Below are positions 1-53,903 of a DNA stretch of 53,903 bases, one piece after another; position 1 is the stretch's first letter; every line of letters starts with the position of its first letter. The DNA lies in assembly GCA_021793215.1 (NCBI GenBank), contig JAJYTE010000015.1, forward strand, positions 1 through 53,903, given 5' to 3'. The notes under the pieces were generated by a model. That model searched no databases, was not told the DNA's origin, and was given only the letters and a program-made list of their open reading frames with translations. Both the position numbers and the translations under genes were made by a program. This stretch comes from Bacillota bacterium. Its GTDB lineage: Bacteria; Bacillota; Sulfobacillia; JAJZYS01; JAJYTV01.

Positions 1-66
1 GTGGTGATGAACCTCCTGGTGGATATCGCCTACGCCTTCATCGATCCACGGGTCAGCTACTCCTAG
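1..66 (+). CDS. Peptide-type ABC transporter permease, C-terminal end
   Basis: Only the last 21 codons are in the window; the reading frame is open to the left edge and stops at TAG (64-66). The encoded tail (NLLVDIAYAFIDPRVSYS) matches the conserved ending of DppB/OppB-type inner-membrane permeases, where the last membrane helix is followed by a short Asp-Pro-Arg cytoplasmic tail. These permeases form the channel of oligopeptide or nickel importers. The solute-binding lipoprotein starting at 289 on the same strand is its natural partner. The substrate cannot be told from this fragment. Confidence 0.8.
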   Translation: MVMNLLVDIAYAFIDPRVSYS

Positions 67-85
67 GACACGCAAGCGTGTGAAG

Positions 86-116
86 GCGCCCGGCGCAACG
101 CCGGGCGCTTTCGTCT
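86..116 (+). terminator. Rho-independent terminator after the permease gene
   Basis: A perfect 9-bp GC stem (86-94 with 100-108) with a 5-base loop is followed by a short T-rich stretch (TTTCGTCT). It lies 20 bases after the permease stop and probably separates permease transcripts from the downstream binding-protein gene, or sets their ratio. Confidence 0.75.
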
Positions 117-127
117 ACCCCTTCCCT

Positions 128-140
128 CCCCCCCCCCCCC
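128..140. repeat. Homopolymer tract of 13 cytosines
   Basis: Thirteen consecutive C residues lie between the permease terminator and the binding-protein gene. The rest of the 67-288 interval holds a GC-rich partial inverted repeat (TGCCGCGG near 171 and CCGCGGCA near 190) but no convincing promoter hexamers. Tracts of this length are prone to slippage in the cell and to base-calling errors. Confidence 0.9.
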
Positions 141-288
141 GCAAGGAAACGGTGCTTTCTGGATGGGACGTGCCGCGGCAGGACTTGCCCCGCGGCAGGC
201 GTAAACTACGATGGATGCTGGGACACATCGCACACCCATGGCGACGCAAGCCGCGCATCGCGAGGTCGATGCACTAGGAGGACAACAA

Positions 289-1947
289 TTGCGCACCCGC
301 TCCATTCGCACCTTGACGGGCGTCCTGGGTGCCGTCTGCATCGCCACGCTCGTCGCCGGCTGCTCAGCGTCACCCACACCTCCCTCGATCCCGACCGCGC
401 TGCGCCTCGCGCAAGCGAATCCCGTTCCGACGCTCGACCCGGCCAACTGGTACGACAACGTCTCGCAGGGCTACATGCACGCGATCTACGACACGCTGGT
501 GCAGTACGGGCCGAACGACGCGACGATCGAGCCTGACCTCGCCACCGGCTGGAAGATCTCGAACGGCGGCAAGACCTACGTCTTCACGCTGCGCAAGGGA
601 GTCAAGTTCTCGAACGGCGACGCCTTCAACGCGAAGGCGGTGCAGTACAACGTCCAGCGCATGACATCGAAGGCCGCCGCTGCGCCCTACGCCTTCGCCT
701 ACAGCGCCATCCAGGGCTTCTCCGCCTGGAACGCCGGCACGGCGCAGAGCCTCAGCGGCGTGACAGTGCTCGGACCGCGGACTGTGGAGTTCGACCTGAC
801 GGAGCCGGATGGCACCTTCCTGAACGCGCTCGCGATGATGTCCGCCGCGATCGGCGATCCGAAGGTGGAGGCGAAGTACGGGCTGCAGGGGTTCTCGGAC
901 AACGCGGTCGGCACCGGGCCCTACGCGCTGAGCAAGTGGGTTCACGGGCATCAGCTCGTGCTGACCAGGAATCCGCGCTACTGGGGCAAGGAGCCCTCGA
1001 TCAAGACGATCTCCACTACGATCGGGCTGAGCGCGGCGCAGCAGCTGCGCGAGTTCCAGAAGGGTCAACTCGACATGATCGGTACGTGGGGCGGCGCGCT
1101 CGACGCGGCATCCTACCAACGCGTAGAGAAGAGCCGCAAACTGCGCGGGCGCCTGCGTCACGCGCCGGCAGACGCGGTGACGTTCCTGGGCTTCAACGTC
1201 GCGACTCCCCCGTTCGGCAGCTTGGCGGTACGCCAGGCGGTGAACGACATCCTGCAGCGCGACGCTGTCAACGCAGCCCTCACGGGAGGACGGGCGCCAC
1301 TCGACAACGCGGGGCTCCTCTCCCCCGGGATGCCGGGCTACCGCGCGACGGACGCATACCCCTACGCCGTGGACCTGACCACAGCGGCGCAGCTGCTGAA
1401 GTCGGCGGGGATCACTCCGGCCCACCCGGCATCGTTCGAACTGGCGTTCGAGGCCGGCGCTCCGAACGTGCTGAGCGCGATGCAGGTCGTGCAGCAGGAA
1501 CTCGCACCGCTCGGACTGAAGGCGACGCTCAAGCCGGTTCCTTGGAACACGTTCTTCACGAGCGCCGCGAACGCCTCCGAGACCACCTACGGCATGTACC
1601 TGCTCACCTGGTCCGCGGACTACCCGGACCCGCAGGACCTCTTTGACAACCTCTTCGCCGCGAACGGCCCCGCCAACTTCTCCGGGTTCCGCAACGCGCA
1701 GATCGACGACCTCGTCGCGAAGGCGGACGCGCTGCCCACAGCCACCGCCGAAGAGAGCCAGCGCATCGCGGACTACCGTCAGGCGAACCAGATCCTCCTG
1801 CAGCAGGCACCCGCGGTGTTCCTCAACTACGGCTACCAGGATGCGCTCGTACAGACCTGGGTGCATTACGGTTCCCTTGGAGCGCTCGGGCTGGGACCAG
1901 TGTACACCGCCGAGTTCTCCCAGCTGTCGCTAGGTGCCCACAAGTAA
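289..1947 (+). CDS. ABC transporter solute-binding lipoprotein (family 5, peptide/nickel type)
   Basis: This 552-residue protein should capture peptides or a similar solute outside the cell and hand it to the permease encoded just upstream. I chose the TTG at 289 because AGGAGG (276-281) sits 7 bases before it and translation then opens with a lipoprotein signal: basic residues, a hydrophobic stretch and the lipobox VAGC at about residues 22-25. The body has the family hallmarks: an early LDPA motif, a Y-D-T-L segment, EPDLATGW, the VKFSNGD motif and GTGPY near residue 210. The length is usual for DppA/OppA proteins. The ligand is not predictable from the sequence. The amidase at 2555 could act on imported amides or peptides, but that link is only by position. 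Confidence 0.9.
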   Translation: MRTRSIRTLTGVLGAVCIATLVAGCSASPTPPSIPTALRLAQANPVPTLDPANWYDNVSQGYMHAIYDTLVQYGPNDATIEPDLATGWKISNGGKTYVFTLRKGVKFSNGDAFNAKAVQYNVQRMTSKAAAAPYAFAYSAIQGFSAWNAGTAQSLSGVTVLGPRTVEFDLTEPDGTFLNALAMMSAAIGDPKVEAKYGLQGFSDNAVGTGPYALSKWVHGHQLVLTRNPRYWGKEPSIKTISTTIGLSAAQQLREFQKGQLDMIGTWGGALDAASYQRVEKSRKLRGRLRHAPADAVTFLGFNVATPPFGSLAVRQAVNDILQRDAVNAALTGGRAPLDNAGLLSPGMPGYRATDAYPYAVDLTTAAQLLKSAGITPAHPASFELAFEAGAPNVLSAMQVVQQELAPLGLKATLKPVPWNTFFTSAANASETTYGMYLLTWSADYPDPQDLFDNLFAANGPANFSGFRNAQIDDLVAKADALPTATAEESQRIADYRQANQILLQQAPAVFLNYGYQDALVQTWVHYGSLGALGLGPVYTAEFSQLSLGAHK

Positions 1948-2018
1948 GGTTCGATGCTCCGGTCGCCGCGGCGATTGACGTCCTACGTCGGACAAGCCAT
2001 ATTTTGAGGCAGCGAGAA

Positions 2019-2042
2019 GGCGGTGCGCCGAAGCGCACCGCC
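2019..2042 (+). terminator. Hairpin after the binding-protein gene (weak terminator candidate)
   Basis: A perfect 10-bp stem (2019-2028 with 2033-2042) closes on a CGAA tetraloop and is followed by GTTCTGTG, only weakly T-rich. It lies between the binding-protein gene and the DUF1003 gene. Because it covers the GTG at 2023, it argues against that codon as the start of the next gene. Confidence 0.5.
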
Positions 2043-2079
2043 GTTCTGTGCCAAAGAGACTACTGGGGAGTTGAGGCGC

Positions 2080-2544
2080 GTGCAGTTCCCCGCTCGTTTC
2101 CAGCATCAGCACGCTCCGGTGCGCAATGTGAATCAGGTCTTCGAGGACCAGCGAAGCACCGGAGACCGTATCGCGGACCGCTTCGCTTCGGTCATGGGCT
2201 CCTGGTCCTTCATCATCATCCAGAGCTGCCTGCTGATCATCTGGGTGACGCTGAACATCACCGCCTGGGTTCTGCACTGGGATCCGTACCCGTTCATCCT
2301 ACTGAACCTCGCGCTCTCGTTCCAGGCGGCGTACGCCGCCCCGATCATCATGATGTCGCAGAACCGGCAGGCGACCAAGGACCGCATCGAGGCGCACCTC
2401 GACTACGAGGTGAACCAGAAGGCCGAGGAAGAGGTTCGGGTCATCCTCCAGCACCTCGAGGCGCAGAATGACGCGATCCTCGAGATCCTTCGGCGTCTGG
2501 AGCACCTGGAAACGGCGGCGGCTGGCGGAGCTTCCCCGGCGTAG
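2080..2544 (+). CDS. DUF1003 family membrane protein
   Basis: The 154-residue product belongs to DUF1003, small membrane proteins of unknown function. Recognisable features are the GDRIADRFA motif at about residues 28-36, a first membrane segment (about 42-64), the WDPYPFILLNL motif leading into the second (about 68-90), then IIMMSQNRQ and a charged, probably coiled-coil tail (about 100-140). GTG at 2080 is preferred: GGGGAG lies 9 bases upstream, whereas the earlier GTG at 2023 falls inside a 10-bp hairpin. TTG at 2071 is a further option. No functional partner is evident. Confidence 0.85.
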   Translation: MQFPARFQHQHAPVRNVNQVFEDQRSTGDRIADRFASVMGSWSFIIIQSCLLIIWVTLNITAWVLHWDPYPFILLNLALSFQAAYAAPIIMMSQNRQATKDRIEAHLDYEVNQKAEEEVRVILQHLEAQNDAILEILRRLEHLETAAAGGASPA

Positions 2545-2554
2545 GCTGCCCCGC

Positions 2555-3976
2555 TCAGCGCGCGGCTGCGGGCGGCCTGCGCGCCGCCGTGTGCTGCTCG
2601 AAGGCGTATGCCAGTTCGAGGAGTCTCGCCTCGGAGTACGCGGTCCCCGTCAGGGTGAGTCCGACTGGCTCCCCCTCCTCGGTGTAGCCGCCCGGAACGC
2701 AGACGGAAGGGTAGCCTGCCCGCGCCGCGATGTCCGCACCGTAGCTCGACGGGAAGGCCAGGGCAGCCAAGTTGTCACGCGCGAGTGTCGCGTCGATCCC
2801 CTCCGCGCGCGACCAGCGAAGGTCGTTGCGCCGGGCGCGCAGGTAGTCCGGCTCCGTGAGGGTGCCGCTCGTCGCCTCCGCGGCGAGGAGCAGGGACTGT
2901 CCGTAGCGCAGCATCTGGCGGCGGTGGCGGTCGTTGAACGCGATCAGGTCGCGCATGGTGCGGATCCCGAGTTCCGGCCGCACGGTGCGCAGGTAGGCGT
3001 TGAGATCGCTCTTGAACTCGTGGACCAGCACGTCGAAAGTCCACTGGGCCTGGGCGGTCGGGATCTCGGCGGGGTCGACGACCGTCGCGCCCGCAGAGCG
3101 CAGGGCGTCGAGCGCACGTTCGAAGATAGCCAGCTCGGCGGGCGGGAGGTCCTCAAGGAAGCCCTTGCGCGGCACGCCGATCCGCACGCCGCGCAGTGCG
3201 GCGGGATCAAACTGCGGCGCCGCAAGCGTCTGCCCTGACCAAGTGGCGGGATCGCGGCGGTCCCTCCCCGCGATCGCCCAAAGCAAAGTGGCGGCGTCCG
3301 CGACGCTGCGCGCCATCGGACCCGCCGTGTCCTGACTGTGGGCGATCGGCACGATCCCTGCCCTGCTCACGAGCCCGATCGTCGGCTTCACGCCGACGAC
3401 TGCGTTCTGACTCGCGGGGTTGAGGATCGAGCCCGACGTCTCCGTGCCGATCGCGAGCATCGTGAGATTGGCGGACACCGCTACGCCGGAGCCGGCGGAC
3501 GACCCGCCCGGGTCGAACGGACCGTAGGCGTTGCGCACCTGTCCGACGCGCGAGCTATACCCGGAAGGCATGCCTTCGGTCATGAAGTTCGCCCACTCGG
3601 TCATCGACGCCTTGCCGAGGATGACGGCGCCAGCGCGGCGCAACTGCGCGGCGACCTGGCTGTCGCGCCGCGCGACATGCTCCGCGATGGCGAGCGATCC
3701 CGCGCTCGTGTGCAGGTGGTCCGCCGTGTCGATGTTGTCCTTCAGCAGCACGGGGATGCCGTGCAACGGACCGCGCACCCTCCCCTCCCGGCGCGCGCGG
3801 TCGAGGGCGGCGGCGATGGCCGGGGCGTCGGGGTTCACCTCGCAGACGGCCCGTAGATCCGGACGCGAAGCGACCTGATCCAGGTACTGAAAGACGAGTT
3901 CCTCGGCGGTCAGCGCACCGGACGCGAACATCTGCTGAACTTGGCTGAGGTTGGCTTCTTCGAGCCATTCGGACAT
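2555..3976 (-). CDS. Amidase-signature family hydrolase
   Basis: This 473-residue enzyme should hydrolyse a carboxylic amide to acid and ammonia. The Ser-cisSer-Lys triad of amidase-signature enzymes is visible: Lys79 in LLKDNID, Ser159/Ser160 in GGSSAGSG, and the nucleophile Ser183 in ETSGS. The PMARSVADA motif follows. ATG at 3976 is chosen because GAGGAGGT lies 7 bases upstream; a longer frame to 4126 has no such site. The absence of glutamyl-tRNA amidotransferase partners (gatC, gatB) argues against GatA. It could be a peptide amidase or a catabolic amidase; the substrate is unknown. The 172 bases upstream, between it and the diguanylate cyclase gene, hold nothing I can identify. Confidence 0.85.
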   Translation of the reverse strand: MSEWLEEANLSQVQQMFASGALTAEELVFQYLDQVASRPDLRAVCEVNPDAPAIAAALDRARREGRVRGPLHGIPVLLKDNIDTADHLHTSAGSLAIAEHVARRDSQVAAQLRRAGAVILGKASMTEWANFMTEGMPSGYSSRVGQVRNAYGPFDPGGSSAGSGVAVSANLTMLAIGTETSGSILNPASQNAVVGVKPTIGLVSRAGIVPIAHSQDTAGPMARSVADAATLLWAIAGRDRRDPATWSGQTLAAPQFDPAALRGVRIGVPRKGFLEDLPPAELAIFERALDALRSAGATVVDPAEIPTAQAQWTFDVLVHEFKSDLNAYLRTVRPELGIRTMRDLIAFNDRHRRQMLRYGQSLLLAAEATSGTLTEPDYLRARRNDLRWSRAEGIDATLARDNLAALAFPSSYGADIAARAGYPSVCVPGGYTEEGEPVGLTLTGTAYSEARLLELAYAFEQHTAARRPPAAAR

Positions 3977-4148
3977 GGGTAGTACCTCCTCGAGTGCCAC
4001 GGAGCCGTGCCCAAGCAATGCGCCGAACCGCGAGCACATACCTGCCGGCCATGTGGTGGTACCGTGTGCCAGGGCGGTCTTACCGCCGCGCGACACGGCT
4101 GAAACGACTGCCCGGGCTGCCGGCATCCACGGTGCTGCCTGAGGTTCG

Positions 4149-6449
4149 CTAGATGACCGCCTCGCGTGGCGGCGCCACAGGAAGCTTGGCTCGCTTCGCC
4201 TCGAAGACGCGATCGTCTGCGACCTTGAGCAGGGCCTGCAGGGTGTCGGCGTCCTGGGGCGCGCTCGCGACGCCGAGGTTTGCGCTCACGGCGAGGTGCG
4301 CGCCCTCCGCGTCGAGGGTCTGGGCGGAGAGGATTGCCTTGAAGTAGCGCTCCGCTGCCGCTTGGGCTCCAGGTAGGTCAGCATGCGACAGGATGACCGC
4401 GAACTCGTCGCCGCCCCATCGGAACAGGGTGTCGCCATCGCGGCGAACACCCTCCATCGCCCGTGCGATCGCAACCAGCGCGTCGTCGCCCGCCTGGTGG
4501 CCGTGGCAGTCATTGACCGACTTGAAGCCCAGGAGGTCGATGATCACCAGCGAGAGCGGGTGGCGGTAGCGGACGTGCGCCTGCCACTCCTCGGCGAGGC
4601 GCTCGTCGAAGGAGCGCCGGTTGCCGAGTCCGGTGAGCGCGTCCGTTCGCGCCACGCGTTCGAGCGTCCGGCGGTGGTTGAGGTGCGTGAGAAGTACGGA
4701 GAACTGCATGCCGAAGGTCTCGGCGAGCGAAACGGATTCCAGCGGGAAGGCGTCCTCCTGCGTCATGCTGTCGAGGCTTAGGACGCCGACGAGCCGCTGG
4801 TCGTGGACAAGCGGAACGCAAAGGCTGCAGAGGAGCCCGGACGACGCACCGAGCGCCTCCGCCGAGATCAGGTGGGGCGCGCCGTGGAGGAACTGCGCGG
4901 GGTCCCCCCCGTACCAGCGTCGGGCGGCCGCCTCCGACGACAGGGTCCAGTGGGGCGCACCGGTGTCCCCGTAGCCGAGGTGTGCCGCAAGCTGCAGGGT
5001 CTCTCCGTCGACGATGAGCAGTGAGGCCGCGTCGGTACCCGGGATAAGGTGCAGCGCCGTTGCGAGCGCGAGGTCCGGCAGGCGTGCGGCGTCGCCCACG
5101 GACCCCAGCCCGTGCAGGGCATCGAGCAGGTTCGCGAGGCGCGTCGTCATCCAGGACTGCTGGAGCGCTTCGCTCAGCCGTTCGCTGGCCCGAAGCGCGG
5201 TACGCCGTTGCGCCGCTGCGAAGGACGCAGGCTGGCTGTAGTAGAGGAGTTCCAAGATGGCGTGCAGATGGCCCTCCGCGGTGCGCATCGGCACGAGCGC
5301 GTAGGACTGCAGGCCGTGCGCGAGCTGCTCGGCGGTGGTGTACGGCGACTGCGTGCTGTCGGAGACGAAGATGGGCTCCGACGGCACGTTCTGCGGCAGT
5401 AGCGCGCCCGACGACGGGGCCTCGTCCTCCGCGACGGCCGCGAGCATCCGCAGGTCACGGCCGCTCGGCTGCCAGACCCTGCCGGCGTCGGCCCCTAGGC
5501 GCGGCAGGAGAATGGTCAAGGCGCGTCGCGCCAACGACTCCGGCGGGCCGGCATCCGCCAGCTGCCTAGAGAAGTCCAGGAGGAAGTCCTGAACGTGCGC
5601 TGTCTCGTGGGCGCTGCGCAGGCGTTCGACACGCTCGATCGCGCTGCCCACCGCCTGCGCGAGCGCCTGCAGAGTGGCGATTTCCTCCGCGCCGAACAGT
5701 CCGGCCGTGGCGCGCTCCAGGTTCAGCACGGCCACGGGCTCGCTCCCGGTGAAGATGGGCAGGGCGAGTTCGCTGTGGATCCGCCCGAGGCCCGGGCCCT
5801 CGTAGAAATCCGGATCGTCGGCGACGTTGGGGACATGCTGCATCTCCGCCTGCAGGAAGGCGCGGCCGGTGATCGAGCGCATCGGCAGGCGGATGTCCGG
5901 AGGCGGCGTCCAGCCGAACGAAGCGAGCACGGTGAGATGGGTCCTGTCGGGGCTTGGCACGAGCACGTCGGCGTGCGTGAAGCCCAGGATTTCCGCCAGC
6001 AGCCGCGGCAGTTCGAGGTAGATGGCCCGGGTGGAGTCGAGTTCCGGCAGGCGCATCATCGCGACGGATAGCAGTTGGGCGCGTCTCGCGGAGCGTTCGG
6101 ACGCGCTGCGCGACTCACGAAGGCGGTGTCCGGCGTACCCGCCGGATAGCCCGGCGATCAGCGGTGTCAGCAGGATGAGGAAGCCTGTCCAACTGAATCC
6201 CGGATGGACCCGGACCATCTCGGCCAGGATCGCGATCACGGCGAAGGCGACACTGACTCGCCGCCCGGATTCGATGCCGATGCCCATCACGATCAGGCTT
6301 ACGAGCGGCAGGTAGACGACTGGCCCCAGCGGCAGCGCCGTGAGCGCCAGGATGAGCAGGCAAACCAAAAGCAGGTCGACGCGAAACGTCGACCAGATTG
6401 TGCGCCAGCGGGCTCGTCCCCCGCCTCCCAAAGCGGTGCGCGCCGGCAC
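4149..6449 (-). CDS. Membrane-bound GAF-domain diguanylate cyclase (GGDEF)
   Basis: The 766-residue protein starts with about four hydrophobic segments (residues 23-106), followed by several GAF-like sensor regions (about 130-600) and a C-terminal GGDEF domain (about 610-755). It should make cyclic di-GMP from two GTP at the membrane in response to a signal bound by the GAF modules. The active-site motif WGGDEF is intact, and RDGD five residues before it matches the RxxD product-inhibition site. The usual D-x-D-x-F-K motif reads DLLGFK, so the second Asp is Leu while the metal-binding first Asp is kept. GTG at 6449 follows a GGGGGG stretch; the longer frame to 7169 overlaps the thioesterase gene and was rejected. 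Confidence 0.85.
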   Translation of the reverse strand: MPARTALGGGGRARWRTIWSTFRVDLLLVCLLILALTALPLGPVVYLPLVSLIVMGIGIESGRRVSVAFAVIAILAEMVRVHPGFSWTGFLILLTPLIAGLSGGYAGHRLRESRSASERSARRAQLLSVAMMRLPELDSTRAIYLELPRLLAEILGFTHADVLVPSPDRTHLTVLASFGWTPPPDIRLPMRSITGRAFLQAEMQHVPNVADDPDFYEGPGLGRIHSELALPIFTGSEPVAVLNLERATAGLFGAEEIATLQALAQAVGSAIERVERLRSAHETAHVQDFLLDFSRQLADAGPPESLARRALTILLPRLGADAGRVWQPSGRDLRMLAAVAEDEAPSSGALLPQNVPSEPIFVSDSTQSPYTTAEQLAHGLQSYALVPMRTAEGHLHAILELLYYSQPASFAAAQRRTALRASERLSEALQQSWMTTRLANLLDALHGLGSVGDAARLPDLALATALHLIPGTDAASLLIVDGETLQLAAHLGYGDTGAPHWTLSSEAAARRWYGGDPAQFLHGAPHLISAEALGASSGLLCSLCVPLVHDQRLVGVLSLDSMTQEDAFPLESVSLAETFGMQFSVLLTHLNHRRTLERVARTDALTGLGNRRSFDERLAEEWQAHVRYRHPLSLVIIDLLGFKSVNDCHGHQAGDDALVAIARAMEGVRRDGDTLFRWGGDEFAVILSHADLPGAQAAAERYFKAILSAQTLDAEGAHLAVSANLGVASAPQDADTLQALLKVADDRVFEAKRAKLPVAPPREAVI

Positions 6450-6632
6450 CGACAGACCCCCCACGAGGTGCGCGAGGCCATGACGAACAGGCAGCGCGCA
6501 ATAGATTGGATGGGGTTTCCCCAGTCTGCCGCCGGATTCCTCCAAGGCGGCTGAGTTTTCCAGCGAACTGGGAGGGCTTGGCGTGTCCCAGCGTCGAATG
6601 CAAGCGTCACAGCGGTACGAGGAGGCGTGTCC

Positions 6633-7061
6633 TTGGGAACGGAGTGGACCATCACGCTGCGGGTGCGTTACGGGGAAGTCGATCGGATGGGCATCGCCTA
6701 CTACGCCAACTACCTCGACTGGTTCACGGAAGGGCGGACAGAGCTTCTTCGGCGGGCGGGAGTCGCGTACCGGGAAGTCGAGGAGCTGGGGCTGCTGTTG
6801 CCTGTGCTGAGCACAGCCTGCCGCTACCACCGACCTTGCGGCTACGACGAGGAGATCGAGCTCACGACCGCTGCGCGCATCTCCCCGACGCGACTGCGCT
6901 GCGACTACCGGCTCCAGCGCGCGCAGGATCTGCTCGCCGAGGGATACACGGAGCATGCCTTCGTGCGCGCATCGGACATGCATCCGGTGAATGCCGCACG
7001 TCTGTTCCCGGAGATCTTCGCGAAGTTTCGCCACCTGCCGGCCTATCGGCCGACGAAGTAG
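6633..7061 (+). CDS. Hotdog-fold acyl-CoA thioesterase (YbgC/4HBT family)
   Basis: The 142-residue product should hydrolyse an acyl-CoA thioester in the cytoplasm. The N-terminal motif YGEVDRMGIAYYANYLDWF matches the 4HBT signature, with the catalytic Asp in EVD and the YANYL stretch. TTG at 6633 is preferred: AGGAGG (6620-6625) lies 7 bases upstream, whereas GTG at 6627 is only one base from it. It is transcribed away from the diguanylate cyclase gene across a 183-base region with short hairpins (for example GGGG-TTT-CCCC near 6517) but no clear promoter, and it converges on the molybdate operon. The substrate chain is unknown. Confidence 0.85.
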   Translation: MGTEWTITLRVRYGEVDRMGIAYYANYLDWFTEGRTELLRRAGVAYREVEELGLLLPVLSTACRYHRPCGYDEEIELTTAARISPTRLRCDYRLQRAQDLLAEGYTEHAFVRASDMHPVNAARLFPEIFAKFRHLPAYRPTK

Positions 7062-7096
7062 ACGCGTGCGCTCGTGACGTGAGCAGCGACGACCTG

Positions 7097-8911
7097 CTAC
7101 TGCGCCAGCCAGACGCGCACCGCGCCGGGCGCGATCGCGACGCGGCATGCACTCCCCGGCGGCGGACACTCTGCCTGTGGTGCCGCCTCGAGGTCCAGGT
7201 CGCCGACCCGAAGGAAGCAGCGCTGCACGCCGTTGAGAACGTAGGCGTCGAGCACCACGGCGCCCATGCCTCCCTCCTCGACGAGCTGCACGCCAGCGGG
7301 AGGGATGCTGCAGACGACGTTCGAATTCGCCGGCAGTCCTCTCGTGTCCGCCTCCAGCGAGAGGGGACCCAAGGCGACACGTCCATCGGCGAGCGTGAGA
7401 CCGGAGAAGACGTTGGGGATGCCGAGCAGCGAGGCCGCAAGCGGCGTCGCCGGCTGTGCGAACACCTCTTCCACCAGCCCCCGCTGCACGACGCGCCCTT
7501 GCGAGAGCACCAGCAGGTCGTCCGCGAGGAGGCGTGCCTCCGCGGGGTCATGCGTCACGATGACCGTCGTGATGCCCGCCTCCCGCTGCACGAGGCGCAG
7601 TTCCCGTTGCAGACGCTCTCTTTCGGGGGCGTCGAGGGCGGACAAGGGCTCGTCCAGGACAAGGAGGTGCGGCTGACTCGCCAGCGCGCGCGCGAGCGCG
7701 ACGCGTTGGCGCTGCCCTCCGGAAAGCTCTCGCGGCAAACGGCGCCAGAGCGACGCGATCCCGAGCCGGTCGAGCCAGTGCCAGGCGAGCGACGGGTTGG
7801 CGTCGACCCCGAAGGTGGCCTGCTGCCAGACCGTGAGGTGCGGCAGCAGGCCGTAGTCCTGCGGGACGTAGCCGATCCTGCGTGCCTCTGGCGGAACGTC
7901 CTGCAGGGCACGCTCGCCCAGACGCACGAAGCCGCGTCCGGATCGGTCGAGGCCGGCCAGGAGTCGCAGGGTGAGCGACTTGCCGGATCCCGAGGGTCCT
8001 ACGAGCACGAGACGCCGCCCCTCGCCGGCGTAGCCGACGTGAAGGTCGAAGGTCCCGATGCGCCTCGCCACCTCGAACGCGAGCGATGGGCCGAGGGAAG
8101 GCTGCGGCGTCGGACCTGAACCTAGGCGCTGCGGAGGTCCTGGCGTGCCGGCTCGCGCCGCTCGGTGGGGGCGCAGCCGCGTGAGTACGAGGAACAAGAG
8201 GGCTGCTGCGACCGCTGCGAGCACCGGTGGCAGCGCAGCAGCGAGGCCGGTCGAGCCGAACTCGACGTAGGTGTAGACCGGCAGCGAGTACGGATGGTAC
8301 GCGAGCGTCACCGTCGCGCCGAACTCGCCGAACGCGCGTACCCAGGCCAAGAGCGCCCCGGCTTGAATGCCGGGCCACGCGAGCGGCAGACTGACGCGGC
8401 GAAAGCGCGCCCAAGGCGAGTGCCCCAGGGTCGCCGCCACCGACTCGAGTTCGGGATCGACGGCGGCGAACGCGGAGCGCGCCGCGATGACCAGGAACGG
8501 CGCCGCGACGAAGGTCTGCGCGATCACGATTCCGGCGAAGGAGTCCGTGAGCGAGCCGCCCGTCAGACGTCCGAGCAGCGTGTATGGTCCGACCAGAAAG
8601 AGCAGCAGGATGCCGCTCGCGAGCGGAGGGATGGCGAGCGGCAGCTGTACCACGAGCTCCACGATGCGCAGCCAACGCGCGCCTCCCCGCGCCAGCACGT
8701 AGCCGAGCGGGATGCCGAAGAAGGCGATGAGCGCGGCGGAGACGGTGGCAGCACCGACCGAGACGCCTACAGCCGACCAGAGGCCTGGCTCGTGAAGACC
8801 ACCGCCGGCGCCGGGGCCAGCCGCGAAGAGCAGCGCGATGAACGGCGCGAGGAGGTACGCTGCAAGCAGCGCGCCCAGCCACGGGAGTGGGCTTCTGCGC
8901 ATAGCGCTCAC
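7097..8911 (-). CDS. Fused molybdate/tungstate ABC transporter permease-ATPase (ModB-ModC)
   Basis: One 604-residue chain carries both transporter parts. Residues 1-270 are a permease with five or six membrane segments and the EAA-type loop (AATLGHSPWARFRRVSLPLA). Residues about 285-500 are the ATPase, with Walker A GPSGSGKS, signature LSGGQRQR and Walker B LLVLDEP. The last 90 residues look like a TOBE-type oxyanion-sensing tail. ModB and ModC are usually separate proteins. GTG at 8911 lies 3 bases after the modA stop, so the two are translationally coupled; ATG at 8902 is an alternative start. Context with modA and the regulator indicates uptake of molybdate or tungstate. Confidence 0.9.
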   Translation of the reverse strand: MSAMRRSPLPWLGALLAAYLLAPFIALLFAAGPGAGGGLHEPGLWSAVGVSVGAATVSAALIAFFGIPLGYVLARGGARWLRIVELVVQLPLAIPPLASGILLLFLVGPYTLLGRLTGGSLTDSFAGIVIAQTFVAAPFLVIAARSAFAAVDPELESVAATLGHSPWARFRRVSLPLAWPGIQAGALLAWVRAFGEFGATVTLAYHPYSLPVYTYVEFGSTGLAAALPPVLAAVAAALLFLVLTRLRPHRAARAGTPGPPQRLGSGPTPQPSLGPSLAFEVARRIGTFDLHVGYAGEGRRLVLVGPSGSGKSLTLRLLAGLDRSGRGFVRLGERALQDVPPEARRIGYVPQDYGLLPHLTVWQQATFGVDANPSLAWHWLDRLGIASLWRRLPRELSGGQRQRVALARALASQPHLLVLDEPLSALDAPERERLQRELRLVQREAGITTVIVTHDPAEARLLADDLLVLSQGRVVQRGLVEEVFAQPATPLAASLLGIPNVFSGLTLADGRVALGPLSLEADTRGLPANSNVVCSIPPAGVQLVEEGGMGAVVLDAYVLNGVQRCFLRVGDLDLEAAPQAECPPPGSACRVAIAPGAVRVWLAQ

Positions 8912-8914
8912 GGG

Positions 8915-9832
8915 CTAACGGCCCATGGTTCCGCGAAGGTCTTTGGGGACGGCGATCGTCGTGCCGCTCACCTGGAACGGCACGATCTTGAGACCGTCCG
9001 CGCGCAGCAGCGAGAGCCCCTTCGATCCCAGCAGGAAGCGTACGAAGGCGTCGGCGGCCGCGGCGTGCGGCGCACCGCGCAGCACCGTGACGGTGAAGCC
9101 AGCGGCGGAGTGCAGTCCGGCCGGGAGCGCGATCGTCGGGATGTTCGCCTGCACCGCCTCGTTCGAGTAGAAGAACCCGGCGTCGAGCTGGCCTGCCTGC
9201 AGGCGCCCGACGAGATCCTGCTCGGGGAACACCTGCGCCGGGTTCTCGGCGCTGCCGAGCACGCGCTGCGCGAGGCCTGGCTGATGGTAGAAGGTCTGCG
9301 CGGCCTCGACCGCGGAGACGGTCAGGGCGCCCTTCGGGTCGAGTTTCGGGTCGGTGCGGCCGAGCCGGAAGCCCTTCTCCTCCATCACGCTGTACCAGGG
9401 ACGTGTCCGGAGGGCGTTCGCGAAGCTGCTCTTGGGGTTGTAGCCGATCACGAGCGGCGCCTGCGCGAAGGAGGCGTACCACGACACCCACTCGCCGTTC
9501 GCGGTGCCCTCGAGCAGCGCGTTCACGTTGGGAGAGGCGCTGATGAAGACGTCTCCTTGGCGCAGACGGCCCTTGATCTGCTGGGCGAGTGCGGTGGAAC
9601 CCGCGGCGATGCCCTGCATGCTGTACCCGGTGGCCGCGTGGAACGCAGGCCCGATGCTGTTCTCCATGACATCGACGAGCGAACCGGCGTAGAGCACGAC
9701 GACCTCGCCATGGGGGCGCACCTTCGGCGCGGGATTCGTTGCGCTGGACGCGCCGCAGGCAGTCAGCGTCACGGAGAGCGCCACGGACGCGACGAGTGCC
9801 AGCCGATGCCGGAACGGGACGTCTCTAGACAA
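8915..9832 (-). CDS. modA: Molybdate/tungstate-binding lipoprotein (ModA/WtpA-like)
   Basis: This 305-residue extracytoplasmic protein should bind the oxyanion for the fused ModBC transporter. It opens with a lipoprotein signal ending in LTAC (about residues 23-26). It contains the YAGSL motif typical of this family, a GSTALAQQI segment and GRTDPKLDPKG, which recalls the aspartate-proline region of archaeal WtpA proteins. TTG at 9832 overlaps the regulator's stop by 8 bases, with GGGGG six bases upstream. Whether molybdate, tungstate or both are bound cannot be decided from the sequence. Confidence 0.88.
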   Translation of the reverse strand: MSRDVPFRHRLALVASVALSVTLTACGASSATNPAPKVRPHGEVVVLYAGSLVDVMENSIGPAFHAATGYSMQGIAAGSTALAQQIKGRLRQGDVFISASPNVNALLEGTANGEWVSWYASFAQAPLVIGYNPKSSFANALRTRPWYSVMEEKGFRLGRTDPKLDPKGALTVSAVEAAQTFYHQPGLAQRVLGSAENPAQVFPEQDLVGRLQAGQLDAGFFYSNEAVQANIPTIALPAGLHSAAGFTVTVLRGAPHAAAADAFVRFLLGSKGLSLLRADGLKIVPFQVSGTTIAVPKDLRGTMGR

Positions 9833-10877
9833 TGCGATCCCCCGTCCTCGTGGTGTCGTACGGGCCGAAGGCGGAGAGGTCGCGGCGGAAGGCGGCCGAT
9901 CCGAGCGCATCGATCAGCGCCAGGCCCTCGCGCTGCTGCAGGAGTTCCAGGGAGAGGAGAAGGTCGCAAGCCTCCTCAGCGAGCGGCAGGAAGCCAAGTC
10001 CGCGCTCGGCCGCGGCGGCCGCGTGCCCGATGCCGACGTCCGCTGCACCCAGTGCGACCGCGGCGGCGACCTCCAGGTGCCCCGCCACCTCATCGTGGTA
10101 GCCTCGGACGCTCTGCGTCGCGACGCCTTGCTCCGTAAGGATGCGGTCCAGGAGGTCGCGCGCGCCGGAACCCACCTCGCGGTTCACGAGGCGCACATCG
10201 GCCCGCGCGAGGTCGTGCGCGCCGGTGAGGCCCTTCGGGTTGCCAGCGGCCGTGATGAAACCGAGCTGCCAGTTGCCGACCCGGAAGCGCGCGATCCCGT
10301 CTGCTTGCGCCGCGGAAGTTGGCCCGGCGGGCCCGTGTACGGCTGCCGCGTGCACCTCCTTGCGCCGAAGCTGGGCACGGGCCTCGCCGTTGCCGGCGTT
10401 CCACCATCGGGCCCCGACGTGGGAGGGTGCCCGCTCCACGTGGCCACAGAGCAGCCCTAGCGCAGGGTCGCAGCCAGCGACGAAGAGGTTGCGCCCGGCG
10501 CTAGGCAGCGGTGCGATGCGCACCAGCCCCTCTCTCCCCTCCCCTGCCGCGATGCCGTCCGCCGGAGCCAGCTGACCGAGCCCCTGCAGGGGTCGCGCGA
10601 GCACGACACCGCCGATCTCGGCGAGGGCGACGCGGTAGGGCGCCACCGTCGGCGCCACTCCGCGCAGCGGTAGGAGCTGCTCCTCGTCCGAGAGCGCGAA
10701 CAGGTCCTCCACGCGGCAGGCGAGGGTTCGGGCGAGGCGCAGGGCGACATCCACGCCTGGCCCGTACTCCCCGGACTCGAGCCCCCCGACCGTCTGGCGC
10801 GAGACGCCCGCGCGGTCGGCCAGCTGCTGCTGCGTCATGCCCCGAAGAACCCGCCACTCCTTCAGCCTGCTGCGCAT
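9825..10877 (-). CDS. XRE-family regulator fused to a periplasmic-binding-like domain
   Basis: The 350-residue protein joins an N-terminal XRE helix-turn-helix (about residues 3-58, with MTQQQLADRAGVSRQTV) to a C-terminal substrate-binding-like domain (about 90-330) carrying the VNREVGSGARDLLDR motif. That domain type (PBP_like, related to ModA/LysR effector folds) occurs in one-component regulators of molybdate genes. It is the first gene of the operon and overlaps modA by 8 bases, so it probably senses intracellular oxyanion and controls its own transport operon. ATG at 10877 follows AGGGGG at good spacing. The inverted repeat at 10917-10939 is a candidate operator. Confidence 0.88.
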   Translation of the reverse strand: MRSRLKEWRVLRGMTQQQLADRAGVSRQTVGGLESGEYGPGVDVALRLARTLACRVEDLFALSDEEQLLPLRGVAPTVAPYRVALAEIGGVVLARPLQGLGQLAPADGIAAGEGREGLVRIAPLPSAGRNLFVAGCDPALGLLCGHVERAPSHVGARWWNAGNGEARAQLRRKEVHAAAVHGPAGPTSAAQADGIARFRVGNWQLGFITAAGNPKGLTGAHDLARADVRLVNREVGSGARDLLDRILTEQGVATQSVRGYHDEVAGHLEVAAAVALGAADVGIGHAAAAAERGLGFLPLAEEACDLLLSLELLQQREGLALIDALGSAAFRRDLSAFGPYDTTRTGDRIV

Positions 10878-10916
10878 TGGGCCGCCCCCTGTCTAGGGAT
10901 ACCGCAATGTCATGGC

Positions 10917-10939
10917 TATTTGGCACGAAGACCAAAATA
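10917..10939. promoter_or_regulatory. Inverted repeat, candidate operator of the molybdate operon
   Basis: TATTTGG and CCAAAATA flank an 8-base spacer about 40 bases upstream of the regulator start. The core TTTGG/CCAAA arms are perfect and one extra A breaks the outer symmetry. It stands out as AT-rich in GC-rich surroundings. Binding by the XRE-type regulator is inferred from position only. Confidence 0.4.
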
Positions 10940-10984
10940 CCTGCTCCGACGGCAGAAGCAAGGCGCCCGAGTTGCGTCGGAGTG

Positions 10985-12457
10985 CTAGGGACCGACGCGC
11001 TGCCAGATGACGTAGGCGCCCGTGGTTGCCGCCTGCGGGTTCGTGCGGTTCGGGTCTACAAGGACCCGGCGCCAGTGCGCGGAGGCGTCGAGCGTCAGGG
11101 CCACCGGCGAGCGGGCAAACCACAGCACGTAGCGCGCATGGGGGTCGAAGCGCCGCAGGTAGGTCAGCACGGACTCGCCGCCGGAACTGACCGCGACGTA
11201 CTGCGGCCACCAGCGGCGCTGCAGCCAGAGGTTGTCCCTGCCGTCGAGGTACGGACGCAGTCCGACGGCCTCCAGGGTGGACCCGATGGCGTACGAGTTG
11301 AAGACGTTGCGCACGTGGTGGCTTCGAAGCCACGAGAACGCCTTCACGGGGTAGCGGGCCGGGAACAGCTGCCGCGGCGCGAGAACGGCGCAAAGCGCGA
11401 TCACCGCGACGGCGCCGAGCAACTGCGATCGCCGCACGGCGCCGGGCGCGCTCAAAAGCATGAGCCGTGGTGGCACGTACTCCGCGCCGCGCAGCGCGAG
11501 CACCAGCATGAGGTACGGCAGAAAGCGCACGGCGTAGAGCATGGCGATGCTTGCCCCGACGAGCAGGACGGCGTCGGCGTAGCGCCTGCGGCGCCACATC
11601 GCCGGGAGGAGCAGCGCGAAGCCCGCGAGCAGCGCGGCGAGGGGCAGCCAGAATGCGGGCGTGTGGAAGTCCGGCGAGGCCCACTCCGCGATCACGGTGA
11701 CGTTCGACGAGGAGCCGACGTGGCCGAGGTTCGCGAGCGTGCCGGAGAGTCCGCCAGGGTGTACGGCGAGGAGGACGACCGCGAGCAGCAGCGGCCAGAG
11801 CAGTTGACGCCGACCCGTCGCGTCCGCGAAGAGCAACTCCAGCAGCAGCGCTAGCGGCAGTAGGACGGCGGAGCCGTGAGAGTTCGTCCAGAGGACGCTT
11901 GTGGCGGCACAAAGCCAGATCAGCAGCCTGTCCCCTGCGCGCCAGCGCGCGAGTGCGTAGAGGGCGAAGGCAAAGAGGACATACGAGAAGAGCTGCGGGC
12001 GCGGGCTCATGACCGGCAGGAGCGTCGTTGCCGCGGCGGCGGGCCAGATGAGCTCCCAGTAGGGCCCGAGGCGCCGCGACGAGAGCGCGAGCAGCCAGGC
12101 TGTGGCGGCCAGCACCGGAAGGAGTCCGAGGTAGACGCCGAGGCGTCCGAGCAGTTGGTAGAGCCAGCCGACGTAGAGACCGAACAACCATTCGGCGTTC
12201 GTCCACGCGGCGCCGTACATCGCCTGCGAGAGGTAGTTGTGCAGCGGCACGAAGCCATGGTGCAGGATCCATACGCCATCGGCCACGTCCCAACCCACGT
12301 CGCCGAGGAAGCCGTGCGCTGAGAGTCCACCGGCCAGGATGAGGAATGCGACGACCGCGCCGAAGGCGCTGGTCCACAGGGGCTGCCGCTGCGGTGCGAC
12401 CGGGTCGAAGAGCGATGCGCTCCCGCCTGCCCGCGGGCTAGTCGTTTGACTCGGCAA
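10985..12457 (-). CDS. Polytopic membrane protein of unknown function (GT-C-like)
   Basis: The 490-residue product has roughly ten to twelve hydrophobic segments up to about residue 365, then a soluble C-terminal part of about 110 residues. The layout (a loop with an Asp-containing GDVGWDVADG stretch after the first helix, many helices, and a tail containing NSYAIGS and YLDGRDNLW) resembles GT-C-type glycosyltransferase-like membrane proteins, but no family is firmly recognisable. TTG at 12457 overlaps the acyl-CoA synthetase stop by 20 bases without a clear ribosome site, suggesting coupled translation. No later in-frame start precedes the first helix. Confidence 0.7.
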   Translation of the reverse strand: MPSQTTSPRAGGSASLFDPVAPQRQPLWTSAFGAVVAFLILAGGLSAHGFLGDVGWDVADGVWILHHGFVPLHNYLSQAMYGAAWTNAEWLFGLYVGWLYQLLGRLGVYLGLLPVLAATAWLLALSSRRLGPYWELIWPAAAATTLLPVMSPRPQLFSYVLFAFALYALARWRAGDRLLIWLCAATSVLWTNSHGSAVLLPLALLLELLFADATGRRQLLWPLLLAVVLLAVHPGGLSGTLANLGHVGSSSNVTVIAEWASPDFHTPAFWLPLAALLAGFALLLPAMWRRRRYADAVLLVGASIAMLYAVRFLPYLMLVLALRGAEYVPPRLMLLSAPGAVRRSQLLGAVAVIALCAVLAPRQLFPARYPVKAFSWLRSHHVRNVFNSYAIGSTLEAVGLRPYLDGRDNLWLQRRWWPQYVAVSSGGESVLTYLRRFDPHARYVLWFARSPVALTLDASAHWRRVLVDPNRTNPQAATTGAYVIWQRVGP

Positions 12458-13967
12458 CGCGCGCGCGGACCTCGCGACGCAGCACCTTGCCGGTTGCGCC
12501 GATCGGCAACTCCGGCCAGACGAGGATGCGGCGGGGCCGCTTGTAGTCGGCGAGGTTGGCGCCGCACAGCTCCTGGAGCGCCGCGACGTCGACCTCCTGG
12601 CCCTCGCGCGGGGAGACGACCGCCACTACTTCCTCGCCGCGACGGTCGTCATGCACACCGACGACAGCAGCCATCGCAACCGAGGAGTGGCGGGTCAGGG
12701 TCTCCTCGACCTCCGTCGGGTAGACGTTCTCGCCGCTCGTGATGATCATGTCGGTCTTGCGATCGACGAGGTAGAGGTAGCCGTCCGGGGTACGGTAGGC
12801 GAGGTCGCCGACGCCGAGGTAGGGGCCGCGGAACGCCTTCGCCGTCGCCTCCGGGTCCTTGTAGTAGGCGGTCATCAGGGTCGGGCTTGCGCTGTGCAGC
12901 TCCCCCACCTCGCCCTGCGCGACCTCGCGGCCGTCCTCGTCCAGAAGTCGGACGTCCTGCGCCAGCGACGGCATGCCGATCGAGCCGATCACACCGCCTG
13001 CGCGGTGCTTGATCGCCGTGACGGCGCCGAGTTCCGTCGCGCCGTAGATGTCGGCGAGGACGGCGTGCGGGAAAGCGCGCAGGATGCGGTCGCGCAGCGT
13101 CGTCTGAAGCGGCGCGGAGCTCGTGATGATCACGCGCAACTGCTCCGGGTTGACGAGCCCCTTCTCCGCCGCGTCGGCCAGGAACGTGAGCAGGGTCGGG
13201 ACGAACATCGAGTAGGTTGCGCTGTGCAGGTTGATCTCCTCGATCACATGCACCGGGTGGAACGCCTTGTGGGGGTAGATTGCGATCGTCGCACCGAGGC
13301 ACAGCGAGAGCGAGACGAGCCAAAGCGAGTTGACGTGGAACATCGGAAGGATGGCGAGGCCGGTGTCCTCCGGCGTGATGCCGAGGTCGGTGGCCAGCAG
13401 GAGCGCGATCATCAGGTTGCTGCGGTGGGAACGCAGGGCGCCCTTCGGCTTGCCCGTCGTCCCCGAGGTGTAGATCAGGACCCAGGGGTCCTCCTCGCCG
13501 ACCGCGATGCCGGGGTCGCTCTTGGGCTGATTGTCCCGCAGCGGCGTGTAGAACGGCACGCCCTCGGGGCCAGGTTCGACGGTCAGAACGATCGAGAGCG
13601 CTCCGCTCGGCTTCATACCGCCCGCGAACGCCGCCTGCAGCAACGGGCCGTAGCCGATCAGGGCCTTCGAGTCGGAGTGACCCAGGACGTAGGCCATCTC
13701 GGCGGGCGCGAGGCGCAGGTTGATCGGAACGGCCACGGCGCCCATGCGCGCGCAGGCGAAGTACAGTTCGGCGTACTCCAGGGAGTTCGGCAGCAGGATC
13801 GCGACGTGGTCGCCCTTGCCGACCCCAAGCGCCAGTAGAAGGTTCGCCGCTTGGTTGACGCGATCGTTCAACTGGCCGTAGGTGAGGCTCTCATCGGCGA
13901 ACACCAGAGCCGTCTTATCCCGGTAGCGCAGGGCGTTCGTCGAGAGCGCCTCGCCCATGGTGAGCAT
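12438..13967 (-). CDS. Acyl-CoA synthetase (AMP-forming, class I adenylate-forming)
   Basis: This 509-residue enzyme should activate a carboxylic acid, probably a medium- or long-chain fatty acid, as acyl-AMP and then acyl-CoA. The AMP-binding P-loop reads YTSGTTGKPKGA (about residue 160), followed by YGATELG, the GDLAYR segment (A7/A8 region) and the C-terminal catalytic Lys in ATGKVLRRE. ATG at 13967 has AAAGGAG 8 bases upstream. It heads a two-gene unit with the membrane protein. Chain length cannot be inferred, and benzoate- or dicarboxylate-CoA ligases are not excluded. Confidence 0.88.
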   Translation of the reverse strand: MLTMGEALSTNALRYRDKTALVFADESLTYGQLNDRVNQAANLLLALGVGKGDHVAILLPNSLEYAELYFACARMGAVAVPINLRLAPAEMAYVLGHSDSKALIGYGPLLQAAFAGGMKPSGALSIVLTVEPGPEGVPFYTPLRDNQPKSDPGIAVGEEDPWVLIYTSGTTGKPKGALRSHRSNLMIALLLATDLGITPEDTGLAILPMFHVNSLWLVSLSLCLGATIAIYPHKAFHPVHVIEEINLHSATYSMFVPTLLTFLADAAEKGLVNPEQLRVIITSSAPLQTTLRDRILRAFPHAVLADIYGATELGAVTAIKHRAGGVIGSIGMPSLAQDVRLLDEDGREVAQGEVGELHSASPTLMTAYYKDPEATAKAFRGPYLGVGDLAYRTPDGYLYLVDRKTDMIITSGENVYPTEVEETLTRHSSVAMAAVVGVHDDRRGEEVVAVVSPREGQEVDVAALQELCGANLADYKRPRRILVWPELPIGATGKVLRREVRARVAESND

Positions 13968-14043
13968 GCGAATGTCTCCTTTGCCGGTTCGTTGGCAAGA
14001 TCCGAACGCCATGTTCGCCGCGGCGCTCGACTTCACCTTGTAC

Positions 14044-14082
14044 GCGAGGACCGGCGGCGCAGGTGCCGCCGCTGGTCCTCGC
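14044..14082 (-). terminator. Long GC hairpin after rocA
   Basis: Arms of about 15 bp pair (14044-14059 with 14067-14082, one G-T pair) around a short loop, 19 bases after the rocA stop. No T-run follows on either strand, so it may slow polymerase or protect a 3' end rather than act as a classical terminator. Confidence 0.5.
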
Positions 14083-14100
14083 GATGCGCTTGCGCGGGAC

Positions 14101-15648
14101 CTACAGCTTCTCCGCAACCGCCTTCATCTGCATGAACAGCAGGAGGTAGTCGGGGCTGCCGGTCTTCGAGTCCGTGCCCGACATGTTGAACCCGCCGAAC
14201 GGATGTGCTCCCACCACAGCGCCGGTGCACTTGCGGTTGAAGTACAGGTTGCCCACGTGGAACTCGTAGCGGGCGCGCTCGAGCCTGTCGCGCCGCTTGG
14301 AGTAGAGCGATCCGGTGAGGCCGTACTCCGTACCGTTCGCGATCTCGAGCGCGTGGTCGAAGTTGCGTGCCCGGATCATCGCGAGGACGGGGCCGAAGAT
14401 CTCCTCCTGTCCGAGCGCCGAATCGGGCGCCACGTCGGAGAAGACGGTCGGCTGGATGAAGTGGCCGCCGTCCGCCGCTTTCCCACCACCGGCCAGCAGC
14501 TGGGCACTCTTCTTGCCCTGATCGATGTAGCCGAGGATCTTCCGCTCGGCCGACGCATCGATGACGGGTCCCAGCGCGTTCGCCGGGTTCTTCGCCGCTC
14601 CGATCGTCAGCCGCTTCGTGCGCTCGGCGACGCGGCGCGCGACCTCGTCGTAGACTTCGTCGACCACGATGGCGCGAGAGCAGGCCGAGCACTTCTGGCC
14701 TTGGAAGCCGAAGGCTGCGCTCACGATGCCCTCCGCGGCCGCGTCGAGGTCAGCCGTCTCGTCGACGACGATCGCGTCCTTGCCGCCCATCTCGGCGACT
14801 ACTCGCTTGATCCAGCGCTGGCCGTCGGCGTGACCGGCGGCGTGCTGGTTGATGTGCAGTCCGACTTCACGGGAGCCGGTGAAGCTGACGAAGCGGATCT
14901 CGGGGTGGCCGACGAGGTAGTCGCCGATGCGGCTGCCGTCGCCGGGCACGAAGTTGACCACGCCGGGCGGCATGCCGCTTTCCTCCAGCAGTCGCACGAA
15001 CCACGCACCGATCACCGGCGTTGGGCTCGCGGGCTTCAGCAGCACCGTGTTCCCCGCCACGATCGCCCCGGTCGTCATGCCGCAGAGGATCGCCAGGGGG
15101 AAGTTCCAGGGGGGGATGATCGCGCCGACGCCGAGGGGGATGTAGAAGGCCTCGTCCTCCTCGCCGGGGAGATTGTATGTCTCCACGGGAGCGCTAAGGC
15201 GCATCATCTGGCGGGCGTAGTACTCCATGAAGTCGATGGCCTCGGCGACGTCTCCGTCCGCCTCTGGCCATGTCTTGCCCGCCTCGTACACCTCTAGCGC
15301 GGAGAACAGGAACTTCTCGCGCCGCAGGTTCGCGGCTGCCTTCAGCAGCACGCGTGCGCGGAACTCGCCGCCCGCACGACTCCAGGCGCGGAAGGCTTCG
15401 GTTCCGGCCGCGATCGCGTCGTCGATGTCCGAAGGCTCCGCCTTCGACACGGTACCGACGGTCTCGTCGATCATTGAAGGGTTGTACGAGCGGATCTGGT
15501 CCTTGCGCTCGCGGCGCTCTCCGCCGATCACCAGGGGGTAGTGCTTGCCGAGTTGCGCCTGCACGGCCTCAAGCGCCTGCTCCATGCGCGCGTGGTTCTG
15601 GGGGTCGTCGAAGTTGACGAGCGGTTCTGGACGGTAGGGATCGATCAA
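14101..15648 (-). CDS. rocA: L-glutamate gamma-semialdehyde (pyrroline-5-carboxylate) dehydrogenase
   Basis: The product oxidises glutamate-5-semialdehyde to glutamate with NAD in proline and arginine breakdown. At 515 residues it equals the length of Bacillus RocA and follows it closely: LGKHYPLVI near the N-terminus, [14 protein letters not shown], the nucleotide-binding FTGSREVG, general base Glu in AEMGGKD, catalytic Cys in [10 protein letters not shown], and the C-terminal [14 protein letters not shown] and [12 protein letters not shown] motifs. TTG at 15648 gives an N-terminus aligned with RocA; the frame stays open to 16050, but that part overlaps the divergent flavoprotein gene and lacks family similarity. 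No proline dehydrogenase gene is adjacent. Confidence 0.93.
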
Positions 15649-15755
15649 GAGCGTTTCCGGTTCGCCTCCGAGTGGCCGCGGCCACAAACCGGTTCGCCTG
15701 CCTTCCTGCGTAGATTGCCGCGCCGCGCGGCGAAGGGCGATGGAGGCGCTGAACC

Positions 15756-15767
15756 CAATATATTGTA
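15756..15767. promoter_or_regulatory. AT-rich palindrome and possible -10 elements in the rocA/flavoprotein divergent region
   Basis: CAATATATTG (15756-15765) is a perfect palindrome in the 185-base divergent region and overlaps TACAAT read on the minus strand (15767-15762), a good sigma-A -10 for rocA. No good -35 sits 16-18 bases upstream on either strand, so a promoter helped by an activator is possible. Confidence 0.35.
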
Positions 15768-15833
15768 CCACTTCGCCGGGGAGCGGCATGGCACGGCCCA
15801 CCACACGGCATGCTACCAACCGGGGTGGTGCAC

Positions 15834-17033
15834 ATGCAGCGGATCGTGATCCTGGGAGGCGGCTACGCCGGGGTACGCGCGGCGCAGGAGATTGTGCGTC
15901 GAGACCTGGACGCCGAGACCGTTCTCGTCGACCGCGGCCACTACCACCAGGTCGTGACCGAGATGTACCGGGTCGCGGCGGGCGCCGAGGAGCCGAGCGG
16001 CGTCCAGCTTTCCCTGCGGCGCCTCCTGCCGACGAACCCCAGGCTGACACTGCTGCGGGCAGAGGTGCGGTCAGTCGACTGCCGTGAGCGCACGGTGCAC
16101 ACCGACCGGGGCATCGTGCCGTACAAGTATGTGCTCCTGGCGCTGGGCGGCGACCCCGAGTACTACGGGGTCGCCGGTGCGCGCGAGCACGCCCTGACGC
16201 TGCAGTACCTGGATTCGGCGGTGCGCGTCCGCCGTCGGCTGCGGGCGCTCGCCGCGGCGCAGGGCGGAGGCCGCATCGTGATCGTGGGCGGCGGCCTGAC
16301 GGGCGTCGAACTCGCCAGCGAGATCGCGGAGCATGCGGCGGGCAAATTCACGCTCACGATCGTCCAGGCCGCGCCGACCATCCTCCCTGAGGAGGACGCG
16401 AAGCTCGCGTCCTACGCCCAGGGCGAACTCGAGAAGCACCACATCGAGATCCGCCGCGGCGAGCCCGTCACCGACGTACTCGCGCGCAGTGTGAAACTGA
16501 AGTCCGGCGCCGAGATCCCTTCGGACTTGACGATCTGGACCGGCGGCGTGCGAGCGAACCCGATTCCCAAGGAAGCCGGGCTTCCTTGCGACGGGCGGGG
16601 CCGCGTGCTGGTCGACGAGCAACTGGAGGCGCAGGGACACCCTGGCGTGTTCGCGGCCGGCGACATCGCGCACGTGCCGGCTCCACGCGCGCCGAACGGT
16701 TTGCCCCCCACCGCGCAGCTCGCGGTGCAGGAGGGACGGCAGGCGGGCCGCAATATCGCCCTCGTGCTCCGGGGTGAGGAACCGAAGCCGCTGCACGCCA
16801 AGATCCTGGGCACCGCCGCGGCACTCGGCGACAGGCACGGGATCGCGCACGTCGGCCGCTTCCGCCTAACTGGCCGGGCCGGCCACGTCATGCACGAGCT
16901 CGCCCTCCTGCGCTACCTTTACGGCGTCGGAGGAATGGGGCTTCTGGAGCGGGAGGCCTACCTCAGCTGGGCGCGGCCCCCGCGCGAGGAGCCAGCATCG
17001 CCGATCGCGGACAAGGCCGGCACTTCCGTCTGA
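15834..17033 (+). CDS. NADH dehydrogenase-like FAD oxidoreductase (NDH-2 family)
   Basis: The 399-residue flavoprotein resembles type II NADH dehydrogenases, which pass electrons from NADH to quinone at the membrane face without pumping protons. It shows the FAD-binding GGGYAGVRAAQE at residues 8-19, a second dinucleotide site GGGLTGVELASE near residue 150, and the FAD-closing motif VFAAGDIAHVP near residue 280. ATG at 15834 has GGGGTGG five bases upstream; an ATG at 15810 lies earlier in frame. It is divergent from rocA, so electrons from proline or glutamate oxidation could reach it via NADH. A ferredoxin or sulfide:quinone role cannot be excluded. The 148 bases after it hold no clear gene or terminator. 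Confidence 0.82.
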   Translation: MQRIVILGGGYAGVRAAQEIVRRDLDAETVLVDRGHYHQVVTEMYRVAAGAEEPSGVQLSLRRLLPTNPRLTLLRAEVRSVDCRERTVHTDRGIVPYKYVLLALGGDPEYYGVAGAREHALTLQYLDSAVRVRRRLRALAAAQGGGRIVIVGGGLTGVELASEIAEHAAGKFTLTIVQAAPTILPEEDAKLASYAQGELEKHHIEIRRGEPVTDVLARSVKLKSGAEIPSDLTIWTGGVRANPIPKEAGLPCDGRGRVLVDEQLEAQGHPGVFAAGDIAHVPAPRAPNGLPPTAQLAVQEGRQAGRNIALVLRGEEPKPLHAKILGTAAALGDRHGIAHVGRFRLTGRAGHVMHELALLRYLYGVGGMGLLEREAYLSWARPPREEPASPIADKAGTSV

Positions 17034-17181
17034 GTCACGCATCCGGGGCGAAGCCGGCCGGTGCTTCCTGAGGCCCAGATGGGCGTAGTCCGGGCGAAAC
17101 CTCCCCAAGGGCCCGCGCACGGGCTTCCTCTCGCCAGTGGGCCCAGTGCGGATTCGGGCATCCGTCGCGGTGGTGGCCCTC

Positions 17182-18579
17182 CTAGTCCTGATCGGACGCA
17201 GGCAGCATCACGGCGTCGACCATACCGTGGATGATCTTCTTGTCGGCGGGACAGACCGTCGCCAGTGCGCCACCGAGACGGATCCCGTCCGGAGTCCGGA
17301 AGTAGTACGGGCAGATGCGGGTACGGCCCGGCATCGCGATCGTCTCGCCTGCCGTGAAGTCGTAGTAGGGAACCTCAACCACGCGCGCCTTGCGGAAGCG
17401 CTGCAGCAGCCAGATGGGATGCGGGAAACTCTCGAGCGCCTCCCCCACCTCTCGGGCCCACTCCTCCTGGGGCTCATCCTCGCCGATGTGCACGCCGTGG
17501 CTGCCCCACGCGAGCTCGGAGAAGCCGCTCGGCTTGAGCACCCAGTTCGCGCGCTCGCGCTTGCCCATGTCGGCGACTCGCCCGATGTCCCGTACGGAGC
17601 GGCCACCGATCTGCAGTCCGGCGACGAGGGCATGCGGTGGTACGGGCCGCGGGTCGAGGATCTGCGTCTGCGGTACGAGCCTCCGGAGCCTTCCGAGACG
17701 TTCGACTCCCAGCTCCTTCAGCCACACCTCGTCGAGTCCGGGGTGGTGCAGCAGCGCGAACCAGAGTTTCTCCTCGAGCTGGGGCTTGAAGGGCGGCGTC
17801 ACGGTGACGGTACCCTTGCGCTGCGCGTAGAGGAAGAGGTCCGCCTTGGGCACGTTGCGCAGGTCAAATAGCTCGAAGAAGCGGTAGAGTACGTCGAGCT
17901 TTCGCCCCTCGACGTACAGCCCATCCTCGCGGAACTCAACGTCGCGCGGCGTGACGGCGTAGACCGCCTCGCCACGATCGCGCAGGCGCCCGGCGAAGTA
18001 CTCCATCTCCGGCCGGTAGTCCACCGACTCCTGCGACACCGCGATCGCCACCACGGGATGCTCCTTGCCCGAGATGTGCTGCATCGCGCCCATGAAGCCT
18101 TCGAGCATGCCGTGCGGGCCGCCGAGCACGTCCTGTCCCAGCGACGTGTAGGCGTCCTGCAGAGCTGTCAGCTCGCCGAACCCTCCGGGTACCGAGTCGA
18201 GTTCCGTCGCGACGAAATCCTCTTCGGTCTGCAGGAGATCCGGTCGCATCATCACAGGAAGTTGACCGCGTAGGCGGTGCATCTGGCTGAAGCGCACGAG
18301 GTCCTCGGGTTTGCCGGCGTCGAGGTACTCGGCGATGAACCCGAGGTCCGGGTCCTTGAGTGCGCGCAGGTAGATGGCCTGCTCGGCCTGCACCAGCGCC
18401 CAAAGATCCTCCCCGATCTCCGTGAGCCGGGTGCGCAGGGGCCGACCCAAGGCGTAGGGTCTGACGCCGATGCGCCACCCCACCCGCTGGCCGGTCGGCG
18501 CGGGCCGCTGCTTGCTCTCGTAGAGGTGCTGCTCCGCCAGTACCTCGTCGAGCCAGGTTGCCTCGGAAGCCAGCGACAA
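17182..18579 (-). CDS. ATP-grasp-like protein of unknown function
   Basis: I do not recognise a characterised homologue of this 465-residue protein. Its layout recalls circularly permuted ATP-grasp proteins related to glutathionylspermidine synthase: MMRPDLL followed by ATELDSVPGGFGELTAL near residues 115-145, WVLKPSGFSELAWGSHGV near residue 345 (like a nucleotide-binding Lys and Gly-rich loop), then LLQRFR and a C-terminal GALATVCP segment. If so, it would join a carboxylate to an amine using ATP. There is no signal peptide. TTG at 18579 has GGAGG eight bases upstream; TTG at 18594 is the longer option. It lies after the aldehyde dehydrogenase gene but is separated by a strong hairpin, so cotranscription is doubtful. 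Confidence 0.6.
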   Translation of the reverse strand: MSLASEATWLDEVLAEQHLYESKQRPAPTGQRVGWRIGVRPYALGRPLRTRLTEIGEDLWALVQAEQAIYLRALKDPDLGFIAEYLDAGKPEDLVRFSQMHRLRGQLPVMMRPDLLQTEEDFVATELDSVPGGFGELTALQDAYTSLGQDVLGGPHGMLEGFMGAMQHISGKEHPVVAIAVSQESVDYRPEMEYFAGRLRDRGEAVYAVTPRDVEFREDGLYVEGRKLDVLYRFFELFDLRNVPKADLFLYAQRKGTVTVTPPFKPQLEEKLWFALLHHPGLDEVWLKELGVERLGRLRRLVPQTQILDPRPVPPHALVAGLQIGGRSVRDIGRVADMGKRERANWVLKPSGFSELAWGSHGVHIGEDEPQEEWAREVGEALESFPHPIWLLQRFRKARVVEVPYYDFTAGETIAMPGRTRICPYYFRTPDGIRLGGALATVCPADKKIIHGMVDAVMLPASDQD

Positions 18580-18619
18580 AATCTTCGCCTCCAACGCCGC
18601 GTCCGCGGCGGTATGGCAA

Positions 18620-18646
18620 GGCGCCGCCGCCGTGGGCGGCGGCGCC
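18620..18646 (-). terminator. Strong GC hairpin between the aldehyde dehydrogenase and ATP-grasp-like genes
   Basis: A perfect 12-bp stem (18620-18631 with 18635-18646) closes on a 3-base loop. On the minus strand it follows the aldehyde dehydrogenase stop and is trailed by only two T residues, so termination may be partial. Confidence 0.6.
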
Positions 18647-18696
18647 AGTGCTTCCCTCAGGGTAGCGCAGATGCCGCGGAACGTCGAGGACCCTGG

Positions 18697-20175
18697 TCAG
18701 CTATCGATCTGGGCCCGCTGCAGCGTTCCGGAGTAGTCGACGTACACGGCCTTCCACTCGGTGAAGAAGTCGAGCGCGGCCGTACCGGCTTCGCGGTGTC
18801 CGTTCCCGGTGCCCTTCGTGCCGCCGAACGGCAGGTGGATCTCCGCGCCGATCGTGCCGGCGTTGACGTAGAGAAGCCCGCTCTCGAGGTCGCGCATCGC
18901 GCGGAACACGCGGTTCACGTCCTGCGTGAAGATGGCGGAACTTAGGCCGTAGGCGACGGAGTTGTTCACCGCGATCGCCTCGTCGAAGTCGCGCACCTTG
19001 ATCATCGAGAGCACGGGGCCGAAGATCTCCTCCTTCGCGATGCGCATGTCTGGCCGAACGTCCGCGAACAGCGTCGGGCGGTAGAAGGAGCCCTTCGCGA
19101 GATCACCGTCCGTCGCGATGCCGCCGCCCACCACGAGCGTCGCTCCCTCGGCGCGACCAATGCCGACGTACTCGTCGATCCGCTTCGCCGCCCCCGCGTT
19201 GATCACCGGGCCGACGTCCGTCGTCTCTAGGAGGCCGTCGCCGAGCCTGAGCTTGCCGACACGCGCCGCGAGGCGGTCGCGCAGCTCGTCGTAGATCGCC
19301 TCGTGGGCGATTAGCCGCGAGCAGGCGGTGCAGCGCTGGCCCGTCGTGCCGAAGGCGCTCCACACGATTCCGTCGATCGCCAGGTCGAGGTCCGCGTCGT
19401 CCATCACCGAGATGGCGTTCTTGCCGCCGAGCTCAAGGGAGATGCGCTTCAGGCCCTCGCCGGCGCGCGAGGCGACATGGCGGCCCACTTCATTGGAGCC
19501 GGTGAAGGAGATGAGCGAAACGCGCGGGTCCTCGAGCAGCACCTCGCCGGCCTCGGAGCCGGAGCCGAACACGAGGTTCACCACGCCCGGCGGCAGCCCG
19601 GCCTCCTCGAAGATCTTGACCAGTTCCAGCGCGAGCAGCGGCGTGTCGCTCGCCGGCTTGAAGACGACGGTGTTGCCGAGCACGATGGCCGGGAACGTCT
19701 TCCATGTCGGGATGGCCATCGGGAAGTTCCACGGGGTGATGATGCCCGCGACGCCGATCGGATCGCGCAGCGCCATGGCGAACTTGTTCGGCAGCTCGGC
19801 CGGCGTCGTGTAGCCGAAGGCGCGGCGGCCTTCTCCCGCCATGTAGAAGGCCATGTCGATGCCTTCCTGCACGTCCCCCCTCGCCTCCAGGAGCACCTTG
19901 CCCATCTCGCGCGTCATCTTGCGCGCGAGGTCCTCCTTGCGCTCCTGCAAGAGCGTGCCGACGCGGAAGAGGATCTCGGCCCGCTTCGGTGCCGGGACCT
20001 TGCGCCACTGCTGGAACGTACGGTGCGCGACGTCGATGGCGTGCGCGACGTCCTTCTTGGAGGAGACGGGAACGCTCGCGATCACTTCCCCGGTTGCGGG
20101 GTTTCGGTCCTCGGTGCGGCGGTTGCCTTCGGCGTCCACCCATTTTCCGTCGATGTAGTTGCGCAGTTCGAGCAT
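18697..20175 (-). CDS. NAD(P)-dependent aldehyde dehydrogenase
   Basis: This 492-residue enzyme belongs to the aldehyde dehydrogenase superfamily, which oxidises aldehydes to acids. Visible landmarks are ITPWNFPMAIP, the nucleotide-binding FTGSNEVGRH, catalytic Glu in LELGGKN, nucleophilic Cys in GQRCTACSRL, and [11 protein letters not shown]. The C-terminal FGGTKGTGNGHREAG is reminiscent of semialdehyde dehydrogenases acting on amino-acid-derived substrates. ATG at 20175 lacks an obvious ribosome site. It is distinct from RocA at 14101, so the region carries two such enzymes. The substrate is not determined; aminoadipate or glutarate semialdehyde are guesses. Confidence 0.88.
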   Translation of the reverse strand: MLELRNYIDGKWVDAEGNRRTEDRNPATGEVIASVPVSSKKDVAHAIDVAHRTFQQWRKVPAPKRAEILFRVGTLLQERKEDLARKMTREMGKVLLEARGDVQEGIDMAFYMAGEGRRAFGYTTPAELPNKFAMALRDPIGVAGIITPWNFPMAIPTWKTFPAIVLGNTVVFKPASDTPLLALELVKIFEEAGLPPGVVNLVFGSGSEAGEVLLEDPRVSLISFTGSNEVGRHVASRAGEGLKRISLELGGKNAISVMDDADLDLAIDGIVWSAFGTTGQRCTACSRLIAHEAIYDELRDRLAARVGKLRLGDGLLETTDVGPVINAGAAKRIDEYVGIGRAEGATLVVGGGIATDGDLAKGSFYRPTLFADVRPDMRIAKEEIFGPVLSMIKVRDFDEAIAVNNSVAYGLSSAIFTQDVNRVFRAMRDLESGLLYVNAGTIGAEIHLPFGGTKGTGNGHREAGTAALDFFTEWKAVYVDYSGTLQRAQIDS

Positions 20176-20254
20176 GTTCGCCGGTCGGGGCCCGCGCGGT
20201 GCGAGCCGGAAACCGGACTCCCACCTTTCGCTGGAATTTCGTTCGGGCGCGCGA

Positions 20255-20449
20255 TCAGTCCTCGACCCGTTGGCCGGACCACGGTTCGGTCTCGTAGACG
20301 GTCAGGAGGTAGCCTTCCTCCTGGCGCGAGATGCCGAAAACGAGTCCGCGGCGCTTCAAGGCGCGGTTGAGGAAGGTCACCAGCGTCTGCGGCTCCAAGG
20401 GCTCGCTGAGTTGGACAGAGGCAATCTCCGGCAAACTCTTCGGACTCAT
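20255..20449 (-). CDS. DUF4264 (YpmA-like) small protein
   Basis: The 64-residue product has the pattern of the Bacillus YpmA/DUF4264 family: a short beta-rich N-terminus, FLNRALKRRGLVFGIS near residues 26-41, and a final LTVYETE strand. The function of the family is unknown; it is found in spore-forming Firmicutes. ATG at 20449 is the only usual start in the frame and has no clear ribosome site. The next 274 bases, up to the spore-protein start, contain no other gene I can support. Confidence 0.65.
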   Translation of the reverse strand: MSPKSLPEIASVQLSEPLEPQTLVTFLNRALKRRGLVFGISRQEEGYLLTVYETEPWSGQRVED

Positions 20450-20723
20450 GCGCGCGCAGCGCCGAAACTGGTCAAGCGCTCACCCTCCCTTCAGAGCATA
20501 GGGTGCGCCAGGCGTCCGGTCAACGCGCGTGACGCCACATCGACGCGAGAACTGGAAGTTCGCGGGCAAACTGGGGGCGCCACGTATGCGCAAACCGCCG
20601 CGCGTCGCACCGAACGCGGCGCTCGATGAACAGCGTAAACCCAGGTTGTGCGAACGCGGCCGGATTCCGGGCGACATAACGAATGGTCCGCGCGGCATCC
20701 TAGACGTGGGGAGGTGGGTTGAG

Positions 20724-20945
20724 TTGGCGAAGTGGACCGACAAGCCGATGCTGCCGCGCGAGCACCTCGACCAGTTCAAGTACGAGGTTGCGAACGAACT
20801 CGGCATCAACCTCAAGCCCGGCTACAACGGCGACATGACGACGCGCGAGGCTGGCAGGATCGGTGGCAGGATCGGTGGCAACATGGTGAAGGTCATGATC
20901 CGTTACGCGGAGCAGGCGATGGCGGAGGGAGACGGACGGTTCTAA
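20724..20945 (+). CDS. Alpha/beta-type small acid-soluble spore protein (SASP)
   Basis: This 73-residue protein should coat DNA in dormant spores, protecting it from ultraviolet light and heat, and be degraded by GPR protease at germination. The GPR-site region reads FKYEVANELGI (residues 23-33) and the DNA-contact region contains TTREAGRIGG and MVKVMIRYAEQ. TTG at 20724 is supported by GGGGAGGTG (20708-20716) seven bases upstream; the frame stays open to 20529, but that part has no family similarity. An exact 12-bp tandem duplication repeats the residues RIGG in the DNA-contact segment. It stands alone on the plus strand, as expected for a forespore gene with its own promoter. Confidence 0.9.
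   Translation: MAKWTDKPMLPREHLDQFKYEVANELGINLKPGYNGDMTTREAGRIGGRIGGNMVKVMIRYAEQAMAEGDGRF
20853..20876 (+). repeat. 12-bp perfect tandem duplication inside the spore-protein gene
   Basis: GGCAGGATCGGT occurs twice head to tail (20853-20864 and 20865-20876), adding four residues (Gly-Arg-Ile-Gly frame) to the conserved glycine motif of the SASP without shifting the frame. Confidence 0.95.
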
Positions 20946-20960
20946 ACGCAGCGACGGAAA

Positions 20961-20993
20961 AGGGCCGCGCCCGAAACGGCGCAGCCCTCTTCT
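20961..20993. terminator. Bidirectional terminator between the SASP and YbaK genes
   Basis: A 10-bp stem with one C-A mismatch (20962-20971 with 20978-20987) lies between the convergent genes. It is followed by TCTTCTGTCT on the plus strand and by TTTTCC on the minus strand, so it can serve both. Confidence 0.75.
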
Positions 20994-21007
20994 GTCTCCA
21001 CGATTCT

Positions 21008-21472
21008 CTACTTTGCGCAGACGCAAGCCACCACGGGCAGTGCGGCCCGCTCCAATTCCTGCGCCGTCGTCCGGAAGAGGGCGTTCGGTCCGCCTGCGGC
21101 CGCGTAGAGCACGGGTTCACTCTCGAGGCATGCGTCCATCACCGTGCGCAGCGGGGCACGATGCCCGAAGGGCGGTACGCCGCCGATCGCGTAGCCGGTG
21201 TCGGCGTAGACGCGTTCGGCGTCCGCGCGTTCGGCTTCCTTCCCACCGGCGGCGGCTGCGAGCAGCGCGAGATCGACCCTGCGGTCGCCGCGCGCGAGAA
21301 CAAGGCAGGGAATTCCGTCGACGAGGAACATCAGCGACTTGACGATCTGGCGTTCATGGCAGCCCACGGCACGCGCCGCATCACGCGCCGTGCGCGTCGA
21401 TGCAGCGAGTTCGCGCACATCGAGAGAAAGGCCGCGCGCTTGTGCGGCGGCCGCGAAGTCCCGAGGACCCAA
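21008..21472 (-). CDS. YbaK/EbsC-type aminoacyl-tRNA deacylase
   Basis: The 154-residue protein belongs to the YbaK/ProX editing family, which hydrolyses mischarged aminoacyl-tRNA (classically Cys-tRNA-Pro or Ala-tRNA-Pro) in trans. The core Lys in QIVKSLMF, the central TGYAIGGVPPFGH motif (about residues 93-105) and the strand VYAAAGGPNALF match the family. TTG at 21472 is preceded by GGGGGAGG seven bases upstream. The GXXPFG-like active-site motif is intact. Which tRNA it edits cannot be told from the sequence. Confidence 0.9.
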   Translation of the reverse strand: MGPRDFAAAAQARGLSLDVRELAASTRTARDAARAVGCHERQIVKSLMFLVDGIPCLVLARGDRRVDLALLAAAAGGKEAERADAERVYADTGYAIGGVPPFGHRAPLRTVMDACLESEPVLYAAAGGPNALFRTTAQELERAALPVVACVCAK

Positions 21473-21519
21473 CTGATCGCCTCCCCCGCCTGGGTTCGCT
21501 CAAAAGGCACGTCGTCCTC

Positions 21520-22707
21520 CTAGAGCCCGGTCGGCGGCACGAAGCGGTAGCCGTCCCCCGCGAGTTGCTTGGTCAGCGCCGAGAGCGCCGGCAAGTCGCT
21601 GCCTCTCACGAGGACGACGAACGTCGCACCGCCGCTGGCGGTGGCCGCCACCTTCTGGGGTGAGAGTTGTGGGGCGATCAGGACGTGGACGCCGCGCTCG
21701 AGCAGCGCGCGCAGGCTCGGGCTGTTCGCGGCGCCCAGCCACACGACGGACGTCGGCTTCCCCTTGGGAGCGGCCGCCGTCGCGAGCAGTGCGTTGCCGC
21801 TCGCATCGGAGGCGAGGAGCGCCGGTGAAAGTGCCAAGAGGACACCCTGCGGCAGGCCGCCGCGCTCGAGCGCCAGGGCGGCTGTCTGATCCTGCGCGAG
21901 CACGACGAGCGAGATGTCCGGCGTTCCGGCGGACCCCCACTTCGAAAGGTCGGCCGCAGGGATGAAGCTGCCCGACCCGCTGGAGGACGATGTCCCTGAG
22001 CTGGTCTTGGAGCCCGAGGCCGCGGCGCTCGACGTTGTGCCCGGGGCCGCGCCTTGCGCCGCGGCCGTGGGCGCCGGGGCGGGCGGCGCGGACGCAGAGG
22101 CGCTCCAGCCGGCGTAGGGCAAGAGCAGCGCCTGTCCCGTTCCAAGGCTCGTCTTGCCGCCGTCCGCGGCGACGAGGCTTTGCAGCGGGACCGCGTAGCG
22201 GCCCGAGAGCACGGAGAGCGTGTCACCGGACCGGACGACGTAGGGACGGGCAAAGAGCGCCTGCCAGGTTTCGGGTCCGACGATGCCGTCTGCCGTGATG
22301 CCGCGCGTTGACTGCAGGGCCTCCACGGCGGCGGTCGTGGCGCTTCCGAACTGGCCGTCCACGCTCACGGGCACGCCGTCGGCCTGCAGCAGTCCCTGCA
22401 GGTCCTTCACCGCTGCTCCCTGCGCTCCCTCGCGCAGCTCGGGCGCATGGCTGGCGACGCTCGAGACGATACGGCCAAGAACCGCCGGGCCGGCCGCACC
22501 GTCGGACGAGAGCCCCTGCTGCTGCTCGAAGCGGGAAACGGCGGCGGCGGTGAGCGGCCCGTACTGACCGTCCACCGCCCCGCTGTAGTCGCGTAGACGT
22601 ACGAGTTCCTGCTGCAGGGCCTGGACGGTCGCGCTGTGCGCACCGCTCGAGAGCACGGGCTGGGGCGTAGCCAGGAGCGCGAGCCAGATCAGAACGATGG
22701 GCGGCAA
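21520..22707 (-). CDS. Secreted peptidoglycan-binding/LysM protein with deacetylase-like C-terminus
   Basis: This 395-residue protein begins with a signal peptide (about residues 1-20) and carries two peptidoglycan-binding repeats (about 28-80 and 92-150, each with the VDGQ(Y/F)G motif), a LysM segment (YVVRSGDTLSVLSGRY, about 155-198), a low-complexity Ala/Ser/Thr/Gly linker (about 205-248) and a C-terminal domain of about 145 residues. That last domain resembles the end of polysaccharide deacetylases (a hydrophobic strand, then LAGDGYRFVP) but lacks the metal-binding His and Asp motifs. It should bind the cell wall or spore cortex. TTG at 22707 has GAGGTGA six bases upstream. Catalytic activity is unlikely. 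Confidence 0.8.
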   Translation of the reverse strand: MPPIVLIWLALLATPQPVLSSGAHSATVQALQQELVRLRDYSGAVDGQYGPLTAAAVSRFEQQQGLSSDGAAGPAVLGRIVSSVASHAPELREGAQGAAVKDLQGLLQADGVPVSVDGQFGSATTAAVEALQSTRGITADGIVGPETWQALFARPYVVRSGDTLSVLSGRYAVPLQSLVAADGGKTSLGTGQALLLPYAGWSASASAPPAPAPTAAAQGAAPGTTSSAAASGSKTSSGTSSSSGSGSFIPAADLSKWGSAGTPDISLVVLAQDQTAALALERGGLPQGVLLALSPALLASDASGNALLATAAAPKGKPTSVVWLGAANSPSLRALLERGVHVLIAPQLSPQKVAATASGGATFVVLVRGSDLPALSALTKQLAGDGYRFVPPTGL

Positions 22708-22758
22708 GGGGCATCACCTCGGAGCCAGCCTTGCCGCCGCAGCCGCGCTTCAGACAAG

Positions 22759-23127
22759 TCAGAGCGCGAGTCCGACCGCTCCTCCGACCGCGCCGACGAC
22801 GGCGGACGCGACGGCCCGCACCGCGGCCGGTCCAAGCGTCATGTGGCCGTTGAACGCCAGCACGCCGACGAGGTACAGGAGCAAGAACACGGTGAAGCCG
22901 GCCGCTGCACCGTGCCATACTCCGGCGCGCCCGGCGCCGCGTCCCGCGCTGAAGCCGCCGGCGAACACAGATAGCCACGCGACCCCCATCGCCGCCCAGG
23001 GAGCCATCGCGGCGGGCTGGCTGCTCAGGTACAGGATGACGGTCGCGACCACCAGAAGGGCCGCAGTCCAAACGGCTCCCACGCTCGCGCCGCGCAGCAC
23101 CGCGGACGCGTTGAACCCGCTTTCCAA
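22759..23127 (-). CDS. Small membrane protein, TIGR04086-like
   Basis: The 122-residue product has four hydrophobic segments (about residues 18-36, 44-60, 72-90 and 100-120) and a glycine-rich turn (FAGGFSAGRGAGR). This matches the TIGR04086 family of small Firmicutes membrane proteins with no known function. TTG at 23127 has GAGGTGG about eight bases upstream. It lies between the dinG-type gene and the LysM gene on the same strand with 45-50-base gaps, so cotranscription is likely. Confidence 0.65.
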   Translation of the reverse strand: MESGFNASAVLRGASVGAVWTAALLVVATVILYLSSQPAAMAPWAAMGVAWLSVFAGGFSAGRGAGRAGVWHGAAAGFTVFLLLYLVGVLAFNGHMTLGPAAVRAVASAVVGAVGGAVGLAL

Positions 23128-23172
23128 GGCGCACCACCTCTTGCCCGAAGGCTATGCGGCGGCTGGCCTGGA

Positions 23173-25803
23173 CTATCGCATCAGGCGACCGAGTGCGGCC
23201 ACGACCTCCGCGCGTTCGCCGACGACGCGCCGCGCATCCGGCAACGCGTCGAGGAGGTAGCGGCCGTAACGCGCCGTCACGAGCCTGCGATCGAGGATCA
23301 GCACGGCGCCCTGGTCCGTGCTGGAGCGAATCAGGCGACCGAAGCCTTGCTTCAGCCGCAGCGCGGCGTCGGGCAGGCTGAGTTCCTGGAAGCTCGAGCG
23401 CCCCTCGGCTTCCAGCGCGGCGTAACGCGCCTCCCAGACCGGGCGGTCGGGCGGCTGGAAGGGCAACTTGACGAGCACGACGAGCGAGAGCGCGTCGCCC
23501 ACGACGTCCACTCCCTCCCAGAAGCTCTGCGCGCCGAAGACGACCACCTTCGGCTCGCGGCGCAGTGCCTCGACGAGGCGGCTGCGCGGGCCGTCGACGC
23601 CCTGGGCCAAGAGGCGCAGGCCCATCTCCCGCAAGGGGTCTCGCAGGGCGTCCGCGAAGGCCCGCAGCTGGCGGTGCGCCGTGAAGAGCACGAGGCCGCG
23701 GCCGCCCGCCAGACGCAGCGCGTCGAGCAGCAGGCGCTGCGCCTCTTCGTCGAAGGAAGGGTCCTTCGGTTCCGGCAGGTCGTTCGGGACCAGCAGCGTG
23801 CACTGATCGCGGAAGAAGAAGGGCGTCGGCAGGCTGACGGTGTGCACGCGGTCGTCCCCGCGCAGTCCGATCGCCTCGAGAAGGTAGTCGAAGGAGTCGC
23901 CGACCGCCAGGGTCGCCGACGTGAGGATGCAAGCGGTGAGCTTCTGGAAGAGGAGCTGCTGCAGCAACTCACCCGGGTAGAGCGGCGCGAGGTGGAGGCT
24001 GCCGTCCTGGCGGTCTGACCAGTCGAGCCAGGCGACGCGCCCCTGATCGGAGAGCAGGGCGTCGCTGATCAGCGACGCGGAGCGGCGCGCGGCTTCGCCC
24101 AGCGCGCGCAGCTCCACCTGCAGGCGCTCTCCGCCCGAAAGCGCGCCGTCGTCCCCCCTGGCTGCGAGCTCGCGCAGCGCGGCCGTCAGGTTCGCGAAGG
24201 CCGTTCGCACCGTCTGGGACTCGTGCGAGGACAGGAAGTCGGGGCTGAGGCGAGCGCTGCGCCGACCTGGAAAGCGGCTGTGGGCCGCGGCGAAGGCGGC
24301 CGAAGCGGCCGACTGCACGCTGCGGGCCGCCTCCGCGAGGGCAGGCGCTCCCGAGAGCGCCGCAGCGCGCTGCGCCAGTCGGCGGGCGTCGCGCTGCGAG
24401 AAGTCTCCGCCCAGGTGGTCGGTCGCGGCGGCATCGAGGCCGTGCGCCTCGTCGAGCACGAGGCGGTCGTACTCCGGCAGCACTCCCCCACCGCCGGCGG
24501 CATCCTCGAGCAGCAGCGCGTGGTTCACGACGAGCACATGGGCGCTTTCTGCGCGCCGCCGCGCCGCGAAGAAGTAGCAATCGTGGTAGAGCGCGCAGCG
24601 ATCACCGCTGCACGTGTCCGCGGTCGCCTCGAGCCGCGACCAGAGGTCTCCGTCGATGCGGGTCTCGGCGCGGTCCCCGCTGCCGGTCGCGTCCAGCCAA
24701 ACGGCGATGCGCGCGAGCTGCAGACGGTCGTCGCCCGGCAGGAGGGCGAGCGCCTGCGCCACCTCTCCCTGCCAGCGCCAAAGGCAGAGGTAGTTCTGCC
24801 GTCCTTTGAGCAGCTGGGCGCGCACGGGCCAGCCCGTCGCCTGCACGAGCGCCGGGAGGTCCTTCTCCAGCAGCTGCTCCTGCAGGTTCTTCGTTCCGGT
24901 GGAGACGACGACGCGGGACTCCTCGCGCAGCGCCCAGGCCATCGCCGGAAGGAGGTAGGCGAGGCTCTTGCCGGTTCCGGTCGGAGCCTCCGCGACCAGG
25001 AAGCCCCCCTCCTCCAGCACCTCCTCGACGCGCTCGAGGAGTTCGCGCTGGCTCTCCCGCTCCTCGAGCTGGAGGCTAGAGATCAAACCCTCGGGCGAGA
25101 GCGCGGCGGAGGCGTCGATCGGCATGCGCAGCTCGCCTGCCGGCGGAAACGACATCAGAGGTCTGGCCGGCTGCCACGGCGGCGATTCGGGCGCCGCGGC
25201 GTCGGCTGCGCGCAAGAGTTCGGCGAGACTGCCCGGGACGCCTTCGACGAGCTGACCGATGAAGTGCAAGAGCGCTGGATTCGTGCCGCGCAAGGTCTCG
25301 CGTAGGCGCGCCAAGAGGAGGGCCGTGACGCGCGCGTCCTCCCGCGCGCGGTGGTGGCGGAACTCGAACTCGAACTGGCGGGCGGCCGCCGCCAGCCCGT
25401 GGCTCTCCTGCATGGGGTACAGGAGGCGGTAGAGATCGAGCGTGTCGAGGTCTGGGTGCGCCTCCGGCCAGCCCTGAGCGCGCAGGAAGCCGAGGTCGAA
25501 GGGCGCGTTGTGCGTAACGAGGAGGTCCTGTCCGACGAACGCGAGGAGTCCCGCGATCGCGTCCGAAATCTCCGCCTGCCCCCGCACCATCTCGTTCGTG
25601 ATGCCCGTCAGCTCGCGGATGAAGGGCGGGATCACACGGTGGGGATCGACGAGCGCGTTCCACTCGGCGACGACCTCGCCGCCCTCAAAGCGCGCTGCGC
25701 CGATTTCGATGATCGCGTCGCTGTACGCGTTCGATCCCGTCGTCTCGAGGTCTACCGCGACGAAGGGCGCGTCAAGCGCCGACGTCGCACCGGTTGACGT
25801 AAT
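23173..25803 (-). CDS. dinG: DinG-type exonuclease-helicase with Fe-S cluster
   Basis: The protein combines an N-terminal DEDD 3'-5' exonuclease (about residues 14-190) with an XPD/DinG superfamily 2 helicase. Visible are VAVDLETTG (metal Asp and Glu), HNAPFDLGF, HHRAREDARV, Walker A APTGTGKS, the DEAH box (DEAHGLD), and cysteines C-x4-C-x5-C, the spacing of the E. coli DinG iron-sulfur site, with a further Cys in NYLCLW. The exonuclease needs codons upstream of the first usual start (GTG, 25635): similarity runs back to a stop at 25810 with no ATG, GTG or TTG. ATT at 25803, behind GGGAGGTGATC, is the best start and gives 876 residues. It overlaps the histidine phosphatase gene by 32 bases. 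Confidence 0.88.
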   Translation of the reverse strand: MTSTGATSALDAPFVAVDLETTGSNAYSDAIIEIGAARFEGGEVVAEWNALVDPHRVIPPFIRELTGITNEMVRGQAEISDAIAGLLAFVGQDLLVTHNAPFDLGFLRAQGWPEAHPDLDTLDLYRLLYPMQESHGLAAAARQFEFEFRHHRAREDARVTALLLARLRETLRGTNPALLHFIGQLVEGVPGSLAELLRAADAAAPESPPWQPARPLMSFPPAGELRMPIDASAALSPEGLISSLQLEERESQRELLERVEEVLEEGGFLVAEAPTGTGKSLAYLLPAMAWALREESRVVVSTGTKNLQEQLLEKDLPALVQATGWPVRAQLLKGRQNYLCLWRWQGEVAQALALLPGDDRLQLARIAVWLDATGSGDRAETRIDGDLWSRLEATADTCSGDRCALYHDCYFFAARRRAESAHVLVVNHALLLEDAAGGGGVLPEYDRLVLDEAHGLDAAATDHLGGDFSQRDARRLAQRAAALSGAPALAEAARSVQSAASAAFAAAHSRFPGRRSARLSPDFLSSHESQTVRTAFANLTAALRELAARGDDGALSGGERLQVELRALGEAARRSASLISDALLSDQGRVAWLDWSDRQDGSLHLAPLYPGELLQQLLFQKLTACILTSATLAVGDSFDYLLEAIGLRGDDRVHTVSLPTPFFFRDQCTLLVPNDLPEPKDPSFDEEAQRLLLDALRLAGGRGLVLFTAHRQLRAFADALRDPLREMGLRLLAQGVDGPRSRLVEALRREPKVVVFGAQSFWEGVDVVGDALSLVVLVKLPFQPPDRPVWEARYAALEAEGRSSFQELSLPDAALRLKQGFGRLIRSSTDQGAVLILDRRLVTARYGRYLLDALPDARRVVGERAEVVAALGRLMR

Positions 25804-26377
25804 GGGCGATCACCTCCCCACGCGGCGTGAACTCGACCAGTGATACACTCGCGTTGTAGATCACGAAGCGGATCCGCGGCCAGCCGGTCATGCCGAGAAG
25901 TGCCTGCAGGCCAGCCGCGATCGTACCGCCGTGACAGACGACCGCGACGGGACCGGGTCCGCTCGCGGCGATCTCGCGCAGGGCCGCATCGACCCGCAGG
26001 CGGAGGTCGTCGTACGATTCGCCGCCGGGGGGCCTTGCGGCCCTGGGAGTGCGCCGCAGTTCCTCCTCCACCTGCGGGTGCCGGCGGGCGGCCTCGATCC
26101 GCGTCGTTCCCTGGTAGACGCCCCAGTTACGCTCCATGAGGCGAGGATCCGCCTGCACCGTGAGCCCCGCGGCGGCGGCCAGCGGCTGCGCTGTTTGCAT
26201 GGCGCGCCTCAGCGGACTCGCGTAGACCGCCCGCAGCCGCACGCCGCGAAGCCGCCCAACGAGGCCGCCGGCCTGGGCCACCCCCGTCTCGTCCAGCGGC
26301 ACGTCCTCGGTCCCTTGGATGCGCTCCTCTTTGTTCCAGGCGGTCTGTCCGTGACGGATGAGGTAGAGTTCTGCCAA
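25772..26377 (-). CDS. Histidine phosphatase (phosphoglycerate-mutase-like)
   Basis: This 201-residue enzyme belongs to the histidine phosphatase superfamily. LIRHGQTAWN near the N-terminus holds the phosphorylated His, ASPLRRAMQTA the second Arg, MERNWGVYQG the acidic residue and CHGGTIAAG the second catalytic His. Cofactor-dependent mutases are longer, so a phosphatase (PhoE-, CobC- or GpgP-like) is more likely. TTG at 26377 has AGGAG eight bases upstream; the frame extends to 26662 but overlaps the divergent comB gene. It is 37 bases from comB and overlaps the dinG-type gene at its 3' end. Confidence 0.85.
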   Translation of the reverse strand: MAELYLIRHGQTAWNKEERIQGTEDVPLDETGVAQAGGLVGRLRGVRLRAVYASPLRRAMQTAQPLAAAAGLTVQADPRLMERNWGVYQGTTRIEAARRHPQVEEELRRTPRAARPPGGESYDDLRLRVDAALREIAASGPGPVAVVCHGGTIAAGLQALLGMTGWPRIRFVIYNASVSLVEFTPRGEVIAHYVNRCDVGA

Positions 26378-26414
26378 TCGTCTTCTCCTCCCTGCGCTGC
26401 AAAGGAGCGTGATC

Positions 26415-27137
26415 GTGTTGGAGGTCACTGCCTGCGAAAGCGCCCGTTCGCTGCGTGCGGCGGCCGCGAGGAACATTCCCGTCGTCGCGATCGACACGCT
26501 GCGCGCCGCGACGACCTGCGCCGCGGCGCTCGAGGCCGGTGCTCTGGAGATCTGGCCCGTCGCGACGGTCGAGGACGCGGTCGCGGCCCGAGGGCGCCTC
26601 CAGGGCGCCCTGCTCGGCGGCGAGCGCGGCATGCTGCCCCTCCCGGGGTTCGACGCGGGCAACTCGCCCTACGACTACCCTGCGGCTGTCGTCGCGGGCC
26701 GCGCCCTCGTGCTCACGACGACGAACGGCACGTTGGCCCTGCGTCGCGCGCGTCCCGCCTCGGGCGTCGCGTTCGCGGCGCTACGCACGGCCCACCTCGC
26801 CGCGCGCTGGCTTTTGGCCGCCCAGAGCCCCCGGGCGCTGATCGCGCTTGCGGGCACCGAGGGCGGATTCTCGCACGAGGATGCGCTGACGGCAGGCGCG
26901 ATCGCGTCGCGACTGCCGGGAGCCGAACTCGACGACCTGATGCGCACCTGCCTTGCGGCCTTCCACGGTGCGCAGGACCTCGCCGGCGAGATTGGCGCGG
27001 CCCCGCACGGGCGCCGCCTAATCGAGAAGGGGTTTGCACGCGATGTCGCCTACGCGGCGCAGGCGTTCGCCGCGAACGTCCTGCCGGTGCGTGACGAGCG
27101 GAAAAAGGGGCGCCTCGTCCCATGGCGAGGCGCCTAG
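26415..27137 (+). CDS. comB: 2-phosphosulfolactate phosphatase (ComB family)
   Basis: The 240-residue protein should remove phosphate from 2-phosphosulfolactate to give sulfolactate. Family features are VVAIDTLRAATTCAAAL near residue 25, GGERGMLPLPGFDAGNSP (about 73-90), TTTNGTLAL (about 102-110) and LAGTEGGFSHEDAL (about 143-156). GTG at 26415 lies seven bases after AAGGAG (26402-26407); GTG at 26409 is only one base from it. In methanogens ComB serves coenzyme M synthesis, but in Bacillus sulfolactate accumulates in spores, which fits this spore-former. No other coenzyme M gene is in the window. Its 3' end contains the terminator of the convergent mreB-like gene. Confidence 0.85.
   Translation: MLEVTACESARSLRAAAARNIPVVAIDTLRAATTCAAALEAGALEIWPVATVEDAVAARGRLQGALLGGERGMLPLPGFDAGNSPYDYPAAVVAGRALVLTTTNGTLALRRARPASGVAFAALRTAHLAARWLLAAQSPRALIALAGTEGGFSHEDALTAGAIASRLPGAELDDLMRTCLAAFHGAQDLAGEIGAAPHGRRLIEKGFARDVAYAAQAFAANVLPVRDERKKGRLVPWRGA
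27102..27134 (-). terminator. Terminator of the mreB-like gene, inside the comB 3' end
   Basis: A perfect 9-bp stem (27109-27117 with 27126-27134) on the minus strand is followed by CCTTTTTCC (five T residues at 27106-27102). It lies wholly within the last codons of the convergent comB gene, so one sequence must satisfy both coding and termination. Confidence 0.85.
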
Positions 27138-27168
27138 TGCGTTCCCGTTCGGGCGGGGCGATTCCTGC

Positions 27169-28167
27169 CTACGCGCCGCGGCGCAGGAGCTGGTCGCGCA
27201 CGCGCGGCTCGAACAGGCGTTCGAGCCCGGCGACGATCGACTCCTCCGGCGCCTGATCGAAGCGCACCGGAAGGCCGAGTGCCTCCGGCAGGTGCTGTTG
27301 CAGCGCGCGCAGCCGGGCCCCGCCGCCGGTGAGGACGATGCCGCGCTCCGCGACGTCGGAGACGAGTTCCGGAGAGACGTCGCGCAGAAGTTCCTGAACG
27401 GTCGAGACGATGTGCTCCGCGAGAAGGTGCGCTGGCGCCTCGATCTCTTTGCGATCGACCCGCAGCGCGCGCGGCAGACCGCTCAGGAGGTCACGGCCGT
27501 GCAGGACCGCGTCACTCATGCCCTCGCCCAGGAGGTCGTGCTTCAGCGTCTTCGCCGTGGTCGGACCGATCATGATGCTGTAGCTCTCGCGCAGGCGGCG
27601 GGCGATCGCCTCGTCGAGTGCGTCGCCACCTTCCGGCAGGGTTGCGGACACGACCGTGCGACCGAGCGACATCAAGTCCACCTGCGTCTGCGAGGCGCCG
27701 ACGTCGATGATCAGGCTGCCGCATGGCTGGAAGAGCGGCAGATCCAGACCGAGCGCGCGGCAGGCAGCCAGCTGCGCGAACGCGACGCGCGCGGCGCCCG
27801 CCTCCCGCGCGAGCAGGACGAAGGCTCGGCGATCGAGGGCGGTGGCCCCCGACGCAAGGGCGACGACGATCTCCGGCCTCTGCCAGCGACTGCGCGGCAT
27901 CCGGGCGATCATCGTTCGTACAAGTGCCTGCGCGAGCTTCTGGGAGCGCACCCCACCGCCGGAGAAGGGGCGTTCGGCCGTCAGGCCCTCCGGCCCGCGC
28001 CCGAGCATGCGCTGCGCCGCCGTGCCGACCGCGATGATGCCTCCGCCGTCCTGGTGGGCGACGACGGCCGGCTCCTGCGCCTTGCGGATGCGGCTGCCGT
28101 CGACGGTCATACGGATCGTGTCGCTGCCGAAGTCGAAGAGGAGTCTGCGCAAGCCCGTTCCCCCCAC
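27169..28167 (-). CDS. Divergent MreB-like actin homologue
   Basis: The 332-residue protein has the length and domain order of MreB/Mbl, which form membrane-associated filaments that guide cell-wall synthesis. The adenosine motif LTGGGARLRAL near residue 285 is well kept. The first phosphate loop reads DFGSDTIRM where MreB has an Asp-Leu-Gly-Thr-Ala-Asn core, and the second reads IDVGASQTQVD, lacking the usual Gly-Gly-Gly-Thr. This suggests altered nucleotide handling or a specialised paralogue. GTG at 28167 has AAGGAG six bases upstream; TTG at 28152 behind GGGGGG is an alternative. No mreC, mreD or rod genes are adjacent. Confidence 0.78.
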   Translation of the reverse strand: MGGTGLRRLLFDFGSDTIRMTVDGSRIRKAQEPAVVAHQDGGGIIAVGTAAQRMLGRGPEGLTAERPFSGGGVRSQKLAQALVRTMIARMPRSRWQRPEIVVALASGATALDRRAFVLLAREAGAARVAFAQLAACRALGLDLPLFQPCGSLIIDVGASQTQVDLMSLGRTVVSATLPEGGDALDEAIARRLRESYSIMIGPTTAKTLKHDLLGEGMSDAVLHGRDLLSGLPRALRVDRKEIEAPAHLLAEHIVSTVQELLRDVSPELVSDVAERGIVLTGGGARLRALQQHLPEALGLPVRFDQAPEESIVAGLERLFEPRVRDQLLRRGA

Positions 28168-28284
28168 TGCACTCTCCTTTCTATATTGCGGACAAGCGCC
28201 GTCCACGCGCACCGCGCAATTGCTGGGCGCCGCGGTGTGGACTCCCTCTGTCGGGAGCCTACTGCAGGCCCCGGGCACGGCAGA

Positions 28285-28307
28285 GGCACCGGCATTGCGC
28301 CGGTGCC
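28285..28307 (-). terminator. Hairpin after mtaD
   Basis: A perfect 9-bp stem (28285-28293 with 28299-28307), 25 bases after the mtaD stop, closes the salvage operon on the minus strand. It is followed by TCTGCCGT, weakly T-rich. The remaining bases up to the mreB-like start hold a 7-bp inverted repeat (CACCGCG/CGCGGTG) near 28210 and nothing else I can name. Confidence 0.6.
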
Positions 28308-28331
28308 CCAGGGGTGCAGCGGGAGGAGCTG

Positions 28332-29624
28332 TCAGGAGAGGATCTGCCGCTGCGCGATCCGTTGCGCGGCGCGCTGCGCCTGCGAAAGGATCTCGGGCGC
28401 GTCGACCAGTAGGTGCCGGCCCTCCGCGAAGAGGAGGCGGCCACTCGCGTACACCCGCTCGACGTCGCGCGCCGTCGCTGTGTAGACGAGGGCCGAGGCG
28501 ACGTCGAAGACCGGCTGGAGGTGCGGCGCGCGTAGGTCGACGACGACGACGTCTGCGAGGAAGCCTGGTGCGAGCAGGCCGACGTCGGCGAGTCCGAGCG
28601 CCAGCGCCCCCTCGTGCGTGGCCATGCGCAGGACGGTGCGCGCCGAGAGTTGCGTCGGGTCCTGGGTGCTGCCCTTCGCGATCCAGGCGGCCGCCTTCAT
28701 GCTGAGGAAGGGGTCGAGGACGTTCGCGCTCGCCGCGCCGTCCGAGCCGAGGCCGACCGGGATGCCGTGGGCGCGGAAGCGCGCGACCGGCGCGAAGCCG
28801 CAGCCCAGCTTGAGGTTCGAGACGGGGCAGTGCGCGATGCCGACGCGCATGCCCTCGAGCAGCGCGAAGTCAGACTCTGCGGGGGCGACGTAGTGTGCCG
28901 CGATCACCGGCTGCTCGGAGAGCCCGGAGTCGAGCAGCACGTGGGCCGGTGTACGCCCCTCCGCCGCCAGGTCCCGCGTCTCCTGGTGCGTCTCCGCGAG
29001 GTGGATGTGCACGCGCGCGTCGAGCGCCTTGGCCGCCTGCGCCACCTCCACGAGGTAGTGCGGGTCGCAGGTGTACGGCGCGTGCGGCCCGAGCGCCACC
29101 TGGATGCGCCCACCGTAGCCTCCCTGCCAGCGCTCGTAGAGCTCCGTGCCCACCCGCAGCTTCCCGCGCCCGGGGTCCGCGTTGCCGATCAGGCCCTGCG
29201 TGATCACCCCACGGATCCCCGCCTCGCCGATCGCCTCCGCGACGCGGTCCATCGCCATGTACATGTCGTTGACCGCCGTCACCCCGCTCGCGACCGCCTC
29301 CAGCAGCGCGAGCCGCGTGCCGGCGAGCACGTCGTCCTCGCCCATGCGATCCTCAACCGGCCAGATGTGGTCGGTGAGCCAGGGAGCGAGCGCGACGTCG
29401 TCGGCGATGCCGCGCAGGAGCTGCATCGCGAGGTGGGTGTGCGCGTTCACGAAGCCTGGGATGATCGCGCGCCCCGGGAGGTCCACGATCTCGTCGCCGG
29501 GCTGCGCCGCCGGTGCGCCGTCCGCCGGACCGGCGTAGGTGATCCGGTCCTTGTCGATGCAGAGCACGCCCTGCGGGCACTCCTCCTCCGGTGTGAGGAG
29601 CGTCGCGCCCTCAAGGCGGATCAC
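28332..29624 (-). CDS. mtaD: 5-methylthioadenosine/S-adenosylhomocysteine deaminase
   Basis: This 430-residue amidohydrolase should deaminate methylthioadenosine or S-adenosylhomocysteine to the inosine form. Metal-binding and catalytic residues are in place: HTHLAM (about residues 62-67), HIHLAETHQE (about 210), an AAHYV His, and the Asp of GLGSDGAASAN. GTG at 29624 overlaps the ahcY stop by four bases (GTGA), so translation is coupled. It is the last gene of the run speD-ndk-mtnP-ahcY-mtaD, giving the cell two routes for each by-product of S-adenosylmethionine use. Confidence 0.93.
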   Translation of the reverse strand: MIRLEGATLLTPEEECPQGVLCIDKDRITYAGPADGAPAAQPGDEIVDLPGRAIIPGFVNAHTHLAMQLLRGIADDVALAPWLTDHIWPVEDRMGEDDVLAGTRLALLEAVASGVTAVNDMYMAMDRVAEAIGEAGIRGVITQGLIGNADPGRGKLRVGTELYERWQGGYGGRIQVALGPHAPYTCDPHYLVEVAQAAKALDARVHIHLAETHQETRDLAAEGRTPAHVLLDSGLSEQPVIAAHYVAPAESDFALLEGMRVGIAHCPVSNLKLGCGFAPVARFRAHGIPVGLGSDGAASANVLDPFLSMKAAAWIAKGSTQDPTQLSARTVLRMATHEGALALGLADVGLLAPGFLADVVVVDLRAPHLQPVFDVASALVYTATARDVERVYASGRLLFAEGRHLLVDAPEILSQAQRAAQRIAQRQILS

Positions 29625-30844
29625 GCGGTGCCTTCCTGCCAGGCGGCGCGGTAGCGCGTCTGCTCCTCCGTCTCCCGTTCGAGGCCGATGCCCCGCGCTT
29701 CGAGCGAGAGGCGCGCCACCTCCTGGTCGAGCTCGTCCGGGAACGCGTGGACTCCCGGCGCCATGCGCTGCGTCGCAAGGTGCAGCAGCGCGAGCGCCTG
29801 GACCGCGAACGAGAGGTCCATGATCTCCGCGGGGTGGCCGTCGCCGGCCGCGAGGTTCACGAGCCTCCCCTCCCCCAGCAGGTAGAAGCGGCGGCCGTCC
29901 TTGAGCGTGTAGCGTTGGACGTTCTCCCGGGCTTGCACCGGCTCGCCGCCGAGGCGCGCGAGCGCCGCCTTGTCGATCTCCACATCGAAGTGTCCGGCGT
30001 TCGCCAAAAGGACGCCGTCGCGCATCTTCTCGAGGTGCTGCTCACGTACGACCCGCAGCGCGCCCGTCACCGTGACGACGATGTCCGCTCGCGGGGAGAG
30101 GTCCTCCATGGTCCCGACGTCGTAGCCGTCGAGCCAAGCCTCGTTCATGCGCACCGGGTCGATGTCCACGACGCCGACGCGCGCGCCGAGGCCGCGCAGA
30201 CGCTGGGCGACGCCCTTGCCGCACTGCCCGAAGCCGACGACGAGGGCGTAGCGGCCGGCGATCGTCAGGTTCGTCGACCCCATGATGGCCTCTACGACCG
30301 ACTGGCCCGTACCGAAGCGGTTGTCGAAGAGGCGCTTCATCTGGGCGTCGTTGACCGCGATCACCGGCACCTTGAGCGCTCCCTCGCCGTGCATGGCGCG
30401 CAGGCGCACGAGACCGGTGGTCGTCTCCTCCGACGCCCCCCGCAGCGCCTCGAGCAACTCGGGGCGGCGCAAGTGGAGGCGCGTGAGGAGGTCGCCGCCG
30501 TCGTCGATCACGAGGGTCGGTTGGTGGTCCAGCACGGCGTCGAGGTAGCCGAAGTACTCCTCGGTACTGGCGCCGTGGCGGGCGTGGACGGTGACCCCCT
30601 GCTGCGCGAGGGCCTGGGCGACGGCATCCTGCGTGGAGAGAGGGTTCGACCCGGCGATCGCGACGTCGGCGCCCAGCGCGCGCAGTGCGAGCGCGAGCCG
30701 CGCGGTCTTCGCCTCGAGGTGCAGTGCCATGCCGACGCGCTGCCCCTTGAGCGGAGCCTTTGGCCCCCGCTCCGCGACGAGCCGCTCGAGGATCGGCATG
30801 TGGTCTTCCGCCCAGGTGATGCGACGTGCTCCCAGTTCGCTCAA
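29621..30844 (-). CDS. ahcY: Adenosylhomocysteinase
   Basis: The product splits S-adenosylhomocysteine to homocysteine and adenosine, using bound NAD. At 407 residues it is of the short bacterial type. Landmarks are the substrate region ending in DDGGDL, the Lys and Asp of VPVIAVNDAQMKRLFDN, GTGQSVVEAI, the NAD loop VVGFGQCGKGVA, and NAGHFDVEID. TTG at 30844 overlaps the mtnP stop by four bases and has GGAGG seven bases upstream. It works alongside the MtaD deaminase. Confidence 0.94.
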   Translation of the reverse strand: MSELGARRITWAEDHMPILERLVAERGPKAPLKGQRVGMALHLEAKTARLALALRALGADVAIAGSNPLSTQDAVAQALAQQGVTVHARHGASTEEYFGYLDAVLDHQPTLVIDDGGDLLTRLHLRRPELLEALRGASEETTTGLVRLRAMHGEGALKVPVIAVNDAQMKRLFDNRFGTGQSVVEAIMGSTNLTIAGRYALVVGFGQCGKGVAQRLRGLGARVGVVDIDPVRMNEAWLDGYDVGTMEDLSPRADIVVTVTGALRVVREQHLEKMRDGVLLANAGHFDVEIDKAALARLGGEPVQARENVQRYTLKDGRRFYLLGEGRLVNLAAGDGHPAEIMDLSFAVQALALLHLATQRMAPGVHAFPDELDQEVARLSLEARGIGLERETEEQTRYRAAWQEGTA

Positions 30845-31611
30845 GACATCCCCTCCGGAACTTCGCATTGGTTGCACGCAGGGCCCTCGCCGACCCGCTC
30901 GGCGCAGCCGAGCAGAAGGCGTGAGACGGTCTCTCCGCTGTGGGCCATCAGCTCCAGGACTTCGCGGTGCGAAGGCCTGCTGCCTTCGACGCCGGCCGCG
31001 AGGTTGGTGACGAGCGCGACGCCGGCGTAATGGATGCCGAGCTCCCGCGCCAGCACGACCTCCGGCACCTGGGTCATACCGACGACGTCGCCGCCGAGCA
31101 TGCGGTAGGCCCGAATCTCGCTCGGCGTCTCGAAGCGCGGTCCCTCCGTGCAGACGTACACCACGTCGCGCGGGTGGAGCGCGATCCCGAGTTCCTTCGC
31201 CGTGTCGCGCAGGGCGCCGCGCAGCGTCGGGCAGTAGGCTTCGGTGACGTCCTGGTGCACGACGTCGGGGCCGTTGTGGAATGTGGTTTCACGCGACTTC
31301 GTGAAGTCCATGAAGTCGCCGAGCAGCGCGAGGGTGCCCGGCGCGAGATCGGTCGAGAGTGCGCCGACCGCCGACGTCGAGAGGATCGCACGGACGCCCG
31401 CCTCGTGCAGGCCGAAGAGCAGGGCGCGGCTCGGCAGGCGGTGCGGTGGGACGGAGTGGCCCTTGCCGTGGCGCGGCGCGAAGATGACCTCCCTGCCGTT
31501 CGCGAGCCGGCTGAGGGTCACGGTCACGTCGCCGTAGGGCGTCCTCAGTTCGCGCTCCTCGCTCTCGCCAAGCAGCTGGTAGACCCCAGTGCCGCCGATG
31601 ATCGCGAGCAT
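30841..31611 (-). CDS. mtnP: S-methyl-5'-thioadenosine phosphorylase
   Basis: This 256-residue enzyme of the purine nucleoside phosphorylase family releases adenine and methylthioribose-1-phosphate from methylthioadenosine. It shows IIGGTGVY at the N-terminus (phosphate loop), FAPRHGKGHSVPPH, STSAVGALS, TEGPRFETPSEIRAYR and MTQVPEVVLARELG. A related 6-oxopurine phosphorylase specificity is possible, but the neighbours speD, ahcY and mtaD favour methylthioadenosine. ATG at 31611 lies one base after the ndk stop, and its stop overlaps ahcY by four bases. Confidence 0.92.
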   Translation of the reverse strand: MLAIIGGTGVYQLLGESEERELRTPYGDVTVTLSRLANGREVIFAPRHGKGHSVPPHRLPSRALLFGLHEAGVRAILSTSAVGALSTDLAPGTLALLGDFMDFTKSRETTFHNGPDVVHQDVTEAYCPTLRGALRDTAKELGIALHPRDVVYVCTEGPRFETPSEIRAYRMLGGDVVGMTQVPEVVLARELGIHYAGVALVTNLAAGVEGSRPSHREVLELMAHSGETVSRLLLGCAERVGEGPACNQCEVPEGMS

Positions 31612-31612
31612 G

Positions 31613-32068
31613 CTACTCGCCTGCGTAGATCCAGCTCTCCTCCGGGCGTGCAGCTCCGACGAGCTCCTCCGTCCGGAAGAAGAGGGAGATCTCGCGCGCT
31701 GCCGATTCCGGGCTGTCCGATCCGTGCACGAGGTTTGCGGAGATGCTCAGCCCGAAGTCCCCGCGGAGGGTTCCGGGCGCCGCCTTCGCGGGGTCTGTGG
31801 CGCCCATCAGGCTGCGCACGGTGGAGATGGCCTCTCGCCCCTCCCAGACCGTCGCGACGATCGGACCGGACGTGATGAACGATACGAGCCCCGCGAAGAA
31901 GGGCTTCTCGCGGTGGTCGGCGTAATGCTCGCGCGCCAAGCCTTCGGAGACCTGCATCAGCTTGAGACCGACCAGGCGCAGCCCCTTGCGCTCGAGACGC
32001 CCGAGGAGCTCGCCGACGAGGCCGCGTCCGACTCCGTCCGGCTTGACCGCGAAGAATGTGCGTTCCAT
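31613..32068 (-). CDS. ndk: Nucleoside diphosphate kinase
   Basis: The 151-residue enzyme transfers the gamma phosphate of ATP to other nucleoside diphosphates through a phospho-His. FFAVKPDGV holds the nucleotide-binding Lys, [11 protein letters not shown] the helical hairpin, and [12 protein letters not shown] the catalytic His. Length and motifs are standard. It lies between speD and mtnP on the same strand, so a housekeeping nucleotide gene appears inserted in the S-adenosylmethionine salvage run. ATG at 32068 has GGAG only one base away, so ribosome spacing is unusual. Confidence 0.95.
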
Positions 32069-32096
32069 GCTCCTACTCTTCCCCTCGACAAGTTTT

Positions 32097-32121
32097 GCGC
32101 CCCGGCCATAGACCGGGGCGC
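32097..32121 (-). other. GC hairpin between speD and ndk
   Basis: A perfect 9-bp stem (32097-32105 with 32113-32121) with a 7-base loop lies 12 bases after the speD stop. On the minus strand it is followed by AAAACTTG rather than T residues, so it may attenuate or stabilise the message instead of ending it. Confidence 0.5.
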
Positions 32122-32133
32122 CGTCAGGTTCGT

Positions 32134-32505
32134 TTAGCCGACCTCTGCTTCCACTCCGGCGAAGACGCCGCGCTTCGTCTCTGTCGCCGTTACACTCTGC
32201 GCGCGGAAGTGCTCCACGATATAGTTGCAGGCGTCCCAGGGTTCGACGCGATCACCGCAGGTGAACACGTCCACCGCCGCGTAGCCGAGTTCCGGCCACG
32301 TATGTACCGCGAGGTGCGATTCCGAGATCACCACCACGCCACTGACGCCCTGCGGACTGAATTGATGGAAGGCTACTTCCCGGACCTCAGCACCCGACTC
32401 CAGCGCCGCGGTCACCAGGATTCTCTCGACCTGATCGGGATCGTTGAGAATCGCCCGGTCGCAACCGTACACCTCGGCCAGGATGTGCCGGCCCAGTGCG
32501 TTCAT
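32134..32505 (-). CDS. speD: S-adenosylmethionine decarboxylase proenzyme
   Basis: The 123-residue proenzyme cleaves itself to create a pyruvoyl cofactor and decarboxylates S-adenosylmethionine, supplying aminopropyl groups for spermidine. The self-cleavage motif SESH (about residues 61-64) and the following [18 protein letters not shown], with processing His and catalytic Cys, are intact; length matches the Thermotoga/Bacillus class. ATG at 32505 follows GGGGGTTGAT. A consensus promoter lies 35 bases upstream. Spermidine synthase is not in the window, but the methylthioadenosine it would produce is handled by the downstream mtnP and mtaD. Confidence 0.95.
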
Positions 32506-32539
32506 GTATCAACCCCCTGACTCAGGCTCATCAGACTGC

Positions 32540-32568
32540 ATTGTAGAGACATGTCGGAAGGTTGTCAA
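32540..32568 (-). promoter_or_regulatory. Consensus sigma-A promoter of speD
   Basis: TTGACA (32568-32563) and TACAAT (32545-32540) on the minus strand are separated by exactly 17 bases, giving a perfect -35 and a 5-of-6 -10. The expected start near 32533 leaves a leader of about 28 bases before speD. The rest of the interval to 32725 is comparatively AT-rich and shows no gene. Confidence 0.88.
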
Positions 32569-32725
32569 CAAACTGACGGAAAAAACCGCAACCGGGCATC
32601 CTAGGGAGGAGTGGCGCGAGATTGTGTGCCTGTTCGCTCGACGCCACGCCGAATTCCTCTGATTTTCTAACGATTTCGTAGGGAGCAAGACGGAACTGGA
32701 AGTTATGTCCCCCGCCCCCTGCGGC

Positions 32726-33163
32726 TCAGGACGAGCTGAGGTCCTCGGAGAGCGCCTGCAGCATCTGCTCGGCGTTGCGGCGCAGGATCAGCCGCGCGAC
32801 GGGGTTCAGGAGCCCCGCGATCATCGGCATACCGAACTCGAAGTCGGTCGTCAGGGTGACGCTCGCGCCTTCGGGTGCCGCTTCGATCCGCCACTCTCCC
32901 TCGAACTTCTTGAGGTCGCCGGAGATCTGCTTGTAGGTGATCCGACGCTCATCGGCCAGGAACTCGTCCGACTCCACCCAACGGAACGGCGCGCCCTGCA
33001 GCGTGACGTGCCACGACGACTCGGTGCGATTGCCCTCGCGGCGCAGCACCTTGACCTCGTTGACGTTCTCCATGAAGCGCGGGAAGGCTTCCATGTCGCT
33101 CAGGGCGGCGAACACGGCGGCGGGGTCGGCCTTGACGATGCGGGTGACCTCGACGTACGGCAT
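32726..33163 (-). CDS. SRPBCC (START/polyketide-cyclase-like) protein
   Basis: The 145-residue product has the SRPBCC helix-grip pattern: an opening strand PYVEVTRIVKADPAAVFAAL, then MEAFPRFMENVNEVKVL, a central run of strands and a long C-terminal helix (about 120-142). Family members bind hydrophobic ligands such as lipids, polyketides or quinones. ATG at 33163 has AAGGAGGG about ten bases upstream. The gene lies 16 bases after the aminotransferase stop on the same strand, suggesting cotranscription. Ligand and role are unknown. Confidence 0.8.
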   Translation of the reverse strand: MPYVEVTRIVKADPAAVFAALSDMEAFPRFMENVNEVKVLRREGNRTESSWHVTLQGAPFRWVESDEFLADERRITYKQISGDLKKFEGEWRIEAAPEGASVTLTTDFEFGMPMIAGLLNPVARLILRRNAEQMLQALSEDLSSS

Positions 33164-33179
33164 CTGGGCGCGTCCCTCC

Positions 33180-34445
33180 TTACAGTTCGGCGGCGACGGC
33201 AGCCACTTCGGCCGCCGCTTCGCGCACGAGGCGCAGGACATCCTCGAGCGCCTCCATCGGGATGACGACCGGCGGGATCATCCGCAGCACGCGCTCGTTG
33301 TTGAGCGTCCAGAGCGCGAGCACGTGGCGGTGCAGGAGCTCGGACATGAGCATGCCGCCTACGCCCTCGCGCGCCGTCTCGAGGCCGAGCATCAGGCCGC
33401 GCCCGCGCACGTCGGAGATCACCTCCGGGAACTCGCGCTGGATGGCGCGCAGCCCGTCGGCGAGGAACGCGCCCTTGCGCAGCGCTTGGCCGCAGAAGTC
33501 CTCCTCGATCATCACGTCGATCGCCTCGCAGGCTACGGCCGTAGCGAGCGGTGCGCCGCCGCCCCCCCCACCTCCGAAGGTGCTGGTGTGGATGAGCGGC
33601 ATCTCGTCGAGGAACTGGGCCGCGTCGGGTGTGGAGACGCAGGCTCCGATCGGCATCACGCCACCGCCCAGCGCCTTCGAGACCGTGAGGATGTCTGGTG
33701 CGACGCCGTCGTGCTCGCAGGCGAAGTAGCGGCCCGTGCGGCCCATCCCGGACTGCACCTCGTCGAAGATCAGCATGGCGCCGTGCGCATCGCAGATCCT
33801 CCGCGCCGCCGCGAGGTAGCCGTCCGGCGGAACGATGACGCCGCCCTCCCCCTGGATCGGCTCCAGGATCACGGCGGCGACCTCGTCGTCGACCGCCGCT
33901 TCCAGCGCTGCCGCGTCGCCGTACGGCACGAGGCGGACATCTGGCAGGAGTGGCCGGAAGGGGTCCTTGTAGAGGTCGCGTCCGCTGACGGAAAGGGCGC
34001 CGAAGGTCTTGCCGTGGAAGGCGCCGTGCGTCGAGACGAACGTCGCGCGATGGGTCCGGGCGCGGGCGAACTTGAGGGCCGCCTCGTTCGCCTCGGCCCC
34101 GGAGTTGCAGAAGAAGCTGTAGCGTAGATCGCCCGGCGTGATCTCCGCAAGGCGCTTCGCGAGCGCGATCGGCTCGAGTACGGGCAGGGAGCGCGAGGGC
34201 AGCGCGAGCCTGTCGAGCTGCGACTTGGCGCGCGCCACGATGCGCGGGTGCAGGTAGCCGTGCACCATCACGCCGTATCCGCCGCCCATGTCGACGTAGC
34301 GCTCCCCGTCTGCGTCGTAGACGAACGCTCCCTCGGCCCGCACCTCCGGCGATAGCACTCCGAGGAAGCTGTAGGCGCGGGCGATCCCCGGGTTGATGTA
34401 GCGGGCGAGGTCCTCAAGCCAGGTGCTGTCGGGCATGCGATCCAT
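33180..34445 (-). CDS. Class III (ornithine/putrescine/GABA-type) aminotransferase
   Basis: This 421-residue PLP enzyme carries class III hallmarks: FFCNSGAEANEAALK (cofactor phosphate site), GAFHGKTFGALS, EPIQGEGGV, LIFDEVQSGMGRTG, and the cofactor Lys in TVSKALGGG. It should transfer the omega-amino group of a diamine or similar donor to 2-oxoglutarate; similarity to putrescine aminotransferases and the nearby speD hint at polyamine turnover, but this is inference. The normally short TFGGNPLA motif is replaced by TFGG followed by five extra Gly and Ala before PLA, encoded around a C8 tract (33562-33569). ATG at 34445 is chosen; ATG at 34436 is an alternative. Confidence 0.85.
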   Translation of the reverse strand: MDRMPDSTWLEDLARYINPGIARAYSFLGVLSPEVRAEGAFVYDADGERYVDMGGGYGVMVHGYLHPRIVARAKSQLDRLALPSRSLPVLEPIALAKRLAEITPGDLRYSFFCNSGAEANEAALKFARARTHRATFVSTHGAFHGKTFGALSVSGRDLYKDPFRPLLPDVRLVPYGDAAALEAAVDDEVAAVILEPIQGEGGVIVPPDGYLAAARRICDAHGAMLIFDEVQSGMGRTGRYFACEHDGVAPDILTVSKALGGGVMPIGACVSTPDAAQFLDEMPLIHTSTFGGGGGGGAPLATAVACEAIDVMIEEDFCGQALRKGAFLADGLRAIQREFPEVISDVRGRGLMLGLETAREGVGGMLMSELLHRHVLALWTLNNERVLRMIPPVVIPMEALEDVLRLVREAAAEVAAVAAEL

Positions 34446-34522
34446 CCTTCCCTTCCATGGGGACGACGAGTCTACGGAGTTCTCCTAGGACGGCGAGATT
34501 CCCTGCGCACAGAAGTGTGCAC

Positions 34523-34553
34523 AAAAAAACGGGCGACCCGTTCGGGCCGCCCG
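34523..34553 (-). terminator. Rho-independent terminator of the pnt-kor operon
   Basis: An 11-bp GC stem with one mismatch (34530-34540 with 34543-34553) is followed on the minus strand by seven T residues (34529-34523), right after the last kor gene. This is the most canonical terminator in the window. Confidence 0.92.
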
Positions 34554-34564
34554 CGCGCGCGGTA

Positions 34565-35110
34565 TCAGGCGCGGCTCGCCACCGCCTCGCCGAGGGCGAA
34601 GCCCGCCTCGAGCGCCGCGACGTTCAGTTCGAGGAACTCAGCCTTCATCCGGTGGGTCAGCGCGGCGCGCAGGCTCTCGCGCGATACCGCCTCGGTCACG
34701 GCCACGAGCGCCGCGAGCCCCACGACGTTCAGCACGAGCTCCTTGCCGAGTTCGCGCGCCGTGTCGCGCAGCGGCAGCGTCTGGCCCTGCGCGTCGGGCA
34801 CGTCCTTGAGGATCGACTGCTCCAGCAGGACGACGCCGCCCGGACTCACGTGCCGGCCGAACTTCTGGTACGCCTCACGGGAGAAGCAGAGGACCAGGTC
34901 CGGCATCAGCACCTCCGGAAAGGCGATGTCACGCGAGGAGATCACGACCTCCGACTTCGAGGCGCCGAGCCGCGCCTCCGGACCGTAGCTCTGGGTCTGG
35001 ACGACCTTCAGGCCGTCCTGCATCGCCGCCTCCGCGAGCATGGTACCCGCGAGGATGATGCCTTGGCCGCCTCGTCCCGAGAGGCGCACGCGCAGCGGAT
35101 CCTTACGCAT
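34565..35110 (-). CDS. korC: 2-Oxoacid:ferredoxin oxidoreductase, gamma subunit
   Basis: The 181-residue gamma subunit completes the four-part enzyme that decarboxylates a 2-oxoacid to acyl-CoA while reducing ferredoxin. It opens with the glycine-rich GRGGQGIILAGTMLAEAA (residues 12-29), typical of this subunit, followed by YGPEARLGASKSEVVIS. ATG at 35110 overlaps the beta-subunit stop by eight bases. It is the last gene before the T7 terminator. The small size and subunit order fit 2-oxoglutarate-type (Kor) enzymes, though pyruvate- or branched-chain-type substrates cannot be excluded. Confidence 0.9.
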   Translation of the reverse strand: MRKDPLRVRLSGRGGQGIILAGTMLAEAAMQDGLKVVQTQSYGPEARLGASKSEVVISSRDIAFPEVLMPDLVLCFSREAYQKFGRHVSPGGVVLLEQSILKDVPDAQGQTLPLRDTARELGKELVLNVVGLAALVAVTEAVSRESLRAALTHRMKAEFLELNVAALEAGFALGEAVASRA

Positions 35111-35942
35111 CGTAGACGCCTCCCGCCGCGGCGCAGAGCTCGCGGTAGCGCTGGGTGTACTCCGGCATCGCTTCCTCGCGGAAGACGCCGATGGGCCGCT
35201 TGCCGACGAGGACCTCGCGCGTGATCTCCACGGGCGGCAGATCGTGCAGCGGGATCGTCTGGTCGCGCTCGAGGAAGAGCATCTCCGGCGCCTCTCCCAG
35301 TCGGTTCAAGCGGCCGAAGTAGGTTGGGCACTGGCTGAGGACCTCGACCATGCTGAAGCCCGGATGGCGGATCGCGCGGGCGATCAGCTTCGGCATCTCC
35401 TGGAAGTCGAACGTGGTGCTGCGCGCGACGAAGGTGGCACCGGCCGCGATCGCGAGCGTCGGGGCGTCGAAGTTCGGCTCGATGGAGCCGAGCGGCGTCG
35501 TGGTGGAGTGCGAGCCCTGCGGTGTCGTGGGCGCCGACTGGCCACCGGTCATGCCGTAGATCGAGTTGTTGTAGAGCACCACCGTCAGGTCGATGTTGCG
35601 GCGCGCGGCGTGGATGAAGTGATTGCCGCCGATCGCCAGTGCGTCGCCGTCGCCCATCGCGACGATCACCGTGAGCTGCGGGCGGGCCATCTTGAGTCCC
35701 GTGGCGAAGGCGAGGGCGCGTCCGTGGGTCGTGTGCATCGCACCGGTGTTCATGTAGAACGGCGTGCGCCCTGAGCAGCCGATGCCGCCGACGACGACGA
35801 CCTGGTCGAGGTCGGTGCCGACCTCCTTGAGCGCGGCCGCGATGCCCTGCGCGATGATGCCGTGGCCGCAGCCCGGGCACCAGACGGTCGGCATCATCTC
35901 CTGGCGCAGGTACGCGCCGAGGTCCTGACCGACGCTAGGCAT
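35103..35942 (-). CDS. korB: 2-Oxoacid:ferredoxin oxidoreductase, beta subunit (TPP-binding)
   Basis: The 279-residue beta subunit binds thiamine diphosphate. WCPGCGHG (residues 21-28) carries the cluster-region cysteines, and the TPP/Mg motif runs GDGDALAIGG to NNSIYGMTGGQSAP with about 25-30 residues between, as expected. IGCSGRTPFYMNTG and TTHGRALAFATG are also family features. ATG at 35942 overlaps the alpha-subunit stop by eight bases, and its own stop overlaps the gamma start by eight, so the subunits are made in equal amounts by coupled translation. Confidence 0.93.
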   Translation of the reverse strand: MPSVGQDLGAYLRQEMMPTVWCPGCGHGIIAQGIAAALKEVGTDLDQVVVVGGIGCSGRTPFYMNTGAMHTTHGRALAFATGLKMARPQLTVIVAMGDGDALAIGGNHFIHAARRNIDLTVVLYNNSIYGMTGGQSAPTTPQGSHSTTTPLGSIEPNFDAPTLAIAAGATFVARSTTFDFQEMPKLIARAIRHPGFSMVEVLSQCPTYFGRLNRLGEAPEMLFLERDQTIPLHDLPPVEITREVLVGKRPIGVFREEAMPEYTQRYRELCAAAGGVYDA

Positions 35943-37059
35943 GCACGATCCCTCCCTTCGCGTCCTGCACCTCGCGCGCCGCCGCTGCGATCTCCTCCGG
36001 GGTGAAGAGGTCGCCGTCGGCGCGCCCGAGCGGCACGACGCGGCAGCGGCCCTGCACGGCCGCCTGCACGGCGATCACGTACTGGCCCAGGTTCAGTTCC
36101 GGCACCAAGATGGTATCGACCCGCTCCGCGATCTCCTGCACGAGGTAGTCCGGGAACGGCCAGAGCGTCTGCAGGTCGAGGAGCCCAGCGGCGACTCCTT
36201 CCTGCCGCAGCGCGTCGACCGCCTCGTGGGCAGCCCGCGCCGTGATGCCGTAGGCGAGAAGCGCGACCGAGGCGTCCTCGAGCCGGTAGGCCTGGAAGTG
36301 GGTGATCTCGCGCGCGTCGTGGCGCAGCCGCTCCTCGAGCGAGCGCAGCATGCGCTCGACCGCCTTGCCTCCGGCCGTCTTGGGCAGGCCGCTCTCGTCG
36401 TGCGCGAGGCCCGTGACTACGGTACGGCGGCCCTCGCCGAACGGCACGAAGGGGTTGTCGCCGAAGGGCTGGCGGTCCTGTGCGGACGCAGCTGTCTCGC
36501 GCGGCACGGGGGTGATCTCTGGCAGGTCGACGTTCTCCCGCATGTGCGAGAGCACCGCGTCCAAGAGCACGATCACCGGCTGGCGGTAGGTTTCGGAGAG
36601 GGCGAAGGCGCGCGCCGTAACCTCGTAGGCGGAGAGGACGGAGGAGGCGGTCAGTGTGATCGCGACGCGGTCGCCGTGGCTGCCGAAGCGGGCCTGCATC
36701 ACCTCGCCCTGGGCGGGCAGGGTAGGCAGCCCCGTCGAGGGGCCTCCCCGCTGGGAGTCGACGATCACGCAGGGCGTCTGGGTCATCGCGGCGTAACCGA
36801 TGTGCTCCTGCATCAGCGAGAATCCTGGTCCGGACGTGGCCGTCATCGCGCGCGCGCCGCCCCAGGCCGCGCCGATCGCCGCGGCGACGGCGGAGAGTTC
36901 GTCCTCCATCTGGATGAACACGCCGCCCCGCGCGGGCAGGATGCGCGCCATCTGCTCCATGATCTCGGTCGCGGGCGTGATCGGGTAGCCGGCGTAGAAG
37001 TCGCAGCCCGCTGCTGCGGCGCCGAGGGCGACGGCCTCGTTGCCCTGGATCAGTCGCAT
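35935..37059 (-). CDS. korA: 2-Oxoacid:ferredoxin oxidoreductase, alpha subunit
   Basis: The 374-residue alpha subunit forms the 2-oxoacid and CoA site with KorB. It opens with GNEAVALGAAAAGCDFYAGY followed by PITPATEIME, the hallmark of KorA/VorB chains, and contains TSGPGFSLMQEHIGYA and DSQRGGPSTGLPT. ATG at 37059 overlaps the ferredoxin-subunit stop by ten bases; the frame continues upstream to 37155, but those codons lie inside the ferredoxin gene. Sequence alone does not separate 2-oxoglutarate from other 2-oxoacids with certainty. Confidence 0.93.
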   Translation of the reverse strand: MRLIQGNEAVALGAAAAGCDFYAGYPITPATEIMEQMARILPARGGVFIQMEDELSAVAAAIGAAWGGARAMTATSGPGFSLMQEHIGYAAMTQTPCVIVDSQRGGPSTGLPTLPAQGEVMQARFGSHGDRVAITLTASSVLSAYEVTARAFALSETYRQPVIVLLDAVLSHMRENVDLPEITPVPRETAASAQDRQPFGDNPFVPFGEGRRTVVTGLAHDESGLPKTAGGKAVERMLRSLEERLRHDAREITHFQAYRLEDASVALLAYGITARAAHEAVDALRQEGVAAGLLDLQTLWPFPDYLVQEIAERVDTILVPELNLGQYVIAVQAAVQGRCRVVPLGRADGDLFTPEEIAAAAREVQDAKGGIVHA

Positions 37060-37310
37060 TGCGATCCCCCCATCGCCATCTGGGCCTCCGGGATGCGCGC
37101 CAAGGTGAACACGAAGTCCGGGCACCGCGCGGCGCAGACGCCGCAGAAGATGCACCGCTCGATGTCCTCGACGACGATGCGTTCACCGTCGTCCAGCGAC
37201 AGGATGCCGGCCGGGCAGGAGCCGATGCAGAGGTTGCACCCCTTGCACCAGTCGCGCTGCACGGTGAGCATGCGGTCCCGCTGCGTGAACTGCAGCGCCT
37301 TCTCCGTCAC
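37050..37310 (-). CDS. korD: 2-Oxoacid:ferredoxin oxidoreductase, delta (2[4Fe-4S] ferredoxin) subunit
   Basis: The 86-residue protein carries two CxxCxxCxxxCP clusters, WCKGCNLCIGSCP (about residues 21-33) and RCIFCGVCAARCP (about 52-64), so it holds two [4Fe-4S] centres and passes electrons out of the oxidoreductase. GTG at 37310 overlaps the stop of the GltD-like gene by four bases (GTGA); GGGGGG lies nine bases upstream. The order korD-korA-korB-korC is the usual one for four-subunit 2-oxoglutarate enzymes. Confidence 0.92.
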   Translation of the reverse strand: MTEKALQFTQRDRMLTVQRDWCKGCNLCIGSCPAGILSLDDGERIVVEDIERCIFCGVCAARCPDFVFTLARIPEAQMAMGGSQCD

Positions 37311-38683
37311 TGCGAGCGCCCCCCTTGCGGGCGAGCCGGCCCGCGCAGATACCTGTCAATGCCGAGCGCCGCGCGCTTTCCTTGGGCGACCGCCTCAACG
37401 ACGGTGTCGCCGCCGTTCACGGCGTCGCCGCCGGCGAAGAAGAGCGGACTTTGGGTCTGACCGCTAGTAGCGTCGATCGCGATGCGGGCGTCGGGCTCGC
37501 CGATGGCGTCGATCATCCCGAGGAACTCCTTGCGGAAGCGCTGCCCCACCGCCTTCACGAGCGTGTCGACGGGCAGGTCGAACTCGCTGCCGGCGATCGG
37601 TTGCGGCCTGCGCCGGCCGCTCGCATCGGGCTCGCCGAGCTCCATGCGCTGGCAGGCTACGGCCTCCAGGAGACGCTCGCCGCGCAGTGCGGTCGGCAGC
37701 GTCAGCCAGAGGAACTTCACACCGTCCTCCATCGCCTCGACCACCTCATGGCGGAAGGCGGGCATCTCCGCCTCCGTGCGGCGGTAGAGCACGTAGACCT
37801 CCTCGGCGCCGAGGCGAAGCGCCTCCCGCGCCACGTCCATCGCGGTGTTGCCGCCGCCGACGACGGCGACCCTGCGCCCCACGGGGAGCGGTTTCAAGTC
37901 CTTCAGCGCCTCGATGAAGGGCAGCGACTCGTAGACACCCTCGAGCTGGTCGCCCGGGTAGGAGACCTCCTGGTCGTCGCCCAGGCCGATCCCGAGGAAG
38001 ACGGCGTCGTACTCGCGGCTCAGGAGGTCGAGGTCCGCCTGCGTCTCGACGGGAGACCTCAGGCGGATCTCGACGCCCAGCGCACGCAGGCGGTCCGCCT
38101 CCTGCGGCAGGGGGTCGCGCAGCTGGCGGTACGGGGCGATCGCGTAGCGCACGAGCCCTCCGACCTCCGGGCGGGCATCGAAGACGGTCACGGCGTAGCC
38201 GAGCGGCGCCAGGGTGGCAGCGCACGAGAGTCCGGCCGGTCCGGCGCCCACCACGGCAACGCGAAGGCCGTTGTGGGGCAGATGCACCATCTTGGGGGGA
38301 TGCGCGAGGGCGTGGTCGGTGGCGGCGCGCTGCAGCCGCGCGATCGCCACCGGGCGGCGCCCTTCGCGTTCGAGGACGCAGGCCGCTTCGCACAGCACCT
38401 CGGTGGGGCAGACGCGGGCGCAGCTGCCGCCCAGGGCGTTCTCCGCGAAGATCAGCTCGGCCGCGCGGTCGTCATCGCCGCGCGCAAGGCTCTGGATGAA
38501 GCCCGGCACGTCGATGCCGGCCGGGCAGGCCGCTGTGCAGGGGGCGGGGGCCGTCTGGCTGCCGCAGTCGAGGCAGCGCTCCGCTTCCACAGGCACCTCC
38601 CGCTCCGCGAGGGGCGGATGGAGTTCCTCGAGCAGCGCCGCCACGGAGTCCGGCGCGGCGGCGGCGCGCGTCGTGCTCGCCAT
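37307..38683 (-). CDS. GltD/NfnB-like FAD-dependent oxidoreductase with N-terminal Fe-S domain
   Basis: The 458-residue protein matches the small subunit of glutamate synthase and its relatives. The N-terminal Fer4-type domain has CLDCG, CTAACPAG, CARVCP and CEAAC (about residues 37-103), enough for two [4Fe-4S] clusters. Then come the FAD loop VVGAGPAGLSCA (about 145) and an NAD(P) loop VVGGGNTAMDVA (about 275), and the closing FFAGGDAVNGGDTVVEA. No glutamate synthase large subunit is nearby. Its four-base overlap with korD suggests it moves electrons between the ferredoxin of the Kor enzyme and NAD(P)H, as NfnB-type proteins do; that role is inference. ATG at 38683 is the start. Confidence 0.88.
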   Translation of the reverse strand: MASTTRAAAAPDSVAALLEELHPPLAEREVPVEAERCLDCGSQTAPAPCTAACPAGIDVPGFIQSLARGDDDRAAELIFAENALGGSCARVCPTEVLCEAACVLEREGRRPVAIARLQRAATDHALAHPPKMVHLPHNGLRVAVVGAGPAGLSCAATLAPLGYAVTVFDARPEVGGLVRYAIAPYRQLRDPLPQEADRLRALGVEIRLRSPVETQADLDLLSREYDAVFLGIGLGDDQEVSYPGDQLEGVYESLPFIEALKDLKPLPVGRRVAVVGGGNTAMDVAREALRLGAEEVYVLYRRTEAEMPAFRHEVVEAMEDGVKFLWLTLPTALRGERLLEAVACQRMELGEPDASGRRRPQPIAGSEFDLPVDTLVKAVGQRFRKEFLGMIDAIGEPDARIAIDATSGQTQSPLFFAGGDAVNGGDTVVEAVAQGKRAALGIDRYLRGPARPQGGRSQ

Positions 38684-38720
38684 CTCTCACCACTTCCAGT
38701 TCTCGCTGACGTCGGGTCCC

Positions 38721-40112
38721 TCAGGCGGCTTCCTTGAGGGCGAGCAACAACTGCTGCAAGGCGCCCTTCGCGTCACCGAAGTACATCATCGTATTCGGCA
38801 GGAAGAAGAGCGGGTTGTCGATGCCTGCGAAGCCGGAGGCCATCGAGCGCTTGTTGACGATGACGGTCTTCGCCCGGTCCACGTTGAGGATCGGCATGCC
38901 GTAGATCGGGCTGCCCGGGTTCTCCCGCGCGTCCGGGTTGACGACGTCGTTCGCCCCGATCACCAGCACCACGTCGGTGCGCTCGAACTCGGGGTTGATG
39001 TCCTCCATGTCGTAGAGCCGGTCGTACGGGACGTTGGCCTCCGCCAGGAGCACGTTCATGTGGCCCGGCATGCGGCCGGCCACCGGGTGGATCGCGAAGC
39101 GCACGTCGACGCCGCGCGCCACCAGCGCGTCCATCAGGTCCTTGCACTCCTGCTGCGCGCGCGCGACGGCGAGCCCGTAGCCGGGCACGATCACGACGCG
39201 CTGCGCGTAGGCGCAGAGCATCGAGACCTCCTCCGCGTTCGTGGGATGGATCTCGCCGCGCTCCGAGGAACCAGTGGCGGTCACCGTCGCCCCGAAGGCC
39301 GAGAAGAGAACGTTGAAGATCGAGCGGTTCATCGCGCGGCTCATGATCAGCGTGAGGATCGTACCGGAGGACCCCACGAGGGCTCCCGCCACGATTAGGA
39401 CGTCATTCTGCAGCACGAAGCCCGCGGCTGCCGCCGCGATGCCGGTGAAGGCGTTCAGGAGGGCGATGATCACCGGCATGTCGGCGCCGCCGACCGGCAT
39501 GACGATCGAGACGCCGAGGACCATCGAGCCGACGATCAGGATCCAGTCGAGCAGCAGCTTCGTCGAAGGAGTCGGCACGATCAGCACCGCGACCCCGACG
39601 AGCACGAGCAGGACGAGCAGGATGGCGTTGACGATGTTCTGGCCGCGGAACGACTTGGGGCGTCCGGTGATCCACTCCTGCAGCTTCAGGAAGGCGATGA
39701 CGCTGCCGGTGAACGACACGGAACCCACGAGCATGTCGAAGAGGCCTGGAACCGCCTCCGAGAGGCCGGGGTAGCTCGCGTGCGCCAGGGCGTGAAGCGC
39801 CTCGGCGAGCGCGATCAGCGCGGCGGCGCCTCCGCCCATGCCGTTGAACACGGCGACCATCTGGGGCATCGCCGTCATCCGGACGGAGCGGGCTGAGTAG
39901 GCGCCGATCACGGCGCCGACGATGGCGGTCGCGAGCAGCAGGATGACGTTGGTGATCGGGGCTCCGATCAACGTGAAGGCGACGGCGATCACCATGCCGA
40001 CCGCGGCGGTCAGGTTGCCGCTGCGGGCGGTGGCCGGGTTGCGCAGGCGCATCACGCCGACGATGAAGAGGATGGCGGCGATCATGTAGGCCGCCTCGCG
40101 CAGGTTGGTCAT
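38721..40112 (-). CDS. pntB: NAD(P) transhydrogenase beta subunit
   Basis: The 463-residue membrane protein has eight or nine N-terminal helices (about residues 1-260) and an NADP(H)-binding C-terminal domain with VPGYGLAVARAQ, HPVAGRMPGHMNVLLAEA, VIGANDVVNP and the final MMYFGDAK. With the alpha subunits it couples hydride transfer from NADH to NADP to proton flow across the membrane. ATG at 40112 overlaps the pntA2 stop by four bases (ATGA). The 37-base gap to the GltD-like gene contains no terminator, so transcription likely continues into it. Confidence 0.95.
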   Translation of the reverse strand: MTNLREAAYMIAAILFIVGVMRLRNPATARSGNLTAAVGMVIAVAFTLIGAPITNVILLLATAIVGAVIGAYSARSVRMTAMPQMVAVFNGMGGGAAALIALAEALHALAHASYPGLSEAVPGLFDMLVGSVSFTGSVIAFLKLQEWITGRPKSFRGQNIVNAILLVLLVLVGVAVLIVPTPSTKLLLDWILIVGSMVLGVSIVMPVGGADMPVIIALLNAFTGIAAAAAGFVLQNDVLIVAGALVGSSGTILTLIMSRAMNRSIFNVLFSAFGATVTATGSSERGEIHPTNAEEVSMLCAYAQRVVIVPGYGLAVARAQQECKDLMDALVARGVDVRFAIHPVAGRMPGHMNVLLAEANVPYDRLYDMEDINPEFERTDVVLVIGANDVVNPDARENPGSPIYGMPILNVDRAKTVIVNKRSMASGFAGIDNPLFFLPNTMMYFGDAKGALQQLLLALKEAA

Positions 40113-40417
40113 TTGGCGGCCTGTCCCTTCTCGTTCGGAGTCTTGCGGAACATCTCGAGCATTCGGTCAGTGACGACGAAGCCGCCCACGACGTTCAAGG
40201 TGGCGAGGAACAGCGCGAGTCCGGCGACGATCAGTTGAGAGGTGCCGAGGGCGGCGACCACGACGATCAGCGCGCCGACGACCAGCACTCCGTGGATGGC
40301 GTTCGTCGCGCTCATCAGCGGGGTATGCAGCACGGGTGGGATCTTGGTGATCAGCGACCAGCCGACGAAGATGGCAAGCAGGAAGGAGAACAGCTCCTGC
40401 AGGAGGCTTGCATGCAC
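40109..40417 (-). CDS. pntA2: NAD(P) transhydrogenase alpha subunit 2 (membrane part)
   Basis: The 102-residue protein has three or four hydrophobic helices. It includes the typical WSLITKIPPVLHTPLMSATNAIHG stretch region (about residues 20-43), which places membrane contacts next to PntB. It ends in NVVGGFVVTDRMLEMF, also conserved. GTG at 40417 is the start. The separate small alpha-2 polypeptide marks the three-subunit Rhodospirillum-type transhydrogenase rather than the two-subunit E. coli type. Confidence 0.93.
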   Translation of the reverse strand: MHASLLQELFSFLLAIFVGWSLITKIPPVLHTPLMSATNAIHGVLVVGALIVVVAALGTSQLIVAGLALFLATLNVVGGFVVTDRMLEMFRKTPNEKGQAAK

Positions 40418-40457
40418 GTGGACAACACCTCTCTCGATGGGATGCGGCGGACGGCGG

Positions 40458-41624
40458 CTAGCGCTGCACGGCGGCGAGGCGCTCGGCGGTAGGCTGGTGC
40501 ACGACGTTGCCGCCGAAGCTGACGCAGGTGGAGCGCAGGATCTCGTCGTCCTGCGGCAGATCCCCCAGGTCGCCCTTCGCCTTCGCCTCGCCGACCCAGA
40601 CCTTGAACATGTGGTCCAGGAAGGTGACGAGGTTCCGGGAGAAGAGCTGGCTCGCCGGCAGCGGCATCGTGGAGGGCAGATTGAGACGTCCGTCGATGAT
40701 CACGCCGCCGTCGCTGACGACCACCTCGCCAGGCTGGGTGAGTTCGCAGTTGCCGCCCGTCTCGGCGGCCAGGTCGACCACCACGGAACCGGGATGCATC
40801 GCGGCGACCATCTCGCGGCTCACGAGAAGCGGCGCACGACGTCCGGGGACCATCGCGGTGGAGATCACCAGGTCCGCCTTGCGAACCGGCTCCTCGAGCG
40901 CCTGACGCTCGCGCGCCTCCTCGTCGTCGGCCATCGCGCGCGCGTAGCCGCCCTCGCCCTCCCCGTCGGTGACGGGCAGACTGAGGAAGCCGGCGCCGAG
41001 GCTCTCGACCTGCTCGCGCGAGGCCGGACGCACATCGAACGCCTGGACGACGGCGCCGAGTCTGCGCGCTGTGGCGATCGCCTGCAGCCCCGCAACGCCG
41101 GCGCCGAGGATCAGGACCTTCGCCGGCGGGATCGTGCCGGCCGCGGTCATCAGCATCGGGAAGAAGCGCTCCGCGAGCAGGGCGCCCTGCAGGACAGCGC
41201 GGTAGCCGGACACGGTGCTCATCGCAGAGAGGACGTCCATGCTCTGGGCGCGGGTGATCCGCGGCATCAGGTCCATGCTAAAGCTCGTGGCGCCGGTCTC
41301 GGCGACGCGGCCCGCAGTCTCGGGATCGATGAGGGGCATCATCTGGGCGATCAGGACAGTTCCAGGGCGCAGGAGGCGCATCTCTTCGGGCAGCGGCGCG
41401 CTGATCTTCAGTACGAAGTCGGCCGCCTCACAGACGCTTTGCGCGTCCGGCTTGATCTCGGCCCCCGCGGCCTCGTAGACCGCATCGGGCATCTGTGCGG
41501 CGCTGCCGGCGCCGGACTCGATCGCGATCGAGTGGCCCTTGGCGACGAGCTTCGCGACGGTCTCGGGGACGAGAGCGACGCGTCGCTCACCGGATTTCGT
41601 CTCCCTGGGTACGCCAATGTACAC
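40458..41624 (-). CDS. pntA1: NAD(P) transhydrogenase alpha subunit 1 (NAD-binding part)
   Basis: This 388-residue soluble subunit binds NAD(H). It shares the alanine-dehydrogenase fold: YIGVPRETKSGERRVAL at the N-terminus, STVSGYRAV in the middle, the dinucleotide loop ILGAGVAGLQAIATARRLGA and the mobile-loop region with DLMPRITRAQ. GTG at 41624 has AGGAGGTG six bases upstream; the frame opens slightly earlier at 41645. It is the first gene of the run that ends at the terminator near 34523. Its promoter was not found; a small CCCC-TTA-GGGG hairpin lies about 50 bases upstream. Confidence 0.93.
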   Translation of the reverse strand: MYIGVPRETKSGERRVALVPETVAKLVAKGHSIAIESGAGSAAQMPDAVYEAAGAEIKPDAQSVCEAADFVLKISAPLPEEMRLLRPGTVLIAQMMPLIDPETAGRVAETGATSFSMDLMPRITRAQSMDVLSAMSTVSGYRAVLQGALLAERFFPMLMTAAGTIPPAKVLILGAGVAGLQAIATARRLGAVVQAFDVRPASREQVESLGAGFLSLPVTDGEGEGGYARAMADDEEARERQALEEPVRKADLVISTAMVPGRRAPLLVSREMVAAMHPGSVVVDLAAETGGNCELTQPGEVVVSDGGVIIDGRLNLPSTMPLPASQLFSRNLVTFLDHMFKVWVGEAKAKGDLGDLPQDDEILRSTCVSFGGNVVHQPTAERLAAVQR

Positions 41625-41746
41625 CGACACCACCTCCTCCAACACGATAGAAACAGGTCCCCCTTAGGGGCAGGGTCCAAAGGAACCGAACGCTAGGCGG
41701 CCATCTGGTCCCCAAGGCTCCGGCGATCGGCCCTTTGACCCCATTC

Positions 41747-41779
41747 GATTTCGCCGCTTCGGTGCGGTGCGGCGAAATC
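41747..41779. promoter_or_regulatory. 10-bp perfect inverted repeat between pntA1 and rpiA
   Basis: GATTTCGCCG (41747-41756) and CGGCGAAATC (41770-41779) are exact reverse complements around a 13-base spacer, 40 bases upstream of rpiA and 120 bases upstream of pntA1. No T-run follows, so an operator or a structured leader is more likely than a terminator. Confidence 0.6.
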
Positions 41780-41818
41780 CCTTGCGGTTCCACCCGATTC
41801 GGAGAGGAGAGATGCGCG

Positions 41819-42502
41819 CTGAGCGATGCGTTGCGCAGGGCGGCCGGCGAAGCGGCCGCGGAGCTCGTGGAGCCGGGTATGCGGCTCGGCATCGGCAGCG
41901 GACGCACGGTGTTGGCCCTGCTCGAGGCACTCGGGCCGCGCCTCGGCGCGGGGCTTCGGATCGAGGCGGCGTGCGCCTCGCGCGAGAGCGCCGAGCTCGC
42001 ACGCCGCCTTGGCGTCGCGGTCCGCCCGGAGGACGAGGTGGGTGCGCTCGACCTTGCGATCGACGGCGCCGACATCCTGACGCGAAGGCTCGACTGCATC
42101 AAGGGCGGCGGCGGGGCGATGGCGCGCGAGCGTCTCGTGGCCCTTCGGGCGCGGCGCTTCGTTCTGATCGCCGAGGCGGGCAAGCTGCGCGAAGATCTCA
42201 CGGACGCTGCGGTGCCCATCGAGGTGCTCTCCTTCGGGTACAAGGACGCCGCGTGCCGACTGCGGGACCTCGGCTTCTCGCCCGCCCTGCGCATGGCGGG
42301 CGAGAAGGTCTACCGCACCGACAACGGCAACCCGATCTACGACTGCCTACCGCCCGCGGGCAAGTCTCCCGCCGCGCTCGCCGAGCTGCTCGCGCATGTC
42401 CCGGGCGTCGTGGCGACAGGCTACTTCCTCGGTCTCGCCGACGAGGCGCTGGTCGCGGGTCCGAGCGGTGTGGAACGCTTCCTGGCGCCCGAAAACAGAT
42501 GA
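41819..42502 (+). CDS. rpiA: Ribose-5-phosphate isomerase A
   Basis: The product interconverts ribose-5-phosphate and ribulose-5-phosphate. The family motifs LGIGSG (phosphate loop), LAIDGADI and KGGGGAMARERLVA (catalytic Glu) and the C-terminal GYFLGLADE are present. Similarity begins at about 41831. The frame's TTG at 41735 lies upstream of the 10-bp inverted repeat and encodes no family sequence; CTG at 41819, nine bases after GGAG in GGAGAGGAGAG, gives a 227-residue protein of normal length, with TTG at 41831 as the alternative. A CTG start is rare but best fits ribosome spacing. Confidence 0.88.
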   Translation: MSDALRRAAGEAAAELVEPGMRLGIGSGRTVLALLEALGPRLGAGLRIEAACASRESAELARRLGVAVRPEDEVGALDLAIDGADILTRRLDCIKGGGGAMARERLVALRARRFVLIAEAGKLREDLTDAAVPIEVLSFGYKDAACRLRDLGFSPALRMAGEKVYRTDNGNPIYDCLPPAGKSPAALAELLAHVPGVVATGYFLGLADEALVAGPSGVERFLAPENR

Positions 42503-42528
42503 TCCGCTCCGGCACGCCGGAGCGGATC
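42501..42528. terminator. Shared terminator of rpiA and tRNA-Pro
   Basis: A perfect 12-bp stem (42501-42512 with 42517-42528) with a CACG loop begins within the rpiA stop codon. On the minus strand, downstream of the tRNA, it is followed by ATCTGTTTTC, so it probably ends the tRNA transcript; on the plus strand it follows rpiA directly. Confidence 0.8.
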
Positions 42529-42535
42529 GAAAGGC

Positions 42536-42612
42536 TGGTCGGACTGGCGGGACTCGAACCCGCGACCTCTACCACCCCAAGGTAGCGCGCTACCAAACTG
42601 CGCCACAGCCCG
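42536..42612 (-). tRNA. tRNA-Pro (anticodon GGG), CCA encoded
   Basis: On the minus strand a full cloverleaf can be drawn. The acceptor CGGGCTG pairs with CAGTCCG (one G-U), the anticodon stem CTACC/GGTAG encloses loop TTGGGGT, giving anticodon GGG, and the T arm GCGGG-TTCGAGT-CCCGC is standard. Discriminator A and an encoded CCA end at 42536. It reads codons CCC and CCU. Confidence 0.95.
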
Positions 42613-42667
42613 ATGCCCTTCTATGTTATCTGTCCGCGAACCCTTCCGCAAGCGCGTCGTCGCGACG

Positions 42668-44146
42668 CTAGATGATGATGCAGATCAACCCGCCGGATCC
42701 TTCGTTGACGATGCGCTGCAGCGTTTCCTGCAACTTTTGCTGCGCGTTCTCCGGCATCCGCACCAGCTTGTGCTGGATGCCCTCGCGTACGAGATCCAGG
42801 AGCGACTTGCCGAAGATGTCGGACTCCCAGATCTTCTTCGGGTCGTCCTCGAACTTCTCGAGGAGGTACTGCACGAGCTCCTCGCTTTGGCGCTCAGTCC
42901 CGATGATCGGGGTGACCTCGGTCTCGATGTCGGCCCGGATCATGTGGATCGAGGGAGCGCCGGCGCGCAGCCGCACGCCGAAGCGGTTGCCCTGCTTGAT
43001 CAGCTCGGGCTCCTCGAAGCGCATCTCCTCGAGACTCGGCGGCACGAGGCCGTAGCCGGTGCTGCGAACGTGGGCGAGCGCGTCGGAGACCTGGTCGTAG
43101 GAGCGCTTCGCGACGACCATCGAGCGCCAGGCGCGCATCAGTTCGCGGTCGCCGCCGATCTCCTCCCCGTACAGGTCGGTCAGCGTCTGGTGGAACAGTC
43201 CGGGAACTGCCGTCATCGCGATCTTCGCGACCCCGTGGCCGAGGTCGAGCTCCTCGAGCTGCACGTGATCGGCGAGCTCGAAGGCCGAGAGCGACTCGAC
43301 TGCGCGGTCCACATCGCGCACGCGCGTCACGCTCTCCTGCGCCTCGCGCACCGCGTGGTCGAAGCGGTCGCGGAGCGCGAAGCCGGGCTCGAGCTCCTCG
43401 ACCCAGCCGGGCAGGTTGATGCCGACCTCGCGGACTGGGAACTCGTACAGGATCTGCTCCAGGAGCACGTGCAGGTCCTCAAGCCTCAGGTCCTGCGCCG
43501 ACAGCGGCAGCACCGGCACGTTGTAGCGCTCCTCCATCTCGTGCGCCAGATCCAGCGTGGACTGGGCGAACGGCGTCGTGGAGTTGAGCACGATCGCGAA
43601 CGGCTTGCCGAGTTCCTCGAGCTCCTGCACGACCTGCTGCTCGGCCGGCTCGTAGGCCGCGCGCGGCAGGCCGGTGATGCTGCCGTCGGTCGCAACGACG
43701 AATCCGATCGTCGAGTGCTCCGAGATGACCTTGCGCGTGCCGACCGCGGCAGCCTCCTCGAACGTGACCGGGTGGTCGAACCAGGGCGTGTCGACCATGC
43801 GGGGCGCCTCGTCCTCGGTGTAGCCGAGTGCTCCCTCGACGGCGTATCCTACGCAGTCGACGAGCCGGATCCGGCAGTGAACCCCCTCTTGCAGTTCCAC
43901 CTCCACCCCCTCGTCGGGGATGAATTTCGGTTCCGTCGTCATGACCTGCCGCCCCGTGCCGCCCTGCGGCATCGCGTCGCGCGCGCGATCGCGGTCGTTC
44001 GGGTCGACGATGTTGGGCAGGACCATGAGTTCCATGATACGGCGGATCAGGGTCGACTTGCCGCTCCGGACCGGACCGACGACGCCGATGTAGATGTCGC
44101 CCCCCGTCCGCTCCGCGACGTCCTGCAAGATATCGAACTGCTCCAC
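42668..44146 (-). CDS. spoIVA: Stage IV sporulation protein A (coat morphogenetic ATPase)
   Basis: SpoIVA uses ATP to polymerise on the outer forespore membrane and anchors the spore coat. This copy has 492 residues, the usual length, with Walker A GPVRSGKSTLIRR near residue 24, the switch-like DCVGYAVEGALGY near 97, the DTPWFDHP segment and the conserved NSTTPF base-recognition-like motif. The C-terminus GSGGLICIII is the membrane-curvature-sensing tail expected for SpoIVA. GTG at 44146 has GGGAGG seven bases upstream. A sigma-E-like promoter lies about 80 bases upstream. This gene is the clearest sign that the organism makes endospores. Confidence 0.97.
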   Translation of the reverse strand: MEQFDILQDVAERTGGDIYIGVVGPVRSGKSTLIRRIMELMVLPNIVDPNDRDRARDAMPQGGTGRQVMTTEPKFIPDEGVEVELQEGVHCRIRLVDCVGYAVEGALGYTEDEAPRMVDTPWFDHPVTFEEAAAVGTRKVISEHSTIGFVVATDGSITGLPRAAYEPAEQQVVQELEELGKPFAIVLNSTTPFAQSTLDLAHEMEERYNVPVLPLSAQDLRLEDLHVLLEQILYEFPVREVGINLPGWVEELEPGFALRDRFDHAVREAQESVTRVRDVDRAVESLSAFELADHVQLEELDLGHGVAKIAMTAVPGLFHQTLTDLYGEEIGGDRELMRAWRSMVVAKRSYDQVSDALAHVRSTGYGLVPPSLEEMRFEEPELIKQGNRFGVRLRAGAPSIHMIRADIETEVTPIIGTERQSEELVQYLLEKFEDDPKKIWESDIFGKSLLDLVREGIQHKLVRMPENAQQKLQETLQRIVNEGSGGLICIII

Positions 44147-44165
44147 CCCTATCCCTCCCGTGCCT

Positions 44166-44187
44166 GCCGGCGCCTGCCAGCGCCGGC
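44166..44187 (-). other. GC hairpin in the spoIVA leader
   Basis: A perfect 8-bp stem (44166-44173 with 44180-44187) lies between gpsA and spoIVA, 20 bases before the spoIVA start. It could terminate read-through from gpsA or structure the leader; no T-run follows. Confidence 0.45.
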
Positions 44188-44226
44188 GATGGCGCGGCTG
44201 ATCGGCGTCCCGGACGTGGACGGTTC

Positions 44227-44253
44227 ATCATATGAGTGGAGTGCGTCACTATG
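44227..44253 (-). promoter_or_regulatory. Possible sigma-E promoter of spoIVA
   Basis: On the minus strand CATAGT (44253-44248) and CATATGAT (44234-44227) are 13 bases apart. Sigma-E promoters have a YATAYT-like -35 and CATACANT-like -10 about 14 bases apart, so both boxes are near matches with slightly short spacing. SpoIVA is sigma-E dependent in Bacillus, which supports the reading. Confidence 0.4.
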
Positions 44254-44268
44254 ATCGAAGCCCGGGCA

Positions 44269-45264
44269 TCAGTCGCGCCAGCGTTCCTCTTCCTTGAAAC
44301 CGCGCGCCAGCAGGGCCGATACTTCCACGGCGGGTTCGGCGCCGTCGAACATGAGATGCCCGAGCGCCGTGGCGATCGGCAGCTCGACGCCTGCGCGCGC
44401 CGCGAGACCGAGCGCCGCGCGCGTCGCGGGAACGCCCTCGATCACCATCGGCGTCCCGGCCAGAACCTCGGCGAGGGGCGTGCCGCGTCCGAGCGCGATG
44501 CCGGCGCGCCGGTTGCGGCTGAGGGGGCTCATCACGGTCGCCAGGAGGTCACCGAGTCCCGCGAGGCCGGAGAAGGTCGCCGGTTCCGCGCCGAGGGCGA
44601 CGCCGAGCCGAGTGATCTCGGCAAGGCCGCGGGTGAGGAGCGCCGCGCGCAGGTTGTCGCCGAGCGCCAGCCCTTCGCTGACGCCGGAGGCAAGCGCGAG
44701 CACGTTCTTCAGCGCGCCGCCGAGCTCTACGCCGACGCGGTCTGCGGAGCCGTACGCGCGCAGCCCGGGACCGCCGAGGAGCTCCTGCGCCGCGCGCCGC
44801 CGCTCTTCGTCCGGGTGGGCCAGGACGACGGCGGCGACGCCGCCGCGCCCGATCTCCTCGGCGTGGCTGGGCCCGGAGAGTTGGACGGTGTCGAAGCCGA
44901 ACTCCGCCGCGACCTCGGACATCCTGCGCAGCGTCTCGATCTCGATGCCCTTCGCGGCGCAGATACTGAGATCCGGGCCGCCTCCGGCGTCGCGCACTCC
45001 CTCGAGCGCCCCGCGCATGGCCTGTGACGGCATCGCGAGCAGCAGCGCGTCTGCGCCCGAAAGCGCGTCGCGCATCGACGCGGTCGGCTCCAGCGCGGGC
45101 GGCAGCGCGACGCCGGGCAGGTAGGTGACGTTCTCCCGGAGGACGGAGAGATCCGCGGCCTGCTCTGGTCGCCGGCACCAGAGCGCGGCGCTGTGGCCCC
45201 CGCGCGCAAGCATCACCGCGAGGGCGGTGCCGAAGCCGCCCCCGCCGAGAACGGCGACCTTCAC
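44269..45264 (-). CDS. gpsA: Glycerol-3-phosphate dehydrogenase (NAD(P)+)
   Basis: The 331-residue enzyme makes sn-glycerol-3-phosphate from dihydroxyacetone phosphate for phospholipid synthesis. It has the N-terminal dinucleotide loop VLGGGGFGTALAVMLA, the AAKGIE segment, LSGPSHAEEI, the catalytic Lys in GGALKNVLALASG, and GLAGLGDLLAT. GTG at 45264 overlaps the plsY stop by four bases, so two consecutive steps of phosphatidate synthesis are translationally coupled. Confidence 0.95.
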   Translation of the reverse strand: MKVAVLGGGGFGTALAVMLARGGHSAALWCRRPEQAADLSVLRENVTYLPGVALPPALEPTASMRDALSGADALLLAMPSQAMRGALEGVRDAGGGPDLSICAAKGIEIETLRRMSEVAAEFGFDTVQLSGPSHAEEIGRGGVAAVVLAHPDEERRRAAQELLGGPGLRAYGSADRVGVELGGALKNVLALASGVSEGLALGDNLRAALLTRGLAEITRLGVALGAEPATFSGLAGLGDLLATVMSPLSRNRRAGIALGRGTPLAEVLAGTPMVIEGVPATRAALGLAARAGVELPIATALGHLMFDGAEPAVEVSALLARGFKEEERWRD

Positions 45265-45845
45265 CCGTGCTGCCCCAGCCGGTGCTCCTGCCCCCGGGCG
45301 ATGCGCGCGATGTTCGGGCGGTGACGCCAGACGATCAGAGCGAAAAGGAAGTAGACCGCGACGCGCAGCGCGGTGGGCAACGGCAGGATGCTGGCCGCGA
45401 CGGCGGCGGCGAGGGCGCCGACGAGCGAACCGAGCGCCACGATCCGCGTGATCGCGACGACGACGAGGAACATCGCGACGGCGATGGCCATCACCTGCCA
45501 GTCCCAGAAGGCCAGCAGGCCGAGAGACACCGCGACGACCTTGCCGCCGCGGCCGCGCAGGAAGATTGAGTAGGCGTGCCCGAGCGCGGCGAAGGAGCCC
45601 GCAACGGCGCTTGCGAGCGGTCCCGCCAGGTGATAGCCGAGGTAGGCCGCGAGCACCGCCTTCAGGGCGTCGCCGACGAGGACGGCTGCCGCCCAGCCGG
45701 GGCCGAGCACCCGCAGGGTGTTCGTGGCCCCGGGGTTGCCCGAGCCCTCGCGCAGGACGTCTCGCCCGCGCAGGCGCGCCGCCAGCACGGCGAACGGGAC
45801 CGACCCCAGCAGGTAGCCGACGACGGCGGCCAGGACGGTGCTCAC
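45261..45845 (-). CDS. plsY: Acyl-phosphate:glycerol-3-phosphate acyltransferase
   Basis: PlsY transfers an acyl group from acyl-phosphate to glycerol-3-phosphate at the membrane. The 194-residue protein has five hydrophobic helices and the three conserved loops: GSVPFAVL near the start, EGSGNPGATNTLR (about residues 33-45) and GHAYSIFLRGRGGKVVA. GTG at 45845 overlaps the der stop by four bases and has GGAGG nine bases upstream; the frame extends to 45953 inside der, which was rejected. Confidence 0.95.
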   Translation of the reverse strand: MSTVLAAVVGYLLGSVPFAVLAARLRGRDVLREGSGNPGATNTLRVLGPGWAAAVLVGDALKAVLAAYLGYHLAGPLASAVAGSFAALGHAYSIFLRGRGGKVVAVSLGLLAFWDWQVMAIAVAMFLVVVAITRIVALGSLVGALAAAVAASILPLPTALRVAVYFLFALIVWRHRPNIARIARGQEHRLGQHG

Positions 45846-47188
45846 CTGGGCGTTCCTCCTCTGCGGCGCAGCGTCAGGCGCACGGGCGTCCAGCGCAACG
45901 CGAACGCTTGGCGCAGCCGGTTCTCGAGGTAGCGCTGGTACGAGAAGTGGCACAGCTGCGGGTCATTGACGAACAGCACGAAGTGCGGCGGGCGGCGGCC
46001 GACCTGGGTGGCGTAGAGGATCTTCAACTGGCGGCCCTTGACGGACGGCGGCGGCTGCTGGTACATCGCCTCGTCGAGCTCACGGTTCAGCTGGGCGGTC
46101 TGGACGCGCGTCGAGGATTCCGCAGCGACCGTGGCGATCTCCTGGAACAGGCGGTCGACCCGTTGTCCGGTCTTCGCCGAGAGGAAGACGATCGGCGCGT
46201 AGTCGGCCCCCGGCAGCGCGTCGCGCAGGGCGGCTTCGAGCTCCTGCGCCTCGCGTTCGCCGCGCTTCGCCTGGTCCCACTTGTTCATGCCGATCACGAA
46301 GCCCACGCCGGACTCGCTGCACAGCTTGACGATGCGCTTGTCCTGCTCGGTGAGACCCTCGTCCGCATCGAGCAGCAGGACGGCGACGTCCGCGCGGGCG
46401 ATCGCCTTGCGCGCGTGGCGGCCCGCGATCTCCTCGAGCCGCTCGCCCTCGCGTACGCGGGCGGGGCGCCGAAGACCTGCGGTGTCGACCAGGACGTAGC
46501 GCTGGCCACCGCGGTCGACCTCGACGTCGACCGCGTCGGTCGTGGTGCCGGGTACGTCGGAGACGAGCATGCGGCTTCGGCCGAGCACGCGGTTCACGAG
46601 CGTCGACTTCCCGGCGTTCGGCCGCCCGACGATCGCGATGCGCAGGGGCACTGTCGCCGCATCCCCTGCCTCGGCCTCCGCGGCAGTTGGCTCTGGCTCC
46701 CCAAGGCGCTCGACGATCGCATCCAGGAGGTCTCCAGAGCCGTGGCCGTGGATCGCGGAGACGAACTGCGGCTCTCCAAGGCCCAGGCGGTAGACGTCCG
46801 TGGTGTCTAGGTTCTGTCGCTCCGCCTTGTTCGCGACGAGTAGCACGGGCTTGCCGATCCTGCGCATGCGCTCCGCGATCGCCTCGTCCTCGTGGGTCAA
46901 GGGCTCGCGGGCGTCGACCACCAGGAGGATGAGGTCCGCCTCGCGGATCGCCTCCTCCACCTGCGTCGCGATGTTCTGCCAGAATGGGTCCTCGCCAGAG
47001 AGCCCGCCGGTGTCGACGACGAGGAACTCGCGCCCGTTCCAGGTGCACGGTGCGTAGATGCGGTCGCGGGTGACGCCGGGTCGGTCGTCCACGAGCGAGA
47101 CTTGGCGCTCCACGAGGCGGTTCAGGAGCGAGGACTTGCCGACGTTCGGCCGTCCGACGATCGCGACGACGGGGATCTTCACGTTCAT
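45842..47188 (-). CDS. der: Ribosome-assembly GTPase Der (EngA)
   Basis: Der is a double GTPase needed for 50S subunit assembly. The 448-residue protein carries two G domains, with GRPNVGKSS (residues 12-20) and GRPNAGKST (about 187-195), the DTGG and DTAG switch motifs, NKAE and NKWD specificity motifs, and a C-terminal KH-like domain with KILYATQVGRRPPHFVLFVN. ATG at 47188 has no strong ribosome site. The order der-plsY-gpsA-spoIVA resembles the Bacillus arrangement. Confidence 0.96.
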   Translation of the reverse strand: MNVKIPVVAIVGRPNVGKSSLLNRLVERQVSLVDDRPGVTRDRIYAPCTWNGREFLVVDTGGLSGEDPFWQNIATQVEEAIREADLILLVVDAREPLTHEDEAIAERMRRIGKPVLLVANKAERQNLDTTDVYRLGLGEPQFVSAIHGHGSGDLLDAIVERLGEPEPTAAEAEAGDAATVPLRIAIVGRPNAGKSTLVNRVLGRSRMLVSDVPGTTTDAVDVEVDRGGQRYVLVDTAGLRRPARVREGERLEEIAGRHARKAIARADVAVLLLDADEGLTEQDKRIVKLCSESGVGFVIGMNKWDQAKRGEREAQELEAALRDALPGADYAPIVFLSAKTGQRVDRLFQEIATVAAESSTRVQTAQLNRELDEAMYQQPPPSVKGRQLKILYATQVGRRPPHFVLFVNDPQLCHFSYQRYLENRLRQAFALRWTPVRLTLRRRGGTPR

Positions 47189-47225
47189 AGGCGTTGGTAT
47201 TCGCGCTGTCGTGGGCGAAATCCCC

Positions 47226-47426
47226 CTAGATAGGGATGAGGAGCCAAGTTCCGTCCTGCATGTCGTGCACCGCGACGGAGGAGATGCGGGAGATCCATAC
47301 GGAGATGCGTTCCTGCTCCTCCTGCGACTTCACGTAGAAGACGGGCGCGAAGCCCCCTTGCACCTCGTCCGGGCCCTTCAGCGTGACGATGGCGTAGATC
47401 GGGTTCGACGAAGGCATGCCGGACAT
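47226..47426 (-). CDS. Small protein paired with the YIEGIA-family membrane protein (putative capping subunit)
   Basis: The 66-residue product is probably the small partner annotated in other Firmicutes as the capping complex subunit for YIEGIA. It is beta-rich (YAIVTLKG, FYVKSQEEQERISVWI, SVAVHDMQDGTWLLIPI) with no membrane segment. It lies six bases downstream of the YIEGIA-family gene on the same strand. ATG at 47426 is the start (a second Met at 47417). The assignment rests on position and on overall size and pattern. Confidence 0.65.
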   Translation of the reverse strand: MSGMPSSNPIYAIVTLKGPDEVQGGFAPVFYVKSQEEQERISVWISRISSVAVHDMQDGTWLLIPI

Positions 47427-47432
47427 CGCGCC

Positions 47433-48398
47433 CTACCCCCCTTCCTCGACGTGGTGCTCCTGCTCCCATTGCTCGAGGGCCGGATCGTGCAGGGCGGCGT
47501 ACTTTGCGCTCTCCAGGAGCGGCGTCGCCAAGAGGGCGTTCAGGATGCGCTGCGGATCGTTCGCGACCGGGATGAGCGCGAGGCCCGCCTGGCCGTGGCC
47601 CTGCGGCAGTTCCATGCGGCAGAGCGGCGTACGCTCGGGGTAGCCGAAGTCGCTGCGCGTGCCCACCAGGGCCGCGACGGAGTGGGCGATCGCCTGGCGC
47701 TGCGAGAGGCTCCAGAGCGCGCCCGCACCGCGTCGGGTCTTCGGCGTGATCACCACGCCTACGCCCTCCTTGAGCCAGCGATCGCGGGCCCTGGGCAGCC
47801 CGACCTCCATCAGCATCACCTGGTCGACGTAGAGCAGCGAGCCCTTCTCGAAGTGCAGTTTGCCGACCTTGACGCTGACGGACTCGCGCAGCGTCTTGCC
47901 GCTCTTCAGTGAGAGCGCCGCCCAGATGCTGAGGATCGCCGCGAGGACACCGGCCCCGATCGCCCAGACGTGGCTGAAGTGCATGTCCACGAGCTGGGAG
48001 ACGATCGAGGTGAGGACGGCGACGCCCATCGCAAGGTAGTTGCGTTCCTCGAAGGTCTGCGCGATGCCCTGGATGTAGCCAGGTCCACGCTGCACCAGCG
48101 TGTAGCTGTCGAGGGACTCGAGTTTCGCCGTCTCCAGCTTGCGCACCGACGTGAAGTTGGTTGCCGCCAGCACCAGGAAGGTCGCCGCCGTGTACTCCTT
48201 CGCGGCGAGCGCCGGGAAGAATACGGCGCCGATCACCGCCGAGAGGAAGCCCAGCGTGATGTGGCTGACGTAGCCCGCAGGGTAGCCAGGGTAGTGGCGG
48301 TAGTCGGAGCGCAGCGCCAGGAGCCGGGCGATGACGCCAGCGACGATGCCGAGTCCGATCGGGATCCAGTGGATCGGCGCGGAGCCCCCGCTAGACAT
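47433..48398 (-). CDS. YIEGIA-family sporulation membrane protein (motif reads YIQGIA)
   Basis: The 321-residue protein matches the YIEGIA family, conserved membrane proteins of spore-formers. Several helices occupy residues about 10-60, 70-95 and 125-165, and the naming motif appears in GPGYIQGIAQTFEERNYLAMG, with Glu replaced by Gln. The C-terminal half (about 175-321) looks cytoplasmic. ATG at 48398 has GGGGAGGT seven bases upstream and overlaps the stop of the preceding membrane-protein gene by eight bases. In Bacillus, relatives lie beside der and spoIVA and are linked to spore formation; the molecular role is unknown. Confidence 0.82.
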   Translation of the reverse strand: MSSGGSAPIHWIPIGLGIVAGVIARLLALRSDYRHYPGYPAGYVSHITLGFLSAVIGAVFFPALAAKEYTAATFLVLAATNFTSVRKLETAKLESLDSYTLVQRGPGYIQGIAQTFEERNYLAMGVAVLTSIVSQLVDMHFSHVWAIGAGVLAAILSIWAALSLKSGKTLRESVSVKVGKLHFEKGSLLYVDQVMLMEVGLPRARDRWLKEGVGVVITPKTRRGAGALWSLSQRQAIAHSVAALVGTRSDFGYPERTPLCRMELPQGHGQAGLALIPVANDPQRILNALLATPLLESAKYAALHDPALEQWEQEHHVEEGG

Positions 48399-48948
48399 GG
48401 GCGGCACCTCCCCAAAGGCGCGGCGCGAAACGGCGGCGCACCAAGGACAGAAGGTAGCCGGCCACGAGCGCGATGCTGATCAGCTGCCAGCTCGCCTCGA
48501 GGCTCGGCGGCGGCGCGGCGAGGTCGCCGGCGCGCGATCGCAGGAGGATTGCCCCCGCACCGGCGGCAAGCACGGCCACGCCGGTCTCGGCGCCCGGCGG
48601 CGCAAGGAGCGCCGCGACGAGCGCGGTGCCGAGACCTGTGACGAGCAAGGGGTCGAGGGCGTTCTCGAAGGCGCCGGGCCACGCGAGGACGACCGTCGCG
48701 AGCGCGGCGGACAGCGCAGAAAGGCTCAAGGGCCGAAGGCTCGCTGGCAGCGCGAGCACCAGCCCTCCGACCAGGAGGAGTCCGTACGACAACGTGAGGA
48801 GGCGTGGTGCCCATGTCGCCGCGAGGTGCGTTGCGAGCACCGCGGAGAGCCAGAGGAGCGATGCGCGACGGACGACGGGACGCATCTTGCCGTGCCCGCC
48901 AGCGAGCAGCACAAGGCCAGCAGTCAGGAGGGCGGAACCGACCGGCAT
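48391..48948 (-). CDS. Small polytopic membrane protein (position of SeaA/YphA)
   Basis: The 185-residue product has about six hydrophobic helices and a basic C-terminus (SLVRRRFAPRL). I do not recognise its sequence, but it sits where the sporulation protein YphA/SeaA lies in Bacillus, directly upstream of the YIEGIA-family gene and overlapping it by eight bases, so a sporulation-linked membrane role is plausible. ATG at 48948 has GGTGAT about eight bases upstream. High Ala/Leu content makes family assignment uncertain. Confidence 0.6.
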   Translation of the reverse strand: MPVGSALLTAGLVLLAGGHGKMRPVVRRASLLWLSAVLATHLAATWAPRLLTLSYGLLLVGGLVLALPASLRPLSLSALSAALATVVLAWPGAFENALDPLLVTGLGTALVAALLAPPGAETGVAVLAAGAGAILLRSRAGDLAAPPPSLEASWQLISIALVAGYLLSLVRRRFAPRLWGGAAHV

Positions 48949-48957
48949 AGAGAATCA

Positions 48958-48980
48958 CCCGCGCCTAGCATCGGCGCGGG
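48958..48980 (-). terminator. Hairpin after the S1-domain gene
   Basis: A perfect 8-bp stem (48958-48965 with 48973-48980) lies between the S1-domain gene and the small membrane-protein gene, followed on the minus strand by TGATTCTCT. It may partly terminate the S1 transcript; the next gene starts ten bases later. Confidence 0.5.
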
Positions 48981-49013
48981 TGGCGGCAAACATGCAGACC
49001 GGGGCAGTCTCAG

Positions 49014-50393
49014 CTACTCCAGGAGATCCTTGAAGTCGTCTCCGAGCAGATCGCCGATCGTTGCGCCATCGCCGGACGTGCTCTCCTCCTGGTACGGTTC
49101 GCGCTTCTGCGACTGGTAGCCGCCGGCGTCGCGCAGGCTCAGCGAGACGCGCCGCTCGACAGGATCGACGCGCAGCACCTTGACCTCGACTTCCTCGCCC
49201 ACCGACACCACCTCGCCCGGACGGGTCACGTGGTGGTCGGCCAGCTGGGAGATGTGCACGAGGCCGTCGATGCCCGGTTCGAGCTCCACGAAGGCGCCGA
49301 ACGTCGCGAGACGGACGACCTTCCCGCGCACGATCGAACCTGGCGGGTAGCGATCCTCGACGCTGTCCCACGGGTTCTGGAGGACCTGCTTGTAGCCGAG
49401 GGAGATGCGGCCGCGGTCGCGGTCGAGTCGCAGCACCTTGACGTCGATCTCCTGGCCCTCGTGCAGAACTTCGGAGGGGTGCTGGATGCGTCCCCAGGAC
49501 ATCTCGGAGACGTGCAGCAGGCCATCGACGCCGCCGAGGTCGATGAACGCGCCGAAGTCCGTCAGGGACTTCACGGTGCCGTGCAGCACCTGGTCCTCCG
49601 CGATGTCGCCCCAGATACGCTCGCGGTTCGACTTGCGCTCCTCCTCGAGCACGACCTTGCGCGAGAGGATCACGCGGTGCTTGGAGCGGTCGAGCTCGAT
49701 GATCTTGACCCGCAGCGTCTGGCCGACGTACGGCTCGAGGTCCTGCGCGTAGCCGCGTTCCACCTGCGACGCGGGGATGAAGCCGCGCGCGCCGATGTCG
49801 GCGACGAGGCCGCCCTTGACCGCTTCGACGACAGGGGCTTCGATCACCGCGGCGTTCTCGTAGGCCGCCTTCAGGTCGTCCCAGGCCGCGGCTTCCTCGG
49901 CGCGGCGCTTCGAGAGGCGCAGTGAGCCCTCCTCGCCGTCGACCGAAAGCACCATGGCGTCGATCTCATCGTCGAGCTGGGCTGCCTGCGCAGCCGAATC
50001 GACCTTGCGGTAGGTAAGTTCGCTCAGCGGGATGATTCCCTCGGACTTGTAGCCGACGTCGACGAGCACGTGATCGTCGGCGATCCGCACGATGCGTCCG
50101 TGCATGACGTCGCCGGGGTGCGGTCGGGTGACGCCCTCGCTGTAGTCGACGCCGTCGTCGGACCCCTGCCCCGAAGCGGCGTTCTCCGCCGGTGCGACCG
50201 GCTGCTCCGGCGCAGCTGGTTCCGTTGGCGCAGCCGGTTCCTCGGGTGCGGCCGCCTCGGCCACTACCGCGGGAGCTTCGCCCGTTTCGTCGGACACGGG
50301 GGGAGCTTCGGCCGCCTGCGGACCAGGCGTCTGGTGCTCCGCTGCGGCGCCCTCGGCCTGCGGGTCAAGCTCCGGGTGCAGTTGGTCCTCCAC
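49014..50393 (-). CDS. S1 RNA-binding domain protein (30S ribosomal protein S1 homologue)
   Basis: The 459-residue protein has an acidic, low-complexity Ala/Pro/Glu N-terminus (about 1-85) followed by four S1 repeats (about 90-160, 175-245, 260-335 and 345-420). The best are GTVKSLTDFGAFIDLGGVDG and GKVVRLATFGAFVELEPGID. It binds single-stranded RNA and may help initiate translation, as YpfD/RpsA do. GTG at 50393 has AAAGGAGG seven bases upstream. It follows cmk and plsC, the same order as ypfD after cmk in Bacillus. Its leader contains a large inverted repeat. Four rather than six repeats is normal for Gram-positive bacteria. Confidence 0.92.
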   Translation of the reverse strand: MEDQLHPELDPQAEGAAAEHQTPGPQAAEAPPVSDETGEAPAVVAEAAAPEEPAAPTEPAAPEQPVAPAENAASGQGSDDGVDYSEGVTRPHPGDVMHGRIVRIADDHVLVDVGYKSEGIIPLSELTYRKVDSAAQAAQLDDEIDAMVLSVDGEEGSLRLSKRRAEEAAAWDDLKAAYENAAVIEAPVVEAVKGGLVADIGARGFIPASQVERGYAQDLEPYVGQTLRVKIIELDRSKHRVILSRKVVLEEERKSNRERIWGDIAEDQVLHGTVKSLTDFGAFIDLGGVDGLLHVSEMSWGRIQHPSEVLHEGQEIDVKVLRLDRDRGRISLGYKQVLQNPWDSVEDRYPPGSIVRGKVVRLATFGAFVELEPGIDGLVHISQLADHHVTRPGEVVSVGEEVEVKVLRVDPVERRVSLSLRDAGGYQSQKREPYQEESTSGDGATIGDLLGDDFKDLLE

Positions 50394-50438
50394 GCGATGA
50401 CCTCCTTTGTTGAACGCGGGCATGCGCCACGCGTCCCG

Positions 50439-50495
50439 TCAACAACAGTGAACGGGCCCTTCGGCCCGCCGTACGGATTGTTCACCTGTTGTTGA
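50439..50495. repeat. Nested inverted repeat in the leader of the S1-domain gene
   Basis: Arms of 15-16 bases (50439-50453 and 50480-50495, one bulged base) enclose an inner 6-bp hairpin CGGGCC-CTTC-GGCCCG (50453-50468) and the palindrome CCGTACGG (50469-50476). A further copy of TTGTTGAA occurs at 50407-50414, next to the ribosome site. Tandem GC hairpins between 50499 and 50535 probably end the plsC transcript. Confidence 0.8.
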
Positions 50496-50572
50496 ATCGA
50501 CCGCCCTGGGCGGTGATCCCCGGTGCCTCCGGGGGCTGGCCATTCCAGCATACCGAACGCCGGAGGCGACTG

Positions 50573-51175
50573 TCAATCCGACTCCGCCCAGGGCAGGCCG
50601 CTGCCGAACTGCTCGGGATCGTAGTAGAGCCGGGCGATCGCGCGCATCACGTCGGCCGCGGGATCGGCGCTGTGGGTGAGGTCCAAGGGAGCGCCGAAGC
50701 GGATCCGCACCGTCCGGAAGAACCGCCATGGTCCGCGCACGGCGACCGGTACGACGGCCGCCCGCGCGTGGCCGATCAGCGAGCCTGCTCCGGGTCGAGG
50801 ACTGCCGAGGGCGCCCTGCGACTGCCGGTGGCCCTCCGGGAACAGGCCGACGACCGCACCGTGCTGCATGAGGCGCAGGGTGTGGCGCACGGCGCGCGAG
50901 TCGCGCACATCGCGGTTCACCGGGTACGCGGCGATGTGCGGCAGAAGCCAGCCGAGGTAGGAGAAGAGCTCGACCTTCGCCATGAAGTGGACGTCGCGCT
51001 GCATCACCGCCCCGACGGCGGGTGGATCGATCGCGCTGATGTGGTTGATGCAGAGGAGCACGGGACCGGTCTGCGGCACGTTCTCGAGGCCCTCGACGCG
51101 CACGCGGAACATCAGGCGCAGCCACAGGCGCACCAGCCCGCGCAGCGTGCGGTAGAGGAAACGGTTGTAACCCAC
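50573..51175 (-). CDS. plsC: 1-Acyl-glycerol-3-phosphate acyltransferase
   Basis: PlsC acylates lysophosphatidate to phosphatidate at the membrane, the step after PlsY in this same region. The 200-residue protein has the NHISAID acyltransferase motif (His and Asp, about residues 45-51), the FPEGHR glycerol-phosphate motif and an N-terminal hydrophobic segment. GTG at 51175 is two bases after the cmk stop, with GGGAG seven bases upstream inside the end of cmk. A longer frame to 51430 lies within cmk and was rejected. Confidence 0.93.
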   Translation of the reverse strand: MGYNRFLYRTLRGLVRLWLRLMFRVRVEGLENVPQTGPVLLCINHISAIDPPAVGAVMQRDVHFMAKVELFSYLGWLLPHIAAYPVNRDVRDSRAVRHTLRLMQHGAVVGLFPEGHRQSQGALGSPRPGAGSLIGHARAAVVPVAVRGPWRFFRTVRIRFGAPLDLTHSADPAADVMRAIARLYYDPEQFGSGLPWAESD

Positions 51176-51177
51176 GC

Positions 51178-51831
51178 TTAGGCTCCCTTCGCCCGGCACG
51201 CGGCGGCGAGTTCCGCAACCACCTGCGCGACGCCAAGCCCGGTGGTGTCGACGACGAGCGCGGCGTCGGGCACGCGAAGCGCGCCGACGGCGCGCATCTC
51301 GTCCAGGGAGTCGCGCTCCGCCATCTCGCGCCGCACGTCGTCGATCGAGGCCCGGACGCCCTGCGAGCGCATCTCGCGATGGCGCCTCGCCGCGCGCGCG
51401 TCGAGCGAGGCGGTGAGGAAGAACTTGCACTCCGCATCCGGCAGCACGACGGTGCCCGCGTCGCGCCCGTCGACGACGACTCCCCCGCCCTGCGCGAGCT
51501 CGCGCTGGCGTGAGACGAAGGCGGCGCGCACGCGCGGGTGGGCGGCCACGCGGCTGACGATGCGGTCGACGGCGGGGGCGCGCAGCTCATCGGCCACGTC
51601 CTCGTCGCCGAGGCGGATGCGACCGCGCTCGAAGCGAAGGTCGAGGTGCGACAGGAGCGTGGCGAGGTTCGGTTCGTCGTCGGCGGAAATGCCTTCGCGC
51701 AGTGCGGCCAGCGCCAAGGTGCGGTACATCGCCCCGGTGTCGAGGTAGGTGTAACCGAGGATCTGGGCGAGTTCCCTCGCTACAGTGGACTTTCCGGCAC
51801 CCGCAGGACCGTCGATCGTGATGCGCAGCAC
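51178..51831 (-). CDS. cmk: Cytidylate kinase
   Basis: The 217-residue enzyme phosphorylates CMP and dCMP. It has the P-loop DGPAGAGKST (residues 7-16), LDTGAMYRTLAL (substrate site), DGRDAGTVVLPDA and the lid region with RDSLDEMRA; VVDGRD-type Asp and Arg residues are typical of bacterial CMP kinase. GTG at 51831 follows GGGGGG at six bases. It starts the cmk-plsC-S1 gene order common to Firmicutes. Confidence 0.95.
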   Translation of the reverse strand: MLRITIDGPAGAGKSTVARELAQILGYTYLDTGAMYRTLALAALREGISADDEPNLATLLSHLDLRFERGRIRLGDEDVADELRAPAVDRIVSRVAAHPRVRAAFVSRQRELAQGGGVVVDGRDAGTVVLPDAECKFFLTASLDARAARRHREMRSQGVRASIDDVRREMAERDSLDEMRAVGALRVPDAALVVDTTGLGVAQVVAELAAACRAKGA

Positions 51832-51921
51832 AGCAGTCCCCCCAGTGCGCGGCCCTCCGGCCACATGAGGATCGGTTGCGAGCCTAGGGTATCGCCAGGG
51901 TAGCACGCGCCCCCTGGGCGA

Positions 51922-52539
51922 TCAACGCCGCCGGGAGCGAACCACGAAGAAGGCGATGACGACGAGCACCACGACGACGCCGATCAGCAGGTTGTAGTGC
52001 GAGAGCACCGGCTCGATCTGCGGCAGCTTGGGGCCAAGCCATACGCCGACGTAGATCAGCGCGGCCGTCCAGGGGATGGCGCCCAGGAACGTGTACACGG
52101 TGAAGCGCACGGCGCCCATGCGGGCGAAGCCGGCCGGCCAGGAGATGAAGGTGCGCAGCACCGGCAGGAAGCGGGCGAAGAAGACGGTCACCGGGCCGTA
52201 GCGCTCGAACCAGCCCTCGGCGCGCGCCAGCGAGCGCTCCTCCAGCATCACGTAGCGTCCGAACCGGAGCGCGAGCGGTCGACCGCCATAGTAACCGATG
52301 CCGTACCCGACCCAGCTCCCGACCGTCTGCATGACGGCCATCAGCAGTACCTCGGGCCAGAAGCCGAGGACGCCGCGGCCCACGAGGACGCCGACGATCG
52401 GCAGGATCACCTCGGAGGGCACAGGGATGCCGGCGCTCTCCAGTATCATCGCGAAGGCAAGTCCCGCGGGTCCGAGTTGCGTCCAGAGCGAGCTATGCAG
52501 TATGTGCGGGCCGGGGGGCCCTACCTCCCTTGCGAACAC
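51922..52539 (-). CDS. DedA family membrane protein
   Basis: The 205-residue protein is a DedA/SNARE-associated family member, a group tied to membrane homeostasis and lipid-carrier (undecaprenyl phosphate) recycling. Conserved features are ESAGIPVPSEVILP (about residues 34-47), GSWVGYGIGYYGG, FARFLPVLRTFISWPAG and FLGAIPWTAALIYVG. GTG at 52539 is the start in the track of the frame, but ribosome spacing is poor and a shorter start may be used. A bulged hairpin (51891-51900 with 51912-51922) spans its stop. Confidence 0.88.
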   Translation of the reverse strand: MFAREVGPPGPHILHSSLWTQLGPAGLAFAMILESAGIPVPSEVILPIVGVLVGRGVLGFWPEVLLMAVMQTVGSWVGYGIGYYGGRPLALRFGRYVMLEERSLARAEGWFERYGPVTVFFARFLPVLRTFISWPAGFARMGAVRFTVYTFLGAIPWTAALIYVGVWLGPKLPQIEPVLSHYNLLIGVVVVLVVIAFFVVRSRRR

Positions 52540-52563
52540 GGTGATTCGACCCTGGACGTCCCT

Positions 52564-52995
52564 CTACCTTCCCGGTGAACTGGGAGCGACGATGCGCACG
52601 AGCGTCAGGACGAGCGCTCCCCCGACGCCGATCGCGGCGGCCCACGAGAAGGTCATGACCGCAGTCGTGGCGCCCTGTAGGAAGTGACCCTGCACGAGAT
52701 CGTACATCGTGTGGTACGCCAGCAGACCAGGCACGAGTGGAATCAGCCCGGGCATCGCGTAGACGGTGGCCGGTGCCCTGCGCCAACGGGCCAGCGCCTC
52801 GCTGACTGCGGTCGTGGCGATGGCCGCCACGAACACCTGCGCGAGCTCTGTCCCGCCCAGGATGCCCACGAGCGTGAAGACGCCGCCCGCGACAAGGCCG
52901 GCGAGCGCCGAGAGCCAGAGCTCGCGACGCGGCACGCGGATCAGGATCGCGAACGCCAGCGCGCCGAGCGCGCCCGCGACGGCGCTTGCGATCAT
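52564..52995 (-). CDS. ThrE-type exporter, small subunit (threonine/serine exporter C-terminal half)
   Basis: The 143-residue protein has five hydrophobic helices and the ThrE_2 pattern MPGLIPLVPGLLAY near residue 80. It pairs with the upstream larger subunit: ATG at 52995 overlaps that gene's stop by four bases (ATGA). In Corynebacterium both halves form a single ThrE protein that exports threonine and serine; Firmicutes often split them, as here. The actual substrate is not determined. Confidence 0.88.
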   Translation of the reverse strand: MIASAVAGALGALAFAILIRVPRRELWLSALAGLVAGGVFTLVGILGGTELAQVFVAAIATTAVSEALARWRRAPATVYAMPGLIPLVPGLLAYHTMYDLVQGHFLQGATTAVMTFSWAAAIGVGGALVLTLVRIVAPSSPGR

Positions 52996-53753
52996 CGCGC
53001 CCACCCGAGTCCGATGGCGAGCCCGACGGCCAGCGCGGCCCCGGCAGCCAGTGCGGACGCCGACGTCGCCGCCTCCAGGGCGCCCGCGCCGGCGGACAGG
53101 AGATCACCCGCCAGCAGGTCCCGCAGCACGCCGCTGACAGCGAGACCCGGGACCAGAACGATCAGGCCGCCCGCCACCATCACGCCGCCGCGCAGGTGCC
53201 AAAGCGATGCCGCTCCGAGCGCGAGCAGCACGGCGAGGAAGCCGGAGAGCGCGAGGTTGAAGAAGCGTTCCGCGGCGTGGTGCACCGCGATGCGCCGCAG
53301 CAGCACGGTGATGATCCCCGCGAGGGCGGCCACTCCCGCCTCGGCCGGCGCGGCGCCGATGAACCAGGCGTAGGATGCGCTCGCGATCGCACCGGCACCG
53401 ATCTCCAGCGCCGCCCCGTAGTCGGTGACCCGCGCCCGCAGGCGCGCGATCTGCGAAAGACACGCGTCGGGCCCGATCTCTCCGCGCGCAGCCGAGCGCG
53501 ACAGCGCGTTCAAGTGCGTGATGCGCGTGACATCGAGAGCGCGGGCGCGGACCCGGCGTACGCCGGTGTCAAACGCGCCCGCGCTCTGCGCGGTGATGAA
53601 GAGTCCGGGTGGCGTGACGAAGGCCTGCACCGAAGCGCAGCCGAAGCCCGCCCCCGCCCGCTCGATCGCTTCCTCCGTCCGGTACGGTTCGGCGCCCGCC
53701 GAGAGCATCGCCTCACCGAGCGCGAGCAGCGCCTCGAGCGGAGAGGCGTTCAC
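52992..53753 (-). CDS. ThrE-type exporter, large subunit (N-terminal half)
   Basis: The 253-residue protein has a soluble N-terminal part (about residues 1-115, with GAEPYRTEEAIERA and VTPPGLFIT, the DUF1212/ThrE_1 pattern) and four or five membrane helices, including GGLIVLVPGLAVSGVLRDLLAGD. It should form the exporter with the small subunit downstream. GTG at 53753 overlaps the stop of the preceding aminotransferase by four bases, so an amino-acid transaminase and an exporter are translationally coupled. Confidence 0.88.
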   Translation of the reverse strand: MNASPLEALLALGEAMLSAGAEPYRTEEAIERAGAGFGCASVQAFVTPPGLFITAQSAGAFDTGVRRVRARALDVTRITHLNALSRSAARGEIGPDACLSQIARLRARVTDYGAALEIGAGAIASASYAWFIGAAPAEAGVAALAGIITVLLRRIAVHHAAERFFNLALSGFLAVLLALGAASLWHLRGGVMVAGGLIVLVPGLAVSGVLRDLLAGDLLSAGAGALEAATSASALAAGAALAVGLAIGLGWAR

Positions 53754-53903
53754 CCTTCCAGCAGGCTGGCGACCACGACGTCGAGCGCCTCGTCGACCAC
53801 TTCGAGGGGCGTCGTGAGCGGCTGCAGGAAACGGATCACGTTGTGGTAGATGCCGGCCGTCAGCACCATCACGCCACGTTCGAGGCAGCGCTGCTGGATG
53901 CGG
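53750..53903 (-). CDS. Class III aminotransferase (GabT-like), C-terminal end
   Basis: Only the last 50 residues are present; the gene continues beyond the right edge. The fragment (CLERGVMVLTAGIYHNVIRF, then LQPLTTPLEVVDEALDVV) matches the C-terminus of 4-aminobutyrate or acetylornithine-type aminotransferases, whose last strand carries the NVIRFLPPL-like motif. The stop at 53750-53752 overlaps the exporter start by four bases. It is distinct from the aminotransferase at 33180. Confidence 0.8.
   Translation of the reverse strand, partial: RIQQRCLERGVMVLTAGIYHNVIRFLQPLTTPLEVVDEALDVVVASLLEG

Follow-up and report, generated by a model that had tools for sequence, protein, structure and literature searches.

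Where does translation of dinG begin when its reading frame offers no canonical start codon ahead of the metal-binding motif of its exonuclease domain? The locus lies in a stretch of 53,903 nucleotides (the window), and a first-pass annotation made from the letters alone had proposed that the gene starts at ATT, behind a near-complete match to the complement of the 16S rRNA anti-SD. The features that bear on this proposal are collected in Table 1.

Table 1. Features around the start of dinG, in positions of the window
Feature	Position	Strand	Remarks
dinG	23173..25803	-	N-terminal DEDDh-type exonuclease and FeS-type SF2 helicase; 876 aa counted from ATT
ATT, proposed dinG start codon	25801..25803	-	sole near-cognate codon kept in 10/10 family genomes from the upstream stop to the exonuclease core
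TGA closing the dinG frame upstream of ATT	25810..25812	-	sequence
GTG, first in-frame canonical codon, rejected as start	25633..25635	-	within the RNase_T domain; not conserved among the relatives
CTT (Leu10 of DinG)	25774..25776	-	overlaps GCT TGA of the phosphatase gene; near the usual start site of most other DinG families
RNase_T exonuclease domain	25315..25761	-	PF00929, E 8.4e-31, 108 bits, profile 1-163 of 164
Extended Shine-Dalgarno GGGAGGTGATC	25808..25818	-	GGAGG at 25817-25813, nine bases before ATT; duplex with the anti-SD predicted at -21.5 kcal/mol
Histidine-phosphatase (branch 1) gene, TTG start	25772..26377	-	PF00300, E 1e-59; sequence; overlaps dinG by 32 bp

The dinG frame and the signals in front of it

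On the minus strand the dinG frame reads TGA (25812-25810) TCG CCC ATT (25803-25801) ACG TCA ACC GGT GCG ACG TCG GCG CTT (25776), continuing GAC GCG CCC TTC GTC GCG GTA GAC CTC GAG, and, as the first-pass annotation had stated, it contains no ATG, GTG or TTG until GTG 25635, which is residue 57 counted from ATT. The further statement that the DLE motif lies upstream of this GTG also holds, and a start there would cost ~42 RNase_T residues including the metal-binding D-x-E; standard gene finders miss AUU, AUC and AUA starts, and with them the motif would drop out of the annotation. The claim that exonuclease similarity reaches up to the stop stands in part: similarity does extend above GTG 25635, but homology at the family level to other DinG proteins starts ~10-13 residues past ATT and not at ATT itself.

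The protein has the Pfam domains RNase_T, DEAD (PF00270) and Helicase_C_2 (PF13307), and the features of ExoDinG proteins are present, namely an N-terminal 3'-5' exonuclease domain with D-x-E (DLE and HHRAxEDA motifs) and an SF2 helicase core with Walker A (APTGTGKS) and DEAH. PRK08074 is its top-scoring NCBIfam family, at 602 bits and under the equivalog cut-off of 789, with TIGR01407 also among the best and below its cut-off; as judged by the PRK08074 model, this DinG is a divergent relative.

The first-pass reading of the ribosome-binding signal was borne out in both its spacing to ATT and its sequence, GGGAGGTGATC differing from AGGAGGTGATC by one base. A 16S gene was sought in this draft genome in order to read the anti-SD directly and none was found, so the anti-SD was taken to be the standard one. 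On that assumption, the SD-like sequences found at the same place before dinG in all ten genomes of the family (see below) are predicted to pair with it more strongly in genus g1 (-17 to -22 kcal/mol) than in genus g2 (-10.6 to -13.2 kcal/mol), where they read GGGAGGG and GGAAGGG. The near-cognate dinG start is accordingly preceded by a strong signal in g1 and a moderate one in g2, with proper spacing in both. Local RNA folding of the ten start regions gave no common structure and no consistently open site.

Both ATT and its Shine-Dalgarno sequence sit within the 3' end of the histidine-phosphatase gene. In the phosphatase frame, ATT arises from CAT and the T of the next Tyr or Phe codon; it owes its presence solely to the choice of CAT for this His in the overlapping gene. 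The phosphatase adjoins dinG in the family as well as in the sister family f4, where dinG likewise starts inside it; in the genome G027 the two genes are adjacent. On its other side, the phosphatase TTG (26377) is separated by a gap of ~31 bases (26378-26408) from a divergently oriented 2-phosphosulfolactate phosphatase-like gene (PF04029, GTG 26409).

Conservation of ATT and of the codons around it

Of 15 genomes of the order, ten are members of one family of uncultured bacteria: the present genome, three more from its genus and six from a second genus. dinG is present in all ten, with ATT at exactly the same place in each, so that the proposed start is supported by the homologues from both genera. 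No canonical start occurs between ATT and the exonuclease core in any of the ten, and none of the other near-cognate codons between the upstream stop and the core is conserved among them. The next canonical codons after ATT are scattered across the family, at residues 17, 32, 44, 51, 52 and 57, all of them within the exonuclease motif or adjoining it. Furthermore, an in-frame TGA or TAA lies just upstream of ATT in nine of the ten genomes, and in these nine ATT is thus not conserved as an internal dinG codon; in the tenth, G002, the stop is absent and a GTG lies 15 codons upstream of ATT.

The protein encoded just downstream is clearly constrained. The DinG proteins of the family all share Leu10-Asp11 and the exonuclease motif without variation, and over the 48 dinG codons from Leu10 the pairwise differences at the three codon positions number 342/368/911, which is the pattern expected of a translated, conserved protein. 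Because this constraint runs from Leu10 onward, the start lies at or upstream of CTT 25776. CTT itself is found at 25774-25776 in every family genome, although GCT makes up 4-8% of Ala codons; the rare Ala codon before the phosphatase stop would be there because the dinG frame needs its invariant Leu10 codon. At this point of the window one gene's codon fixes the other's, the first two bases of CTT being the end of GCT.

The His codon that creates ATT is CAT in all ten genomes, and elsewhere CAT accounts for ~27% of His codons (43/160 in the dinG genes of the family). Indeed, none of the 33 other invariant His columns (10 in dinG, 19 in the PolC-type gene, three in infC and one in the phosphatase) is CAT throughout, and of about 188 further invariant columns with two-fold pyrimidine codons, one has T in every genome. 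Four-fold identity between family genomes is 0.35-0.66, the near-identical pair G008/G009 apart, so most genome pairs are near saturation at third positions and shared ancestry alone does not explain the uniform CAT. A rough estimate of the neutral chance of this uniformity, counting eight nearly independent lineages, is 0.27^8, or about 3e-5. A start codon would be the natural reason for the conservation of ATT, which is partly shared with the overlapping gene, as the Shine-Dalgarno sequence and ATT also encode the tail of the phosphatase.

Outside the family the arrangement changes. The sister family f4 has CAC for this His, and its dinG starts at an ATG a few codons further downstream. The f4 loci (L013, L014 and L015) carry a GGAGGTG-like sequence ~22 bases before this ATG, clear in L013 and L015; being too far away for normal use, it suggests that dinG initiation in f4 occurs mainly by coupling to the phosphatase. 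Among 38 other exonuclease-DinG loci, two belong to family members and have ATT, one (L052) was left out because a contig edge truncates the match, and each of the 35 assessable loci outside the family has a plausibly spaced canonical start. Two of the loci, L115 and L117, were considered as further non-canonical starts and rejected, both having an ATG at a plausible distance. It thus appears that the ATT start of dinG arose within this family.

Other accounts of the start region

The possibility, raised together with the ATT proposal, that an assembly or sequencing error hides an ATG, GTG or TTG deserves mention because the draft assembly consists of 87 contigs, but the same ATT and the same missing canonical start recur in nine other genomes from two genera, which excludes it for practical purposes. 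Translation from GTG 25635 would make use of the first canonical in-frame start and yield a protein whose exonuclease domain is truncated, yet it is exceedingly improbable: the ~42 domain residues with D-x-E would be lost, the codons upstream are under protein constraint, and the GTG is not conserved, the first canonical codons of the relatives falling at the other five residues listed above. Initiation could alternatively take place at CTT 25776, by re-initiation after the phosphatase stop. This codon aligns with the usual DinG start and is invariant in the family; nevertheless, it has two mismatches to ATG and no Shine-Dalgarno sequence at a usable distance, and since a start there would leave the conserved ATT and its Shine-Dalgarno sequence unexplained, we give it only a slim chance.

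A different route to the exonuclease domain would be +1 frameshifting where the phosphatase frame ends (GCT TGA C), producing a phosphatase-DinG fusion protein. A C after UGA makes for a weak stop, and GCT TGA is invariant in the ten genomes, but the invariance of GCT is accounted for by the dinG Leu codon CTT. Judging by base pairing, tRNA-Ala on GCU would re-pair poorly with CUU, and there is no close stimulatory Shine-Dalgarno sequence as in RF2, the one present lying ~38 bases before the phosphatase stop, so that both the re-pairing slippery codon and the close upstream Shine-Dalgarno sequence of RF2-type +1 frameshifting are missing. As dinG of the sister family starts separately, at an ATG, and as a fusion would leave ATT unexplained, we regard frameshifting as highly unlikely. 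Finally, CAT may be conserved for some other reason, such as chance, RNA structure or phosphatase codon usage, with the true start unrecognised. The region does overlap another gene, and the sample is small at ten genomes; against this stand the roughly estimated neutral expectation of ~3e-5 at near-saturated synonymous sites, the absence of any other conserved near-cognate codon in the interval and the absence of a common RNA fold, and such an explanation seems very unlikely to us.

Proposed initiation from AUU, a probable role of IF3, and related genes

Taking these comparisons together, we consider it very likely that dinG is translated from AUU with fMet, by means of the extended Shine-Dalgarno sequence in the phosphatase gene, and with a yield held low by IF3 proofreading. 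AUU (25803) would be read by initiator fMet-tRNA, giving the N-terminus (f)MTSTGATSALDAPFVAVDLETTGSNAYSDAIIEIGAAR, with the Shine-Dalgarno sequence setting this codon in the ribosomal P site. As a near-cognate start, AUU would be subject to IF3 proofreading, which would keep the amount of DinG low, and this amount should climb when IF3 activity drops, as for infC. Access to the site is probably also coupled to ribosome passage and termination on the phosphatase, since the dinG start site sits inside another coding sequence. High IF3 also lowers re-initiation in E. coli (PMC2268962), and for this reason phosphatase coupling and the near-cognate start would act on dinG in the same direction.

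Known AUU-, AUC- or AUA-starting bacterial genes beyond infC are few. Like dinG, infC, with its AUU, AUC or AUA starts, has a near-cognate start after a strong extended Shine-Dalgarno sequence; however, infC is autoregulated by its own product, whereas DinG is not an initiation factor and the dinG start lies inside another gene. Binns and Masters reportedly found in 2002 that the AUU start of E. coli pcnB, the gene for poly(A) polymerase I, limits production. The resemblance to the proposed dinG start is that AUU limits an enzyme of RNA metabolism; pcnB differs in encoding an unrelated protein in another phylum. Streptomyces sigR has a conserved GTC start behind the extended ribosome-binding site AGGAGGTG and documented repression by IF3 (PMC5472188); its start is GTC rather than ATT, its product is a sigma factor, and IF3 control is experimental there and inferred for dinG. 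In S. aureus, cvfC1 (AUU) and ccpN (AUA) have conserved near-cognate starts with extended Shine-Dalgarno motifs and yield ~10% of the AUG level in poor medium, and initiation there was demonstrated by Ribo-Ret (PMC13009471); unlike dinG, cvfC1 opens its operon and is not embedded in an upstream coding sequence. The dinG AUU is a well-supported addition to this small class (infC, pcnB, sigR, cvfC1 and ccpN), and not a new mechanism.

The ExoDinG proteins of S. aureus, B. subtilis and Listeria share the architecture of an N-terminal exonuclease and an SF2 helicase (PMC11981726, PMC12345164, PMC12774634), and such relatives differ from the dinG of this family in the canonical starts seen in all 35 assessable genes checked. 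Literature on dinG start codons was sought, two of the ExoDinG papers included, and no mention was found. Listeria DinG is a 3'-5' exoribonuclease that removes unprocessed or immature rRNA (PMC12774634). If a Listeria-like role holds, the clean-up of ribosomes would be tied to the status of initiation by a start codon that an initiation factor senses, which is speculative. We offer as a rather doubtful idea that DinG, acting in rRNA quality control, is wired to ribosome status through AUU: when there is little free IF3 for the 30S subunits present, DinG synthesis would rise with IF3, and removal of defective rRNA would be matched to ribosome load. Given the rRNA role of the Listeria protein, control of DinG by an initiation factor would allow a direct test of whether initiation fidelity is linked to the quality control of ribosomes. 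More generally, codon uniformity in an overlapping gene may serve as a simple comparative test for hidden start codons.

The comparison with infC made in the first-pass annotation proved apt. In this genome and its relatives, infC has GGAGGTGA followed by 6 nt and ATC, that is, the same extended Shine-Dalgarno layout and the same nine-base gap as dinG, and the ATC stands behind CGGAGGTGACGTCG, with a predicted pairing of -15.4 kcal/mol. At this infC locus (G000 contig C13:29958-29974, plus strand; L045 and L163) the short open frame has no usable canonical start. The window holds one close copy of the whole string of Shine-Dalgarno sequence and ATT, where 0.07 would be expected. Scanning the genome for GGAGGTGA, which represents the strongest Shine-Dalgarno type only, followed by 4-8 nt and ATA, ATC or ATT gave 14 sites versus 2 for the reversed control pattern, and two of the 14, infC and dinG, are clear gene starts without a canonical alternative. 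Together, an AUU kept across the family on a nuclease-helicase gene and an infC AUC with the same layout point to a wider set of candidate IF3-repressed genes. An aquaporin-like gene (L166, G000 contig C36:12093-12107, minus strand) reads GGAGGTGAACAC-ATC-GAC-GTG, where either ATC or the GTG two codons further on could be the start.
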